DNA of 64,000 bases from Sedimentisphaerales bacterium (GTDB taxonomy: Bacteria; Planctomycetota; Phycisphaerae; Sedimentisphaerales; Anaerohalosphaeraceae). The stretch covers positions 1 to 64,000 of the forward strand of contig JANQGW010000183.1 of NCBI GenBank assembly GCA_028282905.1, read 5' to 3'. This document shows positions 1-64,000 of this stretch, piece after piece. The translations under genes were made by a program, and so were the position numbers. Numbering within the stretch: the stretch's first letter is position 1; each line of letters starts with the position of its first letter. The notes under the pieces are model-generated. The model was not told where the DNA came from, did not search any database, and worked only from the letters and a program-made list of their open reading frames with translations.

Positions 1-338
1 ACTGAAATCGCCGGCAGCATCACCACCGACCGCTCCAACGCCGGGAACCAATCGCCGGCCCCCAGGTACACCACCAGCAAAATCGCCAGCAGCGGCCCCT
101 CAAACCAGTTGCCCTTCAAAAACTCCTTTTTGCTCTCGGCATTAAAAAAGCGAACAAGCTTTTCGCCCAAAAACACAAAAAACACCGTCACCTTCGCCGT
201 ATTCAGCAAGGCCACCGGCAGCAGCGGCGTATCAAACCCGTACAGCATCACGAAAATCGCAATCACCGCACCCATCGCCAGAAAACTGACCACCATCACC
301 GAATGCTCAACCGCCGTATTTTTATACGATAACTTCAT
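1..338 (-). CDS. N-terminal part of a membrane protein, possibly a TrkH-like K+ transporter; truncated by left window edge
   Basis: Own reading of the minus strand from ATG at 338: MKLSYKNTAVEHSVMVVSFLAMGAVIAIFVMLYGFDTPLLPVALLNTAKVTVFFVFLGEKLVRFFNAESKKEFLKGNWFEGPLLAILLVVYLG..., open to the window edge; hydrophobic helices. TrkH assignment is a guess. Confidence 0.45.
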   Translation of the reverse strand, partial: MKLSYKNTAVEHSVMVVSFLAMGAVIAIFVMLYGFDTPLLPVALLNTAKVTVFFVFLGEKLVRFFNAESKKEFLKGNWFEGPLLAILLVVYLGAGDWFPALERSVVMLPAIS

Positions 339-428
339 ATCCCGTTCTTGTTATTCAAACACACCCTTTGCTATCCCAAATCGGAAGATGCCATCCAAAA
401 CGCAAAAATGTCATTCCAAGAAAAAAAC

Positions 429-492
429 TGTCATTCCGAGCGCAGCCGAGGAATCTACTTAAACAGCATCGCCGAAGGCGATTCCTCAATTT
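429..492. repeat. Interspersed repeat copy (TCATTCCGAGCG...GAGGAATCTACTTAAACAGC...)
   Basis: Shares TCATTCCGAGCG / GAGGAATCTA-TTTAAACAG core with copies near 2940, 18069, 37973, 40800, 44269. Confidence 0.75.
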
Positions 493-576
493 TGCTTTTT
501 ACAATTTGATTTTTGAACTAACTACACTGCCATTTAACCGTTTTGGCTCCAAATTTCCAGTTAATTTTGGAGCGGT

Positions 577-2745
577 TTAGCCCACATCCACCAACCCGAG
601 TTTCTCGCCGAAGCGTTTGATCAGTTCAGTCCGTATCGCCGCATGAGCCGCATTCGTCAGCATCGGGTCGTCTTTAATCATCGCAAACGCATCACGCCGC
701 GCCAGATTCAGCAGCTCAAAATCCTCAACAATATTGGCGATCTTCAAATCCGGCAAGCCATGCTGTCGCGTACTGAACAGCTCGCCCGGCCCGCGCAGTT
801 TCAAATCATGCTCGGCAATCTCAAATCCATCCCGGCTGCGTGTCATAATCTCCAGCCGACTGACCGCCGTCTCGTCCTCGGTCTCGGCAAACAGAAAACA
901 ATACGACTTACTCTGGCCGCGACCAATCCGCCCGCGAAGCTGATGCAGCTGCGCCAGCCCGAACCGGTTGGCATTCTCGATCACCATCATCGTCGCGTTC
1001 GGCACATCAACCCCCACCTCGATCACCACCGTCGAAACCAGCACATCGAGCTTTCCCGACCGAAACGCCGCCATCACTCCCGTTTTCTCATCCGCACTCA
1101 TCTGCCCGTGCAGCAGCCCCACCTCAAACAATGGAAACACCTTTGCTTTCAGCCGATGGTATTCATCCACCGCCGCCTTGATTTGCTTACTGTCAACGTC
1201 TTCCGTTTCATCCGAATCGATCCGCGGATACACAAAATACGCCTGCTTCTTCGCCTTCAGCCGCTGGGCAATAAAATCCATCGCCTTCGCCCTATCGTGC
1301 GGTTGCACCCAGCGCGTAATCACCTCACCCCGCCCCGGCGGACTGTGCCGGATGATCGAAACATCCAGATCGCCAAACGCCGTCATCGCCAGCGTCCTCG
1401 GAATCGGCGTCGCCGTCATCACTAAACAATGCGGCGACTGCCCCTTTCGAAGCCCTGCCCGCTGATGCACACCAAACTTGTGCTGCTCGTCAATGATCAC
1501 CAGCCCCAGGTTCGCAAACTCAATATCGCCCTGCAAAAGCGCCACCGTCCCGACAACAATATCCACCTCGCCGGCCTTGATCCGCTCCAGCAGTTCCGTG
1601 CGTTTTTTCCCGGTCATCCCGCCGACGATCAATTCCCGCCGAACCTGGCTGCCCTCCAGAAACCGCTCCATACTCTGGTAATGCTGCCTCGCCAAAATCT
1701 CCGTCGGCGCCATAATCACCGCCTGGCACTTATTTGCCACCGCCACCAGCGCCGCATACACCGCCACCACCGTCTTACCCGAGCCGACGTCCCCCTGCAA
1801 AAGCCTGTTCATCGGCACCGGCTTGGCCATATCGGCAACGACTTCCTCAATCACCGTCTCCTGATCTTCCGTCAAAATAAACGGAAACCGCCGCCGAATC
1901 CGATGGTCAATATCCTCGCTTCGCTGCATTTCGACCGCCGGGCTGCCGTGCCGCACATGATACCGCTTCAGCGCCAGCCCCGCCTGCATCAGAAACAATT
2001 CGTCATATTTAAGCCGCCGCCGGGCCTGGCCCAGCGTGTCCTCATCATCCGGCTTATGAATCTGCAAGTACGCCTTCTCACGCCCCATGAGTGCATTCTT
2101 ATCTAAAAACGCCGCGTCATACAGCTCCCCCACCATCGGCGCCAATGTCTCAATCTGCGACCGCACGATTTTCTTGATCTGCCAGTTGGGCAGCTTGCCC
2201 GTCGCCGGATACACCGGCCCGCTGATCGCCGACGGGTCCTGCACCTGATCCTCCCGCAGCACAACAAACTTCGGATTGCTCATCTGAAGCTGATACTTAT
2301 ACTTCTTCACCTTGCCGTGCACCAGCAGCACCTGCCCCGGCTCGATCTGGTTGATCAGGTACTTGCCCCGAAACCAAACCACCCGCAAAATCCCCGAATC
2401 ATCGGCCAGCGCCACCTCAAAAATCGGCACTTTCCGATACGGCTGATAATCCGTCTGCTCGACGATCCCCACCACGCAAACCGTCTGCTCAGCCCCAATA
2501 TCGCAAATATCCGACGGCTCCGGCATGAAAACCCAGTCACGCGGATAATATTCCAGCAAATCCCCCGCGCATTCGACGCCAATCTCCCGAAAAGCCTTCG
2601 CCCGTTGCGGCCCAACCCCCGACAAAAACTGCACGGGCGTCTCTAATCCAATCTCATGTACATCCTGTTCCATAAGACCCATCGTATCCGAAAATCCCAA
2701 ACTCCGCAATCCCCGTTTTTGACCAAAAAACAGCAAGAAACTCAA
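577..2745 (-). CDS. recG: ATP-dependent DNA helicase RecG
   Basis: LLQGDVGSGKTVVA Walker A, DEQHKFGV, VMTATPIPRTLAM, LRGRIGRG, typical RecG wedge domain order; true start may be internal (about 2682). Confidence 0.94.
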   Translation of the reverse strand: MSFLLFFGQKRGLRSLGFSDTMGLMEQDVHEIGLETPVQFLSGVGPQRAKAFREIGVECAGDLLEYYPRDWVFMPEPSDICDIGAEQTVCVVGIVEQTDYQPYRKVPIFEVALADDSGILRVVWFRGKYLINQIEPGQVLLVHGKVKKYKYQLQMSNPKFVVLREDQVQDPSAISGPVYPATGKLPNWQIKKIVRSQIETLAPMVGELYDAAFLDKNALMGREKAYLQIHKPDDEDTLGQARRRLKYDELFLMQAGLALKRYHVRHGSPAVEMQRSEDIDHRIRRRFPFILTEDQETVIEEVVADMAKPVPMNRLLQGDVGSGKTVVAVYAALVAVANKCQAVIMAPTEILARQHYQSMERFLEGSQVRRELIVGGMTGKKRTELLERIKAGEVDIVVGTVALLQGDIEFANLGLVIIDEQHKFGVHQRAGLRKGQSPHCLVMTATPIPRTLAMTAFGDLDVSIIRHSPPGRGEVITRWVQPHDRAKAMDFIAQRLKAKKQAYFVYPRIDSDETEDVDSKQIKAAVDEYHRLKAKVFPLFEVGLLHGQMSADEKTGVMAAFRSGKLDVLVSTVVIEVGVDVPNATMMVIENANRFGLAQLHQLRGRIGRGQSKSYCFLFAETEDETAVSRLEIMTRSRDGFEIAEHDLKLRGPGELFSTRQHGLPDLKIANIVEDFELLNLARRDAFAMIKDDPMLTNAAHAAIRTELIKRFGEKLGLVDVG

Positions 2746-2760
2746 TCCTTAACCCAAACC

Positions 2761-2887
2761 CTTGAGTTCCTGTGTCCTTGAGCTCTTACATTCCTGTATA
2801 CCTGTATACTTACATACTTATATACTTACTTCCATCCTTGTATTCCTGTATTCTTAATATCCGTCCGTGCCTGTCCGTGTCCGTCCA
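2761..2887. repeat. 8-bp quasi-periodic low-complexity intergenic tract
   Basis: attcctgt|atacctgt|atacttac|atacttat|atacttac, followed by tccgtccgtgcctgtccgtgtccgtcc. Confidence 0.7.
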
Positions 2888-2939
2888 CTCAAGAACAACA
2901 AAAGCCCAAAAAACATCGCAACCTCTCTGACTCACAATA

Positions 2940-3032
2940 TTGTCATTCCGAGCGAAGTATTGTCACCCCGGACACCGATCCGGGGCGAGGAATCTATTTA
3001 AACAGCCATCGGCCGAAGGCCGATTTCTCCAT
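2940..3032. repeat. Interspersed repeat copy with a second palindrome (CACCCCGGACACCGATCCGGGG) inside it
   Basis: tcattccgagcgaagt | attgtcaccccggacaccgatccggggc | gaggaatctatttaaacagccatcggccgaaggccgat. Confidence 0.75.
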
Positions 3033-3160
3033 TCATAATTAAAAATTCAACATTCATAATTCCAAAGTATTTCCCTTGACCGTCAAACCAATCACCGGAT
3101 AATGGACGCTTGCTTGGAGTTTACTCAGTTGAAAGCTGCGGAAAGAGGAGACAATACTAT

Positions 3161-4360
3161 ATGGGGCTTGAAAACATAGACAGCACAACAACAGAAACCG
3201 CCCAACAGGAAGACCCAATCCAGCCCGACAAGAGGGCTGCTGCCTCTCGTTGGCCCGGAGCAAACTACATTAAAAAACATTGGAAAGGACAACTGCCGCT
3301 CGGAGTGTCATTCTGGGTAAATTATTTCGGACTTTATGTGTTTTTTATTGTGTTTGCAAAGCTGTTAACCGGCCGCAGAAGCTATCTAAGCCCTATCCAG
3401 GCGGCACGTTTTGGCCTTTTGCTGTTGGTAATGGTGGCGATCACCTATCCATGGCGGATTGTCGGAATGTGGCGTTGCTGCACAAATTACGCCGCGACAC
3501 ATCATGCATCCGTAAGAGTCATATTAATTCGATTCATTATCATTGTGGGTGTCCTTCTAACGGCATGTATTCATATCACCTATTGGCCGCTATATAAACA
3601 GCGTTTTGTACATAGTTTTTTTAAGGATTACATGGCTCAATACACGCTGACCCTCCAAGAGGATAATACACTGCTGCACCTGGAAGGCTCCATGGGATTT
3701 GGATTGTCTCGCGATGTCAAAAAAATCCTCGCGGAAAATCCGAAAATTGAAGGAATCATACTGGACACACCCGGCGGACGCGCTTATGAGGGCAGGCAAC
3801 TGGCAAAATTAGTTCAACAACATGGCTTGGACACATACTCCAAGGTAGGCTGCTGCTCAGCTGGAACAATCCCTTTTCTGGCCGGCAATAAACGCTATCT
3901 GGCAAGTGGATGCCCCTTAGTATTTCATCGGGGAAAAAAATTTGAGTATGTTGACAAAAGATTCGATGCAGAAAAAATCCAACGGAAAGATTTTCAGATA
4001 TATCCCAGCAAGGAAATTGAAAGAGCATTTTTTGACAAAGCAATTTCAGAATTAAAGGCCAATGAATACTGGATACCCACAACACAGGAATTGTTAGACG
4101 CCCGTGTTGTCCATGAAATCATTCTTGATGATCAAGACATCGCGGCTTCGAAAAGACTGTATCGACTACTGGAAAGACTTACAAAGTTAGAGATAGAGCG
4201 AGGAATGGAAGAAGTCACATTTGATTTGGAATCATTGGAAGATAAATTCAGAAAGGGCTTAACTTATGATGAACGAGACAAGATACATGATCAATTGGAT
4301 ATAAGCATTGAGAAACTGGAGGCACAATTAGCCTCAGATGCAGACCCAAATGATTTATAA
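3161..4360 (+). CDS. Membrane protein with C-terminal ClpP/SppA-like (crotonase-fold) domain
   Basis: Three N-terminal hydrophobic segments; IEGIILDTPGGRAYEG...KVGCCSAGTIPFLAGNKRYLASGCPLVFHR resembles the catalytic-Ser region of ClpP/SppA-like proteins; ATG 3161 preceded by GAAAGAGGAG. Confidence 0.6.
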   Translation: MGLENIDSTTTETAQQEDPIQPDKRAAASRWPGANYIKKHWKGQLPLGVSFWVNYFGLYVFFIVFAKLLTGRRSYLSPIQAARFGLLLLVMVAITYPWRIVGMWRCCTNYAATHHASVRVILIRFIIIVGVLLTACIHITYWPLYKQRFVHSFFKDYMAQYTLTLQEDNTLLHLEGSMGFGLSRDVKKILAENPKIEGIILDTPGGRAYEGRQLAKLVQQHGLDTYSKVGCCSAGTIPFLAGNKRYLASGCPLVFHRGKKFEYVDKRFDAEKIQRKDFQIYPSKEIERAFFDKAISELKANEYWIPTTQELLDARVVHEIILDDQDIAASKRLYRLLERLTKLEIERGMEEVTFDLESLEDKFRKGLTYDERDKIHDQLDISIEKLEAQLASDADPNDL

Positions 4361-4411
4361 TCAACAGCAGAAATGGATTGTAAACCGATTTCCCCCCAAA
4401 AACCACATCTT

Positions 4412-4521
4412 CTTGAGTCCCTGTGTCCTTGAGTTCTTGTATTCTAAAAACCCTGCATTCCTGTATACCTGTATTCTTATATCCTTCTGTCCCTTCCGTC
4501 CGTGAAAGTCCGTGTTCGTCA
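4412..4521. repeat. 8-bp quasi-periodic low-complexity intergenic tract
   Basis: cttgagtccctgtgtccttgagttcttg...attcctgt|atacctgt|attcttat|atccttct; shares head with the tract at 2761. Confidence 0.7.
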
Positions 4522-4556
4522 ACTTGTCCCAAAACATCCGCGACCCACGATTTCCA

Positions 4557-4585
4557 TTGAATTTAAAGGCGTTTTCTGGTATAAT
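4557..4585 (+). promoter_or_regulatory. Sigma70-type promoter for the DUF3616/dockerin gene
   Basis: TTGAAT-N17-TATAAT. Confidence 0.6.
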
Positions 4586-4646
4586 AACGCGGTCTATATA
4601 TAGAGATAGCCAAAGACTCCTTTATCGGACTTTTGGGGGATTGCGA

Positions 4647-6779
4647 TTGATTCGTAAAATTGCTGTTATGGTAATTCTGCTGGCACTGGCCGGACTGCTT
4701 CAAGCCCGGCCGCTCAGCATTATCATCGTCACCAGTGACGCCGGTTCGGAATCCGACTACAGCGATTTTCTGCGCGAAATCTATCTCGACAACGCCGATG
4801 TCGAAATCGACGCCAACCGCTACGACGAACCGCTCAGCAACACCAAAAAACAGCAGCTCGCCGCCGCGAACCTCATCATCGTCTCCAGCGACAACGCCGG
4901 CTCCGACTACAACGGCGACTCTGCCTTCTGGTCCACATTGCCGGTACCGATTCTCTGCCACAACACCGCCCTGGCCCGCAGCAACAACGGCGAAAACTGG
5001 GACTGGTTCGACAGTGGACGAACAACCGAAGCCGTCTCCGAACTCTACCCCGCCGACGCCAATGACGCCCTGTTCGACGGAGTCGATTTAACCGGCGGCA
5101 GCCTGACACTATTCGACAACGCAAAAGATTACGAACTGCCGGACACCCCTTACACCGGCGACGGCGCACTTCTCGCCACCGATGTGACCAACCTGCCGAT
5201 GATAGTCTATTTCGACGGCACCGAACCCAACTATTACCCCGGCTCGGCATACGACCCCAACGGCGCCCCCCGAATGTTCTTTGCCATGCCCGGCAAACCC
5301 TCAACCTTCTTCGATCATGCAGCCGGACCGGCCCGACAATTCCTTCGCAACGCCGTCACCACCCTGCTTCCCGAGTGCTACCAGCCCGGCGACCTTGACT
5401 GCGACCGCGATGTGGACATGGAAGACCTCGCCGCCCTCGCGCAGCAGTGGCTGCTGCAAACAAGTACAGACGACTTCGCCCAAATCGCCGAAAACTGGCT
5501 CGCCGGCGTTGACCTGACTGCACCACAGCCCGATCCGTTCGACTGGACCGACAAACCCGTCATCGGTGACTACGGCATCCTAACCATGAAGGCCAAAAAA
5601 GCCGACGATGACCTCCACGGCGTCCAGTACTCCTTTGATTGTCTCGAAAACCCGCGTCTCATAAGCGAATGGCAATACGACCGAACCTACAGCCCCGCCG
5701 ACCTGCCGCCCGGAACCGATTTGTCCTTCCGCGTCAAAGCCCGCGACACCTCCGGCCGATTCAACGAAACCAACTTTTCAAGCATTGAAACCGTCCGCAC
5801 CGACGGCCTGTTTTACCATGCCGCCGACGCATCGGCCGCTGTCGCACTGGACCCCAACCGATTCATCATGGCCGATGACGAATTTAACATTCTGCAGGTC
5901 TATGACTGGAACGCCCCCGCTTCGGATCCCATTATGCAGACCGATATCTCCGCCGCCATCAGCATCGACCCCGCCCACCCGGAAGCCGACATCGAAGGTG
6001 CCACCTGGTTTGGCAACCGCATTTTCTGGATTGCCTCGCACGGTCGTAGCCGCCATGGCGATTACTGGCCGAGCCGCTACCGATTCTTCGCCACCACCGT
6101 CGCAACCGACGGCAGTGTCACAGTCGATGGCGTATATTTCGATTTGATCGATGATTTGATTCAATACGACCGATTCTGGCTGGCCAACGGTCTCGATCTG
6201 GGCCTTGAAGCCGCCATCGGCACCCTCGGCGACCACATCGACCCCGCAACAATCCCCGATCTGGCCCCGAAAGTCAACGGCCTCAACATCGAAGGCCTCT
6301 GCACCACCGCAGACGGCACCAAAATGTTCATTGCCTTTCGCAATCCGCGTCCCCATATCGACGGCGAAGATATGTCGCTGGTGATTCCGCTGGCAAACCC
6401 CGAAGACGTCGTCCTAAATGGCATGCCCGCCGTTTTGGAAGCTCCCATCCTGATTGACCTCGACGACCTCGGCATCCGCAGCATCGAATATTCGCCGACC
6501 ATTGGCGAATACCTCATTGTCGCCGGCTCACATCGCGGCGGCGAACAAGAACCCATCCAGTACCTCTACAACTACAGCATCGAAAAACAGGACCGCGACA
6601 AACTGGCAACGTTCTCCGACATCACCCCGGAAGCACTCTTCCAGTTCCCCGGCCAAAACGCAATTAACCTGCTCAGCGACGACGGCACACGCATCATCGA
6701 CACCCCCACCGGGCCGCAAATCAACAAACTGCTGCCAATACATCTGCGAACCTATCGAACCCGAACCATCCAGCCTTAA
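4647..6779 (+). CDS. Exported protein with dockerin-like repeat and C-terminal DUF3616 domain
   Basis: Signal peptide (TTG start 4647 or ATG 4668); dockerin-like PGDLDCDRDVDMEDLAALAQQWL; DUF3616-like ADASAAVALDPNRFIMADDEFNILQVYD...GLNIEGLCTTADGTKMFIAFRNPRP. Confidence 0.7.
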   Translation: MIRKIAVMVILLALAGLLQARPLSIIIVTSDAGSESDYSDFLREIYLDNADVEIDANRYDEPLSNTKKQQLAAANLIIVSSDNAGSDYNGDSAFWSTLPVPILCHNTALARSNNGENWDWFDSGRTTEAVSELYPADANDALFDGVDLTGGSLTLFDNAKDYELPDTPYTGDGALLATDVTNLPMIVYFDGTEPNYYPGSAYDPNGAPRMFFAMPGKPSTFFDHAAGPARQFLRNAVTTLLPECYQPGDLDCDRDVDMEDLAALAQQWLLQTSTDDFAQIAENWLAGVDLTAPQPDPFDWTDKPVIGDYGILTMKAKKADDDLHGVQYSFDCLENPRLISEWQYDRTYSPADLPPGTDLSFRVKARDTSGRFNETNFSSIETVRTDGLFYHAADASAAVALDPNRFIMADDEFNILQVYDWNAPASDPIMQTDISAAISIDPAHPEADIEGATWFGNRIFWIASHGRSRHGDYWPSRYRFFATTVATDGSVTVDGVYFDLIDDLIQYDRFWLANGLDLGLEAAIGTLGDHIDPATIPDLAPKVNGLNIEGLCTTADGTKMFIAFRNPRPHIDGEDMSLVIPLANPEDVVLNGMPAVLEAPILIDLDDLGIRSIEYSPTIGEYLIVAGSHRGGEQEPIQYLYNYSIEKQDRDKLATFSDITPEALFQFPGQNAINLLSDDGTRIIDTPTGPQINKLLPIHLRTYRTRTIQP

Positions 6780-6793
6780 GATCAAAAGCAGCG

Positions 6794-7954
6794 ATGAAAA
6801 CGACCCACAAAACAGTTCCGCTACATATTGAAAAAGCACCCGCGATTTGTCATGCCGGGCTTGACCCGGCATCCAGTGCAAAACCACTGGGTATCCATCG
6901 CAATCGAAATAACACAATCGTAACAGTCGTATCAAAATATCTTAAAAAGCCTTTTTTAATACTGATAGCCGCGATTTCCGTCACTGCTTCTGCAGATGTG
7001 ACCTTTCGCGGCAGCGCCGATGCCTCCGCCGCTGCCGCCCTCGACAATACCCGTTTCATCATAGCTGATGACGAAGACAACACCCTACGCATCTACGACT
7101 CGAACCGCCCTGACACCGAACCGGTTCAAGAGATTGACCTTTCACCAAAGCTATCCGTCGATGAGGACTACCCCGAAACCGATATCGAAGGCGCGGCCCA
7201 ACTCAATAAACGGATCTTCTGGATTACCTCACACGGCCGCAACAAAAAAGGCAAGTACCGCCAAAGCCGATACCGCTTTTTTGCAACCTCATTCACCAAC
7301 GGCAAGCTGTCCGTTGACGGCGTGTATTCCAACCTCGCCAATGACCTGATCGCCTACGATAAAACATATAAACTCGGCCTCGAAAAAGCCATCGGCACCA
7401 AAAACAACCGAGTCAGCCCGGCAAAAATCCCCGATTGCGCCCCCAAAATCGCCGGCTTAAATATCGAAGGCCTATCCACCGCTGCCGACGGCAAAACCCT
7501 GCTCATCGGCTTTCGAAACCCCCGCCCTCGCGTCAATAATAAGGAAATGGCCCTGATTATCCCGCTGACAAATCCCGAAGACGTGCTGCTCAAAAACGCC
7601 AAACCCATTTTGCAAAGTCCCATCCTACTGGACCTGAACGGCCTCGGCATCCGCGGCATGGAATACTCCAGTAAACTGCAAAAACACCTCATCATCGCCG
7701 GCTCCCACAAAGGCTCCAGCTCCGCACCAGCCTCCGCCCTGTACACCTGTGACCTGAAAACTCGCCAAACCCTGAAAATCACTGAATTTACAGATTTCAA
7801 CCCCGAAGCCATTTTCCAATTCCCAAATCAGGAAAATATCATCCTCCTCAGCGACGACGGCACCAAGCTCATCGACACTAACAACGGCGCCATCGAAAAC
7901 AAACAACTCCCCCGCAATCAGCGTACCTTCCGCACCAAAATCATCACCCCGTAA
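6794..7954 (+). CDS. DUF3616-type exported protein, paralogue of the upstream gene's C-terminus
   Basis: GSADASAAAALDNTRFIIADDEDNTLRIYD..., collinear with 4647..6779 C-terminal half; true N-terminus uncertain because a palindromic repeat is read in frame. Confidence 0.72.
   Translation: MKTTHKTVPLHIEKAPAICHAGLDPASSAKPLGIHRNRNNTIVTVVSKYLKKPFLILIAAISVTASADVTFRGSADASAAAALDNTRFIIADDEDNTLRIYDSNRPDTEPVQEIDLSPKLSVDEDYPETDIEGAAQLNKRIFWITSHGRNKKGKYRQSRYRFFATSFTNGKLSVDGVYSNLANDLIAYDKTYKLGLEKAIGTKNNRVSPAKIPDCAPKIAGLNIEGLSTAADGKTLLIGFRNPRPRVNNKEMALIIPLTNPEDVLLKNAKPILQSPILLDLNGLGIRGMEYSSKLQKHLIIAGSHKGSSSAPASALYTCDLKTRQTLKITEFTDFNPEAIFQFPNQENIILLSDDGTKLIDTNNGAIENKQLPRNQRTFRTKIITP
6848..6879. repeat. Palindromic repeat ATGCCGGG-CTTGA-CCCGGCAT
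   Basis: Perfect 8-bp arms (6852..6872); same structure at 18175 and 19057. Confidence 0.8.
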
Positions 7955-8162
7955 CCGCTCATTTTAGCACCCCAAATACAATTTCACCCAAAGACTCTGA
8001 CTACCCCGTCAATACCTGAAAATAGTCCGATAAAACACTAATTCAAGCGAATAATTAAATGGTCTCTGGCTTTGCGCTCTATTATGGTGAAAAGTTTTGT
8101 CAATTATGGGCAAATACAGTGGAGAAAAAGTCCGCTAATATTCGACATACAGATAGGCAGAA

Positions 8163-8192
8163 CGGCTCTTTCTGCGCGTGCGGAAAGAGCCG
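8163..8192. promoter_or_regulatory. Stable hairpin upstream of the giant coiled-coil gene (5'UTR element or terminator)
   Basis: CGGCTCTTTC-N10-GAAAGAGCCG, perfect 10-bp arms, 67 nt before the GTG start. Confidence 0.6.
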
Positions 8193-8259
8193 GTTTGTAA
8201 TTTTTGACTTTGAAAATTCGGGTGCGTGAATCTTTGATTTTTATACAGGAGTGTGAACG

Positions 8260-11200
8260 GTGAGTGCTCAAGCAACGGCAACGGAACGAAATGAATCGCA
8301 GGCGGATGTGGCGACAATCCAGCAAAAGCTGAAAAAATACAAAAAAAAGCTGATTTCGCTGACCAAACAGAAGGACAATCTCGCGGGCACCTGTAGTGAT
8401 CAGGCCGATTACATTGTGGATTTACAGGGGCAGTTAGACCAGCACCGCACGCAGTACAACGATTTGCAGGAACAACTGGATTCGCATCGGGCCCAAAATG
8501 TAGATTTGCAGGGACAGTTGGAGGCACATTGCACTCAAAACACTCATTTCCAGGCTGAAATCAACGATTTACAGACACAGGTCGCACTCAATGCCGGACT
8601 GGCCGAGACACAGCAGCGGCTGGATGAAGAACTTCAGCAGGCCCACGGAAAGATTGCCGAACTGGAAGAAGCCCTGAATGGCCAACAGGCCGACGCTGGA
8701 AAAATCAGCGATTTAGAGCAGAAAATCGCGGATTTAGACAAAAATCTGAGCAAAATCACCCGGCAGAAAGATAACCTAGCGGGCACATGCAGCGACCAGT
8801 ATGACACAATCGCGGAATTATCCTCCAAACTCAAAGAGGCCAATGCACGACACAGCGAGGCGCAGGCGGAAATCCAGCGGCTGATCGCCGAGCAGACGGA
8901 CGGGAAAATCGCTGATTTAGAGGCGATTTTGGCGGATGAAAAGGCTGATTTTGCCCTTCAAAAGGCGAATTTTCAGGCTCAAATTGATGAAAAAACGCGT
9001 GAAATCGCGGATTTTGAGTCTCAAATGGCTGAGAAAACCGCTCAACTTGAGGCGAAAACTGCCCAATATGAGGAGAAAACGGCCCAACTTGAGGTGGAAA
9101 TGGGTCATCTTAAAGAGACTGAACAAGTCCGGAAAACACTCCGAGACGAACTCTGTCAAAATGAGCAGGAGATCGAACAACTCCGCCATTCGATGGCCGC
9201 GACGGAAGGTTTGCTGAATCAACAGAACGAGATCTCAGAAGAAAAAGAGCGGGAAACAAAACAGCTGCGTCACGAATTGGAAGAACTGGAAAAGGGTTAT
9301 CAGCTCATCCAGCAGGAAAAGCAGGCGTTAGCGAATCGGCTGCAGCAGTCCGGTGACCAGAATCGTTCTGTTGAGGAACAGAAAAACGCTTTGAAAGCAC
9401 AAATCGCTGAGCTGAAAGGCCAGCTGGAGCAGGCGGTAGATAAATATCACGCTTCTGAGAACGAAACGCATGTATTCAAGTCGCAGATTGCCGAACTGAA
9501 TGAACAGATTGGTCATCATGAGCACAAATATACACAGCTTCAACAGTCATTAGCTGAAACCGAAGCACTGTTGACGCAACAAACACACAGCAGCGGTCAG
9601 ACGGAAAACGCCCTGGCGGATTTGCGGCATGAACTGACGGAACTGCAGTCAGCACATCAGGCGGCACAGGACGAGAAGGAGACACTTCTCAAAAAGATGC
9701 AGGCCGCAGATGCACGGCAGCAGGAACTGGAAGCTGAGAAACAGTCGTTGCAGACGAGCAATGATGAACTGGCGGCTCAGCAGGATTTCAATATCAGCGA
9801 GATCCAGAGTCTGCAAACGACGGTGGCGGAACTGAATAAACAGATTGGCGGCCGAGATGAACTGCAGGAAACGCTGCAGCAATCACTCAGCGAGGCCGAA
9901 GCCCGATTGACTGAACAAACGCAGGCAACCGAGCAGGCGGAAAACGCCCTGTCCAATCTGCAGCACAATTTGAGTGAACTGCAATCGGCCCATCAGGCTA
10001 CGCTGGAAGAAAAAGAGATGCTGGGACAGAAAATAACAGAGGCCCAATCGCAGCATCAACAACTGGACACTGACAAGCAATCGCTGCAATCGACCATTGC
10101 TGATCTGAATGAACAGATCGAGCACCATGAGCACAAATATACACAACTCCAGCAGTCATTGGCTGAAACTGAATCGCTTCTGGAACAGCAGACACATACT
10201 TCGGGGCAAACCGAGAACGCAATGGCCGACTTGCGGCATGAGCTGACTGAACTGCAAACCGCTCATCAGGACACGCTGGAAGAAAAAGATTCCCTGACCA
10301 AAAAGCTGGAGACGATTGAAGCACAGCAACAGCAACTGGAGACCGAGAAGGAATCGCTGCAGAGAAGCTATGACGAGTTGGCAAATCAGCAGGAATACAA
10401 TATCGCTGAGATCCAGAGTCTGCAAGCAACGGCAGCAACGCTGAATGCGCAGATTGCCGGCCGGGATGAACAGAATGAGCAACTGCAGCAGTCGCTTAAA
10501 GCAAGCCAAGCACAGCTTGCCGAACAGAAACGGGCTGCCGAAGACGCTGAACAGGCTTTGAACAATCTGCAGCACAGTCTGAGTGAACTCCAGTCAGCGC
10601 ATGAGCAAACGATCGGTGAAAAAGACACTCTGCAAAGCAGTAATGACGAACTGGCCGCTCAGCAGGAATTTAATATCAATGAAATTCAGAGCCTGCAGAC
10701 AACGATTGCAGAACTTCGGCAGTCGATGGATACAACCGAAGCAGCGCTCACTGAGCAGACGGACAAAGCCGGCCGCTCCAAAGAGGCGCTGACGGCTTTA
10801 CAGCAGGAATTTGAACGGCTGCAAACGGCTCACCGGCAGGTTTCGGAAGAAAATCAATCACTTGAATCGAGCATTGCACAATGGCAGGCCGATTGCTCAA
10901 CCGCGCATTCACAGCGGGATGATGTGCAAACGAAACTAACCGAGGCGCAGTCACAACTGGAAACGCAGTCCGCGCATCTGGAAACCATCAGCCATCAACT
11001 GCACGAAAATGTGCAGTCACAGCAGGCCCAGCAGGAAACATTCGATCAGCATATCTCCGAGATTGAACAACTGCGTCAGCAAAAAGACAACCTGCTTACT
11101 CAATTGGAAACCGCGACAGAAACCGCTGAAAAAGCCGAGCAGGAAAACAGCCGGCTTCATAATGAACTGCTGGCGTTCAGTGAAAAGGCTACCGCGGAAA

Positions 11201-13638
11201 ATCACGGTCTGCAAACTCAGCTTGAAGAAACGCAGGCGGACTATCAGACACTGGAAAAACAACATCACACACTGCAGGAAACCTTTGGCGACCTGCAAAG
11301 TGAGCTGCAGCAGAAGGCCGCGGAGACTCAAACACTTGAGAGTCGTCTGAATGACATTCAAAGCCAATTGGTTGAAACGCAAACCCAAGCCTCACAGATC
11401 GAGGAGGAGCGAACCGATCTGCAGAGTAAACTTTCCGTGCTGAAAACCGAGCACGGTGACATCCTCGAAGCCAACGGCAGCCTGCAAACACAGCTTGACC
11501 AGACGGAAAACATGTACCAGGCGACGCAGCAGCAGTGCCGCGACCTGGAAGAGACCCTTGCAACACTGGAGGGGAAGCTTGAGGAAAAGCAGCAGCAGCA
11601 CCAGCAGCTTCAGCAAACACTCAATGACACCGAAGCACTCCTGCAGCAGCAGCGGGATATCGCTTACAGTGCCGAGGAAACATTAGCTGATCGAACGGAT
11701 CAGTTGAATGCCCTGCAGGAACTGCATGAGCAGATCGCCGGCGAAAAGCAAACACTGCAAGCCGAACTTGAAACGCAGCAGGCCCAGTACGACACACTGA
11801 CCCGGCAAAAGGAAAATCTGCAGGAGACGCTAACCTCGCTGCAAACGGAACTGGACCAGCAGCGAGCTGACCATCAACAACTCCAGCAGACGCTAACCGA
11901 CACTGAAAAGGCCCTGTCAGAGCAAAAGGCATTGACGGAAACGGCTCAAGACAACCTGAACGACCGGACGGCACAACTGCAGGCGGCCCAAACGCTGCAG
12001 GAACAGACGGTTTCGGAAAAAGAGGCACTGGCAGCTGACCTTGAACATTGGCAACATCAATATAACACGCTAACCGAACAGAAAGATGCGCTTGAAGCCA
12101 AGCACGATGAGCTGCTGGCCGAAAAGGAAAGCCTGCAAACACAGCGGCAACATCTGACCGAACAAAAACAGGCTCTGGAAAGCGATATTCAGAATTGGCA
12201 AGACAAGCACGACGATTTGTCAAGCCAGCGGGAAATGTTACAGGCATCATTAGCCACGGTGCAGGATGAACTGCAGCAGCGTAACAATGATTACCAGAAA
12301 CTTTCGGAAACATTGAGTGAAACCGAAAATGCCCTTTCGCAGCAAAAAGAGCGAACGGCAGCCACGGAAGGTGAACTGGCCGAACGCAGTGAACAATTAG
12401 CCGTGGCTCGGAGACTGCATGAGCAGACGGCTGCGGAAAAAGAGACGCTGGAAGCCGATATCGAACAACGCAAGAGCGAGTACGCAACGCTTTTGCATCA
12501 GCGTGACGGCTTGCAGGCCCAGTACGATGAACTGACCAGCGAAAAGGATACTCTGGAATCGCAACGCAATCAGCTTGCCGAAGACAAGCAAACACTGCAA
12601 GATGATATTGAAACCTGGCAGAACAAACACGACAGCCTCGTAAAACAGCGTGAGAATCTGCAGGAAACGCTGGCATCACTGCGGACAGATCTTGAACGTC
12701 AGCATAATGAACATCAGCAGGTTACCCAGACACTGGCGGCGACGGAAGAAGCGCTTGCCGAGCAGAAAATATTGACAGAAGCCGCTGAGGAAACACTCGC
12801 GGACCGGACCGACCAACTGCATGCTTTGCAGTCACTGCGTCAGGAAATACTCGCCGAAAAGGATGGTCTGCAACGTCAGCTTAATGAAACACAGGACCGC
12901 GTTGAACAGAGGACGCAGCAGTGTGACAAACTGCAGGGACAATTGACTTCGGCACAGGGCGAACTGGACAACATGACTAGTGAACGAGATCAGCTTCGCC
13001 GGTCACTGGATGAAACCGAGGCGACGCTGGCCCGCCAGCAGCAGGCAACGACGACAGCGGAAGCGGAACTGGCCGAACGCAGCCAGCAATTAGACAGCCT
13101 GCAGATGCAGCATCGCGAAACAACGCATGAAAAAGACACGCTCCGTCAGCAGGTCGGCGGCCTGCAAACAGATATCGACGAACTGCGGCAATCGCTGGAA
13201 ACCAAGACGCGTCAATTAGACAAAGCGACAACGGCGCTGCAGGAAAATCAGGAAAAACAACTGGCCCTGACGGAAACGCTCAGCACGAAAAATACGCTGC
13301 TGGAACAGCTTCAGCAGCAGAAGGAAACGTATCGCCAGCAGTTTGAATCGGCGGCTCAGACGACTGAGCAGGCCGAAAGCGTTGTCAAGCAGCTCCAGAA
13401 GAAAATCAAGATACAGGCCCAGCAGTTTGACCAGAAGCTGCAAACGACGCAGCAGGAGGTTGAGTCGCTGCAATCACAGCTTCAGGAAACAACCGACTGC
13501 GTCGATGAATTTGTGGCGCTGGTTCAGGAAGTTAATGACGAAAACGAGCAATTGCGGAAAATCTGGAGACAGCCGCCGGTCAGGTTAAGCGTATTCAGTC
13601 AGCGCTGGCCGATGAAAAGCAGGCCAACGCGGCGATGA
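8260..13638 (+). CDS. Giant coiled-coil protein, N-terminal 1792 aa (probably one gene with 13635..14327)
   Basis: GTG start with AGGAG; almost continuous heptad-like Q/E/L-rich sequence; reading frame loses coiled-coil character after ...NEQLRKI. Confidence 0.85.
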   Translation: MSAQATATERNESQADVATIQQKLKKYKKKLISLTKQKDNLAGTCSDQADYIVDLQGQLDQHRTQYNDLQEQLDSHRAQNVDLQGQLEAHCTQNTHFQAEINDLQTQVALNAGLAETQQRLDEELQQAHGKIAELEEALNGQQADAGKISDLEQKIADLDKNLSKITRQKDNLAGTCSDQYDTIAELSSKLKEANARHSEAQAEIQRLIAEQTDGKIADLEAILADEKADFALQKANFQAQIDEKTREIADFESQMAEKTAQLEAKTAQYEEKTAQLEVEMGHLKETEQVRKTLRDELCQNEQEIEQLRHSMAATEGLLNQQNEISEEKERETKQLRHELEELEKGYQLIQQEKQALANRLQQSGDQNRSVEEQKNALKAQIAELKGQLEQAVDKYHASENETHVFKSQIAELNEQIGHHEHKYTQLQQSLAETEALLTQQTHSSGQTENALADLRHELTELQSAHQAAQDEKETLLKKMQAADARQQELEAEKQSLQTSNDELAAQQDFNISEIQSLQTTVAELNKQIGGRDELQETLQQSLSEAEARLTEQTQATEQAENALSNLQHNLSELQSAHQATLEEKEMLGQKITEAQSQHQQLDTDKQSLQSTIADLNEQIEHHEHKYTQLQQSLAETESLLEQQTHTSGQTENAMADLRHELTELQTAHQDTLEEKDSLTKKLETIEAQQQQLETEKESLQRSYDELANQQEYNIAEIQSLQATAATLNAQIAGRDEQNEQLQQSLKASQAQLAEQKRAAEDAEQALNNLQHSLSELQSAHEQTIGEKDTLQSSNDELAAQQEFNINEIQSLQTTIAELRQSMDTTEAALTEQTDKAGRSKEALTALQQEFERLQTAHRQVSEENQSLESSIAQWQADCSTAHSQRDDVQTKLTEAQSQLETQSAHLETISHQLHENVQSQQAQQETFDQHISEIEQLRQQKDNLLTQLETATETAEKAEQENSRLHNELLAFSEKATAENHGLQTQLEETQADYQTLEKQHHTLQETFGDLQSELQQKAAETQTLESRLNDIQSQLVETQTQASQIEEERTDLQSKLSVLKTEHGDILEANGSLQTQLDQTENMYQATQQQCRDLEETLATLEGKLEEKQQQHQQLQQTLNDTEALLQQQRDIAYSAEETLADRTDQLNALQELHEQIAGEKQTLQAELETQQAQYDTLTRQKENLQETLTSLQTELDQQRADHQQLQQTLTDTEKALSEQKALTETAQDNLNDRTAQLQAAQTLQEQTVSEKEALAADLEHWQHQYNTLTEQKDALEAKHDELLAEKESLQTQRQHLTEQKQALESDIQNWQDKHDDLSSQREMLQASLATVQDELQQRNNDYQKLSETLSETENALSQQKERTAATEGELAERSEQLAVARRLHEQTAAEKETLEADIEQRKSEYATLLHQRDGLQAQYDELTSEKDTLESQRNQLAEDKQTLQDDIETWQNKHDSLVKQRENLQETLASLRTDLERQHNEHQQVTQTLAATEEALAEQKILTEAAEETLADRTDQLHALQSLRQEILAEKDGLQRQLNETQDRVEQRTQQCDKLQGQLTSAQGELDNMTSERDQLRRSLDETEATLARQQQATTTAEAELAERSQQLDSLQMQHRETTHEKDTLRQQVGGLQTDIDELRQSLETKTRQLDKATTALQENQEKQLALTETLSTKNTLLEQLQQQKETYRQQFESAAQTTEQAESVVKQLQKKIKIQAQQFDQKLQTTQQEVESLQSQLQETTDCVDEFVALVQEVNDENEQLRKIWRQPPVRLSVFSQRWPMKSRPTRR

Positions 13639-14327
13639 AAGAGGAGATTTCCGTGCTGCAGCAGCCGGCGGGCGTGCTGACACAGACGCAGGATGAACTG
13701 GAAGCGGCCCAGCAGCGGATTCGTTCGCTGGAACAGAATATGGCGCAGGAATCAGCGGTGCTGAAAGTCACGCAGCAGGAAATGCAGAAGTATCATAAGA
13801 TGACCAGCGAAATGCAGGCGAAGAACTGTGAGATGACTTCGACACTGCGACAGGCTGAGGACGAGCGGCAGCAGGCGGTCGATAAGCTGGCCAAGGTTGA
13901 AAAGAGCATGGCCACATTGCAGACTGAACGCGACAGCTATAATAAGAACCTGACGACACTGAAACAGCAGGCTGCCAAGGCGGTGGACCGCGTCGAAACA
14001 TTGACGGCGAAACTGCACGACCAGAGCGAAGAATTGAAAATCGCCCAGGAAACGATCAAGACCCTGCGAGCACAGCAGAAAAATGCCCGCACCGGCATCA
14101 CAGCGGCGATGAACGAAGATACCGCTGCGGCCAGCGGGGTCGGTCACGCACAAAGCACAATCCAGCAGTTGAAGGAAGAACTGCAGCTTCGCAAACAGCA
14201 GGTACAGCGGTCACGCAAGCAGCTGTCCAAGGCGGATGCGGAACTGGATTTGATCGGGCCGGATTCGGATCGGGATCAGAAGCGTAAGAATCTTCAGCAG
14301 AAACTGGAGTTGTTTGGGGAGAAGTAA
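13635..14327 (+). CDS. Coiled-coil protein, C-terminal continuation of the giant coiled-coil ORF in the -1 frame
   Basis: Frame is open and coiled-coil-like from about 13563 (LETAAGQVKRIQSALADEKQANAAMKEEIS...); ATGA overlap with upstream stop. Confidence 0.75.
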   Translation: MKEEISVLQQPAGVLTQTQDELEAAQQRIRSLEQNMAQESAVLKVTQQEMQKYHKMTSEMQAKNCEMTSTLRQAEDERQQAVDKLAKVEKSMATLQTERDSYNKNLTTLKQQAAKAVDRVETLTAKLHDQSEELKIAQETIKTLRAQQKNARTGITAAMNEDTAAASGVGHAQSTIQQLKEELQLRKQQVQRSRKQLSKADAELDLIGPDSDRDQKRKNLQQKLELFGEK

Positions 14328-14340
14328 TCCCGGTGGCCGG

Positions 14341-14400
14341 AGATTAACCACGAAGTTCACGAAGAACACGAAGTTTTTGGATTAGACCACTGAGGATGCT
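14341..14400. repeat. 60-bp direct repeat, copy 1
   Basis: 58/60 identical to 15171..15230; contains cacgaag units. Confidence 0.85.
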
Positions 14401-14629
14401 GGTTTTTTAGAACCACGGATAGACGCTAATAGACACGAATTTATTTTGCCACAGATTTACACAGATTTGGGGCACAGGGAAGGAAATCGCCGCGGGCATT
14501 TTGCCCGCTTGACTGGTCAGTGCCGGCTAAAATGCTCGACGCAAGCGTCTGTGCTTTCATCCAATTCTGCCCAGTTCGGCTGCACCGAAGCGTTTTCTAT
14601 GAAACATCTATTTAGGCGGGAGATTTTGA

Positions 14630-15157
14630 ATGCGAAATTTTTCACGAAAATTTACTGTACTGTTATTTGTTTTTGCCATCGGCTTTCTGTTTGTTTATAA
14701 GACGGGTGCTTCATCGACTAAAGACTGTGAACGTAATCATAAATATTCTCTGCCGCTGACGGTTGAGGCGTTGATTCCTCGGCATGCTGATATCGTTTGG
14801 TATTCAGATGCTAATTATTCTTCTGAGGGCGATGAAATTCTTGCGGTTTTCTATCGTACGCCGGTTATTGGGGGCAACGATTCTTTACAATATCTGGAAT
14901 TTTTCAGATTACGTGCTCACGGCTCTTTTGCGACACCACGGGATAGAATTTATTTGGGCGGACGGGGGCTATATGCAGTTGACAAGGTTGTTGAGAATAA
15001 TAAGGTCATTACGGTCCATGCCAGAGAGCATCAGGGCAACGATTGCATTGCCAATCCCACGCGGCGTGTCGATATCATCGTTCAGTATGGACCGGGGGCA
15101 ATCACCGTCTCTAAGAAATATCCGCAACAGAAACCGGAATCGGTTGGTGACAAGTAA
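14630..15157 (+). CDS. Hypothetical exported protein
   Basis: MRNFSRKFTVLLFVFAIGFLFVYKTGAS signal peptide/anchor; no recognised domain. Confidence 0.6.
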   Translation: MRNFSRKFTVLLFVFAIGFLFVYKTGASSTKDCERNHKYSLPLTVEALIPRHADIVWYSDANYSSEGDEILAVFYRTPVIGGNDSLQYLEFFRLRAHGSFATPRDRIYLGGRGLYAVDKVVENNKVITVHAREHQGNDCIANPTRRVDIIVQYGPGAITVSKKYPQQKPESVGDK

Positions 15158-15170
15158 GTTGGCGGGATGG

Positions 15171-15230
15171 AGATTCACCACGAAGTTCACGAAGAACACG
15201 AAGTTTTTGGATCAGACCACTGAGGATGCT
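15171..15230. repeat. 60-bp direct repeat, copy 2
   Basis: 58/60 identical to 14341..14400. Confidence 0.85.
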
Positions 15231-15442
15231 GAGGACGCCGATTTGGGGCGGGTTTTACGCGGACACTCACGGACCTAACACGGACGGACACAGAGGGATT
15301 CGAAATCACTCCGCGCTTTGGGCACCCCTCCTTTATAAGGAGGGGAGTTGCTTTCTATAAAAGCGGGGAGTTTTGGCTGCTTTGGGAGTATTTTTTATTG
15401 TACATCGATAGCGTTTGACCGGTTTTTTTTGGAATTGTCGGC

Positions 15443-15471
15443 TTGACGAATGGGGGCGATTCGGGTACCGT
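15443..15471 (+). promoter_or_regulatory. Possible enolase promoter
   Basis: TTGACG-N17-TACCGT; weak -10. Confidence 0.35.
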
Positions 15472-15482
15472 TTTAGTATTGA

Positions 15483-16841
<1,359 letters not shown>

Positions 16842-16859
16842 GCGGCTAAACGTCGATAC

Positions 16860-16896
16860 AGAGCACAGAGGGGCAGTCGCTCCCTGTGCTCTTTTT
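16860..16896 (+). terminator. Rho-independent terminator after eno
   Basis: AGAGCACAG-N15-CTGTGCTCT followed by TTTT. Confidence 0.85.
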
Positions 16897-16960
16897 GTGC
16901 GCATATAATTAGCGTGGATAAAGGCGGACTCCATTATTTTCTTTTACAGTTGATTTTGAT

Positions 16961-17476
16961 TTGACTCGGTTCATCATGACAATTCGTTTTCTTTTTTTTC
17001 TGGTCTTTTTTGTGATCGGAGCGTCAGCGATGGTGTTGTCGATTCTGGCTGAGCCGGAGTTGACAACGTATTATTATAATCGGGCGGTGCTGGCGCAGAT
17101 CGAGGCTCAGAACGAGAAGATTCAGGATTTGACCGAGCAGTATGCGGCGCAGGTGAAGCTGATCGAGTCGGACCCGAATATTCTGCAGCGATTCAGTGCG
17201 ACGACGTTTGGGCATAAACCGCTGACAGACGAGACTGCTTTTCCGGAGGCAAGCGGTAATGTTCTGCGTGATGAAACGGAGCAAATTCTCCGCCGCGATG
17301 AGGCTTCCGGCCCGGTTGAGCCCACTCCCGAATGGCTGGCACATATCCTGCAGCCAAAAATCCGGCTGGCGCTGTTTTTGACCGGGTGCGGACTGGTGCT
17401 GATCACGTTTATCTTCTTTGGCAGCGGTTTGCCGAAAGAAGCGAAATCGACGTCGAAAAGCGACCGTCACGGCTGA
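16961..17476 (+). CDS. Hypothetical membrane protein with two TM segments
   Basis: Two hydrophobic segments flanking a charged region; likely start 16976. Confidence 0.55.
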   Translation: MTRFIMTIRFLFFLVFFVIGASAMVLSILAEPELTTYYYNRAVLAQIEAQNEKIQDLTEQYAAQVKLIESDPNILQRFSATTFGHKPLTDETAFPEASGNVLRDETEQILRRDEASGPVEPTPEWLAHILQPKIRLALFLTGCGLVLITFIFFGSGLPKEAKSTSKSDRHG

Positions 17477-18009
17477 GATTTAGTGTAATGGGAGTTGGAA
17501 AAATACTCTTTTGCAATAGCTCGGCCTTCTTCGCTGGTGGCTGAGACCCACTCCGCACCGTCAACTTTCTTGAGGAATTTCTCTGCCAGAGGCTGTTGCG
17601 AGCCATTTTCATTCTCTGACTCCTCAGATTCTATCGGTTTTTCTTTTTCGAGAAAGCCGACTACTTTTTCGCCAGTGCGGTCGTCGATGAAGACATAGGC
17701 GCGGACGCCGGCGGGCGTGCCGTCGGCCAATGGGCCGGAGGGAGCTTTGATGGGGGTCATCTGGCCGACTTTGGACTTAAAGAGCTTGCCAGTGTTCAGG
17801 TCGTAGTACCATTCTTTTTTGACGGGTGAGGGTTTGTCGGTTTTTTTCAGGGTCGGCAGTGTGACCGCGACGAAGATGATCAGGATGACCGGGACCATCG
17901 CAGCACAGGCGGTCATAATCGGTCGGCGTTTGATGATCTCACGCCAGTTATCACGAAAGTTTTCCCAGTAGTATTCCAAAATGACTTTTTTGCTTTTCCA
18001 GTCGTCCAT
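17467..18009 (-). CDS. Hypothetical single-pass membrane protein
   Basis: TM near residue 35 (TACAAMVPVILIIFVAVTLPTL); convergent 10-bp overlap with upstream ORF. Confidence 0.6.
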   Translation of the reverse strand: MDDWKSKKVILEYYWENFRDNWREIIKRRPIMTACAAMVPVILIIFVAVTLPTLKKTDKPSPVKKEWYYDLNTGKLFKSKVGQMTPIKAPSGPLADGTPAGVRAYVFIDDRTGEKVVGFLEKEKPIESEESENENGSQQPLAEKFLKKVDGAEWVSATSEEGRAIAKEYFSNSHYTKSQP

Positions 18010-18068
18010 TTATGATCTGCTTTCTGTTGATACTGTAAATTCTTACTTTTTAAATTTTAACAACATAT

Positions 18069-18130
18069 TGGAATCCCGACTTTGTCGGGATGGCTGTTTA
18101 AATAGATTCCTCACTTTGTTCGGAATGACA
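18069..18130. repeat. Interspersed repeat copy (GGAATCCCGAC..GTCGGGAT..CTGTTTAAATAGATTCCTC..CGGAATGACA)
   Basis: Near-identical to 37973, 40800, 44269 copies. Confidence 0.85.
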
Positions 18131-18174
18131 TTTAACATATCTTTTAATATTATAATCCATCCGTTTCGCACTGG

Positions 18175-18195
18175 ATGCCGGATCAAGTCCGGCAT
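18175..18195. repeat. Palindromic repeat ATGCCGGA-TCAAG-TCCGGCAT
   Basis: Perfect 8-bp arms with the same TCAAG/CTTGA loop as 6852 and 19057. Confidence 0.8.
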
Positions 18196-18239
18196 GACAA
18201 AAATGCTCGAATATTTTCACGGTTCACAGCACACCCATT

Positions 18240-19004
18240 CTAAAATCCGACTCGGCCCCAGACCAGTTTGATGCAGTCAATCACGTCCTGGTTGTCGTAT
18301 TGCAGGGGTTGTGAGACGCTGATCGGATGCGGTGAGTGCTGGCGGGTGTAGTTGATGGTCTGGTAGTTTTTCCATTTTTTGTAATCACAGTGGCCGTCGC
18401 CGAAGGAGAAGGTGGTGCCGAAATCGTGCTGGGTTGAGACCCAGTCCCACCACTGCGGCTGGTCGTAGTAAATCGTGTAGCTGTGCGGGGTGGGGATGCC
18501 TTCGTCGATGAAGATGGCGCGGGTGCCGGGACTTGAAATCTGGCTGGTTTGGGTTAGAATCAGGCCGGAGGTGTTGGGGACGCCGCGGAAGCCGTTCATC
18601 GAATCAACGGGGGAATAGGTGCGCATGACATTATCGATGCGTTTGGGGCAGCGATAGACATCCGGCGTTTCGCAATAGGACCAGAAGACACTTCGCCGCA
18701 TTTCTTCGAGTTTTTCCTTTTTGGTGGGCTTATAGATGTCTTCGCCCATCCAGCCGGACGGTTCGGTTCGGGCACTGACGATGCCGTCGTCATTTTCCAT
18801 CGCATATATCTGCCAGCCGATGGTTAGTTGGCGGATATTACTCAGGCAGACGACCTGGCGGCTTTGTTCTTTGGCGGCTCGCAGCGATGGGGTCAGAATA
18901 CTCATCAACAGCGAGATAATCGCCATAACCACCAGCAGTTCGATGAGTGTGAAGGCGGAGTGTCGCTGCTGATGAATTTGACGGTTTGTTTGTCTTGTAC
19001 TCAT
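18240..19004 (-). CDS. Stand-alone type II secretion-like pseudopilin (planctomycete type)
   Basis: AFTLIELLVVMAIISLLMSILTPSLRAAKEQSRQVVCLSNIRQL prepilin motif; C-terminal FSFGDGHCDYKKW. Confidence 0.85.
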   Translation of the reverse strand: MSTRQTNRQIHQQRHSAFTLIELLVVMAIISLLMSILTPSLRAAKEQSRQVVCLSNIRQLTIGWQIYAMENDDGIVSARTEPSGWMGEDIYKPTKKEKLEEMRRSVFWSYCETPDVYRCPKRIDNVMRTYSPVDSMNGFRGVPNTSGLILTQTSQISSPGTRAIFIDEGIPTPHSYTIYYDQPQWWDWVSTQHDFGTTFSFGDGHCDYKKWKNYQTINYTRQHSPHPISVSQPLQYDNQDVIDCIKLVWGRVGF

Positions 19005-19056
19005 TGTGCCATATCCTTGCTTTAACTGGCTGAAAGTTATAGTTCGTGGCTGCTGG

Positions 19057-19077
19057 ATACCGGGTCAAGCCCGGTAT
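19057..19077. repeat. Palindromic repeat ATACCGGG-TCAAG-CCCGGTAT
   Basis: Perfect 8-bp arms; compensatory arm changes relative to other copies. Confidence 0.8.
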
Positions 19078-19129
19078 GACAAAAACACACGAGAATTATA
19101 TCTGTACCTTTATATTTCAGACTAATCAT

Positions 19130-20539
19130 TTATTCGGTTTCGATGGCGATGATTGAGGCGATGGGGTCGGGCGCCTCTTTCGGCAGGTTGATCACAGAGC
19201 CGGCGGCGGTTGATTCGATTTTCAGGGCGGTTTGGCTCCGGTCGGCCAGCAGCCGGGCTGTTTTGACCTTTGCGGAGGTCAGCGGGACGGTCAGTTTCCC
19301 ATCGGCGGGCCAATCGAAGACGTGAGCGTAGAGAATGCCGGGTTTTTGGGTGTAGCGGCCCCATTTGGGGGCTTTGAAGGGGCTGGCGGTTGTTTCGTAG
19401 ATTGCCTCGCCGTTGGTTTGCATCCAGTCGCCGATGGCCTGCATGGATTTGATGCTTTCGGCGGGGATAGAGCCGTCGCCTTTGGGGCCGATGTTGAGCA
19501 GGTAGTTGCCGCCTTTGGAAACGATGTCGATAAGGTTGCGGATGAGCGTTTCATCGGATTTCCAGGCGTGGTCGTGGTCGGAGTAGCCCCATGTGGTGTT
19601 CAAGGTCATACAGACTTCCCAATCGACGCCTTCGATGCCGGTGGAGGGAATGGTCTGTTCCGGCGTAGTGAAATCGCCCTGCTCAGGTTTCCAATTCTTG
19701 AGGCGGCCGACCGAATCGTGCTTTTCGATATTCGGAATATGATAGAGACGGTTGTTGGAGATAATCTGCGGCTGGAGGGTGTGGACCATGGCCATCAGGT
19801 CATCGGCACGCCAGAACGGGCCTTCAGCGCCTTTTTTGGAATAGTCCCACCAGATGATATCGACCGGGCCGTAATGGGTCATGAGTTCTTTGACCTGGCG
19901 GTGGAGGTAATCGACATAAATCGCGTGATTGCGCGGGCCGTTTGGGAAGGGTTTGCCTTTGGTCGGGTACGGCAGCTGGCCGGCGGCTTTGTAGTCGTAC
20001 TGTGGATGGTGCCAGTCGATGACGGAATGGTAGAAGCCGACCTTAAGCCCTTCGGCGCGGATGGCTTCGACAATTTCTTTGCAGAGGTCGCGGCCGGTGA
20101 GGTCTTTGGCGTTATAGGTGGAATTGGCCGATTCGTAGAGGCCGAAGCCATCGTGGTGTTTGGTGGTGAAGACGACATATTTGCAGCCGGCTTGGCGGGC
20201 GAGTTTGGCCCATTCGGAGGCGAAATTCGGCGACGGTTGAAATTTCGGGGTTGCCTCGTGGGCGTAGTCCCAGGTATCGGCACCGACATACTGCTGAATC
20301 CATTCCATGCCGCCGCGGGTGCCGACGGTTTTGCCCTTCCAGGTGCCGGCCAGGCCGGAATAGAGGCCCCAGTGGACGAACATGCCGAAACGGGCCTGAC
20401 GCCACCATGCCATGCGGGCGTCGCGCTGCTGCGGGGTTTCTGATTTCATGGTATAGGTCTCCTTGTGGTGGGTTTGTGCGAACAGCGGGATTGCGGTCAC
20501 GGTGATCAGCAGTAAACAGGTCAACATGCGTTTTTTCAT
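19130..20539 (-). CDS. Alpha-L-fucosidase (GH29), secreted
   Basis: Signal peptide; WWRQARFGMFVHWGLYSG, YVVFTTKHHDGFGLYES, GFYHSVIDWHHP, GNYLLNIGPKGDG. Confidence 0.93.
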   Translation of the reverse strand: MKKRMLTCLLLITVTAIPLFAQTHHKETYTMKSETPQQRDARMAWWRQARFGMFVHWGLYSGLAGTWKGKTVGTRGGMEWIQQYVGADTWDYAHEATPKFQPSPNFASEWAKLARQAGCKYVVFTTKHHDGFGLYESANSTYNAKDLTGRDLCKEIVEAIRAEGLKVGFYHSVIDWHHPQYDYKAAGQLPYPTKGKPFPNGPRNHAIYVDYLHRQVKELMTHYGPVDIIWWDYSKKGAEGPFWRADDLMAMVHTLQPQIISNNRLYHIPNIEKHDSVGRLKNWKPEQGDFTTPEQTIPSTGIEGVDWEVCMTLNTTWGYSDHDHAWKSDETLIRNLIDIVSKGGNYLLNIGPKGDGSIPAESIKSMQAIGDWMQTNGEAIYETTASPFKAPKWGRYTQKPGILYAHVFDWPADGKLTVPLTSAKVKTARLLADRSQTALKIESTAAGSVINLPKEAPDPIASIIAIETE

Positions 20540-20617
20540 GCGATTGTCCCTTTCTGTCCGGATTTGGACAATGTCCCCATTGAGTATTTGTCGAGGTAAT
20601 TATACCGGATAATTTCA

Positions 20618-20690
20618 GGAATACAAGAACGTATGTATACAGGTATGTAAGTATATAAGAACTCAGGAATTTAGGAATAGGGATTTACCA
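20618..20690. repeat. 8-bp quasi-periodic low-complexity intergenic tract
   Basis: gaatacaa|gaacgtat|gtatacag|gtatgtaa|gtatataa|gaactcag|gaatttag|gaatagg. Confidence 0.7.
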
Positions 20691-20908
20691 CGAAGGTTTC
20701 ATTCAGGAATACAGGAGTTTGGGGTTGGGATTTGGGGTTGACGCTGGGGTTTTGGGTGTTTATGATAGGCAATAGGCTGTTCGGCGTTTGTGACGCGTTA
20801 AATCGGAGTGGAACGAAGGGAATATTTATTGAAGATGGAAGGCAGGTCAACTAAGTATCTGAGTCATTTAATTTCTCTTAAACAGTATACTATTGGCTAG
20901 AGCATATT

Positions 20909-21295
20909 ATGCCAAATCAACAGGGTAAAGATCAGAATAAAATAGTACAATTGGAGCAAACTACAAATGCTTATCCCAAAAGCAGTCCCTTTATTATTTT
21001 ACTTTTTAAAGCAATTTTATTGGGGCCAGAACTGGTATGGCTTGGCGATTTTAGCATCAGCAGACGTTTTCGAGGTATTACTTTAATCACAATTCCAACG
21101 CTTGTCACACTCTTATTTCTAATCGATGGCACTCCTCCAGTGATGTTTCTTGTCATGCTATTTGTTGTTTGGTTCTGGATGTGGCTTTTTATATTGATTA
21201 TAATGTTTTTACAGGCTCTCGTTTATCTGTTTACTCCAAATAAAAAAAGTTCTGATAATACTGAGCAAAGAATTCGTGATGCAGGGAATCAATAG
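20909..21295 (+). CDS. Hypothetical small membrane protein
   Basis: Two hydrophobic stretches; AT-rich region; no known domain recognised. Confidence 0.5.
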   Translation: MPNQQGKDQNKIVQLEQTTNAYPKSSPFIILLFKAILLGPELVWLGDFSISRRFRGITLITIPTLVTLLFLIDGTPPVMFLVMLFVVWFWMWLFILIIMFLQALVYLFTPNKKSSDNTEQRIRDAGNQ

Positions 21296-21362
21296 CGCTT
21301 TGTAGTAAGATTTGACCTGTTGGTTGATGGGAATATCCTAGCTTGAAAATAAAGGCGCATAA

Positions 21363-21650
21363 ATGGGCATGCCACTAAAAGAACATTTTCGCAGATTTTG
21401 CCGCACTTTTGCTGCTCAATGGCACAATCAACCAATTGAAGAATATCGAATTCATTGTGATGCCAGTGACTGCTTACAGGTTGAAAGACGAGACATCTAT
21501 GGGGAGGTTGATTTTGAAACACTGCCGTGGGACAAAATCAATCTCGTTTGGGTTTACAAAAGAGATCTGTTTTCGTCTGACCAAATATGCATGCAGATGG
21601 TAACCAGCGAAACCGAGGCTCTTGAGATCCATGAGGACATGGAAGGCTGA
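21363..21650 (+). CDS. Hypothetical protein
   Basis: 95-aa ORF, tightly followed by the next ORF. Confidence 0.45.
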   Translation: MGMPLKEHFRRFCRTFAAQWHNQPIEEYRIHCDASDCLQVERRDIYGEVDFETLPWDKINLVWVYKRDLFSSDQICMQMVTSETEALEIHEDMEG

Positions 21651-21659
21651 GGAGAATTA

Positions 21660-22106
21660 TTGAAAATCCTTCCAGATCGGCTGAACGAAACAAGAAATGA
21701 CTGGTGGGCCGATACGGCCTTCCCTCCTTTCGAAACCAATCAATCGTTAATTTATAAGAATCCGAATTTTGACCAAGCCGAACTTGATGAATTGATTAAG
21801 GAATTTAAAGCGGACTCTGAAATCCCCCGCCCAAAACCATTTTGGGATATTCTGTTTTTCGCTCTCATACTACTGACGTTTCCATGGCCTTTTGTCGGCT
21901 TAAGTGTTTTATGTTTATCTCAATTCTATTTGGGAATTCTTCTTGCGATAAATCTTACTGCCTTTGTTGTGCTTATGACCCGAATACTGGTTTACTGGGA
22001 ATCGTATTTTCCAAAAATCCGGATATGCAGGACATTGCAAATTATTGCAATTATCGGCCTGATTTCATATTACATTGGGCCATTCCTTTGGGATTCTGGC
22101 CCTTAG
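21660..22106 (+). CDS. Hypothetical membrane protein
   Basis: TTG or downstream start; C-terminal hydrophobic segments. Confidence 0.45.
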   Translation: MKILPDRLNETRNDWWADTAFPPFETNQSLIYKNPNFDQAELDELIKEFKADSEIPRPKPFWDILFFALILLTFPWPFVGLSVLCLSQFYLGILLAINLTAFVVLMTRILVYWESYFPKIRICRTLQIIAIIGLISYYIGPFLWDSGP

Positions 22107-22280
22107 CAGGAGGTGAGTTTTGTGGACATTTACAGACGGACACAGACATTCACGGACTTTTTTGAAACAGCTATAGGGGGCTGTTTTTTGGTTGTATTTT
22201 CTTGTTTTTGTGTCATGTTATCTTCGTAGTTTTTATACCACTAAGCTGGTTTTAGTGTATCGTGCTCTGGGTCAACTGCT

Positions 22281-23177
22281 TTAAAGAACTAGATTGAAGA
22301 CATACCCGCCAGCAACCGCTGTGGCAAAAATCACCATCACAATGGACGCGACAAGGCGTTTTTGGAAGATACTTGCCAGCATACTCATTTCCGGAATGGC
22401 CATGCCGGCACCGCCAATAATCAAAGCGATCACCGCTCCCATGCTCATGCCCTTCTGAGCCAGCGCCAGACCAATCGGTATTGCCGTTTCTGCACGAATA
22501 TAAAGAGGTATCCCAACAATGGCGGCTACGGGAATCGCCAGCGGGTTATTCGACCCGGCAATGCGAACAACGAACTCCTCGGGCAAATAACCGTAAATAC
22601 CGGCACCGATCCCCACACCGATCAACAGAAAGACAAGGACCGCCCGGAAATCCTTCCATGCGGATTGAACCGCCACTTTGACCTTGCCGGCAAACGCAGG
22701 AGGGATTACGTTTTCTGCCGATCCGCAGCAGCTTTGTTTGGCTCGAATATTCTTGACGTGTTTTGAGCCGCCGGTTTTTTCCAGTATCACACCGAAAATC
22801 ACTGACCCAACGAAAGTGACGCCAAAATAAATCAGACAGGCCTTCAAGCCCATCAGTGTGGCCACCATACTGATGATAATGGGGTTCAGCAGAGGCGATG
22901 CAATCACAAAGGACATCACCGGGCCGAAAGGAGCGCCGGCGTTTAACATCCCCAACGTCATGGGAATTGTCGAGCAGGCACAGAAAGGCGTCAGCGCCCC
23001 TACTATCGCCCCCAGGATATTTCCCCAGATGCCGCGTTTCGAGAGCCACTCTCTGAGCTTTTCTTTGGGGATATACATCAGCACCATGTTTACAATCGCA
23101 CTGATACCAATAAAAAGGACGGTTAGTTCCACTGTAATCAGCAGAAAATATTCAATCGCTTTTGTTAGTGAATTCAT
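22281..23177 (-). CDS. Permease, COG0701/DUF318 (ArsP-like) family
   Basis: GAIVGALTPFCACSTIPMTLGMLNAGAPFGPVMSFVIASPLLNPIII; multiple TMs; central SCCGS loop. Confidence 0.85.
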   Translation of the reverse strand: MNSLTKAIEYFLLITVELTVLFIGISAIVNMVLMYIPKEKLREWLSKRGIWGNILGAIVGALTPFCACSTIPMTLGMLNAGAPFGPVMSFVIASPLLNPIIISMVATLMGLKACLIYFGVTFVGSVIFGVILEKTGGSKHVKNIRAKQSCCGSAENVIPPAFAGKVKVAVQSAWKDFRAVLVFLLIGVGIGAGIYGYLPEEFVVRIAGSNNPLAIPVAAIVGIPLYIRAETAIPIGLALAQKGMSMGAVIALIIGGAGMAIPEMSMLASIFQKRLVASIVMVIFATAVAGGYVFNLVL

Positions 23178-23194
23178 TTTTCGCTCTCTGTTTG

Positions 23195-23209
23195 GTTGAC
23201 ACCGTCAAC
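23195..23209. promoter_or_regulatory. Inverted-repeat operator GTTGAC-ACC-GTCAAC upstream of the permease
   Basis: Perfect 6-bp arms; same sequence as the operator at 23697. Confidence 0.75.
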
Positions 23210-23225
23210 TATTTAGTTAAAAAAT

Positions 23226-23654
23226 TTATTGTTTGATTATCTGCGCCATCGCCAGCACCGCCTGACTGATCTGTTTCGCCGATTCTTCCGGAAGATTGGC
23301 ATATAAGGCTTTCACCCGTTCACTATAAGCCTGACTCGCTTTTTCCAGAATGCCAGTTCCCCTGGTGGTTACCGTCACGCAGCATATACGCCCGTCTTCA
23401 GGCGATTTCAGTTTTTTTACGTAGCCCTTTCTTTCCAAACGGTTGACGACCCGAGTGGCGCCGCTTTTGGTAAATCCGAGATATGAACCGACCGTGTTAA
23501 TCGGGCAATCCATTGTTTTCGCGATTTTTTCCAATGCCAAAAATTCCGGCATGGATAGATCTTCACAGCATTCATTATCTGAGCCTCTTGAGCCAAAATG
23601 CCACGCAATCTTTCTCAATGCTTTGCTGATTTCTTTTATCTCTTTGTTTTTCAT
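23226..23654 (-). CDS. MarR-family transcriptional regulator, Cys-containing
   Basis: wHTH MPEFLALEKIAKTMDCPINTVGSYLGFTKSGATRVVNRLERKGYVKKLKSPEDGRICCVTVTTRG; ATG 23654 chosen over GTG 23684 because the inferred -10 overlaps the latter. Confidence 0.88.
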   Translation of the reverse strand: MKNKEIKEISKALRKIAWHFGSRGSDNECCEDLSMPEFLALEKIAKTMDCPINTVGSYLGFTKSGATRVVNRLERKGYVKKLKSPEDGRICCVTVTTRGTGILEKASQAYSERVKALYANLPEESAKQISQAVLAMAQIIKQ

Positions 23655-23682
23655 TTGAAAGTCTCCACATTTATCGTCTATC

Positions 23683-23713
23683 ACGATAACAAAAACAGTT
23701 GACTATGTCAACT
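23683..23713 (-). promoter_or_regulatory. marR promoter with operator AGTTGAC-TAT-GTCAACT over its -35
   Basis: Minus strand TTGACA-N17-TATCGT; 7-bp perfect arms at 23697..23713. Confidence 0.7.
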
Positions 23714-23799
23714 ATATTTTTTTGGATTTTCGTTTATTCTCACATAAGCGAAAAAGAGGTTGATTCTCTGCAATGAGGTTTCGGACGGACGCGGAGAGT

Positions 23800-23908
23800 G
23801 GGGATTTACCACGAAGGACGCGAAGAGCACGAAAGTTTCATTCAGGAATACAGGAATGTAGGTATATAAGTATACAGGTATGCAAGTATATAGGTATATA
23901 GGGAACTC
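23800..23908. repeat. Quasi-periodic intergenic tract (9-bp cacgaag units then 8-bp aggtatat units)
   Basis: accacgaag|gacgcgaag|agcacgaaa|g...aggaatac|aggaatgt|aggtatat|aagtatac|aggtatgc|aagtatat|aggtatat. Confidence 0.7.
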
Positions 23909-24226
23909 GGAACGGTTAATTATACGATGATATTGGTCTTGGTTTTTTGCGGGGGGTCTCCAAAATTCCAGTTTCTGCAAACAATTGTTTCTTTACATAG
24001 AATCGTTATTGTTGTATAATTAATGTTTCATCTTCGAGAGGCTGCTTGGCGCAACTGCAACCGGTGTGGTAACGCATGGCAGAATGATGAACGGGAGCTA
24101 TGGCAGTACGGCATATCCGAAGGGCCTTTGTCAAGACCTTGCATCTATCCCTATGCGCATTATCACCGCTCATGGTAATTTCATCAAACCACTATTATTG
24201 ACCTTGTTTGAGAAAGGAAAACAGTC

Positions 24227-26338
24227 ATGTTAAAAAAAATAGCCATTTCAATAACTATCTGTCTTTTCTTCGCGCAGGCGGCGGCCGGCCCCATTCAGGT
24301 GGACGCCTGGAGCCTGACCAATAAAGCCCGGGAAGAAAAGTTCACGATCCAGGAATCCACGTTAGATGAGGTGATTCTGCCGTTTGATATGTATGACAGC
24401 GCTGAGCAAGGTGTCAGCCGGGCTGAGTCCTGGTATGATTTCTGGGTTCACAATGACAGTGCGATCTTCAAGTTTGACTGTGAGCATATTCGCAGCGCTC
24501 TGTATTCCAGCGGCGGTCAATTGTTTGTGGATATGAACTTTACACTGACGCAAGAGATCCCTTACCGGCTGACCGGACAATACACGACGACGGGGGCGGC
24601 GGTGACTTCCATGACACTGACGCTGACCAATACAAGCACGGAAACTGTCGTCTTCCACAATTTGCAGCGCAGCCGGAATACCGATAATCAGTTTTTCCTG
24701 CTGGGAATGCAGCAAGGGGATGAAGCGAATGAACTGGAAGGGTCGCAGTTTGGAACACTGCCCGCGGGGCAATACCACCTCTACTTCTATCTTGGCAAAG
24801 ACTCCAGTTCTATTCAGCAAGAGTACGGTACCGGGACCGGCATCATGGAGATCAAGCTTGGACAGCATCTGGATCGGGGAAAAATTTATTGGACCAATGA
24901 AGGAACAAATAACCTCTACCAGTCAAATCTGGACGGTACCGAAAGAGTGACGATCTACTCGAGTATCCCAATTCTGCGAGATATCACGGTCGATGTACCG
25001 GAAGCCCAGATTTACTGGATTGGAAATAATGAGACGATTAATAGAAAAATCTATCGTGCCAACCTGGATGGTACCCAACAAGAAGACTACATTACCGGTC
25101 TGGCTTTACCTATCGGTTTGGAGTTATACAAATCCGGCAGCGCTTTCTATTGGACTGAAAGTAAGAGTATTTACCGGAAGGACATGATAACACATCAAAT
25201 CAGAAGATTGATTTATGGTCCGAATTATCCCTGGGGAATTAGTATTGATCACACTGAAGAAAAATTGTACTGGTCGGTCTTGTTCGATCAGAAAATTCAG
25301 AAAGCAAATTTAGACGGCAGCGATATCGAAGATGTAATCACAGGAATTTCAGACTTAAGAGATCTTGAGGTTGATTCCAAAAACAAAATCTATTTTCTCA
25401 CAGCCGGTCGGGTGAAAAGAGCTAATCTGGATGGTACCGGAGTGGAATCACTCTCTCCTTATTTAAACGGTTGTCAGTATCTCGAACTCGATCGTTTAGG
25501 CAGCAAACTCTATTGGACAAACGCAGATTATCGAAAAATAACCAAAGTCAACTTTGACGGAACCGGCTTAGAGGAATTGCTTTCGGGATTCGAATACCCC
25601 ATTGGCATTGGACTATATGTCAACAATTCCATTGCCGGCCCGGATGCGTTCGGTTATACGGCGAAAACAATCTCCAACGGTCTGCGTGACATTGAATCAA
25701 CCGGTACCGCGGTGAGTCTGACCGGCGTTGAAGCGAGTGACAGCATTGGGCTGCCTTTTGCTTTCAATTATTACGGTGAGGAAATGACATCGCTGCGGAT
25801 TGGTGCAAACGGCTTTATCACCTTTGACGACGGTGCCATCACCGGCAGTGCGGGCGGCAGAGTTTTTCCCGACCCAAACGGCTTTAACGGTATTATCGCC
25901 GGCTGCTGGGGCGATTTGCTGCCGGAAACCGGGGGGGTCTGTTATCAGTCGCTTGGGGCCGTGGGAGACCGGGAGTTTGTGGTGGGGTTCTATGATGTTG
26001 CGCAATATACCGGCGGTGGCAATGTCACGTTCGAGATGATTCTGCATGAGAGAACCAACAATATCGAATTGCAGATCGATACGGCCGCGGGCGTCGATGG
26101 CACTGTCAATGCGGCTATCGGGATAGAAAATATGGACGGCAGCGATGGATTGACGCTGGCGTATGGAAACAGCATCGACTATTCCGGGCGAAGCGTCATG
26201 TTTACGCATCCCTGCCAATACTATCTTGCGGGGGATAACAATCGTGACTGCCGAGTTGATCTGCTGGATTTAGCTGTTGTGGCCGGTAACTGGCTGGTTG
26301 ACTGCAAGGTTGACCCTTATCATCCGTCCTGTCTGTAA
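24227..26338 (+). CDS. Exported YWTD (LDL-receptor class B-like) beta-propeller protein with C-terminal dockerin-like module
   Basis: Signal peptide; repeats GKIYWTNEGTNNLYQSNLDGTE, SKLYWTNADYRKITKVNFDGTG etc.; C-terminal LAGDNNRDCRVDLLDLAVVAGNWL. Confidence 0.78.
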   Translation: MLKKIAISITICLFFAQAAAGPIQVDAWSLTNKAREEKFTIQESTLDEVILPFDMYDSAEQGVSRAESWYDFWVHNDSAIFKFDCEHIRSALYSSGGQLFVDMNFTLTQEIPYRLTGQYTTTGAAVTSMTLTLTNTSTETVVFHNLQRSRNTDNQFFLLGMQQGDEANELEGSQFGTLPAGQYHLYFYLGKDSSSIQQEYGTGTGIMEIKLGQHLDRGKIYWTNEGTNNLYQSNLDGTERVTIYSSIPILRDITVDVPEAQIYWIGNNETINRKIYRANLDGTQQEDYITGLALPIGLELYKSGSAFYWTESKSIYRKDMITHQIRRLIYGPNYPWGISIDHTEEKLYWSVLFDQKIQKANLDGSDIEDVITGISDLRDLEVDSKNKIYFLTAGRVKRANLDGTGVESLSPYLNGCQYLELDRLGSKLYWTNADYRKITKVNFDGTGLEELLSGFEYPIGIGLYVNNSIAGPDAFGYTAKTISNGLRDIESTGTAVSLTGVEASDSIGLPFAFNYYGEEMTSLRIGANGFITFDDGAITGSAGGRVFPDPNGFNGIIAGCWGDLLPETGGVCYQSLGAVGDREFVVGFYDVAQYTGGGNVTFEMILHERTNNIELQIDTAAGVDGTVNAAIGIENMDGSDGLTLAYGNSIDYSGRSVMFTHPCQYYLAGDNNRDCRVDLLDLAVVAGNWLVDCKVDPYHPSCL

Positions 26339-26477
26339 GTCATTCTGGTTCAAGGGAGTTTGAAGCCCTTGAATTGGGTTGCGGGGGTATCTTATTGTCA
26401 GCGGCTATGGACGGACACGGACATTCACGGACTTGCACGTAGGTGGGCGAATAAATTTTGGGGGCGTGGATAATTTC

Positions 26478-26506
26478 TTGAGTTTTTGGAGGGTTCATGG
26501 TATGTT
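26478..26506 (+). promoter_or_regulatory. Sigma70-type promoter
   Basis: TTGAGT-N17-TATGTT, about 58 nt before ATG 26564. Confidence 0.45.
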
Positions 26507-26563
26507 TTGGGTATGAGCAAATCTATCAAACAAACCGATTGTCGTGATAAAGGAGTGTTGACG

Positions 26564-27823
26564 ATGAAGAAATCCGCCTTTATTCTGATTGCAACCTGTG
26601 TTGTTCTGATGATTACCGGTTCTCTTTCTGTTCGGCCGGCCGCGGCGGCTGAGACAAGCGGCTACAGCAAGGAAGATCTTGCCAAGGACCAGGAAAAGGG
26701 TCAAAAACTCATTGAAAAGCTGCCGATTGAAGAACTTGGACCGCTGGCGCCAATCGCGATGTCGCCGTTTTTCGGGCTGGCGTGTCTGTCGGGAACGGCT
26801 ATTTTAATGCCTTCGGATAATGTGTTTCTGGGCGGCAACGAGGTACTTGATAACTGGCTGGTGTTTTTGCTGTTTAGCGGGCTGGCGGTGGTAACGTCGG
26901 TGCCGCGGCTAGTGAGTACGTCGAAGGTGTTTGCCGAGGCGATGGACCGGGTGGAGACGTATGCGGGGATCATCTCGTATGGCGTGATTTTGATGGCGGC
27001 CAGCCAGGGACAGAGTGAGCCGGAAGTGGCGGTTTATACGGCGGGTGTGTTTTCGATCACGTATTCGGGGCTGCTGGCGATCGCGGCGGCGGTGAATATT
27101 TTCGTTATTAGTACGGTGCGGCTGTTTTTTGAATTGCTGGTGCTGATTTCGCCGATTCCGACGCTGGACGCGATGTTTGAGTGTGCTAATAAGACGGTTG
27201 CGGGGATTCTGGCGGCGATTTATGCGTTCAATCCGATGCTGGCGTTTACGCTGAATATTATTCTGTTTTTGTTCTGTCTGATAATCTTCCGCTGGGTGAA
27301 CCGGAGGATCAAGTATCTGAAGGCCGTGCTGCTGGAGCCGTTTTTGCTGGGGCTGGTGCGGCGCCTGCTGGGACGCAGCGGGTACGATCCGGACAAGAGC
27401 ACGGTCCGCAAGCTGTCGCGTATGATTGGCGGGATTGACCTGGTGGTCCGGTGCTTCCCGATGCGGAAAATGGGCAAGATCAAAGTGAAGGACCGCTGCT
27501 ATCTGACCTTTGCCGCTGATGGGGTGTCGCTGGTGAAGTTTACGCTGCTGAAGCCGCCGCTGGTGAAAAAACTGGATGCGGCAAATCTTTCGAATGATAT
27601 CGACGAAGGCCTGCTGGCGTATTCGGTGATGCTGGATACAGACGGCAAGCCGGTGGAACTGGTCTTCGGGCGGGTCTATACGGGCAAACTGGATGAGATC
27701 CGAGAAAAGCTCCGTGCATCCAAGAAAATCCAGCCGGAAATGAAGGCGGAGGCAGAGACAGAAACCCCGCCTGACAATCAGACAATTGAAGAATCCACCG
27801 AAGACACCGAGGCCGCCGAATAA
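26564..27823 (+). CDS. Hypothetical multi-pass membrane protein
   Basis: ATG 26564 with AAAGGAG RBS; signal peptide MKKSAFILIATCVVLMITGSL; several TMs; acidic C-terminal tail. Confidence 0.7.
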   Translation: MKKSAFILIATCVVLMITGSLSVRPAAAAETSGYSKEDLAKDQEKGQKLIEKLPIEELGPLAPIAMSPFFGLACLSGTAILMPSDNVFLGGNEVLDNWLVFLLFSGLAVVTSVPRLVSTSKVFAEAMDRVETYAGIISYGVILMAASQGQSEPEVAVYTAGVFSITYSGLLAIAAAVNIFVISTVRLFFELLVLISPIPTLDAMFECANKTVAGILAAIYAFNPMLAFTLNIILFLFCLIIFRWVNRRIKYLKAVLLEPFLLGLVRRLLGRSGYDPDKSTVRKLSRMIGGIDLVVRCFPMRKMGKIKVKDRCYLTFAADGVSLVKFTLLKPPLVKKLDAANLSNDIDEGLLAYSVMLDTDGKPVELVFGRVYTGKLDEIREKLRASKKIQPEMKAEAETETPPDNQTIEESTEDTEAAE

Positions 27824-27975
27824 TTTTGAATGTTGAATTTTTAATTATGAATTGAGAAATCCCGGCTTTACCGAGGAAGCTGAAGCTACTGAGTAATACC
27901 AAAGCCGAGAGGCAGAAATGTGTAATCACCAATACCGTTTCTGTCAAAGAATTTGAAACTGATAGAGCAATCTTC

Positions 27976-28485
27976 GTGAAGAAAAATAAACTCATCTTGA
28001 CGATTACAAGCAGTTGCCTTGTCATTATTGGTTGCCTTATTGCACTGGCAGTTTTTAAAATACTTAATTCTGCGGTACTTAATCCGGAGAAGTTTGAGGA
28101 AATATTTAAAACCAAGCTCACTGAGACTACGCATATCAATGTACGTCCGGTCTGGCTGGACGACCCTGCCGAAGAAGCCAGTGTCATTGTCACAAAGCCG
28201 GGAGATGAGCATTGCATTTTTACCGAGAGACGACAGGATAAAATTAAAGAACTGATCGAAAGATTTGAAGTACGTCCTTTGGGATACGGCCCTAGTTGTA
28301 ACTGCGGCGGCAGCCATGCGTTGGATTTCTATCATGACGAACAATATCTGGCAAGCGTGACGTTACACCACGGTAATGCCTTTCGCGGCCTTGACGGCTG
28401 GAAGGGAAACATTAATTTTACCGATTCCTATGCAACCCTCATCCGTGAGTGGTTTGCTGAATACGATATCACAAACTTAGATTAG
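27976..28485 (+). CDS. Hypothetical exported/membrane-anchored protein
   Basis: N-terminal TM LILTITSSCLVIIGCLIALAVF; no known domain. Confidence 0.55.
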   Translation: MKKNKLILTITSSCLVIIGCLIALAVFKILNSAVLNPEKFEEIFKTKLTETTHINVRPVWLDDPAEEASVIVTKPGDEHCIFTERRQDKIKELIERFEVRPLGYGPSCNCGGSHALDFYHDEQYLASVTLHHGNAFRGLDGWKGNINFTDSYATLIREWFAEYDITNLD

Positions 28486-28508
28486 ACACACCTTTCGCCT
28501 ACTTATTT

Positions 28509-29783
28509 CTATGGGGTTTCCTTGTTGATGGGGATCAAGACGAGGTTTCTGAATTCCATGGGGGAGCCTTCGGACTGTAGGCAGATTTTACCGGGGGTTA
28601 TCCAGCATTCGGTGGCAACATTCTGCACGAGTTCGTTGACTTTCAGTTCGAGGTATTCGCCGTCGAGGGTGATTTCGTACTGGTTCCAGCCGCCGACGGG
28701 TTTTTCGTTGGTCGGGTGCTGTTTGCGGGTGTGTCGGCCCTTGGTGCGGTCGGCGGCGGTTTTCATGGGGAACTTGTCGATGTTCCAGATGTCGCCGGCG
28801 GCGCGGAACTGGCCCTGTGCCTCAATCGACCGCGGCCAGACTTTGTCTTTGCCGACCATGCGCATCAGGACGCCGCCGTTGCCTTTGCCGAGGTGGCGGT
28901 GCTGGAGGCGGAGGATATAGCTGGTATAGTCGGCCTTTGTGCGGATGTAGCCAACGGGTTTGCCCTTGTTGGCTAAGACGGCGGCTTTGACGGACCAAGC
29001 GGCTTTGACCGGATCGGACGAATAGGTCCAGTTGTCGAGATCTTTGCCGTTGAACAGGCGGATGGCTTCGCCGAAGTGGCCGGGCAAATGTTTGACGCGG
29101 ATGTTTTTGAACTCGACGGTCATGGGCGGGCCGGAGTGAATCTGCAGTGCGAGCAGGCCTTCCATGAGGCGATTTTTCTTGTCATTGTCGATCAGCTCCA
29201 TGGTCTGGAAGCCGTTGAGGTAGTGGACGATGTGGTTGCCGCGGCAGATGATGGTGTATTCGTTCCAGTCTTTGTTTTTGTAGTAGCCGTCTTCGATGAG
29301 CTGTTTTTGATCGGCGATCTGACCGATGACGTTCTTTTTGCCGGCAGCGTCGATTTCCATGATGTCACCGACATTGACCAGCCAGCCGCGGCCCTTTTCG
29401 TGGTAGAGAAAGCCCACCTTGCCGGGCTTGTTTTCGACCTCGGCCTGGTAGCCGGTAATGCGCCAGCGGTCCAGTTCTTTGCTGCGGTACTGGATGCCGG
29501 AGTTGCCGTTTTGGATGCGGAACTGAATCTTGAGGATGAAGTTTTTGAGCGTGCCGCCCCGCCAGATGCAGAAGGTATTGCCTTTCGCTTTGTTTTCGGG
29601 TGTGGTCTGGCCGCGGATGGCGCCATCGACGACGGACCAGAGGCGCGGGTCGCCGTCCCAGCCGGTAAGGTCTTTGCCGTTAAAAATGGATTCAAAGCCG
29701 ACTTCCGTTTCGGCGGCCTGGACATTGGCAAAAAGCATAACAGCGCAGGCTGCCGCGATTGTTATCTTGAGCATTCCGTTCAT
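28509..29783 (-). CDS. Secreted protein with two DUF1080 (3-keto-disaccharide hydrolase-type) domains
   Basis: FESIFNGKDLTGWDGDPRLWSVVDGAIRG... and a second copy GEAIRLFNGKDLDNWTYSSDPVKAAWSVKAAVL... Confidence 0.88.
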   Translation of the reverse strand: MNGMLKITIAAACAVMLFANVQAAETEVGFESIFNGKDLTGWDGDPRLWSVVDGAIRGQTTPENKAKGNTFCIWRGGTLKNFILKIQFRIQNGNSGIQYRSKELDRWRITGYQAEVENKPGKVGFLYHEKGRGWLVNVGDIMEIDAAGKKNVIGQIADQKQLIEDGYYKNKDWNEYTIICRGNHIVHYLNGFQTMELIDNDKKNRLMEGLLALQIHSGPPMTVEFKNIRVKHLPGHFGEAIRLFNGKDLDNWTYSSDPVKAAWSVKAAVLANKGKPVGYIRTKADYTSYILRLQHRHLGKGNGGVLMRMVGKDKVWPRSIEAQGQFRAAGDIWNIDKFPMKTAADRTKGRHTRKQHPTNEKPVGGWNQYEITLDGEYLELKVNELVQNVATECWITPGKICLQSEGSPMEFRNLVLIPINKETP

Positions 29784-29816
29784 TTTGTTTCTCCCTTTTC
29801 CTTTTAGTGTTTGCTT

Positions 29817-32291
29817 TTATGACTTGCCGCGGCCGGCGGTTTGCGCTGTCGCTTTTACGGGCGAGTCTGCGGCGACGATTTCGACGGGGAAGGCGCTGAT
29901 GACGCCCATGGGGTCGCGGCGTTTTTTGCCGGTGACTTTACCGTTTTTGTCTTTGGGGATGTATTCGCGGATGGTTTCGAGAATCACATTGGTTGCGGAA
30001 GCAGCGGCTTCTTTGTCGGCCTTAAGGGTAATGACAAATCCATCCGGTATTGCTTTGACGCCTTCGACGGCGAGGCCTTTGGGGCCCTGCTGGACCTGCA
30101 ACTGGAGTTCTTTATAGAAGCCGCGTTTGGGGGCTTTGATGTTGACTTTTGCCGAGCCGCCGGGGGTAATCTTGACGGGTTTGGTCGGTACCTGGACGGC
30201 GGGCATTCGCCAGCGGGTTTTGGGGACGATGGCGATGAGCTTTTCGCTGGGGACCAGGTGGCGGTAGAGAAACGCCTGCATCCGGTCGTCAGCGGCGATG
30301 ACGGGCCGGGTGACGGTGTCAACCGTGCCCAGCAGTTTTAATTCGACGGGTTTGCCGAGGGGCTTGGGCGGCGACTGGAGTGTCATGCCGATGCGGTCGC
30401 AGCCGGCGGGGATGGTGCCGCCGTTGAGCTTGAAGCCGGCGGGGGCGTTTTTGAGCGACACATTGATCGGGCCGTCGTAGCCGTTTTTGCGCAGGACGTG
30501 CATGGTGACCGGAACGACCGAGCCGGCGGGCATCATCAGGCTGGACGGTGTCATGCGTAACGCGAAGTCCGGCTGTTTGGGGCCGATGTGCAGGCGGTAG
30601 GCGAAGGCATCGCCTCCGTGACGCTGTGTGTCGGCGAGTTGGACATAGTAGGTTCCGGCCTTTGGAAGTTTGGCAGTCACGAAGGAATCGGCATGGTGGG
30701 TGGTCAGGCCGACGATATCCTTGTGGAGATGGACATCCTTGACGACATAGTCATCGTTCCAGGCGACGACTTTGCCGGAGGCATCGGTGATGCGCAATAG
30801 CGCATCGAGCGGCGAATTGAGGCGGCGGGCGAAGACTTCGGCGCAGATCTCATCGCCGGCTTTTGCGGTGAATCGGAACACGTCCATATCGCCGGCGGTG
30901 TCGATGCGTCCGTTGACAATCATCGGCAGTGTGACGGCCTGGGCAGTTTTGGTGTCGTTGTTGGATTCCTTTTCAAGGCATTCAGCGCCTTCGCTAACGG
31001 CGAATGGGACGGCGTTGGAAGCGTGTCCGCCAACCATGCAGGCGGCTTTTCGGATGCCGATAGTATCGGTGGTCAGCGGTATCTGTTGGGTGTCGAGATT
31101 CCACCCGTCAATCGTGGCAGAGACCTTCGCGTTTTCACGGGCGCCTAATGGGAACATCTGCGTGATAAACGGCAGCTCTCCGACGGCGACACGATAGACA
31201 AAATCCTCGCGGCCGCGGTAGATCGAGTCGCGGATTTCGAGTTCGTAGCCGCCGTCGCGGGTGATTTCATAATACATCACCGGGTCCGGGTCAAAGCGGA
31301 AGTCATCGGCGAAGGCGACCTCGGTGCCGCTGGCGGTGTAGAGGGTTACAGTGGCCTGAAACCAGCCGGGGACGGCGTCGGCCAGATAGGGAATCAGGCT
31401 GCGGGCGTGGGTCTGGATGACGAGCTTTTGGCCTTTCTTGGCATAGAAGCGGAAGCGATCCACGTCGCCGGGACGGATTTGGCCGTTCAGAACTGCCGGC
31501 AGTTGGATGGGTTTGGGCCGGGGCAGATTCGGCAGGTCACGGATTTTTTCGTAGGCCGAAGTGTCGTTTGGTTCCAGTTCGTAACGCTCGGGCAGCGTGG
31601 AGACGTGAAAGACCAGCGGGCTGGTCAGGCCGTCGCGGGTCTGGATGCGCAATTCGCGAAAGCCCGGTTCGGCGTCGGCGTCAATCGTAATCTCCAGCAA
31701 CACAGCTTCGGCTAATTGGCGGTTCTGCTGGAGTTTGCTTCGCGGCATAAACATCTGGTCGGCGATATGCGCCAATTCACGCAGGCTCTTTTCTTCGAGG
31801 TCTTCGAGCAGCGGGTGGTTGGGCAATTTGACCGGCGGTTTTTCTTCGGTTTTGGTGTCTTTTGCGTCCTTGTCTTTGGCGGCATCGGTTTTTGAAGCGG
31901 GTGTTTTTTTATCGGCTGCCTTTCGGGCCGGGGGCTTTCTCTTTGGCGAGCGTTTATTGGCTCCCATAATCTCGGCGCGAATAGGGGCGGGCAGCTCGGC
32001 GATGCGTTTTTCACGCAGTTCCTTGAGCTGCCGCTGGAGTTCCCGTCGCTGATCGCCGCTTAGATTTGTGGTGCCCCGCATCTGTTTGACGACTTTGGCG
32101 GTAACGCCTTCGCCGGAGATAATGACACGGTTGGCACCGCGCAGAAACTGGCCGCCGGCGGTGACCTGAACGACCGTGCCCTGCTGACCGCCGGCCGGGT
32201 AGAGGTAGCCGATCTGAGATTTGTTGGCCCAGGCAACGCTTACTAAGGCCATCAACACTAATAATATAGTTTTCATTTTTGTCATAACCAA
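29817..32291 (-). CDS. Secreted PPC (bacterial pre-peptidase C-terminal) domain protein
   Basis: YELEPNDTSAYEK...GQIRPGDVDRFRFYAKKGQKLVIQTHARS and ESNNDTKTAQAVTLPMIVNGRIDTAGDMDVFRFTAKAGDEICAEVFARRLNSPLDALLRI. Confidence 0.85.
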   Translation of the reverse strand: MVMTKMKTILLVLMALVSVAWANKSQIGYLYPAGGQQGTVVQVTAGGQFLRGANRVIISGEGVTAKVVKQMRGTTNLSGDQRRELQRQLKELREKRIAELPAPIRAEIMGANKRSPKRKPPARKAADKKTPASKTDAAKDKDAKDTKTEEKPPVKLPNHPLLEDLEEKSLRELAHIADQMFMPRSKLQQNRQLAEAVLLEITIDADAEPGFRELRIQTRDGLTSPLVFHVSTLPERYELEPNDTSAYEKIRDLPNLPRPKPIQLPAVLNGQIRPGDVDRFRFYAKKGQKLVIQTHARSLIPYLADAVPGWFQATVTLYTASGTEVAFADDFRFDPDPVMYYEITRDGGYELEIRDSIYRGREDFVYRVAVGELPFITQMFPLGARENAKVSATIDGWNLDTQQIPLTTDTIGIRKAACMVGGHASNAVPFAVSEGAECLEKESNNDTKTAQAVTLPMIVNGRIDTAGDMDVFRFTAKAGDEICAEVFARRLNSPLDALLRITDASGKVVAWNDDYVVKDVHLHKDIVGLTTHHADSFVTAKLPKAGTYYVQLADTQRHGGDAFAYRLHIGPKQPDFALRMTPSSLMMPAGSVVPVTMHVLRKNGYDGPINVSLKNAPAGFKLNGGTIPAGCDRIGMTLQSPPKPLGKPVELKLLGTVDTVTRPVIAADDRMQAFLYRHLVPSEKLIAIVPKTRWRMPAVQVPTKPVKITPGGSAKVNIKAPKRGFYKELQLQVQQGPKGLAVEGVKAIPDGFVITLKADKEAAASATNVILETIREYIPKDKNGKVTGKKRRDPMGVISAFPVEIVAADSPVKATAQTAGRGKS

Positions 32292-32432
32292 CTCCTGCCC
32301 AAACGGACTGATCGGTCGCTTGAAAGTTTTGATTTCTTAGCTCATAGTTTTCAGTTCTGGATTCCCGCCTTCGCGGGAATAACAAAGGGACACAGAAATG
32401 ACAAAACATGTGAGCATGATATATCACTCCGC

Positions 32433-33752
32433 TTACATAATTTCTTTTAATCGACTGTCGGCAGACTTGGCAGCCATGACTTTCAGGTCCAGTCCGCGTG
32501 GGTTGGGCAGCGGCCCGTCCGGGTCAATGCCAAGCTGGGTATAGAGGCTGCCGATCAAATCTTCCGGATAAACCGGACGTTCGGCGACCTCGGTACCGTT
32601 TTCGCTGGATTTACCAACGACGTTACCACCTTTGAAGCCGCCGCCGGCCAGAACGGAACAAAAACACTTGCCATAATGCGAGCGACCGCCGTTCCAAGGC
32701 GGTGCCCACTGGACTTTTGGGCCGCGTCCGAATTCACCGCCCCACCAGACAATCGTGCTATCCAGCAGGCCACGTTGGGAAAGGTCTTCCAGCAGGGTCG
32801 CAAAGCCACGGTCCATTTCGGGCAGCTTGCGGTCCATTATCTGGAAGTGCTGTTTGTGGGTATCCCAACCGTTATAGTTAATCGTAATATACGGGACGCC
32901 GTGTTCGACAAGCCGTCGGGCCATCAGGCAGGACTGGCCGAAGGTGTTGCGGCCGTAACGGTCACGGACGTCAGCTTTTTCGGTGTTCAGGTCGAAGAGT
33001 TTCCGGGCGTCGCCGAGCATCATCTTGTAGGCCTCGTCCTGGGCCTGGTCAAACTGATCGAACTGTTCGTTATCGCCCATCGTCTGGCCCAGTGTATCCA
33101 GCTTACCCAATAACTCACGGCGGGCCTGCTGACGTTTGTCAGAAACGCCGCGGGCGATAATGCCTTCGACGACAAACGGGTTCTGGTTCGGGTCACCACC
33201 CGTAGAGAACGGCTTGTGCTTGGGGCCGAGGAAGCCGGCCTCGGAGAAGCGACCCTGCGGGCGGGTCAAGACGATGTACGGCGGCACGACGCCTTTGTAG
33301 CCGTGTTTGTAGCCTTTGAACAGCGAGACCACTGCACCGGCACAGGGATAGACGAGCCGGCCGGGTTCGTGGCCAGTCTGGACACGGTAAGAAGCGGTTT
33401 CGTGGCCGTTAATGCCGTGGGTCATGCTGCGGATAATCGAGTACTTGTCGGCCTGTTTGGCCAGCATCGGAAGCAATTGGCCGATGCGAATGCCGTCAAC
33501 ATTTGTGGCAATCGGCTTGTTGAGCGGGCCAGTGTAGTCCTCGCCCGCCTCGGGCTTGGGATCGAAAGTGTCGAGATGGCATGGGCCGCCCCACATCCAG
33601 ATCTGGATGACGGATTTGGCTTTGGCCTTCAAGGGTATCGGTTTGGCCAGCAGCTGATGCGGTTCGATGATCGAGACCCCGCCGGCGGCCAGCAGGCCAC
33701 ACTTGATCAAATCGCGTCGACTCAGGCCATTTGTTTTGTGTTTTTGTTTCAT
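32433..33752 (-). CDS. DUF1501 protein
   Basis: SRRDLIKCGLLAAGG twin-arginine-like N-terminus; IQIWMWGGPCHLDTFDPKPEAGEDYTGPLNKPIATNVDGI; WWGGEFGRGPKVQWAPPWNGGRSHY. Confidence 0.93.
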   Translation of the reverse strand: MKQKHKTNGLSRRDLIKCGLLAAGGVSIIEPHQLLAKPIPLKAKAKSVIQIWMWGGPCHLDTFDPKPEAGEDYTGPLNKPIATNVDGIRIGQLLPMLAKQADKYSIIRSMTHGINGHETASYRVQTGHEPGRLVYPCAGAVVSLFKGYKHGYKGVVPPYIVLTRPQGRFSEAGFLGPKHKPFSTGGDPNQNPFVVEGIIARGVSDKRQQARRELLGKLDTLGQTMGDNEQFDQFDQAQDEAYKMMLGDARKLFDLNTEKADVRDRYGRNTFGQSCLMARRLVEHGVPYITINYNGWDTHKQHFQIMDRKLPEMDRGFATLLEDLSQRGLLDSTIVWWGGEFGRGPKVQWAPPWNGGRSHYGKCFCSVLAGGGFKGGNVVGKSSENGTEVAERPVYPEDLIGSLYTQLGIDPDGPLPNPRGLDLKVMAAKSADSRLKEIM

Positions 33753-33783
33753 CGTTATTTTCTCCTCTGGATATCTCGCGAGA

Positions 33784-35379
33784 TTAATGGCGATACAAAA
33801 ATTCCTTTGAGTTCATCAGTGCCCAGGTGACATCTACCGCAGCCTGTGTCGAGTTAATACCGGGGGTTTTGGCATACTCTTCAACCGCGGCCAATTCCTC
33901 TTTGGTCGGGTAGCGTGACAGCACGAGCAGGTAGAGGTCTTTGATGAGTTTTTCACGGTTGCCTCTGGCGCTTCGCATCACTTGCTTGAGCCGCCAGCTT
34001 CGTTCGATTTTCGTTTGGATATGCGTAGAGTTGAGCATGTGACGCCGCTGGGTGTCGGTGGGCTTTTGGCTGCGTTCGGATTCGAGGCCGGTATCGCGCG
34101 AGGGGCGGCCGAACATTTCGAGAAACTGGCTGGTGATGCTGCCATCGGCCAGGTTAATCGTGCGGTGCTCTTCCGGGATAAACGTAAACGGTTCGGGAAT
34201 CGGGCTGGAATAGCGTTCGCGTGTGCCGGAAATCCAGCAAAGTGCGTCAATCAGTACCTCGGCGTCCAATTGGCGAACAGGGTAACAGGCGAATAATTCT
34301 TCGGCTTTGGGGTTGTCGGTCTGGGGGACGGATGACTGCTGATAGGTCCGCGAATTGAGAATCAGGGTCATAACATGCTGAAGGTCGTAGTTGGATTTGA
34401 CCAGCTCTTTTTCCAGAAAGGCCAGTACCTGCGGGTGAACGGACTTGTTGTCGGGGCGGATGTCATCGGGTTCGTGAATCAGGCCGCGGCCCAGCAGCCA
34501 GGACCAGAGGCGGTTGACGATGTTGCGGGCAAAGTACGGGTTGTCGGCAGTGATCAACCAGTCGGCGAAGACGACGCGCGGATCCTGGTCGGGACTGATG
34601 CGGACGGTCTTGCCATCGGGGAAGGTCGCTTTGATCGTGTCGGTCGGGGTCGGGTCGAGATAGATGATTTCTTCTTTCCATTCGGCGGTGCCTTTGTAGG
34701 CGACGCGTGAGAAGAAAACTTCCATCTGTTTTTGCTTGTCGTCGGGCCAGTTTTCCAGCCGGGTTCCCATCAGTGTCAGGCCGACAGCGTGGGCGATGGT
34801 TGAAGGCTCTTTGCCCTGAATCGCACGGTAGAAGTTGACCTGCGGGACGCGGAAGTTGCTGCCGCTGGCGGTCAGCAGTTCGCGGGCAAACTGGTCATAC
34901 GGCATATTGCTGCTCATGGCATCGTGAATCCAGCGGTGATAGGCCTGGACGGCGTTGGGCCAGAGGTTGATCGGAAACTCGGCCTTGACCCGCAGCAGGT
35001 CGCACCATTTCAGCGTCCAGTAGTCGGCGTATTCGGGCTTTTTTAACAGTGATTTGATGAGCATCTTACGCTTTTCGGGGCGGGGATTTTCCAGAAACTT
35101 TCGAACTTCCTCCGGGGCGGGCAGTGTGCCCGTGACATCCAGATAGACCCGGCGAATAAAGACCGCATCGGCGCAGAGATTGGCGGGGGCAATATTTTGT
35201 TGCTTGAGGGAGGCCATCACCAAATTATCTATCTGGTTTTGCGGTTTGGGTCTTCCGCTGATGTCGAAGGGGTAGGCGGTTGCCGCCTGAAGCCGGCCGG
35301 CGGCCAAGACGGTGAAAGACAGGAGAATTACCAACATTCGCAAGCCGGAATGAGCGTTTAAACGACAAATCTTGACCAT
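33784..35379 (-). CDS. DUF1549/DUF1553 protein
   Basis: ADAVFIRRVYLDVTGTLPAPEEVRKFL; FARNIVNRLWSWLLGRGLIHEPDDIR; LLVLSRYPTKEELAAVEEY; MNSKEFLYRH. Confidence 0.93.
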   Translation of the reverse strand: MVKICRLNAHSGLRMLVILLSFTVLAAGRLQAATAYPFDISGRPKPQNQIDNLVMASLKQQNIAPANLCADAVFIRRVYLDVTGTLPAPEEVRKFLENPRPEKRKMLIKSLLKKPEYADYWTLKWCDLLRVKAEFPINLWPNAVQAYHRWIHDAMSSNMPYDQFARELLTASGSNFRVPQVNFYRAIQGKEPSTIAHAVGLTLMGTRLENWPDDKQKQMEVFFSRVAYKGTAEWKEEIIYLDPTPTDTIKATFPDGKTVRISPDQDPRVVFADWLITADNPYFARNIVNRLWSWLLGRGLIHEPDDIRPDNKSVHPQVLAFLEKELVKSNYDLQHVMTLILNSRTYQQSSVPQTDNPKAEELFACYPVRQLDAEVLIDALCWISGTRERYSSPIPEPFTFIPEEHRTINLADGSITSQFLEMFGRPSRDTGLESERSQKPTDTQRRHMLNSTHIQTKIERSWRLKQVMRSARGNREKLIKDLYLLVLSRYPTKEELAAVEEYAKTPGINSTQAAVDVTWALMNSKEFLYRH

Positions 35380-35680
35380 TTTCTTGGTGCTTTCAAATGG
35401 AGGCCCGGATACTATTTATTACTATCTATAATAACAAAAGCGTTCATTTTTTTATTGCAAAAAATCACCAAAAGGATACAGCAAAACCATTGATTTTCGG
35501 AAAAAATACAGGAAAAACACCTATCCTGCAATTTTTCCGGAATTTCCTGCGTCTTTACAGGTGATTTCAGGAGAAGAACGTGCTATAAGGGCGGTCTATT
35601 TAGGGCCGACGCCTTTAAAACGCTTGCTATTGGACCCAAAATGGGGTGGAATTATAAACATATATTAAATCGGTATCGTA

Positions 35681-36808
35681 TTGAATATGGAAACCTTAGC
35701 GAATTCTCAGACAGGACAATCAGGCGGAATGGAAAAAATCATCGACAAAAACCTTGAAATTATTCGAGTTTCAAGAGGTGATATTACCGAATTCTTTGTC
35801 CACGGCCAAGCGGACACGCACGTTTCTGAGATTGAAACCATCGCTGCTGCCTTTGATTTCTTAGCCAAAAACAGTGTTCAGGCGGTCGCTTTCCGCGTTT
35901 TTGCCGACAATGAGGTTCGAGCTCGCATCGCGGCTGATTTTCAGGCTAACCTGGACGGGCTGAACTGTCCGGTAACGTGGATTTGCCAGCCGGAAGATGT
36001 GTTTGCTGTTCAGGTGCAGGCGATATCGGTGGAAGTGACGCCGATCAAGCAGGCGGATGCCGTGGTGGGATGTACGTTTGAAGACGATAATATGGTTTGT
36101 CGGCAGCTGAGCTTTGTGCCGGATAACCTGGATGCCGAGCGGTTTGAACAGGCCGGCAGTGCGTTTGAGAAAATCGAGACAATCCTGCAGGGTGTGGGGC
36201 TGGACTTTTCTTATACCGTGCGAACGTGGCTGTTTGTCTGGGATATCCTGGACTGGTACGATAAGCTGAACCTGGCGCGGGATAACTTCTTTGAGAAATA
36301 TAACATTTTCAATAAGCTGGTGCCGGCCAGTACCGGCGTGGGCGTGCCCAACCCGGCTTCGGCGGCGCTGACGACCGAGGCGTTCGCGGTGAAGGCCAAA
36401 AATGACACGGTAAATATTCAGCCAGTGATTTCGCCGCTGCAGTGTCCTGCACTGGACTATAAGAGTTCGTTCGCCCGGGCGACACTGGTCGAGGCGCCGG
36501 ACCACCGGAGGATGCTGGTTTCAGGAACCGCCAGTATCGAACCGGGCGGCGAAACCATCCATGTCGATGATGTTGAAAAGCAGGTCGATCTGACGATGCA
36601 GGTGATGACGGCGCTGATCAAAAACGGTGGGATGGACTGGAGTGATGTTTGCAGAGGGATCGCATATTTCAAAGACAAAAAAGACTTTGGTGTGTTTGAT
36701 GCGTGGTGTGAGGCGAACGATATCAATATTCCGCATATCAAGGTCGAAGCGTATATCTGCCGCGATGATCTGCTGTTCGAACTGGAAGTGGACGGCATGA
36801 CCACCTAA
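35681..36808 (+). CDS. Rid-family / chorismatase (FkbO/Hyg5)-like protein
   Basis: FARATLVEAPDHRRMLVSGTASIEPGGETIHVDDVEKQVDLTMQVMTALIKNGGMDWSDVCRGIAYFKDKKDF is Rid-like; N-terminal half fits the two-domain chorismatase-like arrangement. Confidence 0.65.
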   Translation: MNMETLANSQTGQSGGMEKIIDKNLEIIRVSRGDITEFFVHGQADTHVSEIETIAAAFDFLAKNSVQAVAFRVFADNEVRARIAADFQANLDGLNCPVTWICQPEDVFAVQVQAISVEVTPIKQADAVVGCTFEDDNMVCRQLSFVPDNLDAERFEQAGSAFEKIETILQGVGLDFSYTVRTWLFVWDILDWYDKLNLARDNFFEKYNIFNKLVPASTGVGVPNPASAALTTEAFAVKAKNDTVNIQPVISPLQCPALDYKSSFARATLVEAPDHRRMLVSGTASIEPGGETIHVDDVEKQVDLTMQVMTALIKNGGMDWSDVCRGIAYFKDKKDFGVFDAWCEANDINIPHIKVEAYICRDDLLFELEVDGMTT

Positions 36809-36829
36809 AGAAATACCTAATCAAAAGTC

Positions 36830-36869
36830 AAAGGGCATGAATCATTAAATTAATTTCATGCCCTTTTTT
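36830..36869 (+). terminator. Rho-independent terminator
   Basis: AAAGGGCATGAA...TTCATGCCCTTTTTT, 12-bp arms. Confidence 0.85.
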
Positions 36870-36961
36870 GTGGTTTGTATGCAAATTTGCAAAATCTTCA
36901 GTTCCCCTTCTAATAACAACGAAACGGCTCCTGCTCCCGTTTTGTTCAGCCATTGGCTCCT

Positions 36962-37309
36962 CTACTTAAAACCTTTGATAATCCATAAAAATATGGCTCT
37001 TACGATTAAATAAATAATCGACGCTACAACGAAATAGGCAAGGCTGACTCCTATCCCCACGAGAAGGCTACGATGAAAAATTTCCGTATCGGAACTTTCA
37101 GCCCATCTCTCTCCAAGCTGATTATAATACTCATAATCCTCATAGTTAATCTTATACATGGGTGGATTAGAATTATTGTTTGATGAATAAATGTCTATCC
37201 CAACAGTAATTTCATCCCTCATTATCACAGTAAAAAATATAGCAACAGCAATGGATGAGATAATTAATAAAACCCATAATATCCGATCTATACCTCTTTT
37301 CCAGTTCAT
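36962..37309 (-). CDS. Hypothetical two-TM membrane protein
   Basis: Hydrophobic N- and C-terminal segments; AT-rich. Confidence 0.5.
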   Translation of the reverse strand: MNWKRGIDRILWVLLIISSIAVAIFFTVIMRDEITVGIDIYSSNNNSNPPMYKINYEDYEYYNQLGERWAESSDTEIFHRSLLVGIGVSLAYFVVASIIYLIVRAIFLWIIKGFK

Positions 37310-37528
37310 TTTCTACACCTCCTTTTTTTCCGGATTTGATAACCGAAGTATTGAAGCAAGACGCTTGCAACTTCGGATGCTATGGTTTTGCCATGCACGA
37401 ATCAACTCAAGATTTGCTCTTTCGACATCCATGCCTGTATTCTATCACCCCTTTTATCTTTTCGCTAACATACATGTAAACCAAATGCAGTCAAAAGTCA
37501 TTTTGTTTATTCATAGTTCACTCTTTTA

Positions 37529-37891
37529 CTATTCGGGATAGTTGCACAGAGGAATGGTTCTGCTGAACCGGAGCAAGGCTGAACTTCCCAAAAACGGGTG
37601 CAGGTATTTGATGTCGTCCCGGTCCAGACCATCATAGATATGCTCGACAAAACAGGCCGCCAGAATGCTTTTCATGTCATCTCTGCCTTCCTCGATGACC
37701 CAATTGGCAAACTGTATGATTCTTTTTGTTAGTGACGTATTGCGTTGCGTGATACTCACTTGATAGATATCTCTCATGCAAATAAAAGCATGTGCCTGTG
37801 AGAATTCCATATCATATTCCTGTGCCTCCTTCTGCGTCTCTTTGAAGACTTCTGGTAATTCTTCCCGGAATTTTGATCGCCACTTTGCCAT
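37529..37891 (-). CDS. Hypothetical protein
   Basis: 120-aa ORF with plausible soluble composition (MAKWRSKFREELPEVFKETQ...). Confidence 0.5.
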   Translation of the reverse strand: MAKWRSKFREELPEVFKETQKEAQEYDMEFSQAHAFICMRDIYQVSITQRNTSLTKRIIQFANWVIEEGRDDMKSILAACFVEHIYDGLDRDDIKYLHPFLGSSALLRFSRTIPLCNYPE

Positions 37892-37972
37892 TACACCTTC
37901 ATTTCATTTTTATAACGCTTCTTCCATGTAAAAAGTATAATCCAGATTCTATCAAAGAGTCAAGGAGATTAT

Positions 37973-38033
37973 GGAATCCCGGCAATGCCGGGATGGCTGT
38001 TTAAACAGATTCCTCGACTTCGCTCGGAATGAC
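37973..38033. repeat. Interspersed repeat copy
   Basis: ggaatcccggcaatgccgggatggctgtttaaacagattcctcgacttcgctcggaatgac. Confidence 0.85.
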
Positions 38034-38140
38034 GATTTGTTTAGTTTTATGCCCGCTGGATTGCGTCCATGAGGTCATAGTGAGTTTGCCGGCGGTGATG
38101 CTGTGCCTGTGCGCCCGATATTACAATCGGACCGGAGTTA

Positions 38141-38548
38141 TTATCCGATGAGCAGGCCGAGGATGATCAGGCCGATGGTTCCTATGACGGCGATGCCGGA
38201 GAAGATGAGGCCGAGGATCGCGAAGAGTTTTTTGCGGAATTCCTGGAATGCTCCGGCGATGCCGAGGGCGAAGGCGACCAACTGCAGCAGCATCAGCAGG
38301 ATGATGCTCAGGCCGACAATGAACGCGGCGGGAGATTCTTCGTCGATGCCGCCGGGGGTGGTCGTTTCCAGCACGCCGGCCAGGATGATCGCCAGTACCA
38401 TGAACACACCCGCAAACATGGTAATCGCAAACGAAGCGATGCCAAGGCCGGAATGGGGATATACCTGCGGCTGCTGAGGGACCATTGCCTGCGGCACGGC
38501 GGTCGCGGCGGTTGGGTAAGACGGCGTTGATTCCTGATACATGGGCAT
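38141..38548 (-). CDS. Small multi-pass membrane protein (DUF4190-like)
   Basis: Pro/Gln/Ala-rich N-terminus then SGLGIASFAITMFAGVFMVLAIIL...FAILGLIFSGIAVIGTIGLIILG. Confidence 0.6.
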   Translation of the reverse strand: MPMYQESTPSYPTAATAVPQAMVPQQPQVYPHSGLGIASFAITMFAGVFMVLAIILAGVLETTTPGGIDEESPAAFIVGLSIILLMLLQLVAFALGIAGAFQEFRKKLFAILGLIFSGIAVIGTIGLIILGLLIG

Positions 38549-38631
38549 ACTCCTTATTCGATTTTGTCGTCATCTTTGAGCCGCCCCCTACCTTACCCGA
38601 ATATCGCCCTGTCGGCAATTCAAAAATATCG

Positions 38632-38692
38632 ACCAAAGAACGCAAGAATACAAGGATACCAGAACACAGGCATTTATGAATACATGAACGGG
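38632..38692. repeat. 8-bp quasi-periodic low-complexity intergenic tract
   Basis: aagaatac|aaggatac|cagaacac|aggcattt|atgaatac|atgaacgg. Confidence 0.6.
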
Positions 38693-38834
38693 GTTGTTTT
38701 TGCGGGTTTTTGGGGTTGCTTTTTGGGGGATTTTTCTATAATACGGGATTCGTATTTTAGTGTTGAGTTCGTAGTTCATAGTTGGCAGATAATGGTACGT
38801 CCGCCTCCTATTTCGTTAATACAGGGTCCGAAAT

Positions 38835-40748
38835 ATGGCAAAAAATTCTTTTGAGCGTTGGACGATTGAAAAATCGCAACAGTTGTACGGCATTCAGAGC
38901 TGGGGAAACGGTTTTTTCGAGATTTCCGGCGATGGTGAGGTGCTGGTCAAGAGCCGCCCGGATCATGAGGCCGGCAGCGTCAGCCTGATGAAAATCGTCT
39001 CGGAATTGAACAATCGCGGGCTGGTCGCGCCGGTTTTGCTGCGATTTTCGAATATTTTGCGGGATCAGATCACGCGGATCAACCAGTCGTTCGCTAAGGC
39101 GATGTCTGGTGTCGGCTATCAGGGCGAGTATCGCGGCGTCTATCCGATCAAGGTTAACCAGCAGCAGCAGGTGCTGGAGGACGTGACGCGGTTCGGCAAG
39201 CCCTTTCATTACGGGCTGGAAGCGGGCAGCAAGCCGGAACTGATGGCGGCGATCTCGATGCTGGACGACCCGGAGGCCTGTCTGATTTGCAACGGCTATA
39301 AGGACAAGGAATTTATCGACCTGGGGCTGTACGCGATCAAGATGGGGCTGAAGTGCTTTTTCGTTGTGGAAATGGTGGGTGAACTGCCGCTGATTTTAGA
39401 ACGGGCCGAAAAGCTGGGGGTTGAGCCGCTGTTGGGTGTGCGATTGAAGCTCACCAGCCAGGCGGGCGGACGCTGGTCCGAATCCGGCGGTGACCGCAGT
39501 GTCTTTGGGCTTAACTCCGTGCAGGTGCTGGAGATGGTCGATCAGCTCAAGGCGGCGGGCAAGCTGGACTGTTTAAAACTGCTGCACTATCACCTTGGTT
39601 CGCAAATTCCCAATATTCGCGACATCCGTAATGCCGTGACTGAGGCGTCACGGATTTACGCCGGGCTGGTGGAAGAAGGCGCTGCGATGGGCTACCTTGA
39701 TGTCGGCGGCGGGATGGCGGTTGACTATGACGGCTCTTCGACGAATTTTGCGTCGAGCCGGAATTATTCGCTGGACGAGTACAGTGTCGATGTCATTGAA
39801 ATTCTGATGAACACACTGGACGAAAAGGAGGTGCCCCACCCGACTTTGATCACCGAGTTCGGCCGGGCGACGGTGGCCTATTCATCCGTGCTGCTGTTTA
39901 ATATTCTTGAAGTCAGTCATCTGGACTCGGCGACGATGCCCGAAATGCAGGATGATTTTCACGAATATACCAAGTACCTGTCGGAAGTCGCAGACAATCT
40001 CAGCCTGAAAAAACTGCAGGAAAGCTATCACGACGCAATGTACTACCGTGACGAATTACGGCAGCTTTTCAAGCACGGCAATATCTCGCTGCGCGAGCGG
40101 GCGTATGCGGAGGCGGTCTTCTGGGGAACGATGCGCAAGATCGCCGGCAAACTGGATAAGCTCAAATATGTGCCCGACGAGTTCGAGGGTCTGGCGGCGG
40201 CGATGGCCAGCGTTTATTACGGCAACTTCAGCATTTTCCAGTCACTGCCGGACGCGTGGGCGATCGATCAGCTGCTACCGATCATGCCATTGCACAGGCT
40301 GGGCGAAGAGCCGACCGAGCACGCGATCATTTCGGACATTACCTGTGACTGTGACGGTGTGATCGATAAATTCATCGACCTGCGAGACGTCAAGCGGTCG
40401 CTGCTGCTGCACCCGATCAACAACGGTGACGAGTATTATCTCGGGGCTTTTCTGGTCGGGGCTTACCAGGAAACCTTAGGCGATCTGCATAACCTGTTTG
40501 GCGATACGAATGTTGTCTCACTGGAAATTTCCGACGATGGCGACTATACGATCAATCAGGAAATCGAAGGCGATTCCGTCGAGAATGTCCTGCAGTACGT
40601 CGAGTACGACACTAAGGCGCTGATGGCCCGGATGAAAAGTAAGGCTGAAAGAGCCATCAAGGCCGGCAAGCTGACGGCTAAGGACCGCCGGGAGGTGATC
40701 AGCGCGTTTTTGGAAGGATTGCGGGGTTATACTTATTTTGAAGAGTGA
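38835..40748 (+). CDS. speA: Biosynthetic arginine decarboxylase
   Basis: GVYPIKVNQQQQVLEDV, GLEAGSKPELMAAISML, LHYHLGSQIPNIRDI, YLDVGGGMAVDYDGS, DITCDCDGVIDKF. Confidence 0.95.
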   Translation: MAKNSFERWTIEKSQQLYGIQSWGNGFFEISGDGEVLVKSRPDHEAGSVSLMKIVSELNNRGLVAPVLLRFSNILRDQITRINQSFAKAMSGVGYQGEYRGVYPIKVNQQQQVLEDVTRFGKPFHYGLEAGSKPELMAAISMLDDPEACLICNGYKDKEFIDLGLYAIKMGLKCFFVVEMVGELPLILERAEKLGVEPLLGVRLKLTSQAGGRWSESGGDRSVFGLNSVQVLEMVDQLKAAGKLDCLKLLHYHLGSQIPNIRDIRNAVTEASRIYAGLVEEGAAMGYLDVGGGMAVDYDGSSTNFASSRNYSLDEYSVDVIEILMNTLDEKEVPHPTLITEFGRATVAYSSVLLFNILEVSHLDSATMPEMQDDFHEYTKYLSEVADNLSLKKLQESYHDAMYYRDELRQLFKHGNISLRERAYAEAVFWGTMRKIAGKLDKLKYVPDEFEGLAAAMASVYYGNFSIFQSLPDAWAIDQLLPIMPLHRLGEEPTEHAIISDITCDCDGVIDKFIDLRDVKRSLLLHPINNGDEYYLGAFLVGAYQETLGDLHNLFGDTNVVSLEISDDGDYTINQEIEGDSVENVLQYVEYDTKALMARMKSKAERAIKAGKLTAKDRREVISAFLEGLRGYTYFEE

Positions 40749-40799
40749 TTTTTGCCACAGATTAACACAGATTACCACAAATAATAGATGTTAAAATAT

Positions 40800-40859
40800 G
40801 GATCCCGACGTTGTCGGGATAACTGTTTAAATAGATTCTTCGCTTCGCTCAGAATGACA
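40800..40859. repeat. Interspersed repeat copy
   Basis: ggatcccgacgttgtcgggataactgtttaaatagattcttcgcttcgctcagaatgaca. Confidence 0.8.
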
Positions 40860-40894
40860 GTGTGCAGAATTGCGGGATAATAAAGGATAGAACA

Positions 40895-42079
40895 ATGGGC
40901 AAGAAAGTTTTAATTATTGGTGCCGGCGGGGTCAGTCAGGTGGCAACGTGGAAATGTGCGATGATGCCGGAGGTGTTCGGCGAGATCATGCTGGCCAGCC
41001 GGACGAAGTCCAAGTGTGATGCAATCGCGGAGCTGCTGCCGAGACCAATTCAGACTGCGCAGCTTGACGCCGACAATGTCGAGGAAACGGTTGCGTTGAT
41101 CAAAGAATTTGGCCCGGACCTGGTAATGAATCTGGCACTGCCGTACCAGGATCTGGCGATCATGGACGCCTGCCTTGCGACCGGCATTGACTACTTAGAT
41201 ACCGCCAACTATGAGCCGAAGGAAACGGCTAAGTTTGAGTACAAATGGCAGTGGGATTATCATGATCGCTTCAAGGAGGCGGGCATCAAGGCACTGCTGG
41301 GCAGCGGGTTTGACCCCGGTGTTACCAGCGTCATGACGATGTACGCACTCAAGCATCATTTTGATGAAATCCACACCATCGATATCATCGACTGCAACGC
41401 CGGCGATCACGGCCAGCCGTTTGCGACGAATTTTAACCCGGAAATCAATATCCGCGAGGTCACGGCGAAAGGCCGCTATTGGCAAGAAGGCGAATGGATC
41501 GAGACCGACCCGCTGTCGGTGACGGAAAAATTCGAGCTGCCAGAAGATCTGGGCACGATGGATATTTATCTGATGTACCACGAAGAGCTGGAGTCGCTGG
41601 CTAAATTTGTGCCCGGTCTCAAGCGTGCCCGCTTCTGGATGAGCTTTTCACAAAATTACCTCAAACATCTGGAGGTCTTGCAGAACGTCGGCATGACACG
41701 CATCGACGAAGTCGAGTTCAACGGCCAGAAGATCATTCCGCTGCAATTTTTGAAGGCACTGCTGCCGGACCCGGCTTCGCTGGGCCCGCTGACGAAGGGT
41801 CAAACCTGCATCGGTGTCAAACTTTGCGGCGTCAAGGACGGCGTCGAGCGGGAGTACTATATCTATAACATCTGTGACCACGAATCCTGCTATGCGGAGG
41901 TTAAGTCGCAGGCGATTTCTTATACCACGGGTGTGCCCGCGATGATCGGTGCCAAAATGCTGCTGAGCGAAACCTGGGCCGGCGACGGCGTTTTCAACAT
42001 CGAACAGTTCGACCCCGACCCGTTTATGGCTGACCTGAACGAATACGGCCTGCCGTGGAAAGAAGTGTTTATTAAATAA
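40895..42079 (+). CDS. Saccharopine dehydrogenase-family protein, probable carboxy(nor)spermidine dehydrogenase
   Basis: GKKVLIIGAGGVSQVATWKCAMMPE; GSGFDPGVTSVMTMYA; directly upstream of nspC. Confidence 0.88.
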   Translation: MGKKVLIIGAGGVSQVATWKCAMMPEVFGEIMLASRTKSKCDAIAELLPRPIQTAQLDADNVEETVALIKEFGPDLVMNLALPYQDLAIMDACLATGIDYLDTANYEPKETAKFEYKWQWDYHDRFKEAGIKALLGSGFDPGVTSVMTMYALKHHFDEIHTIDIIDCNAGDHGQPFATNFNPEINIREVTAKGRYWQEGEWIETDPLSVTEKFELPEDLGTMDIYLMYHEELESLAKFVPGLKRARFWMSFSQNYLKHLEVLQNVGMTRIDEVEFNGQKIIPLQFLKALLPDPASLGPLTKGQTCIGVKLCGVKDGVEREYYIYNICDHESCYAEVKSQAISYTTGVPAMIGAKMLLSETWAGDGVFNIEQFDPDPFMADLNEYGLPWKEVFIK

Positions 42080-42154
42080 AAGATCAAAATCAAAATGCTA
42101 AATTAAGGAATCGCCTTCGCTCGGAATGACGGCGTGGCGGATTTGGAATAATTA

Positions 42155-43330
42155 ATGGACAAAGCGCTTGCGGGACAATTTGATTTGGAGTCGATTCACA
42201 CGCCGGCTTTTGTGGTGTTTGAAGAGGCGATTGCGCATAACCTGTCGATTCTCTGGCAGGTCATCGAGCAGACCGGCTGTAAAATCCTGATGGCGACCAA
42301 GTGCTTTTCGATGACTCGCACGTTTGGGCTGATTGCCGAAACACTTGACGGCATCTGTGCCAGCGGCCCGCACGAGGCCCGGCTTGGCGCTGAACATTTT
42401 GGCAAAGAGATTCACGCCTTCGCGGCGGGATTTTCCGAAGAGGACATCCGCCAACTCGCTCCTATTTGCAACCATCTCGTCTTTAACTCGTTTTCACAGT
42501 GGCAGCGACTCGGCCCATTGGCGAAAGAGTTGAATCCGAACTTGAAATTTGGCCTGCGATGTAACCCCGAGCATTCCGAAGGTGAGGTGGAAATTTATGA
42601 CCCCTGTGCGGCTAGTTCTCGGCTGGGTATCGTCAAAGATGAATTTGAAAAAGAAAAGGCTTCGGATGAGACTTTCTTAGAAGGGATTTCCGGTCTGCAT
42701 TTTCATACGCTGTGTGAAATGGATTCGGATGCGTTGGAGCGAACGCTGGCAGTTTTTGAAGTCAAGTTCGGCCAATACCTCGACAGGATGGAGTGGGTTA
42801 ACTTTGGCGGCGGCCACCATATTACTCGCGGGAATTATGATGTCGAGCGGTTAGTGCAGGTGATTAATGAGTTTAAAGCCCGCCACCCGCATCTGACGGT
42901 TTATCTGGAGCCGGGCGAAGCGGTGGCGCTCAATGCCGGCGTGCTGGTTGCTTCGGTGCTGGATGTTACGCGAAACGGCGATGTACAAAATGTGATTTTG
43001 GATACCTCCGCCACTTGCCATATGCCGGATGTGCTGGAGATGCCGTACCGGCCGAACATTATCGGGGCGGGTGACCCGGGTGAAAAGGTGCATACCTATC
43101 GCTTGGGCGGCTTGTCCTGTCTGGCCGGGGATATCATTGGCGATTACTCGTTTGATGCACCGCTGGAAATCGGCGACCGGCTGATCTTTTTGGACATGGC
43201 GATTTATTCGATGGTCAAGACCAATACCTTCAACGGTGTGGCCCTGCCGTGGATTTATTACGGAACTGCCGACGGCAAGCTGGAACTGGTGCGTCAATTC
43301 GGCTACGAGGATTTTAAGGAGCGATTATGA
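42155..43330 (+). CDS. nspC: Carboxynorspermidine/carboxyspermidine decarboxylase
   Basis: TPAFVVFEEAIAHNLSIL...KILMATKCFSM; ISGLHFHTLCEMDSDALERTL; WVNFGGGHHITRGNYDVERLV; YLEPGEAVALNAG. Confidence 0.92.
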   Translation: MDKALAGQFDLESIHTPAFVVFEEAIAHNLSILWQVIEQTGCKILMATKCFSMTRTFGLIAETLDGICASGPHEARLGAEHFGKEIHAFAAGFSEEDIRQLAPICNHLVFNSFSQWQRLGPLAKELNPNLKFGLRCNPEHSEGEVEIYDPCAASSRLGIVKDEFEKEKASDETFLEGISGLHFHTLCEMDSDALERTLAVFEVKFGQYLDRMEWVNFGGGHHITRGNYDVERLVQVINEFKARHPHLTVYLEPGEAVALNAGVLVASVLDVTRNGDVQNVILDTSATCHMPDVLEMPYRPNIIGAGDPGEKVHTYRLGGLSCLAGDIIGDYSFDAPLEIGDRLIFLDMAIYSMVKTNTFNGVALPWIYYGTADGKLELVRQFGYEDFKERL

Positions 43331-44202
43331 ACCAGCAATACCCCGCATTCTTGGCTTCGGAGATTTCCGGGCAGACGCCGGAGCAGGCGTTTTTTCATGT
43401 GATTCCGGTGCCGTTTGAGGCGAGCGTTTCCTATGGCGTCGGTACCGCCCGTGGGCCGGCCGCGATTCTTGAAGCCTCACAGCAATTGGAAACATACGAC
43501 GGTTTCAGTTGCCCGTGTGACTTGGGCATTTACACCACCGATCCGGTTGATTGCAACGGTGATGCTAAAACCGTCATTGATGCAATCCAGAAGGCCGTCA
43601 CCCAAATATTAAGCTATGGCGATAAATTCCCACTCCTGCTCGGCGGTGAACACACCGTGACCAACGGTGCCATCCGCGCATTGCATGAAACAGGCGAGCC
43701 GTTCGGGATCGTTCAGTTTGACGCCCATGCGGACTTGCGGAATACTTATGAAGGTTCAAAGTACAGCCATGCCTGTGTCATGAAACGGGCGGTGGATTTG
43801 GGCATTCCGGTTTTCCAACTGGGTGTACGTGCTTTGTCACTGGAAGAAGTTGAAGTACGCAAAAACAACCCGTCTCTGATTTCATATATTGACGGCTATG
43901 AGCTGGGTACGCAGGGGATTCCCGCAGGCCGACTTCTGCCGGAAGATTTTCCAGAAAATGTCTATGTCACCATTGACGTTGATGGTCTGGACCCGTCGAT
44001 CATGCCCGCTACCGGCACTCCCGTCCCCGGCGGCATTGGCTGGTACGACATGCAGCAGCTCCTGCGAAAAATCGCCGACGAGCGAACTGTCATCGGCGCT
44101 GACATTGTCGAACTGGCTCCAATTGAAAACTATCATGCGGCTGACTTTACCGCTGCTCAGTTGGTTTATGACCTGATGGGCATCATACAACGATCCAACT
44201 GA
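43327..44202 (+). CDS. speB: Agmatinase (ureohydrolase)
   Basis: PLLLGGEHTVTNGAIRAL, VQFDAHADLRNTYEGSKYSHACVMKR, VYVTIDVDGLDPSIMPATGTPVPGGI; ATGA overlap with nspC. Confidence 0.93.
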   Translation: MNQQYPAFLASEISGQTPEQAFFHVIPVPFEASVSYGVGTARGPAAILEASQQLETYDGFSCPCDLGIYTTDPVDCNGDAKTVIDAIQKAVTQILSYGDKFPLLLGGEHTVTNGAIRALHETGEPFGIVQFDAHADLRNTYEGSKYSHACVMKRAVDLGIPVFQLGVRALSLEEVEVRKNNPSLISYIDGYELGTQGIPAGRLLPEDFPENVYVTIDVDGLDPSIMPATGTPVPGGIGWYDMQQLLRKIADERTVIGADIVELAPIENYHAADFTAAQLVYDLMGIIQRSN

Positions 44203-44268
44203 GCGCAAACCACACCCAATGTTCCTGTTCCGTCCGGCAAGCCCGATAGACGGCGTGACAGGAAATTA

Positions 44269-44330
44269 TGGAATCCCGACTATGTCGGGACAGCTGTTTA
44301 AATAGATTCCTCGGCTTCGCTCGGAATGAC
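44269..44330. repeat. Interspersed repeat copy
   Basis: tggaatcccgactatgtcgggacagctgtttaaatagattcctcggcttcgctcggaatgac. Confidence 0.85.
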
Positions 44331-44444
44331 ATTATTGCGTTTGGGATGGCATTTTTGAGTTTGGAATTATGACAAAAAAAATTTTGAAAGTCAGTCATAT
44401 CTGAATGAATACTATCGAGCTTGTCGCGGTATCAGTGCGCATGG

Positions 44445-44480
44445 AAAAGGCCGGGGCAGTCACCCTTCTGCCTCGGCCTT
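44445..44480 (-). terminator. Terminator at the end of the pilus operon
   Basis: Minus strand AAGGCCGAGGCAG-N8-CTGCCCCGGCCTTTT. Confidence 0.8.
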
Positions 44481-44504
44481 GATTGATTGGGTTTATGCCA
44501 CCGC

Positions 44505-46043
44505 TTAGTTAACGAGGTTGGCAATGTTTGCGACCTGTTCGTCATCTTCTTCGTCTTCATCGTCGTCATCATCATCGTCATCGTCGGTCATGCTCAGACG
44601 TGTTTCCGGCGTACGAGGCGAGACAAAAATCGTATCATCCAGCATCCGTTGTTCTTCCGGTGTCAGAGCCGGTTCGTTAATCAGATGCGGAGTGATAAAG
44701 ATCACCAGTTCGCTGTTGGTGGTGCTTTCGCCTTCAAATCGGAACATCCCGCCCAGCAGGGGCAGATCGCCCAGCAGCGGCACCTTGTTGACCTGCGTGG
44801 TGACATCCTGCTTCTTGAGGCCGCCGATGACAACGGTCTGGCCGTCTCTGATCAGTGCGGTAGTGGTTTCTTCACGCGTGGCGACAATCGGCTGAGGACT
44901 GACGCCGTTGGTGCCCTGAATGACCACCGAACCGGTGACGACACTGAATTTCGGATTGAGATCCATCCGAATGAGTCCATCCCGCGTCAGGTGCGGTGTC
45001 ACACGCAGTTCCACGCCCACATCACGGAACGCCGTGGTACCGATGCTGCCGCCGGCACTGCTTTCGGTCAATTCCTGGTACGGAATTTCCTCGATGATCT
45101 TAATTTCGGCCCGCTCGTTGTCCAGCACCATGATTCGCGGGTTGGCCAGCAGCTTGGCGCGAATGTCTTCCTGAGAAGCATGGATGGCCATATCGATATT
45201 GACATGGTCATTGAGCACGCCAAAGCGAATCAGTGACTGGGTATCGGTCTTATTGGTATTACCGGAAAACACACCGGTGGTATGCGGGTCGGTCGAACTG
45301 CTTTGCAGTATATTGCCCAAGGTGCCGATCTGATCGCCCAGTGTGCCTCCATCCGGGACCGCCCCATAGCTGGTTGCCGTTCCGGCCTGCCATTCGACAC
45401 CGATATCCAGATTGTCCTGCGAGGAGATATCATAAATCTTCGACTCAACCAGAATCTGCGGTGTGACGCGGTCAATTTCATTGATGAAGCTATCAATCGC
45501 CTTGATCTTGCTTTCCACATCGGTGACGATGATATTGCTGGTGCCGGTACTGGCCGAGATCGAGCCGCGTTCGGAGATAAATTTCTTGAGGGCTTCTTCG
45601 ACCTGCTCCACATCGGCATAGGTAATCCGATAGACCTTGCTTTCGAGTCTTTCGCGGACATCCAGCACTTCATCCTTCGGCACCACACGTATCATGTTTT
45701 CGGTGGTAATATAGGTATAACCGTGAGCCTGAAGGATATTGCTGAGCGCTTCGGCCAGCGGGACATCGGTCAGTGTGGCGGTAACGGTCCCTTCGACCTT
45801 GGGGCTTTTGATGATGTCCACATCGGCCTGCTTGGCCATGATCATCAGCACATCGTCAATCGCGGTTTCCCGAAAATCAATGCTGATTTCCTGCTGCATC
45901 CGCTGCTGTACGGGTGACAACAGTTCGGGTTTTGCCTCGATGATGTCTGCCGATTCTTCCGCCGTCACTATACCGGCTGTCAGTACCAGTGACAGAACCA
46001 TCAGGATAACGGTCATTTTTCCGTGAATTCCCGTCGTTTCCAT
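44505..46043 (-). CDS. Type IV pilus/T2SS secretin (PilQ/GspD-like) with poly-acidic C-terminal insertion
   Basis: AIDDVLMIMAKQADVDIIKSPKVEGTVTATLTDVPLAEALSNIL; LLANPRIMVLDNERAEIKI; VPLLGDLPLLGGMFRFE; tail DDDDDDDDDEDEEDDE. Confidence 0.92.
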   Translation of the reverse strand: METTGIHGKMTVILMVLSLVLTAGIVTAEESADIIEAKPELLSPVQQRMQQEISIDFRETAIDDVLMIMAKQADVDIIKSPKVEGTVTATLTDVPLAEALSNILQAHGYTYITTENMIRVVPKDEVLDVRERLESKVYRITYADVEQVEEALKKFISERGSISASTGTSNIIVTDVESKIKAIDSFINEIDRVTPQILVESKIYDISSQDNLDIGVEWQAGTATSYGAVPDGGTLGDQIGTLGNILQSSSTDPHTTGVFSGNTNKTDTQSLIRFGVLNDHVNIDMAIHASQEDIRAKLLANPRIMVLDNERAEIKIIEEIPYQELTESSAGGSIGTTAFRDVGVELRVTPHLTRDGLIRMDLNPKFSVVTGSVVIQGTNGVSPQPIVATREETTTALIRDGQTVVIGGLKKQDVTTQVNKVPLLGDLPLLGGMFRFEGESTTNSELVIFITPHLINEPALTPEEQRMLDDTIFVSPRTPETRLSMTDDDDDDDDDEDEEDDEQVANIANLVN

Positions 46044-46086
46044 GTCTTTTCCCTTTCCGTTTATCGCTGTCTTTCAATTATTCCTT

Positions 46087-46878
46087 TTAACGCTGTACCG
46101 ATTGTGTCCAGCGTTTTCCATCTTTTTCAAATTCGACGGACTCTTTGCTGATTGTCACGACTGTGGTTCCGTCGATAGTTTCACCCTGTGCCACAATCTT
46201 CTCGTTGACAATCGCGGTCGGCCGGGTTTTGCTGAAGACGATTCCCTTGACGACCAGTTCGCCGGTCGGTTCATCATCAGAGACCTCTGCCGCGACGGTT
46301 TTGGGGGCGGTCTTCATGGGATTACGCAGCGTTTCCGGCAGCGGCTGGGGGCTGTGCCATTGAAGCGGCGTTTGATCGTCCACGACCGTTTGAGATGTCT
46401 GCTCGGTGTCAGTGTTTCCGCCGGCGGTCGCTTCGCTTTGACCGAGTCCGCCCAGCGAAACAAACAATACCGTCGCAAATACCAGTGACAGCACGCCGAC
46501 CATCACGGTCATCTTTTTCTGATGGGCGTCCATTTTTCCGCTGCTTGAGCCGGTGATCGTCTTTTTAAGGTGACCGGACTTCTGAGCAGCTGCTTTGGCC
46601 CTGGACGAAGACTGTGTCCGGTTCAAAGGACGCGGGCGCATTGCCGGGGCCGCGGGCGTATGAATCGCCTCGGTTGGCGCTTCCGCCATCCGCTGCGCCA
46701 GTGACGGCTTGGGGGCGTCCGTTACGGCAGTCTGCGGCGGGGTCTGGGCTTCTTCGACCGTGTCGGCCGGCTCTACCGGCGCTGTCTGAGGCGGCAGCGT
46801 CGGTTCGGCATCCGTCACCGGGATCGGGGCCTCGTTAAATATGGACGAAATCTGTTTTTGTAATCCTGACTTTCTCAT
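46087..46878 (-). CDS. Inner-membrane pilus assembly protein (PilP/GspC/GspB-like)
   Basis: Single TM; Pro/Ala-rich linker; C-terminal TGELVVKGIVFSKTRPTAIVNEKIVAQGETIDGTTVVTISKESVEFEKDGKRWTQSV. Confidence 0.75.
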   Translation of the reverse strand: MRKSGLQKQISSIFNEAPIPVTDAEPTLPPQTAPVEPADTVEEAQTPPQTAVTDAPKPSLAQRMAEAPTEAIHTPAAPAMRPRPLNRTQSSSRAKAAAQKSGHLKKTITGSSSGKMDAHQKKMTVMVGVLSLVFATVLFVSLGGLGQSEATAGGNTDTEQTSQTVVDDQTPLQWHSPQPLPETLRNPMKTAPKTVAAEVSDDEPTGELVVKGIVFSKTRPTAIVNEKIVAQGETIDGTTVVTISKESVEFEKDGKRWTQSVQR

Positions 46879-47629
46879 GGCAAATCTCTTCTGCTAATTG
46901 GTTATATTCTACCGCTCCGTTACTTCTCGGGTCATAGGTCATTACCGACTGACCAGCACTGGGGGCTTCGGCCAGACGAACACTGCGGTGAATGACCGTC
47001 TCAAATACAAGGTTTCCAAAATACTCGCGCATCTGACGCTGAACATCAGCACTGAGCCGGGTTCGACGCTCGGCCAGCGTCAGTAAAATGCCGCCGATCT
47101 TCAATCCCGGTGTAAACCGTTCCCGCACAATATCCAGCGTCTCCAGCACCTGCTTGAGACCTTCGATGGCATAGTAATGCGTCTGCACGGGAACAATAAC
47201 TTCATCGGAAGCGATCAGGGCATTCAGTGTCAGCAGACTTAGTGACGGCGAGCAGTCAATAATGCAGAAATCGAAATACGGCTCTACAGCCGCCAGGCGA
47301 TTTCGCAGAACATATTCACGGTCCGCCATCGATGACAGTTTGGATTCGGCTCCGCTGAGCAGTACGTTGCACGGCGCGACCATCAGCGATTCGATCTGTG
47401 TGCTCAGTAAAATCTGCGGCAGGCGAAGCGTCGGATCGACCAGTACATCATAGATGGTTTTTTCAATGTTCTCAGGTACGCCGCCCAGGCCCAGTGTGGC
47501 ATGTCCCTGGGGGTCCAAATCGACGACCAGTGTCCGGTAGCCGTGCTGGGCCAGTGCTGCGCCTAAGTTGACTGCTGTGGTTGTCTTTCCGCAGCCGCCC
47601 TTCTGATTGGTTATCGCAATCGTCCTCAC
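46835..47629 (-). CDS. ParA/Soj-family ATPase embedded in the pilus operon
   Basis: MRTIAITNQKGGCGKTTTAVNLGAALA deviant Walker A; VVDLDPQGHATLGLG; FCIIDCSPSLSLLTLNAL. Confidence 0.93.
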   Translation of the reverse strand: MRTIAITNQKGGCGKTTTAVNLGAALAQHGYRTLVVDLDPQGHATLGLGGVPENIEKTIYDVLVDPTLRLPQILLSTQIESLMVAPCNVLLSGAESKLSSMADREYVLRNRLAAVEPYFDFCIIDCSPSLSLLTLNALIASDEVIVPVQTHYYAIEGLKQVLETLDIVRERFTPGLKIGGILLTLAERRTRLSADVQRQMREYFGNLVFETVIHRSVRLAEAPSAGQSVMTYDPRSNGAVEYNQLAEEICHEKVRITKTDFVHI

Positions 47630-47701
47630 AATACGTCTTCCTGTCTTTATCCATTTCCTGTTCGACCCATCGGCTGCAAACGCCGAATTGATGTGGGGGC
47701 A

Positions 47702-48301
47702 TCAATTCATTGCAACGGGACGGGACTGTTTCTCTGTCCTGGCTAAAAAGGACAGTTCCATTTTCACTTTATGCTTTGCCTTGCCCTGGTCGGCCCGGCG
47801 GATCACCAAATCCTCTACAAACACGACGGGTGTCGATTGTTCCAGCCGATTTACAAACTGGAGGAACTGTTCGTAGGAGGCCTCGAACTCGACCTGCAGC
47901 CATGCCTCGGTGAGATGTTTGCTTTTTTCCACGGTCGAAAGTTTCTGGAGGTCAAGCTGTTTGCTGGAGAAATCGGACAAGCCCAATTCGGCCGCCTTTT
48001 TACCGATCTCAAAGACCAGTGCGGTCACATCGTCGGTCGGCAGTGAATACTGCTGAATCTGATGCTGAACCTCGTCCAATTGCTGCTGTGCTTTCTGTCG
48101 CACTGTTTCCCGGCTGGCCAGGTCCGCCACTTCGCGCTGCTGGCGGCTTTCATTAAACTGACTTTCTATCCGCGCCAACACCTCTTTTTGCGGCAGATGG
48201 AAAAACAGAATACCGGCTCCCAGCAGCAGCAAGCACGCTGCCCAGAGCACTGCCAGAAACAGCTTAAATTTCGTTATTTTTTTTGTGTGTGATTTCTTCA
48301 T
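47702..48301 (-). CDS. PilO/GspM-like pilus assembly protein
   Basis: TM then coiled coil then ferredoxin-like EFEASYEQFLQFVNRLEQSTPVVFVEDLVIRR; position after pilM/pilN. Confidence 0.7.
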   Translation of the reverse strand: MKKSHTKKITKFKLFLAVLWAACLLLLGAGILFFHLPQKEVLARIESQFNESRQQREVADLASRETVRQKAQQQLDEVQHQIQQYSLPTDDVTALVFEIGKKAAELGLSDFSSKQLDLQKLSTVEKSKHLTEAWLQVEFEASYEQFLQFVNRLEQSTPVVFVEDLVIRRADQGKAKHKVKMELSFLARTEKQSRPVAMN

Positions 48302-48303
48302 GG

Positions 48304-48945
48304 TCATCTCTGTTCGCGAAGAATACATTCAATTTCATAATACGTTGCAGAACGGCCGTCCACGGTTCCCTGCTGCTGGGCCGTCATTGTAAAATCGACA
48401 AATGTCTGTGCCAGCGTTTCGGAAGACTTGAGCTGATCCACATATTCCCGAACCAACTGGTCATTGCCTTCGGCGTCAAATCCGCACAGCACGACTTTCA
48501 AATCCCTCTCGATGACCAGCCGCTGAATCATTGCATCGGTTTTAGCGTCTTTAACCTTTTCGAGCTGGGGTTGCCGGTCCAGTTCCGCTTCGTAAATAAA
48601 AATCGTTTCGGGAAGCTGCTGGGCGAACTCAACCAGCCAGTCGCTGACCTGGACCCGGTAACACAATCCCCCCGTCAGGTCATTCATACAGCGTTTTGCC
48701 TCTGCGATCTGCGAGTTAATCTGCTGATAGACTTTCATATTTTTAGCTGAGGCTTCGATGACGTCCCGATTATCCTGAACGGCCGCCTGCTGAGTTTCGG
48801 CCAATATGCAATCCTGCTGGTAACTGACCGCCCAGGCCCCAACTGCCATAATGGGAATCAATACCGCGACAATCTTGGCCAGTATTCGTTTGGGACTGCC
48901 CTTTTGAGGTCGTCCCCTTCCTTTGAGTAAATCAATCGAAAACAT
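48304..48945 (-). CDS. PilN-like pilus assembly protein
   Basis: TM near residue 35 then periplasmic domain; tightly follows pilM. Confidence 0.7.
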   Translation of the reverse strand: MFSIDLLKGRGRPQKGSPKRILAKIVAVLIPIMAVGAWAVSYQQDCILAETQQAAVQDNRDVIEASAKNMKVYQQINSQIAEAKRCMNDLTGGLCYRVQVSDWLVEFAQQLPETIFIYEAELDRQPQLEKVKDAKTDAMIQRLVIERDLKVVLCGFDAEGNDQLVREYVDQLKSSETLAQTFVDFTMTAQQQGTVDGRSATYYEIECILREQR

Positions 48946-48946
48946 G

Positions 48947-50029
48947 TTAAATTGTCCTCATTGCCAGACCGGTCGCCGTTGCCCAGGCTGAGCCGCCGGT
49001 CTTTAACAGTTCATTTCCTTCTTTGCCCGCGTCACAGCGAATCGTATCAAACGGGTTGAAAAGTTTGACTTCTACTGACAGGGCATCGGTCAGAAATTCG
49101 ACAAATGTATCCACCAGTGAAAATCCGCCGCACAGGTAAATTGTTTCCACCCCAGCGCCTTTTTCCTGGAAGGAGTAAAAACGCAGGGTTTCATTAACCG
49201 CGGTTGCCAACGGGCGAATCGCATCATTCATCGCCAGCAGCACCTTGTTCTTTACCTCGTCATCGGCCTGACTGTCGCTCAGTGCCTGGCGAACCTGGTC
49301 CTGCGAAATCTCGGCATTGTCGCTGATGGCCTTGATGATATCAGTGCCGGCGATATTCAAATCACGCACGAACGGCAGACCATCCTGCCCATAGATCACC
49401 ACGTGCGTATAGGTCGCTCCCACGTCAATGATGGCGATCGTCGTGGCAGCATCCAACGGCTGCAGTGTGGTCAGGCAATTAATCAGGGCCAGGGCACCGG
49501 CATCCACCAGAATCGTCCGGCCGCCGGCGTTGTTGATTATTTGTGTTTTTTCCTTCACCGCATCGCTGGTGGAGACCACCATCAAGCCATGGCGACGCAC
49601 CGCGGCAGCTTCTTTTTCCTCCGGGGTCAAGTCGGGTACTTCGACCAACTGGTAATCCAGCACACTGTGCTTGTCATCGAACGGACAGACCTGACGGGCC
49701 TCAAACTGAACGGCCTGATCGATTGCCACTTCCGGCAAGGCCGGAAATTTGAAGCCTCGCACTACGACCTGGGAGCCTTCCAGTCCGCAGACGACATTGC
49801 GGCTGCTGACGCCGGCTTTATCGAAACAGCGTTTAACAGCCGTAGTCACAGCGGCCTGCTGTTCTTTTTCATCGTCGCCGGTGCTTTCGATCTCTTCCTG
49901 AATTGCCAGCGACGCTGTATATCCCTTTGCGTCTTTGAGTAAACGCACCAGCTTGACCGAGGCGGTACCAATATCCAATCCCACCAGTTCAATCTGCGTT
50001 TGTAATTTGTTTAATACGTTCGCAAGCAT
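48947..50029 (-). CDS. pilM: PilM-like actin-fold pilus assembly ATPase
   Basis: ELVGLDIGTASVKLVRL; IAIIDVGATYTHVVIYGQDGLPFVRDLNIAGTDI; IYLCGGFSLVDTFVEFL. Confidence 0.9.
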   Translation of the reverse strand: MLANVLNKLQTQIELVGLDIGTASVKLVRLLKDAKGYTASLAIQEEIESTGDDEKEQQAAVTTAVKRCFDKAGVSSRNVVCGLEGSQVVVRGFKFPALPEVAIDQAVQFEARQVCPFDDKHSVLDYQLVEVPDLTPEEKEAAAVRRHGLMVVSTSDAVKEKTQIINNAGGRTILVDAGALALINCLTTLQPLDAATTIAIIDVGATYTHVVIYGQDGLPFVRDLNIAGTDIIKAISDNAEISQDQVRQALSDSQADDEVKNKVLLAMNDAIRPLATAVNETLRFYSFQEKGAGVETIYLCGGFSLVDTFVEFLTDALSVEVKLFNPFDTIRCDAGKEGNELLKTGGSAWATATGLAMRTI

Positions 50030-50204
50030 TGTTCAATCCCATTCTTCTCTGTCCGATCAGTGTATTGTCTTTGCTGTTTTGTTTTATCGGACCCACAGTC
50101 TTTCGTATTCAGTTTCCAGCAGAATATCGGTTTATCCGCCGGTTGACTTAATCAACTCTTTTTGGAAAAGGGCGCTGTTCGGCTGATTTTCACGACTCCG
50201 CCGA

Positions 50205-51920
50205 TCAGGAACCATCGAGGCTCGCCCGATAATCATTCCAGCCGCCCGGTAAGGGCAGATATTTTCCCTTCATCCAGATATTGCCCGGCAGCAGTCCTTC
50301 GAGCAGCCGGTCATCAAAATAGTAATACTTCAGGTAGCCGTTGGAGGAATCCGGAAATGACAGTTTGGACGGGTCCGTGCCGACAATGCCCCGGATCACC
50401 TCGGTAATCGCCCCGCGCAAAACCAATTTATGATAGCCGTAGGTCGTTGGCGAGGTCATACGACGGGCACCAACATGTTCGGCTCCCCATCCGCCGCCGC
50501 CGACGGTAATCGCCGCTTCCACAATCATACTGGAGGGCAGCTTCCGGTACGAACCGTCCGGCTGGCCAACAGGAACATAACGAAAATTGCTGTCATTGAG
50601 CGGGTTTCCACCGTCAATGTAAGAATACTTTGGCATGCCGGGGTCAACGACTTTGATGACGCCCTGTGCCATCAATCCCAATACATTTGTATTGTCAGAG
50701 GCCGGTTTGGCGCCATCTCTGGCCCCGTCCACCATAATACTGTCCGCTACCCAAATATTGCCGGTGGCTACAATAGTAACCTGTCCTTTAATTAGCTGAT
50801 TATTATCGTGAAGTGAATTATCGCCGCCGATAATGACATTTCCGTCCACGAAAATCTGTCCGCCGGGAGCCGATTTGTATCCGCCGTAGTCCTGCTGGAC
50901 GTAGGTATCGGTTAAATTATATGTCACCGGCAGTTCAGAGGTCGGCCGGACATGGTATGAATAGATATCATAACGAGCATAGGAGTCCAACTTGTCCGGA
51001 TTATCGATCTTGTAATCATACGTCCGTGCACCGGAGGTGCGTGTGTCCTGGTAGCCCCTGACGCCGCAGTTATTCGTGATGCGAACTTTGCCCACACCGC
51101 TATCCACGAAAAATTCCAACTGGACAGCGGCGTTCGGATTTGCCAGAGGGGCTTTGGTCTGTGGTGTAAACTGGAAAGCCGGCGCAGTGCTGTCACGAAA
51201 GCGAACGACTTTTTGTTTTACCACGGAGACCTGTGAAATTTTGTTGTCCGGCTGATTGAAATAGACACCGCCTTTGAAGTTATCCATCAGGTCACTGTAT
51301 TTATCAGACCCGCCGGATGAATGACGCCCCTCGCCCATGCCTACTCTTCGCTTGAACGTCGGGCCGCTGCCTTTAACATATAAGTCGCGAACGCTGTCAT
51401 CAGGCGCTCCGTGACTGTTGACATGGATGGGGATATCGATGATTTCGCTGGAAGTAAAGGGCCACGGCACTGATCCGGATGCGCCGCTCGGCACCCGATG
51501 CGGCGACTCCCATCCGCTGATATTCTGAATCAGATAGGCGTCAATGACTCGCTGCGATTGGCCGCAAAGACCTTTTGACGTGATATGATAGACCGGCATG
51601 GAGCCGATAAATTTTGAAAACTGGATACTGTATTTTGAGTTGCTGTTGGGAAACGACAAGCCTCCTGTCGTGCCGCTGACGCCCTGGCTAAGGGCATACA
51701 GCATATCCGGCTGCTGGCTCATCCAGAAAACGGCCTTTTCGTACGCCGCCTCGGCCGAAACGGTTGCCACCGCCTCCTGTTTCAGGCGGACCGTTTGCAT
51801 CCGACTGCCAAACGCCGATTTGATAATTCCATAGCCAAGGATCGTGAGGATTAAAACAAGCACCATCACAATCACCAACACCGACCCTCTTTGATTTGTT
51901 GACACCTGTGCTTTGTTCAT
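50205..51920 (-). CDS. Large PilX-like pilus protein, copy B
   Basis: N-terminal QRGSVLVIVMVLVLILTILGYGIIKSAFGSRMQTVRLKQEAVATVSAEAAYEKAVFWM; homologous over its length to 53295..55139. Confidence 0.78.
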   Translation of the reverse strand: MNKAQVSTNQRGSVLVIVMVLVLILTILGYGIIKSAFGSRMQTVRLKQEAVATVSAEAAYEKAVFWMSQQPDMLYALSQGVSGTTGGLSFPNSNSKYSIQFSKFIGSMPVYHITSKGLCGQSQRVIDAYLIQNISGWESPHRVPSGASGSVPWPFTSSEIIDIPIHVNSHGAPDDSVRDLYVKGSGPTFKRRVGMGEGRHSSGGSDKYSDLMDNFKGGVYFNQPDNKISQVSVVKQKVVRFRDSTAPAFQFTPQTKAPLANPNAAVQLEFFVDSGVGKVRITNNCGVRGYQDTRTSGARTYDYKIDNPDKLDSYARYDIYSYHVRPTSELPVTYNLTDTYVQQDYGGYKSAPGGQIFVDGNVIIGGDNSLHDNNQLIKGQVTIVATGNIWVADSIMVDGARDGAKPASDNTNVLGLMAQGVIKVVDPGMPKYSYIDGGNPLNDSNFRYVPVGQPDGSYRKLPSSMIVEAAITVGGGGWGAEHVGARRMTSPTTYGYHKLVLRGAITEVIRGIVGTDPSKLSFPDSSNGYLKYYYFDDRLLEGLLPGNIWMKGKYLPLPGGWNDYRASLDGS

Positions 51921-51943
51921 TTTGTATTCCCTCTTATCGATTG

Positions 51944-52621
51944 TTACTGGGGCCACATGATCCGCAAAAACGTCGCGGTTCGCACTTCGACGGTTTCGCC
52001 GTCATCGCCCTGAATCGTTAAATTCATCCGAACGGCGCCGCTACCAACGCCTCCCAGGACGGTATGGCTGAATATTTCATCATTCGAGGTCGTGTCAACC
52101 CCTCTGGCCAGTACCTCCGTTCGCGTCGCCGAAGAAATCCGCAGTCCACCGCTGCTGACACCGCCGGTGTCGCCGGATACCTTTCCGTAATCGGCCTTCA
52201 ATTCCTTGCCGTCCAGATAAAACAGGACATAATGGGTTCCGGTGTTTGAAATATCCATCACGTCGGCCTTGGCGGATGCCGGGTTGAAGGGCGTGGCCCA
52301 GTAGCGGAATTCAACCGCCTGACCGGCGGCAATTGTCTGTCCGTCAGGCGGAACCGCCCGGCTAAACGTTCCATTAGCTACTTTATACACTTTATAGTTT
52401 GCGCGGTTAGACCGGCGTCCCAAGGCGGAAAACGCCGCTGAGACTGCCATGGAATCCTGACGATGCACACTGTTGACATTTTCGTAGGTTTGCTGCCAGC
52501 CTCGATTGCCGCCGGCCAACAGAATGCCGACCGCCAGAAACGGGATGACCAACAGAATCATCACCACTACCAGTTCCATCTGGGTAAAGCCTGAACATCT
52601 TATTTTCTGAATATATTTCAC
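51944..52621 (-). CDS. PilW/GspJ-like minor pseudopilin, copy B
   Basis: CSGFTQMELVVVMILLVIPFLAVGILLAGGNRGWQQTYENVNSVHRQDSMAVSAAFSALGRRSNRANYKVY; paralogous to 55155..55826. Confidence 0.82.
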   Translation of the reverse strand: MKYIQKIRCSGFTQMELVVVMILLVIPFLAVGILLAGGNRGWQQTYENVNSVHRQDSMAVSAAFSALGRRSNRANYKVYKVANGTFSRAVPPDGQTIAAGQAVEFRYWATPFNPASAKADVMDISNTGTHYVLFYLDGKELKADYGKVSGDTGGVSSGGLRISSATRTEVLARGVDTTSNDEIFSHTVLGGVGSGAVRMNLTIQGDDGETVEVRTATFLRIMWPQ

Positions 52622-52636
52622 CGGACAATCTCCTTT

Positions 52637-53158
52637 CTATCCACCCGCCTGGTCCAAGCGAACATAAGCGGTCATGACATAGATTGGATCGCTAATTTCA
52701 AGGTCTCCCTGTGTGAAATCTGAACGCCAGCGAATGATGGTTTGAATCTGGCGCAAGGTAACGCTGGCTACCGGGTCGGTATCCACATTGGTATAATTCG
52801 TCCGAACGAGCATTGGTAAATCGTCAACGGTCACCTTATACTGATTCGCTCCGGAGGCGGTGAATCCCATCTTTAAATCCACAGGGCTATACTGATCATT
52901 ACCTCCCCGGCTTTTCCAGTCTTCCAGAATCAGTTGGGCCGTTCGCATTGCCGTCTGTTCGGCCTGGGTCATGCGAATCTGCCTGGCGGCATGAAACTGA
53001 TAGTGCATTGCCCCGGCGGCGGTCACCGCCAGAACGACAATGGCAATAATCAGCTCCAGCATACTGAAGCCACTTCGGGCAATGGGAGTTTGTTTCGGTG
53101 GTGTTCGATCAGTAGATGCGTTCCCATGTACATCGATTTTTTTGTCTATCGCTGTCAT
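52637..53158 (-). CDS. PilV/GspI-like minor pseudopilin, copy B
   Basis: RSGFSMLELIIAIVVLAVTAAGAMHYQFHAARQIRMTQAEQTAMRTAQLILEDWKSRGGNDQY; paralogous to 55828..56283. Confidence 0.82.
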   Translation of the reverse strand: MTAIDKKIDVHGNASTDRTPPKQTPIARSGFSMLELIIAIVVLAVTAAGAMHYQFHAARQIRMTQAEQTAMRTAQLILEDWKSRGGNDQYSPVDLKMGFTASGANQYKVTVDDLPMLVRTNYTNVDTDPVASVTLRQIQTIIRWRSDFTQGDLEISDPIYVMTAYVRLDQAGG

Positions 53159-53294
53159 TGTTAAACCTCGCCTTTCTATCCCTCCTCAGCTTAATTCTAC
53201 AGCTATTGGCGCTTCGGCGATTGACGGGTCAAGGTTAATGTAATTTTAAGAAATAACCTTAAGGGCATTTTTTGCCCCGATTTCAGCGATGGGA

Positions 53295-55139
53295 CTATTC
53301 TTCCTGCTGCCTGGGATCAATTCTGAAATCGCTCCAGCCGCCGGGAGCGGTGGTAAATTTTCCCTTGAGACGCACATTTCCGGGAATCAGGCCCGATAAC
53401 ATGCGCTGGTCGAAATAATAGTGTTTCAGGTAGCCGTCACTGCCGATCAGGCCGACCACACCGCGGATGACCTCGGTAATGGTTCCGCGGACGAGCAGTT
53501 CATCCTGTGAACCGGAAGCTTCCTTTCGACCACCGCCGCTGCTGCGACGGACATTTTCGGCGCCCCATCCGCCGCCGCCGACGGTAATGGCCGCTTCAAT
53601 CACCATCGGATCCGGCAGATGCCGATGATACGTGCCGTCGGCCTGGCCGGAATCTTTGATGCCAATCGGCTCATAGCTGAGGCCGCTGATTTCGGGAACG
53701 CCGTTGCCTTCGACCCATACCCTTCTCCGTCGTCGGCCCTGGCGAACCCACTCCCAATGGCCATCGCTGGCATAGTTTTCCACCATGCCGGGGTCCAATA
53801 CTTTGACTACGCCGCCGGCAAAGAGGCCCAGGCCGTTTGGATTTTCCTCGGAGGGCATGCCGTTGTCCTGCCGCAGATAGATTGAACCGTCATCATCTTT
53901 GTCTGAAACGGTCACGGAATTCGCCAGCCAGATATTTCCGGTCGCGACCACGGACATCACGCCCTGAACCTTATTTAATTCGGCAATACCGGGCGATGAC
54001 GTATTTTCATTGGCACTGCCGATGATGACATTGCCATCGACATAGATCATGCCGCAAGGCGGTGCTTCATAGCCGGCATATTCAACGGTCATCTGAGTAC
54101 TCGCCATCGAGTGAGTGGTTCGCAAGCCGTTGTCCTCAGCATTTTCCGGAATGTAGTGGAAGCCATAGATGGAATACTTTTCGAACCGTGTTCCGTCACT
54201 GCCGGGCTTGGCTTTATAGTCCCATGTATCTGAGGTTCCGGAGGTAATAGACTTGCCGCGAACCGTACAGTCATTGGTCATGCGAACATAGCCTTTGCCA
54301 TCGGTGCCGACATAGAATTCCAGTTGGACCGCGGCCTGGCCTTCCGGCACGCGAGTATCTTTTTGCGGCGTCAGCACTAAATCGCTCCGCTGGTCACGGA
54401 TGGTGTCTTTGTACCATTCGATCTTTGACTGGACGGCATCTTCGTCAGAGATCAGACTTTTGGGCTGGTCGAATGAAATACCCGCGTCGAACAGATGAAT
54501 AACCGAAGCATATTTGTCATGGCCGCCGACGGAATGACGGGATTCTCCCATCGAGACTTCCTGCAGGAAAGAAGGACGGCCGCTGATGTGAATGTCACGC
54601 TGGGGATCATCGGGGACTTTGTACGAATTAATATGAATCGGCATATCCAGCACCTCACCGTCCGCAAAATAGACCTCTCTTGTTGATGCGGTACTGATTG
54701 GAATACGGCACTGACCCATTTCCCAGCCGGAAATCGCCTGAACGACATGAACGCGAATACTACGATGAAACGTGCCGCAGTAACCGTTGGCGGTCACCTC
54801 GAAAATCGGACGATATCCTACAAAACCGTGAAATTTGACACGATAGTCGGCGTGTGAGTTTTCAAATGCCACCGTCCCGACAGTTCCGTCCATTTCCATC
54901 TGCATCAGCAGTTCGGGATTCTGTCCCATCCAGTAGATAGCCTGCTCATAGGCGGCTTCCGCCGTGGACATGGCAATGCTTTCGTTCTGGTAAAGCGTTG
55001 TCTGGACCAGAGCACCTTCGGAGATTTTAATCATCGCAAAACCGACCAATGATAAAATAACCAGCAGGACCAACACGCCGCCCAGAATCGTACCCCGGCG
55101 ATCATGTAATCGATGTCTTTTATTTTTGAGGGTATTCAT
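53295..55139 (-). CDS. Large PilX-like pilus protein, copy A
   Basis: RRGTILGGVLVLLVILSLVGFAMIKISEGALVQTTLYQNESIAMSTAEAAYEQAIYWM; shared MGE(S/G)RHS.GG.DKY, AAVQLEF(Y/F)V, YVDGNVIIG, VVATGNIW with copy B. Confidence 0.78.
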   Translation of the reverse strand: MNTLKNKRHRLHDRRGTILGGVLVLLVILSLVGFAMIKISEGALVQTTLYQNESIAMSTAEAAYEQAIYWMGQNPELLMQMEMDGTVGTVAFENSHADYRVKFHGFVGYRPIFEVTANGYCGTFHRSIRVHVVQAISGWEMGQCRIPISTASTREVYFADGEVLDMPIHINSYKVPDDPQRDIHISGRPSFLQEVSMGESRHSVGGHDKYASVIHLFDAGISFDQPKSLISDEDAVQSKIEWYKDTIRDQRSDLVLTPQKDTRVPEGQAAVQLEFYVGTDGKGYVRMTNDCTVRGKSITSGTSDTWDYKAKPGSDGTRFEKYSIYGFHYIPENAEDNGLRTTHSMASTQMTVEYAGYEAPPCGMIYVDGNVIIGSANENTSSPGIAELNKVQGVMSVVATGNIWLANSVTVSDKDDDGSIYLRQDNGMPSEENPNGLGLFAGGVVKVLDPGMVENYASDGHWEWVRQGRRRRRVWVEGNGVPEISGLSYEPIGIKDSGQADGTYHRHLPDPMVIEAAITVGGGGWGAENVRRSSGGGRKEASGSQDELLVRGTITEVIRGVVGLIGSDGYLKHYYFDQRMLSGLIPGNVRLKGKFTTAPGGWSDFRIDPRQQEE

Positions 55140-55154
55140 TTCGATTATCCTTCT

Positions 55155-55826
55155 TTATTTGGGCCACGTCACGCGCAATAAAGTTGCGGTTTTGATCTCA
55201 ACCGTATCCCCTTCGTCATTTTTGAGTGTCATGTGCATATTGACACATCCGCTGCCGGCGCCGCCAATCCACTCGTGGCTGAAAATTTCTTCACCACCAC
55301 TCACGTCGATATCGCGTACCAGCACACGGGTCTCGACATCATCGCCACCCCGACGCAGACCATTCTGAACGCCGCCGACGCCATTGACAATCTTTCCGTA
55401 ATCAGCATGCAGCTCATCTCCGGACAGATAGAAAAGCGTAAAGTGTGTCCCGGTATCGTCAACATCCACGGTCCCCTGCTGCTGGGCGATCTCTTCAAAA
55501 GAATCCTGCCAGTATCGAAACTCCACCGCCTGACCGGCGGCGACGCTTTGGCCGACACCAGGAATCGCTTCAGAAAAGACGTCATTGCGAACCGAATAAA
55601 CGTTATAATGATGACGGTTGGATTTTCGTCCGATTGTACCGAACGCCGATGTAATCATCAGTGAATCCTGACGAATGGGGTCATTAACGGAAGCATAAAT
55701 CTGACGATAGGCGTTTTGACTGCCCAGAAGCAGCACACCCATTACCAGAATCAGGATCGCCCCCGCGGCCATTGCCGCGATTAGTTCAACCAGTGTAAAG
55801 CCCTTTTGTGAATGAAGTTTTCTCAT
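55155..55826 (-). CDS. PilW/GspJ-like minor pseudopilin, copy A
   Basis: QKGFTLVELIAAMAAGAILILVMGVLLLGSQNAYRQIYASVNDPIRQDSLMITSAFGTIGRKSNRHHYNVY. Confidence 0.82.
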   Translation of the reverse strand: MRKLHSQKGFTLVELIAAMAAGAILILVMGVLLLGSQNAYRQIYASVNDPIRQDSLMITSAFGTIGRKSNRHHYNVYSVRNDVFSEAIPGVGQSVAAGQAVEFRYWQDSFEEIAQQQGTVDVDDTGTHFTLFYLSGDELHADYGKIVNGVGGVQNGLRRGGDDVETRVLVRDIDVSGGEEIFSHEWIGGAGSGCVNMHMTLKNDEGDTVEIKTATLLRVTWPK

Positions 55827-55827
55827 C

Positions 55828-56283
55828 TTATCCTCCTGACTGGTCCCGTCGGACGTAGGTCTGAAATGTTCTGGATGGATCGTCACGGTCCGGAGGTTCC
55901 TGTTGATAATCCGACTGCCAATGCACAGTCACCGCCAGTTCGCGAAGCGTCACGCCGGTTTCGATGCTGGATGAAACATCGCTGGCGGCTAAGTCCAGAT
56001 AGAACGGAATGTCATCCACGACACACAGGTACAAGCTGCTGCCGGCAACTTCTCCCACGTTCAGTCCCAGCGTCGCAGGGTCGTAGTGATCGGAACCGCC
56101 CCGGACCTTCCAGTTTTCCAGGACCATCAATCCTAATTGTGTGGCCGACATTTTGGCCTGGGCCATGCGCGATCGCTGAACTGCGTGAAATTGATAACTG
56201 ATGACCCCTAATGCCAGGACCGCTAAGAGTCCAATCGCCGAAACCACTTCCACCAATGTAAAAGCCGGTTTTCCTCTACTCAT
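55828..56283 (-). CDS. PilV/GspI-like minor pseudopilin, copy A
   Basis: KPAFTLVEVVSAIGLLAVLALGVISYQFHAVQRSRMAQAKMSATQLGLMVLENWKVRGGSDHY; ATG 56283. Confidence 0.82.
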   Translation of the reverse strand: MSRGKPAFTLVEVVSAIGLLAVLALGVISYQFHAVQRSRMAQAKMSATQLGLMVLENWKVRGGSDHYDPATLGLNVGEVAGSSLYLCVVDDIPFYLDLAASDVSSSIETGVTLRELAVTVHWQSDYQQEPPDRDDPSRTFQTYVRRDQSGG

Positions 56284-56350
56284 CGTCTTTTTCCTTCTTA
56301 ACCCTTCTACTGCCGGAATTGTTATTTCCGGCCAAAGCTCAGTTCGCAAA

Positions 56351-56390
56351 AGAAGCGGAGAAAGTTTCCGGTCAACCTTCTCCGCTTCTT
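56351..56390 (-). terminator. Intercistronic terminator/attenuator between major and minor pilin genes
   Basis: Minus strand AGAAGCGGAGAA-N15-TTTCTCCGCTTCTTTT. Confidence 0.75.
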
Positions 56391-56422
56391 ATTTTTAAGC
56401 TCGAGCCTGATGGTATCTTTGT

Positions 56423-56812
56423 TTACTGCTTAACCCAATCGCCATCGGCTTCTAACTGATAACTGCCGCTGGGGGTCTTGCCATTGCCGTCACCGGTTGC
56501 CGTTACGGTAATGTCTGTCGCATCGGTACCGCCAACCGTAAAATCGGCTGCTTCAAAGTACGTTCCCGTCAGATCATCAGCAGAGAACCCGAGCGTGGAC
56601 AGGTTATCGCTAACCTTACCGGTTGTGATCGAACCGCTTTCGGCATAGGTCACCCGCACAGCAGACTTAATTGTGCCGGCCATTGCATTTGCTTCGGCCC
56701 ATTTAGCTGAATCGATGCGACCTCGCATCAGCGGAATCGAGGCTGCCGCCAGGATACCGACGATGAGAATCACAACCATCAACTCGATCAGTGTGAAACC
56801 TTTTTTCTTCAT
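56423..56812 (-). CDS. Major pseudopilin/type IV pilin-like (GspG/PilA-like)
   Basis: MKKKGFTLIELMVVILIVGILAAASIPLMRGRIDSAKWAEANAMAGTIKSAVRVTYAE. Confidence 0.9.
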   Translation of the reverse strand: MKKKGFTLIELMVVILIVGILAAASIPLMRGRIDSAKWAEANAMAGTIKSAVRVTYAESGSITTGKVSDNLSTLGFSADDLTGTYFEAADFTVGGTDATDITVTATGDGNGKTPSGSYQLEADGDWVKQ

Positions 56813-56913
56813 TTTACAATCTCCCAATAAATTGTGTTAAAAAACATTTTGTTCCTTGGTTACTTCGTACAATAACATGTGTCACTTAATTGAAAATTTC
56901 TTAAAAATTGGTC

Positions 56914-58116
56914 TTAGGCCGACATCGAGAAAATCGGCAGATACATCGCCAAAATCACGACCAGCACAATACCACCAACGACGATAATCAAAAACGGCTC
57001 CAGCATTCCCAGCATCACGGAAACGAGCGAATCGACCTTTTTTTCGTAATATTCGGCGGTTTTTTCCATCACTGCCGATAACGAACCGCTGTTTTCCCCG
57101 ATCTGCGCCATTTTGATTGACACGCCCGGGAAAAAGCCGACATTTTCCATACTTTGCGAGACGCTCATCCCCTCGACCATTTTTTCGCGGGTATCCATGA
57201 CGCCTTTTCGTAAGATAACATTATCGGTCATACCGGCGAGAATTTGAAACGCCTCCAGCACCGGCACACCGGCTGAAACCAGCGTTGCCAGCGTTTTGCA
57301 GAACGTCGCCACAAAGGCCATCAGCAGAATCTTGCCGAAAACCGGCAGCTTGAGCATCATCTGGCAAACGCGTTTGTGACCATTGACGGTTTTCTTGTAA
57401 AGCACAAATCCGACAGCCGCAATCAATGCAGCAATCAGCATATAGGGCATGTTGCGCATCATGATGTCGTAAACCGCCATAAACCCTCGTGTGAACGCCG
57501 GCAGCTCGCCATTAAATTCTTCAAACATGGTTGAAAAACGAGGGATAATCAGTGTCATCAGGACGACCACGATGACGATGATAAATCCGACAACAAACGC
57601 CGGATACATCAGGGCACCGCGAACCTTACGGACGAGTTTGTCCCGGTTTTCATAGTGTACCGCCAGCCGTTCGAGCGTTTTGGTCAGGGAGCCGCCGGTT
57701 TCACCGGCCTGAATCATGGCACAACTGAGCCGACTGAAAACCTTCGGATAGGTTTCCATGCAATCGGCCATTGTAAAACCTTTGCCCAGCTTGTCGGCGA
57801 TATCCTTCAAAACGAATTCGAAATACGGATTGGGGATTTCGTCAGCAATCGTCTCGATGGCCATGGTAATGGACAGGCCGCCGCCGAGCATCGTACTCAA
57901 CTGCCAGCAAAAGGTTGCCAGATCGGCTGACTTGACTTTTTTGTAGCGAACTGCCGAGGTTTTTTCATGGACGGCCTGCTGGACTTCCGTTACGGAAACC
58001 GGTGTCCACTGCTCTCGGCGGATGAAGTCCAAGACCTCCTGCTGGGAATTGGCCTGCTGTACGCCTTCCCGGCACGTCCCCGATTGATCCCATGCGACAT
58101 ATTCAAATGTACTCAT
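56914..58116 (-). CDS. Pilus/T2SS inner-membrane platform protein (PilC/GspF)
   Basis: LATFCWQLSTMLGGGLSITMAIETIADE; MIQAGETGGSLTKTLERLA; IGENSGSLSAVMEKTAEYYEKKVDSLV. Confidence 0.93.
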   Translation of the reverse strand: MSTFEYVAWDQSGTCREGVQQANSQQEVLDFIRREQWTPVSVTEVQQAVHEKTSAVRYKKVKSADLATFCWQLSTMLGGGLSITMAIETIADEIPNPYFEFVLKDIADKLGKGFTMADCMETYPKVFSRLSCAMIQAGETGGSLTKTLERLAVHYENRDKLVRKVRGALMYPAFVVGFIIVIVVVLMTLIIPRFSTMFEEFNGELPAFTRGFMAVYDIMMRNMPYMLIAALIAAVGFVLYKKTVNGHKRVCQMMLKLPVFGKILLMAFVATFCKTLATLVSAGVPVLEAFQILAGMTDNVILRKGVMDTREKMVEGMSVSQSMENVGFFPGVSIKMAQIGENSGSLSAVMEKTAEYYEKKVDSLVSVMLGMLEPFLIIVVGGIVLVVILAMYLPIFSMSA

Positions 58117-58387
58117 CTCAATCCCTAAAAATTTTATACAAAATTATTCATTTTCTGTGTCGGTCATTTCACCGGCGGATTTGACGAGTTTCTGTGCTGT
58201 TTTCCGTGCTTATAGGACTTTGCAGTTTGTCCCATAAGAGTTTGCCTGCCGGCTTTAAATCCCCTTCCCACGCCGCCGCTGTGAATAAGTTCCGACCCTG
58301 TTTTCATTAAGTGTTTATTTTTTTTAACTCCTTGAAAATGTCGTCCGATAATGACATGCTGGTTTACAGTACGTACTTGGGCGGACG

Positions 58388-58416
58388 TTGAAAAAAGCAG
58401 CGAAATATGCTATACT
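58388..58416 (+). promoter_or_regulatory. Sigma70-type promoter for the small plus-strand ORF
   Basis: TTGAAA-N17-TATACT. Confidence 0.55.
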
Positions 58417-58475
58417 GATGGTGTCAGAGAACCACTTGACGAGCACCTTGAGACATTGGTTCATGAAACGGAATT

Positions 58476-58772
58476 GTGTTGAAGGTGATGAACATGTTTG
58501 TAAACCACACACAACCTGAAAACGCCGCCTATTCGTGTCTGCGGATTCCTTCGCTGCTGTTGGGAGGTCTGGGCGTGTGGGGGATTGCCAATGACAAACT
58601 GGAGGTTGTTTCCAAAGTCTCGTCCTTTTTCAACCTGCCTCCGGTTGAATACTGCTATGTGATTGTCATCGGTGCGGCGATTCTTTTTGGTATTTCCCTG
58701 CTGTCACGAAAGGTACAGAATAAAACAGACGCCGCGACGTTAAACCGTCACGACGTCTGGCGTAATTGTTAA
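58476..58772 (+). CDS. Hypothetical small membrane protein, opposite strand inside the pilus locus
   Basis: Two hydrophobic segments (SLLLGGLGVWGIAND; VIVIGAAILFGISLL); likely start 58491; own promoter. Confidence 0.5.
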   Translation: MLKVMNMFVNHTQPENAAYSCLRIPSLLLGGLGVWGIANDKLEVVSKVSSFFNLPPVEYCYVIVIGAAILFGISLLSRKVQNKTDAATLNRHDVWRNC

Positions 58773-58799
58773 GATGTCTTCTGCGGCGGCAAACTGCTG

Positions 58800-60569
58800 T
58801 TACGTTGCAATACTCTCCGCATAAGTCACACGCAGAATTTCCTCGGCCGTCGTCAATCCATCCAACACCCTGGCGACGCCGCTATCCTGCAAATCGCCAT
58901 AGCCTTTGTCACGTGCCATCTGGCGAATTTGTGTTTCCTTGGCGCCGGTGGCAACGGCTTCGCGAATTTCCTGATCCATTGTTAAGAACTCGAAGATCGG
59001 CAGTCGGCCTCGATAGCCGGTGTTGCCGCATTCCGAACAGCCCTTGCCGTGGAAGAACTGTGCTGAATTAATTTGCTCCGGCGACAGACGCAGCCGTCTG
59101 AGAAGCTCCTCTTCCAGTGTCACCGGTTCTTTGCATTTATCGCAAATTTTGCGAACCAGCCGCTGGGCGAGAATCAGATTCAATGACGACGCCAGCAGAT
59201 ACGGCTCCAAGCCCATATAGACCAGACGGCTCAAGGCGCTGGGAGCATCATTGGTATGGAAGGTGCTCAGCACCAGGTGGCCGGTCAGTGAGGCCTTGAT
59301 GGCAATTTCCATCGTTTCCTTGTCACGGATTTCCCCAAGCAGTACGATATCGGGGTCTTGTCGTAAAATCGTTCGCAGGCAGGAGGCAAATGTCAGGCCA
59401 ATACCGGCTTTGATCTGCGTCTGGTTGATGCCCGCGAGTCGGTACTCAACCGGATCTTCGACGGTAGTGATGTTTTTAGCCGGGTCGCGCAATTCGTTCA
59501 GCGCCGAATACAGGGTTGTACTTTTACCACTGCCGGTCGGGCCGGTTACGATAATAATCCCGTGCGGCTGATGCAGCGTGTCCTTAAACTGGCCAAGGAG
59601 ACTCGGCTCCAGGCCCAGACTGTTGAGACTGTGATTGACCGCGCCTTTATCGAGAATACGCATCACAATCTTTTCGCCGTAAATAGTCGGCAGTGATGAG
59701 ACACGCACGTCGATGGCGTCCTGACCGCCGCCGCGGCGAATCTTGAAGCGACCGTCCTGCGGCAGCCGGCGTTCGGCGATGTCCATTTCCGACAGAATTT
59801 TAATACGCGCCAGTACCGCAGCCTGCATCTTACGCGGCGGCGGCACCATCTCGGCCAGCAAGCCGTCCACCCGCATCCGAATAATCATGGATTTGTCCTG
59901 CGGTTCAATGTGAATATCGCTGGCACGGCTTTTAATCGCCTGGCTCAGCAGCAGGTCCACAAACCGAATGACCGGAGCATCATCGACATCGACCGATTCG
60001 GCGATATCCGCTTCGAGCGAATCTTCCAATATGAAATCGTCGTCATTGTCAATCTCGAACTCTACGAGATCACGGAGTTTCTGCTCCTCAACATCAGTCC
60101 CGTGATAGACATATTCAATCGCACGCTGGATTTCCGATTCGGCCGCTAATACGGTCTTAATCGGCTTTTTCAACTTCACCGAAACGGTATCAATGGCAAT
60201 CACATTGAGCGGGTCGGCCATGGCAACGATAATCCGGTCATCCGATTGGTGGATGGCCAACACGCAAAACCGCTTGGCGATATTTTCCGAAACACACCGT
60301 GCGATCTCCTTGTCAATATCCTCCAGATTCTCCAGCGACTGATACTCCAGCCCCAGGTATTCGGCCAACAACTGTGTTAGCTGAATATCCTGAAGGTATT
60401 CGAGCTGGACCAGGGCCTGTCCGAGCCGTCCGCCGTCCTGACGCTGTTTGTCCAGCGCGGCCTGCAGCTGCTCGTCACCGATGCATCCCTTTTGAATCAG
60501 CCAGTCGCCAAAGAGCAGGTTGTCTTTGATCGCCGCCGCTGACATTGTTTTTGGTTTTTGATTGAACAT
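58800..60569 (-). CDS. Pilus/T2SS assembly ATPase (PilB/GspE)
   Basis: GIIIVTGPTGSGKSTTLYSALNEL, VEDPVEYRLAGINQTQI, LRTILRQDPDIVLLGEIRDKETMEIAIKASLTGHLVLSTFHTNDA, Zn motif CDKC...CSECGNTGYRGR. Confidence 0.96.
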   Translation of the reverse strand: MFNQKPKTMSAAAIKDNLLFGDWLIQKGCIGDEQLQAALDKQRQDGGRLGQALVQLEYLQDIQLTQLLAEYLGLEYQSLENLEDIDKEIARCVSENIAKRFCVLAIHQSDDRIIVAMADPLNVIAIDTVSVKLKKPIKTVLAAESEIQRAIEYVYHGTDVEEQKLRDLVEFEIDNDDDFILEDSLEADIAESVDVDDAPVIRFVDLLLSQAIKSRASDIHIEPQDKSMIIRMRVDGLLAEMVPPPRKMQAAVLARIKILSEMDIAERRLPQDGRFKIRRGGGQDAIDVRVSSLPTIYGEKIVMRILDKGAVNHSLNSLGLEPSLLGQFKDTLHQPHGIIIVTGPTGSGKSTTLYSALNELRDPAKNITTVEDPVEYRLAGINQTQIKAGIGLTFASCLRTILRQDPDIVLLGEIRDKETMEIAIKASLTGHLVLSTFHTNDAPSALSRLVYMGLEPYLLASSLNLILAQRLVRKICDKCKEPVTLEEELLRRLRLSPEQINSAQFFHGKGCSECGNTGYRGRLPIFEFLTMDQEIREAVATGAKETQIRQMARDKGYGDLQDSGVARVLDGLTTAEEILRVTYAESIAT

Positions 60570-60592
60570 AAGTATTAAGCCTCTCCCATGCC

Positions 60593-61897
60593 TTAATCCC
60601 CGTATTCAAAGGTCAGCACTTCCACCTCATCGGCCTCAGCCGTCTCAGAAGCTGCCTGGTCATCCCTTTGAAATGTCGCAATAAATTTTTTGACGGTGGT
60701 CAGCAATTTTTGGCTGTCCACCGGTTTGGTCAGGAAATCATCAAACATCGCTGCAATCTGATGGTTTTCATTTTCGTTGAGCACTTTGGCCGACAGTGCC
60801 ACGATGGGCGTTTCGATTCCGTTGGCCCTGATTTGCTCGGTAGCTTCATAGCCGTTCATGCGGGGCATTTTCAGATCCATCAGAATCAGATCGTATGTGT
60901 CCTCGCCGCTGGCCTTCTCGACACCTTCAAGGCCGTCTTCTGCCACCTGTACTTCAACACCCAGCGTTTCCAGCATTAAGCTGATAACCGTCCGGTTAGA
61001 CGGTTGATCCTCTACCAGTAAAATGGACGGTACTGTCGGTTCCGGTTCTTGTTCGGGCAGTGTCTGTGTTTGGATTTGGGGTTGATAGGATTCGATTTTT
61101 ACCGTTTCCTCATCCGACAGTCCTACCGGCAGGATCACTGAGAAGGTCGAGCCTTCGTTTAACCGGCTGGATACCTCTAATGTACCACCCAGCACTTCGA
61201 TCAACTGTTTGGTCAGCGGCAACCCGGCCGTGACGGTAAAGCCCATATCGAGCATTGTCAGAACTTCTTCACTAACATCTTCTTCAACCTGTGCCGGTTC
61301 GAAAAGGTGCTGCAGCTTTTCCGGGCTGATGCCGACGCCGCTGTCAACCACATCAATCTGCACACATGGACTGTCTTGATATTGCCGGGGCAGCACACAA
61401 ATGCAGACAATTCCGTCCGGCGAATATTTGAAGGCATTGGCAATCAGATTAATCATGCATTTCAGCAGACGCTCGCCGTCGCTGAGAATGTGGCTCGGCA
61501 GGTCCGGATCGACTTCGATGGCATAATCGACGGTTCGGTCAGCCGCGGCGGTGGCGGCAACCTTTTCCATATCGTGGATAATCCGAGACAAATCACATTT
61601 TGTTCTGCTAATCTTCAGGCGGCCGGATTCCAGGCGCGCCCAGTCCAGGACTTCATTAACCAGGGCCGAAAGACCGTTGCCGGCCTGGTGGATCTCATTG
61701 ACATATTCGGTCAGTTCTTCGTTTAAATCTTCAATCAGGAGCAAATCGCTGAAACCGATGACGGCGTTGGATAGGGTGCGAATCTGGTAGGCCATGTTAT
61801 CAATCAGGCGACTCTTGGCCTGCACAGCGGCTTCTTTCTGCCGGATTAACGCGTGCAGTTGTTCATGTGATTGATGACTGCTGTCATGTGTTGTCAT
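60593..61897 (-). CDS. Hybrid histidine kinase-like protein with degenerate H-box and intact receiver domain
   Basis: LIDNMAYQIRTLSNAVIGFSDLLL (no H-box His); N box NLIANAFKYSPDG; receiver ILLVEDQPSNRTV...LILMDLKMPRMNGYEA...FLTKPVD. Confidence 0.88.
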   Translation of the reverse strand: MTTHDSSHQSHEQLHALIRQKEAAVQAKSRLIDNMAYQIRTLSNAVIGFSDLLLIEDLNEELTEYVNEIHQAGNGLSALVNEVLDWARLESGRLKISRTKCDLSRIIHDMEKVAATAAADRTVDYAIEVDPDLPSHILSDGERLLKCMINLIANAFKYSPDGIVCICVLPRQYQDSPCVQIDVVDSGVGISPEKLQHLFEPAQVEEDVSEEVLTMLDMGFTVTAGLPLTKQLIEVLGGTLEVSSRLNEGSTFSVILPVGLSDEETVKIESYQPQIQTQTLPEQEPEPTVPSILLVEDQPSNRTVISLMLETLGVEVQVAEDGLEGVEKASGEDTYDLILMDLKMPRMNGYEATEQIRANGIETPIVALSAKVLNENENHQIAAMFDDFLTKPVDSQKLLTTVKKFIATFQRDDQAASETAEADEVEVLTFEYGD

Positions 61898-62168
61898 GTC
61901 ATTTTTCCTTATTATACAAAGCTCGACTTCCTGATTTTCCGTTCAAAAACATTCTCAAAAGAGAACGACACACTCCCGTTTCGACTAAATCCGCGGGGAA
62001 GTTAATCAAAAAAAGAAAGGAATCGGGCGGCGGCTTATTATCGGACAAAAAGGGAAGTTTGCAGTCAACCTCAAGTCGCTGAAGGGAAACCGGACGCTTA
62101 AAGGCCCGATAAATATCAGCCTTAAGCGTCACTCAGAAGATTGGGATAACAATGTGCTGGTGATAACA

Positions 62169-62209
62169 AAAAGCAGAACCGACAATATTATGTTATCGGC
62201 CCTGCTTTT
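62169..62209. terminator. Terminator-like hairpin downstream of the GH78 gene
   Basis: AAAAGCAGaaCCGAcaatattatgttaTCGGccCTGCTTTT. Confidence 0.65.
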
Positions 62210-62237
62210 ATCAGGTCACTTGTTCTATTTGATATTT

Positions 62238-63977
62238 TTATCGGACTGTTGAAGTGAACGTATAATTGCCGGAAGTTACTTTGTAAACCGCCCTATCGCT
62301 TTCAAAACGCACAAATGTAACGCCAGCCGCCTTGGAAGCCGGGATTTTTCCTTCTAAAACCTTCTTTTCATCCGCTGCGGGAACATGGATCGTTGCCTGG
62401 GTATTGGCGGGAATGACAACTTTCAATTCAAACTTGTTGCCTGATAGTATCCAGTCCGATGTAATCGGGCCGCGGATGCTGTTGTAGGTGGTCTGGGCCG
62501 TGGTAATCTTGCCGCCCAACTGCGGGTTGATGGTAATCTGCTTATAGGCCGGGCCTTCCGAGCGAATACCCGCAATATTTTCAAACATCCACTGGCCGAC
62601 GGCACCGAATGAGTAATGAGCAAACGAATTCATGCCGGGGTTGCCAAAACCTTTGTCGGGCGTCCAGCCGTTCCAGCGTTCCCAGATACTGGTGGCGCCG
62701 TGCTTGATTGGAAAGCCCCAGGACGGGAAGGCATCGTTGTGGAACAGCCGATAAGCTATATCATTACGGTCGATTTTCGCCAATGCCAGCATCAGGTCTT
62801 TAGTGCCGACGAAGCCCGTCGAAAGATGCCAGTTGCGTTCTTTGACTTTCCTGATCAGGTGGTCGGCGGCCTGCTTCATCCGCTCGTCTTCCACCATGTC
62901 GTAAGCAATCGCCATCACATAACTGGTCTGGCTGTCGCTTTCGATTTTTCCATCTTTGTCAACAAAGTTCTTATTAAACGACGCCCTGATCTGTGCCGCA
63001 AGTTTTTCATATTCAGCCGCTTCCTGCTCTTTGCCGAGAATGTGTGCGGTCTTAGCGGTCAGGTCGGTACTGTTGGCAAAATAAACCATGTAAATCACAT
63101 CTTTGGAGGTCGGGTCATTAATATCCAGCCAGTCGCCATAACAATGATACTTGGTCGGCGGCAGTAATCCTTCACGGCAGCGATTTTTGCTGAACGCGAT
63201 AAACTTCTTCATAGCCGGATAACTTTTTTCGAGAATCTGTTTGTCGCCATAGACTTCGTAAATCGCCCACGGACAGATCGTCCCGGCATCCGCCCAGGCC
63301 GGGCCGCCGTCATCACCGGCAACTTTTTGAGGGGCCACTTTCGGGAACTGGCCATCGGATCGCTGAGCGTCATTAAGATCGACCAGCCACTTGGTGAAAA
63401 AGGCCTGGGTGTCATTGTTCAGACAAGCGGTGCGGATATAGACCTGTGCATCGCCCGTCCAGCCGAGCCGCTCGTCCCGCTGCGGGCAATCAGTCGGAAT
63501 ATCAATAAAGTTGCTGCGCTGCGTTTGGCAGATATTGTGATACAACTGATTGGACTGTTTATCGTTACAACGGAAACTGCCCGCAACCGGCGTTGCCGAG
63601 GTTACTTCGATGCCGGTCAATGTTTCCAGCGTCGGCTTATGTGAACAGCCGGTAATTTCGGCATACTGGAAACCATGGAACGTGAAGTTCGGCTCCCAGA
63701 TTTCGATGCCGTCGCCTTTACAGATATAGGTATCGATCACGCGAGCAGCCCGCAGATTCGTCGTATAGACCGAGCCGTCCGGATTCAGACGTTCGGCAAA
63801 GCGCAGGACAATTTTTTCGCCTTTGCGGCCTTTGATTTTCAGCCGCACCCAGCCGGCGAAGTTGGTACCGAAGTCATAGACATAAACACCCCTGGACGAT
63901 TCATGCATCTTTACCGGCTTGATTTCCTGAAAGACCGTCACCGGATCGCCCGGATGCGGTTGAATCTTTGCCTTCAC
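62238..63977 (-). CDS. Alpha-L-rhamnosidase (GH78), N-terminus beyond the right window edge
   Basis: YDFGTNFAGWVRLKIKG; FIDIPTDCPQRDERLGWTGDAQVYIRTACLNNDTQAFFTKWLVDL; GATSIWERWNGWTP; NSFAHYSFGAVGQWMFENIAGI; frame stays open to 64000. Confidence 0.92.
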   Translation of the reverse strand: MKAKIQPHPGDPVTVFQEIKPVKMHESSRGVYVYDFGTNFAGWVRLKIKGRKGEKIVLRFAERLNPDGSVYTTNLRAARVIDTYICKGDGIEIWEPNFTFHGFQYAEITGCSHKPTLETLTGIEVTSATPVAGSFRCNDKQSNQLYHNICQTQRSNFIDIPTDCPQRDERLGWTGDAQVYIRTACLNNDTQAFFTKWLVDLNDAQRSDGQFPKVAPQKVAGDDGGPAWADAGTICPWAIYEVYGDKQILEKSYPAMKKFIAFSKNRCREGLLPPTKYHCYGDWLDINDPTSKDVIYMVYFANSTDLTAKTAHILGKEQEAAEYEKLAAQIRASFNKNFVDKDGKIESDSQTSYVMAIAYDMVEDERMKQAADHLIRKVKERNWHLSTGFVGTKDLMLALAKIDRNDIAYRLFHNDAFPSWGFPIKHGATSIWERWNGWTPDKGFGNPGMNSFAHYSFGAVGQWMFENIAGIRSEGPAYKQITINPQLGGKITTAQTTYNSIRGPITSDWILSGNKFELKVVIPANTQATIHVPAADEKKVLEGKIPASKAAGVTFVRFESDRAVYKVTSGNYTFTSTVR

Positions 63978-64000
63978 CGAATCGTTGACATCTACGGACT

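Follow-up and report, generated by a model that had tools for sequence, protein, structure and literature searches.

A giant coiled-coil gene beside enolase in a Sedimentisphaerales bacterium, apparently one base short and divided between two reading frames

The coiled-coil locus and its surroundings

The DNA considered here, hereafter the window, is a stretch of 64,000 nucleotides (positions 1 to 64,000, forward strand, of contig JANQGW010000183.1, assembly GCA_028282905.1) from a Sedimentisphaerales bacterium of the Anaerohalosphaeraceae. It carries, ahead of a gene for enolase, two overlapping ORFs (Table 1) whose coordinates and ATGA overlap had been given correctly in a first-pass annotation made from the sequence alone. 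That annotation read the pair as a single gene, coding for a coiled coil over about 2,020 codons and interrupted by an apparent -1 frameshift, and left assembly error, mutation, programmed slippage and translational coupling as candidate explanations.

Table 1. Coordinates of the features at the coiled-coil locus (window positions) and of the two syntenic orthologues
Feature	Position	Strand	Length	Remarks
5' part of coiled-coil gene	8260..13638	+	1792 codons	GTG start; leaves the coding frame at about 13560, with about 25 out-of-frame codons before TGA
3' part of the same coiled-coil gene	13635..14327	+	230 codons	conserved C-terminal region; Met13635 not conserved
N-terminal motif QKxxLxxTCxxQxxYI	8368..8415	+		residues 37-52; in 6/6 aligned family members
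Frame-change site	13549..13562	+		exact place of the lost base within TGCGGAAAAT not fixed by the alignment
-1 frame segment LETAAGQVKRIQSALADEKQANAA	13563..13634	+		homologous to the orthologues; missing from both predicted ORFs
ATGA stop/start overlap	13635..13638	+		probably incidental
Enolase	15552..16841	+		syntenic anchor adjoining the gene in both orthologous loci
Orthologue L012	5373-8726 of JADHXS010000001.1 (Phycisphaerae bacterium BS750m-G59)		1117 aa	single ORF
Orthologue L011	2750-5629 of JAKEGM010000065.1 (PMV_4.61)		959 aa	single ORF

The protein matches ATG16 in Pfam (64.8 bits); its other Pfam matches, among them myosin tail and tropomyosin, fall below the cut-offs and probably reflect composition. 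The protein has in common with these long uncharacterised coiled-coil proteins a heptad-rich helical sequence; unlike them, its family has a motif of its own, found near the N-terminus of the window protein and of L011-L013, L015 and L017, with a second, similar copy further along in three of these proteins (window, L012 and L011). Nothing specific was found in a search of the literature.

The surroundings of the gene have features of their own. About 1.2 kb (14300-15551) separates the coiled-coil gene from enolase, against the 100-150 nt between the orthologue and the downstream enolase in L012 and L011. Within this interval a 102-nt direct repeat occurs twice, on either side of an ORF at 14630-15157; the copies share 84% identity and lie 830 nt from each other. 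The repeat is dispersed through the genome as a family, with about 31 matches there. Upstream, two adjoining DUF3616-like genes (4512-7954) look like a tandem duplication and are adjacent in another genome of the genus (G002) too. The source assembly itself, at 5.7 Mb, is about twice or more the size of the nine other genomes of the genus (1.3-3.0 Mb).

Reading frame across the junction

Codon usage follows the first ORF almost to its end and then leaves it. Up to 13560 frame 0 is favoured (+22 nats). Over 13561-13634 the -1 frame leads frame 0 by +7.6 nats to -5.6, and over 13635-14324 by +57 to -79, frame 0 containing 12 stops there. An unsupervised frame HMM, a codon-usage model trained on sampled stretches of the same assembly, puts the switch at 13548/13549. 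The upstream ORF thus leaves the coding frame about 75 nt ahead of its stop, and its tail is unlike the remainder of its protein, as had been noted from its residues, which do not resemble coiled coil. The -1 frame is open already from 13539, reading ...AENLETAAGQVKRIQSALADEKQANAAMKEEISVLQQ, and the 3' part comprises 262 codons of this frame without a stop.

Using the conserved C-terminal region, we retrieved two genes of the same genus, L012 and L011, from loci that also share with the window a small gene resembling that at 16961-17476 (a weak DivIC match), and in L011 a homologue of the DUF3616-like genes lies upstream. Both orthologues run in one frame straight across the junction site, which supports the view of one long coiled-coil gene with a -1 break. 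In the protein alignment the window reads NEQLRK, then in the -1 frame NLETAAGQVKRIQ, opposite NEQLRQNVEQTAQQVARVQ of L011; in the DNA alignment it is one column short at the junction. Homology thus resumes in the other frame immediately past the site. Compared with the two orthologues, the segment from 13563 to 13634 reaches scores of 35 and 40 in the -1 frame, whereas the values for the frame-0 tail are -10 and -20, and when the 24 residues from the site to Met13635 were shuffled, only 1 and 0 of 20,000 shuffles did as well.

The wider family reads in the same way, since three more distant members (1083-2357 aa) are each a single ORF and the five same-genus matches, the window's own excluded, are open over 963-2364 aa and contain no internal stop. 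Orthologues divided at the same ATGA junction, the outcome contrary to a single gene, were searched for among the same-genus relatives and were not found. As the C-terminal region compared is just 42-45% identical to that of the two orthologues, neither is a close sister that shows the ancestral state at the level of the base.

The first-pass annotation had assigned the missing base to the AAAA run at 13558..13561. The loss of one base near there stands, and its origin in the A run is not required by the alignment, because the gap falls in TTGCG-GAAAAT with several placements possible and both orthologues have Gln where the proposed reconstruction gives Lys. The lost base is therefore not necessarily from the run, and the homopolymer argument is weaker than first stated.

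Competing explanations for the break

We put at about 0.9 the probability that this is a single coiled-coil gene one base short near 13549-13562, through a recent deletion or an isolated consensus error, with no recoding signal. The gene, of about 2,020 codons, would correspond to what is a single reading frame in the relatives; absence of one base near 13549-13562 would have cost the frame, and the product as written would end early after about 25 foreign residues, without the roughly 255 residues of the conserved C-terminal region. Strong coding scores persist throughout a 3' part free of stops, which makes the break either recent or spurious; its recency, if it is real, would be read from this clean downstream frame.

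A genuine recent deletion, leaving a truncated protein or a pseudogene in the population, has in our judgement a slightly better than even chance and is somewhat more likely than an assembly error. It agrees with the scarcity of other frameshifts in the assembly and with the absence of the gene beside enolase in four genomes of the same genus, G002 (99% complete), G005, G006 and G007; in G002 the DUF3616-like genes are followed directly by enolase. No match to the C-terminal region was found anywhere in G002 or G007, and G005 and G006 have just a distant homologue of that region, elsewhere in the genome. From this pattern of absence, loss of the gene is probably tolerated. Against a genuine deletion, the rest of the coiled-coil gene shows no visible decay.

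An isolated assembly or consensus error, the organism's own gene being intact, is a serious possibility that we rate at somewhat under even odds. The assembly consists of 243 contigs with an estimated contamination of 3.26%, the gene is whole in every relative possessing it, and full coding constraint is still apparent on either side of the break. On the other hand, the site is a run of merely four A, in a gene that has about 78 runs of at least four identical bases, and no close repeat that could confuse an assembler was found at the junction. Misassembly at an internal repeat was considered and rejected: the internal repeats of the gene are diverged (about 60-81% identity), and the nearest (13335-13372, 13419-13456 and 13712-13749) exclude the junction.

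The assembly was also screened for frame switches in sampled stretches amounting to about 359 kb and 133 long genes. Besides the break described here, these 359 kb yielded no true in-gene frame switch, at a sensitivity of 40-71% as estimated from 150 simulated deletions (60/150 detected by the strict screen, 107/150 by the frame switch alone). This speaks against an assembly full of indels and is still compatible with a single error. All other candidates that passed a geometric filter in the screen, five in number (L022 near 5191, L029 near 16312 and 18574, L038 near 7483 and the window near 51982) proved on translation to be separate neighbouring genes, in unrelated or paralogous pairs.

An evolved arrangement of two genes, in which the ATGA overlap couples the translation of two separate proteins, is very improbable. 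The overlap is present, and the 3' part by itself corresponds to a conserved region. Yet of 150 one-base deletions simulated in genes of the same assembly, 30 produced ATGA where the new stop fell, so that such an overlap is expected by chance about once in five times. Both orthologues have Leu in place of the Met of the second start, this start lacks a clear Shine-Dalgarno sequence ahead of it, 24 homologous residues would be dropped between the two parts, and the split is seen in no relative. Translational coupling, one of the options originally offered, is accordingly disfavoured.

Least credible of all is programmed slippage, whether -1 ribosomal frameshifting or transcriptional slippage, as a way for the broken frame to yield the full-length protein: although the same protein continues in the -1 frame and an A run lies at the site, this run is just four long, the zero-frame codons (TTG CGG AAA ATC) form no X_XXY_YYZ heptamer, as the first-pass annotation had already remarked, the predicted downstream RNA fold is no more stable than expected (z -0.67; 49 of 200 shuffles equally stable), and the orthologues code for the full protein in one frame. 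Programmed -1 ribosomal frameshifting is known from dnaX and from IS3-type elements. The window resembles these in its net -1 change at an A-rich site and in the longer product that would result, and differs from them in lacking a slippery heptamer, a stimulatory structure that exceeds shuffled sequence and a frame change conserved in relatives.

The ATGA overlap would nonetheless permit some coupled translation of the 3' part. That the 3' region is in fact translated, through stop-start coupling or low-level slippage, giving a coiled-coil protein in two parts or a minor read-through form, we consider a slim prospect.

Meaning for annotation and for the genus

What separates the two ORFs is most likely a recent mutation of an ordinary kind, or else an assembly slip, rather than a special translation signal. 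The locus resembles other frameshifted genes (recent pseudogenes or truncations) in its intact single-ORF orthologues, its one-base difference and its two collinear ORFs in different frames; bacterial annotation routinely flags genes of this sort. The two predicted ORFs are best handled as one frameshifted gene, and the finding has little importance beyond annotation. If the deletion is real, it would be further evidence that the genus can dispense with the giant coiled-coil gene beside enolase.
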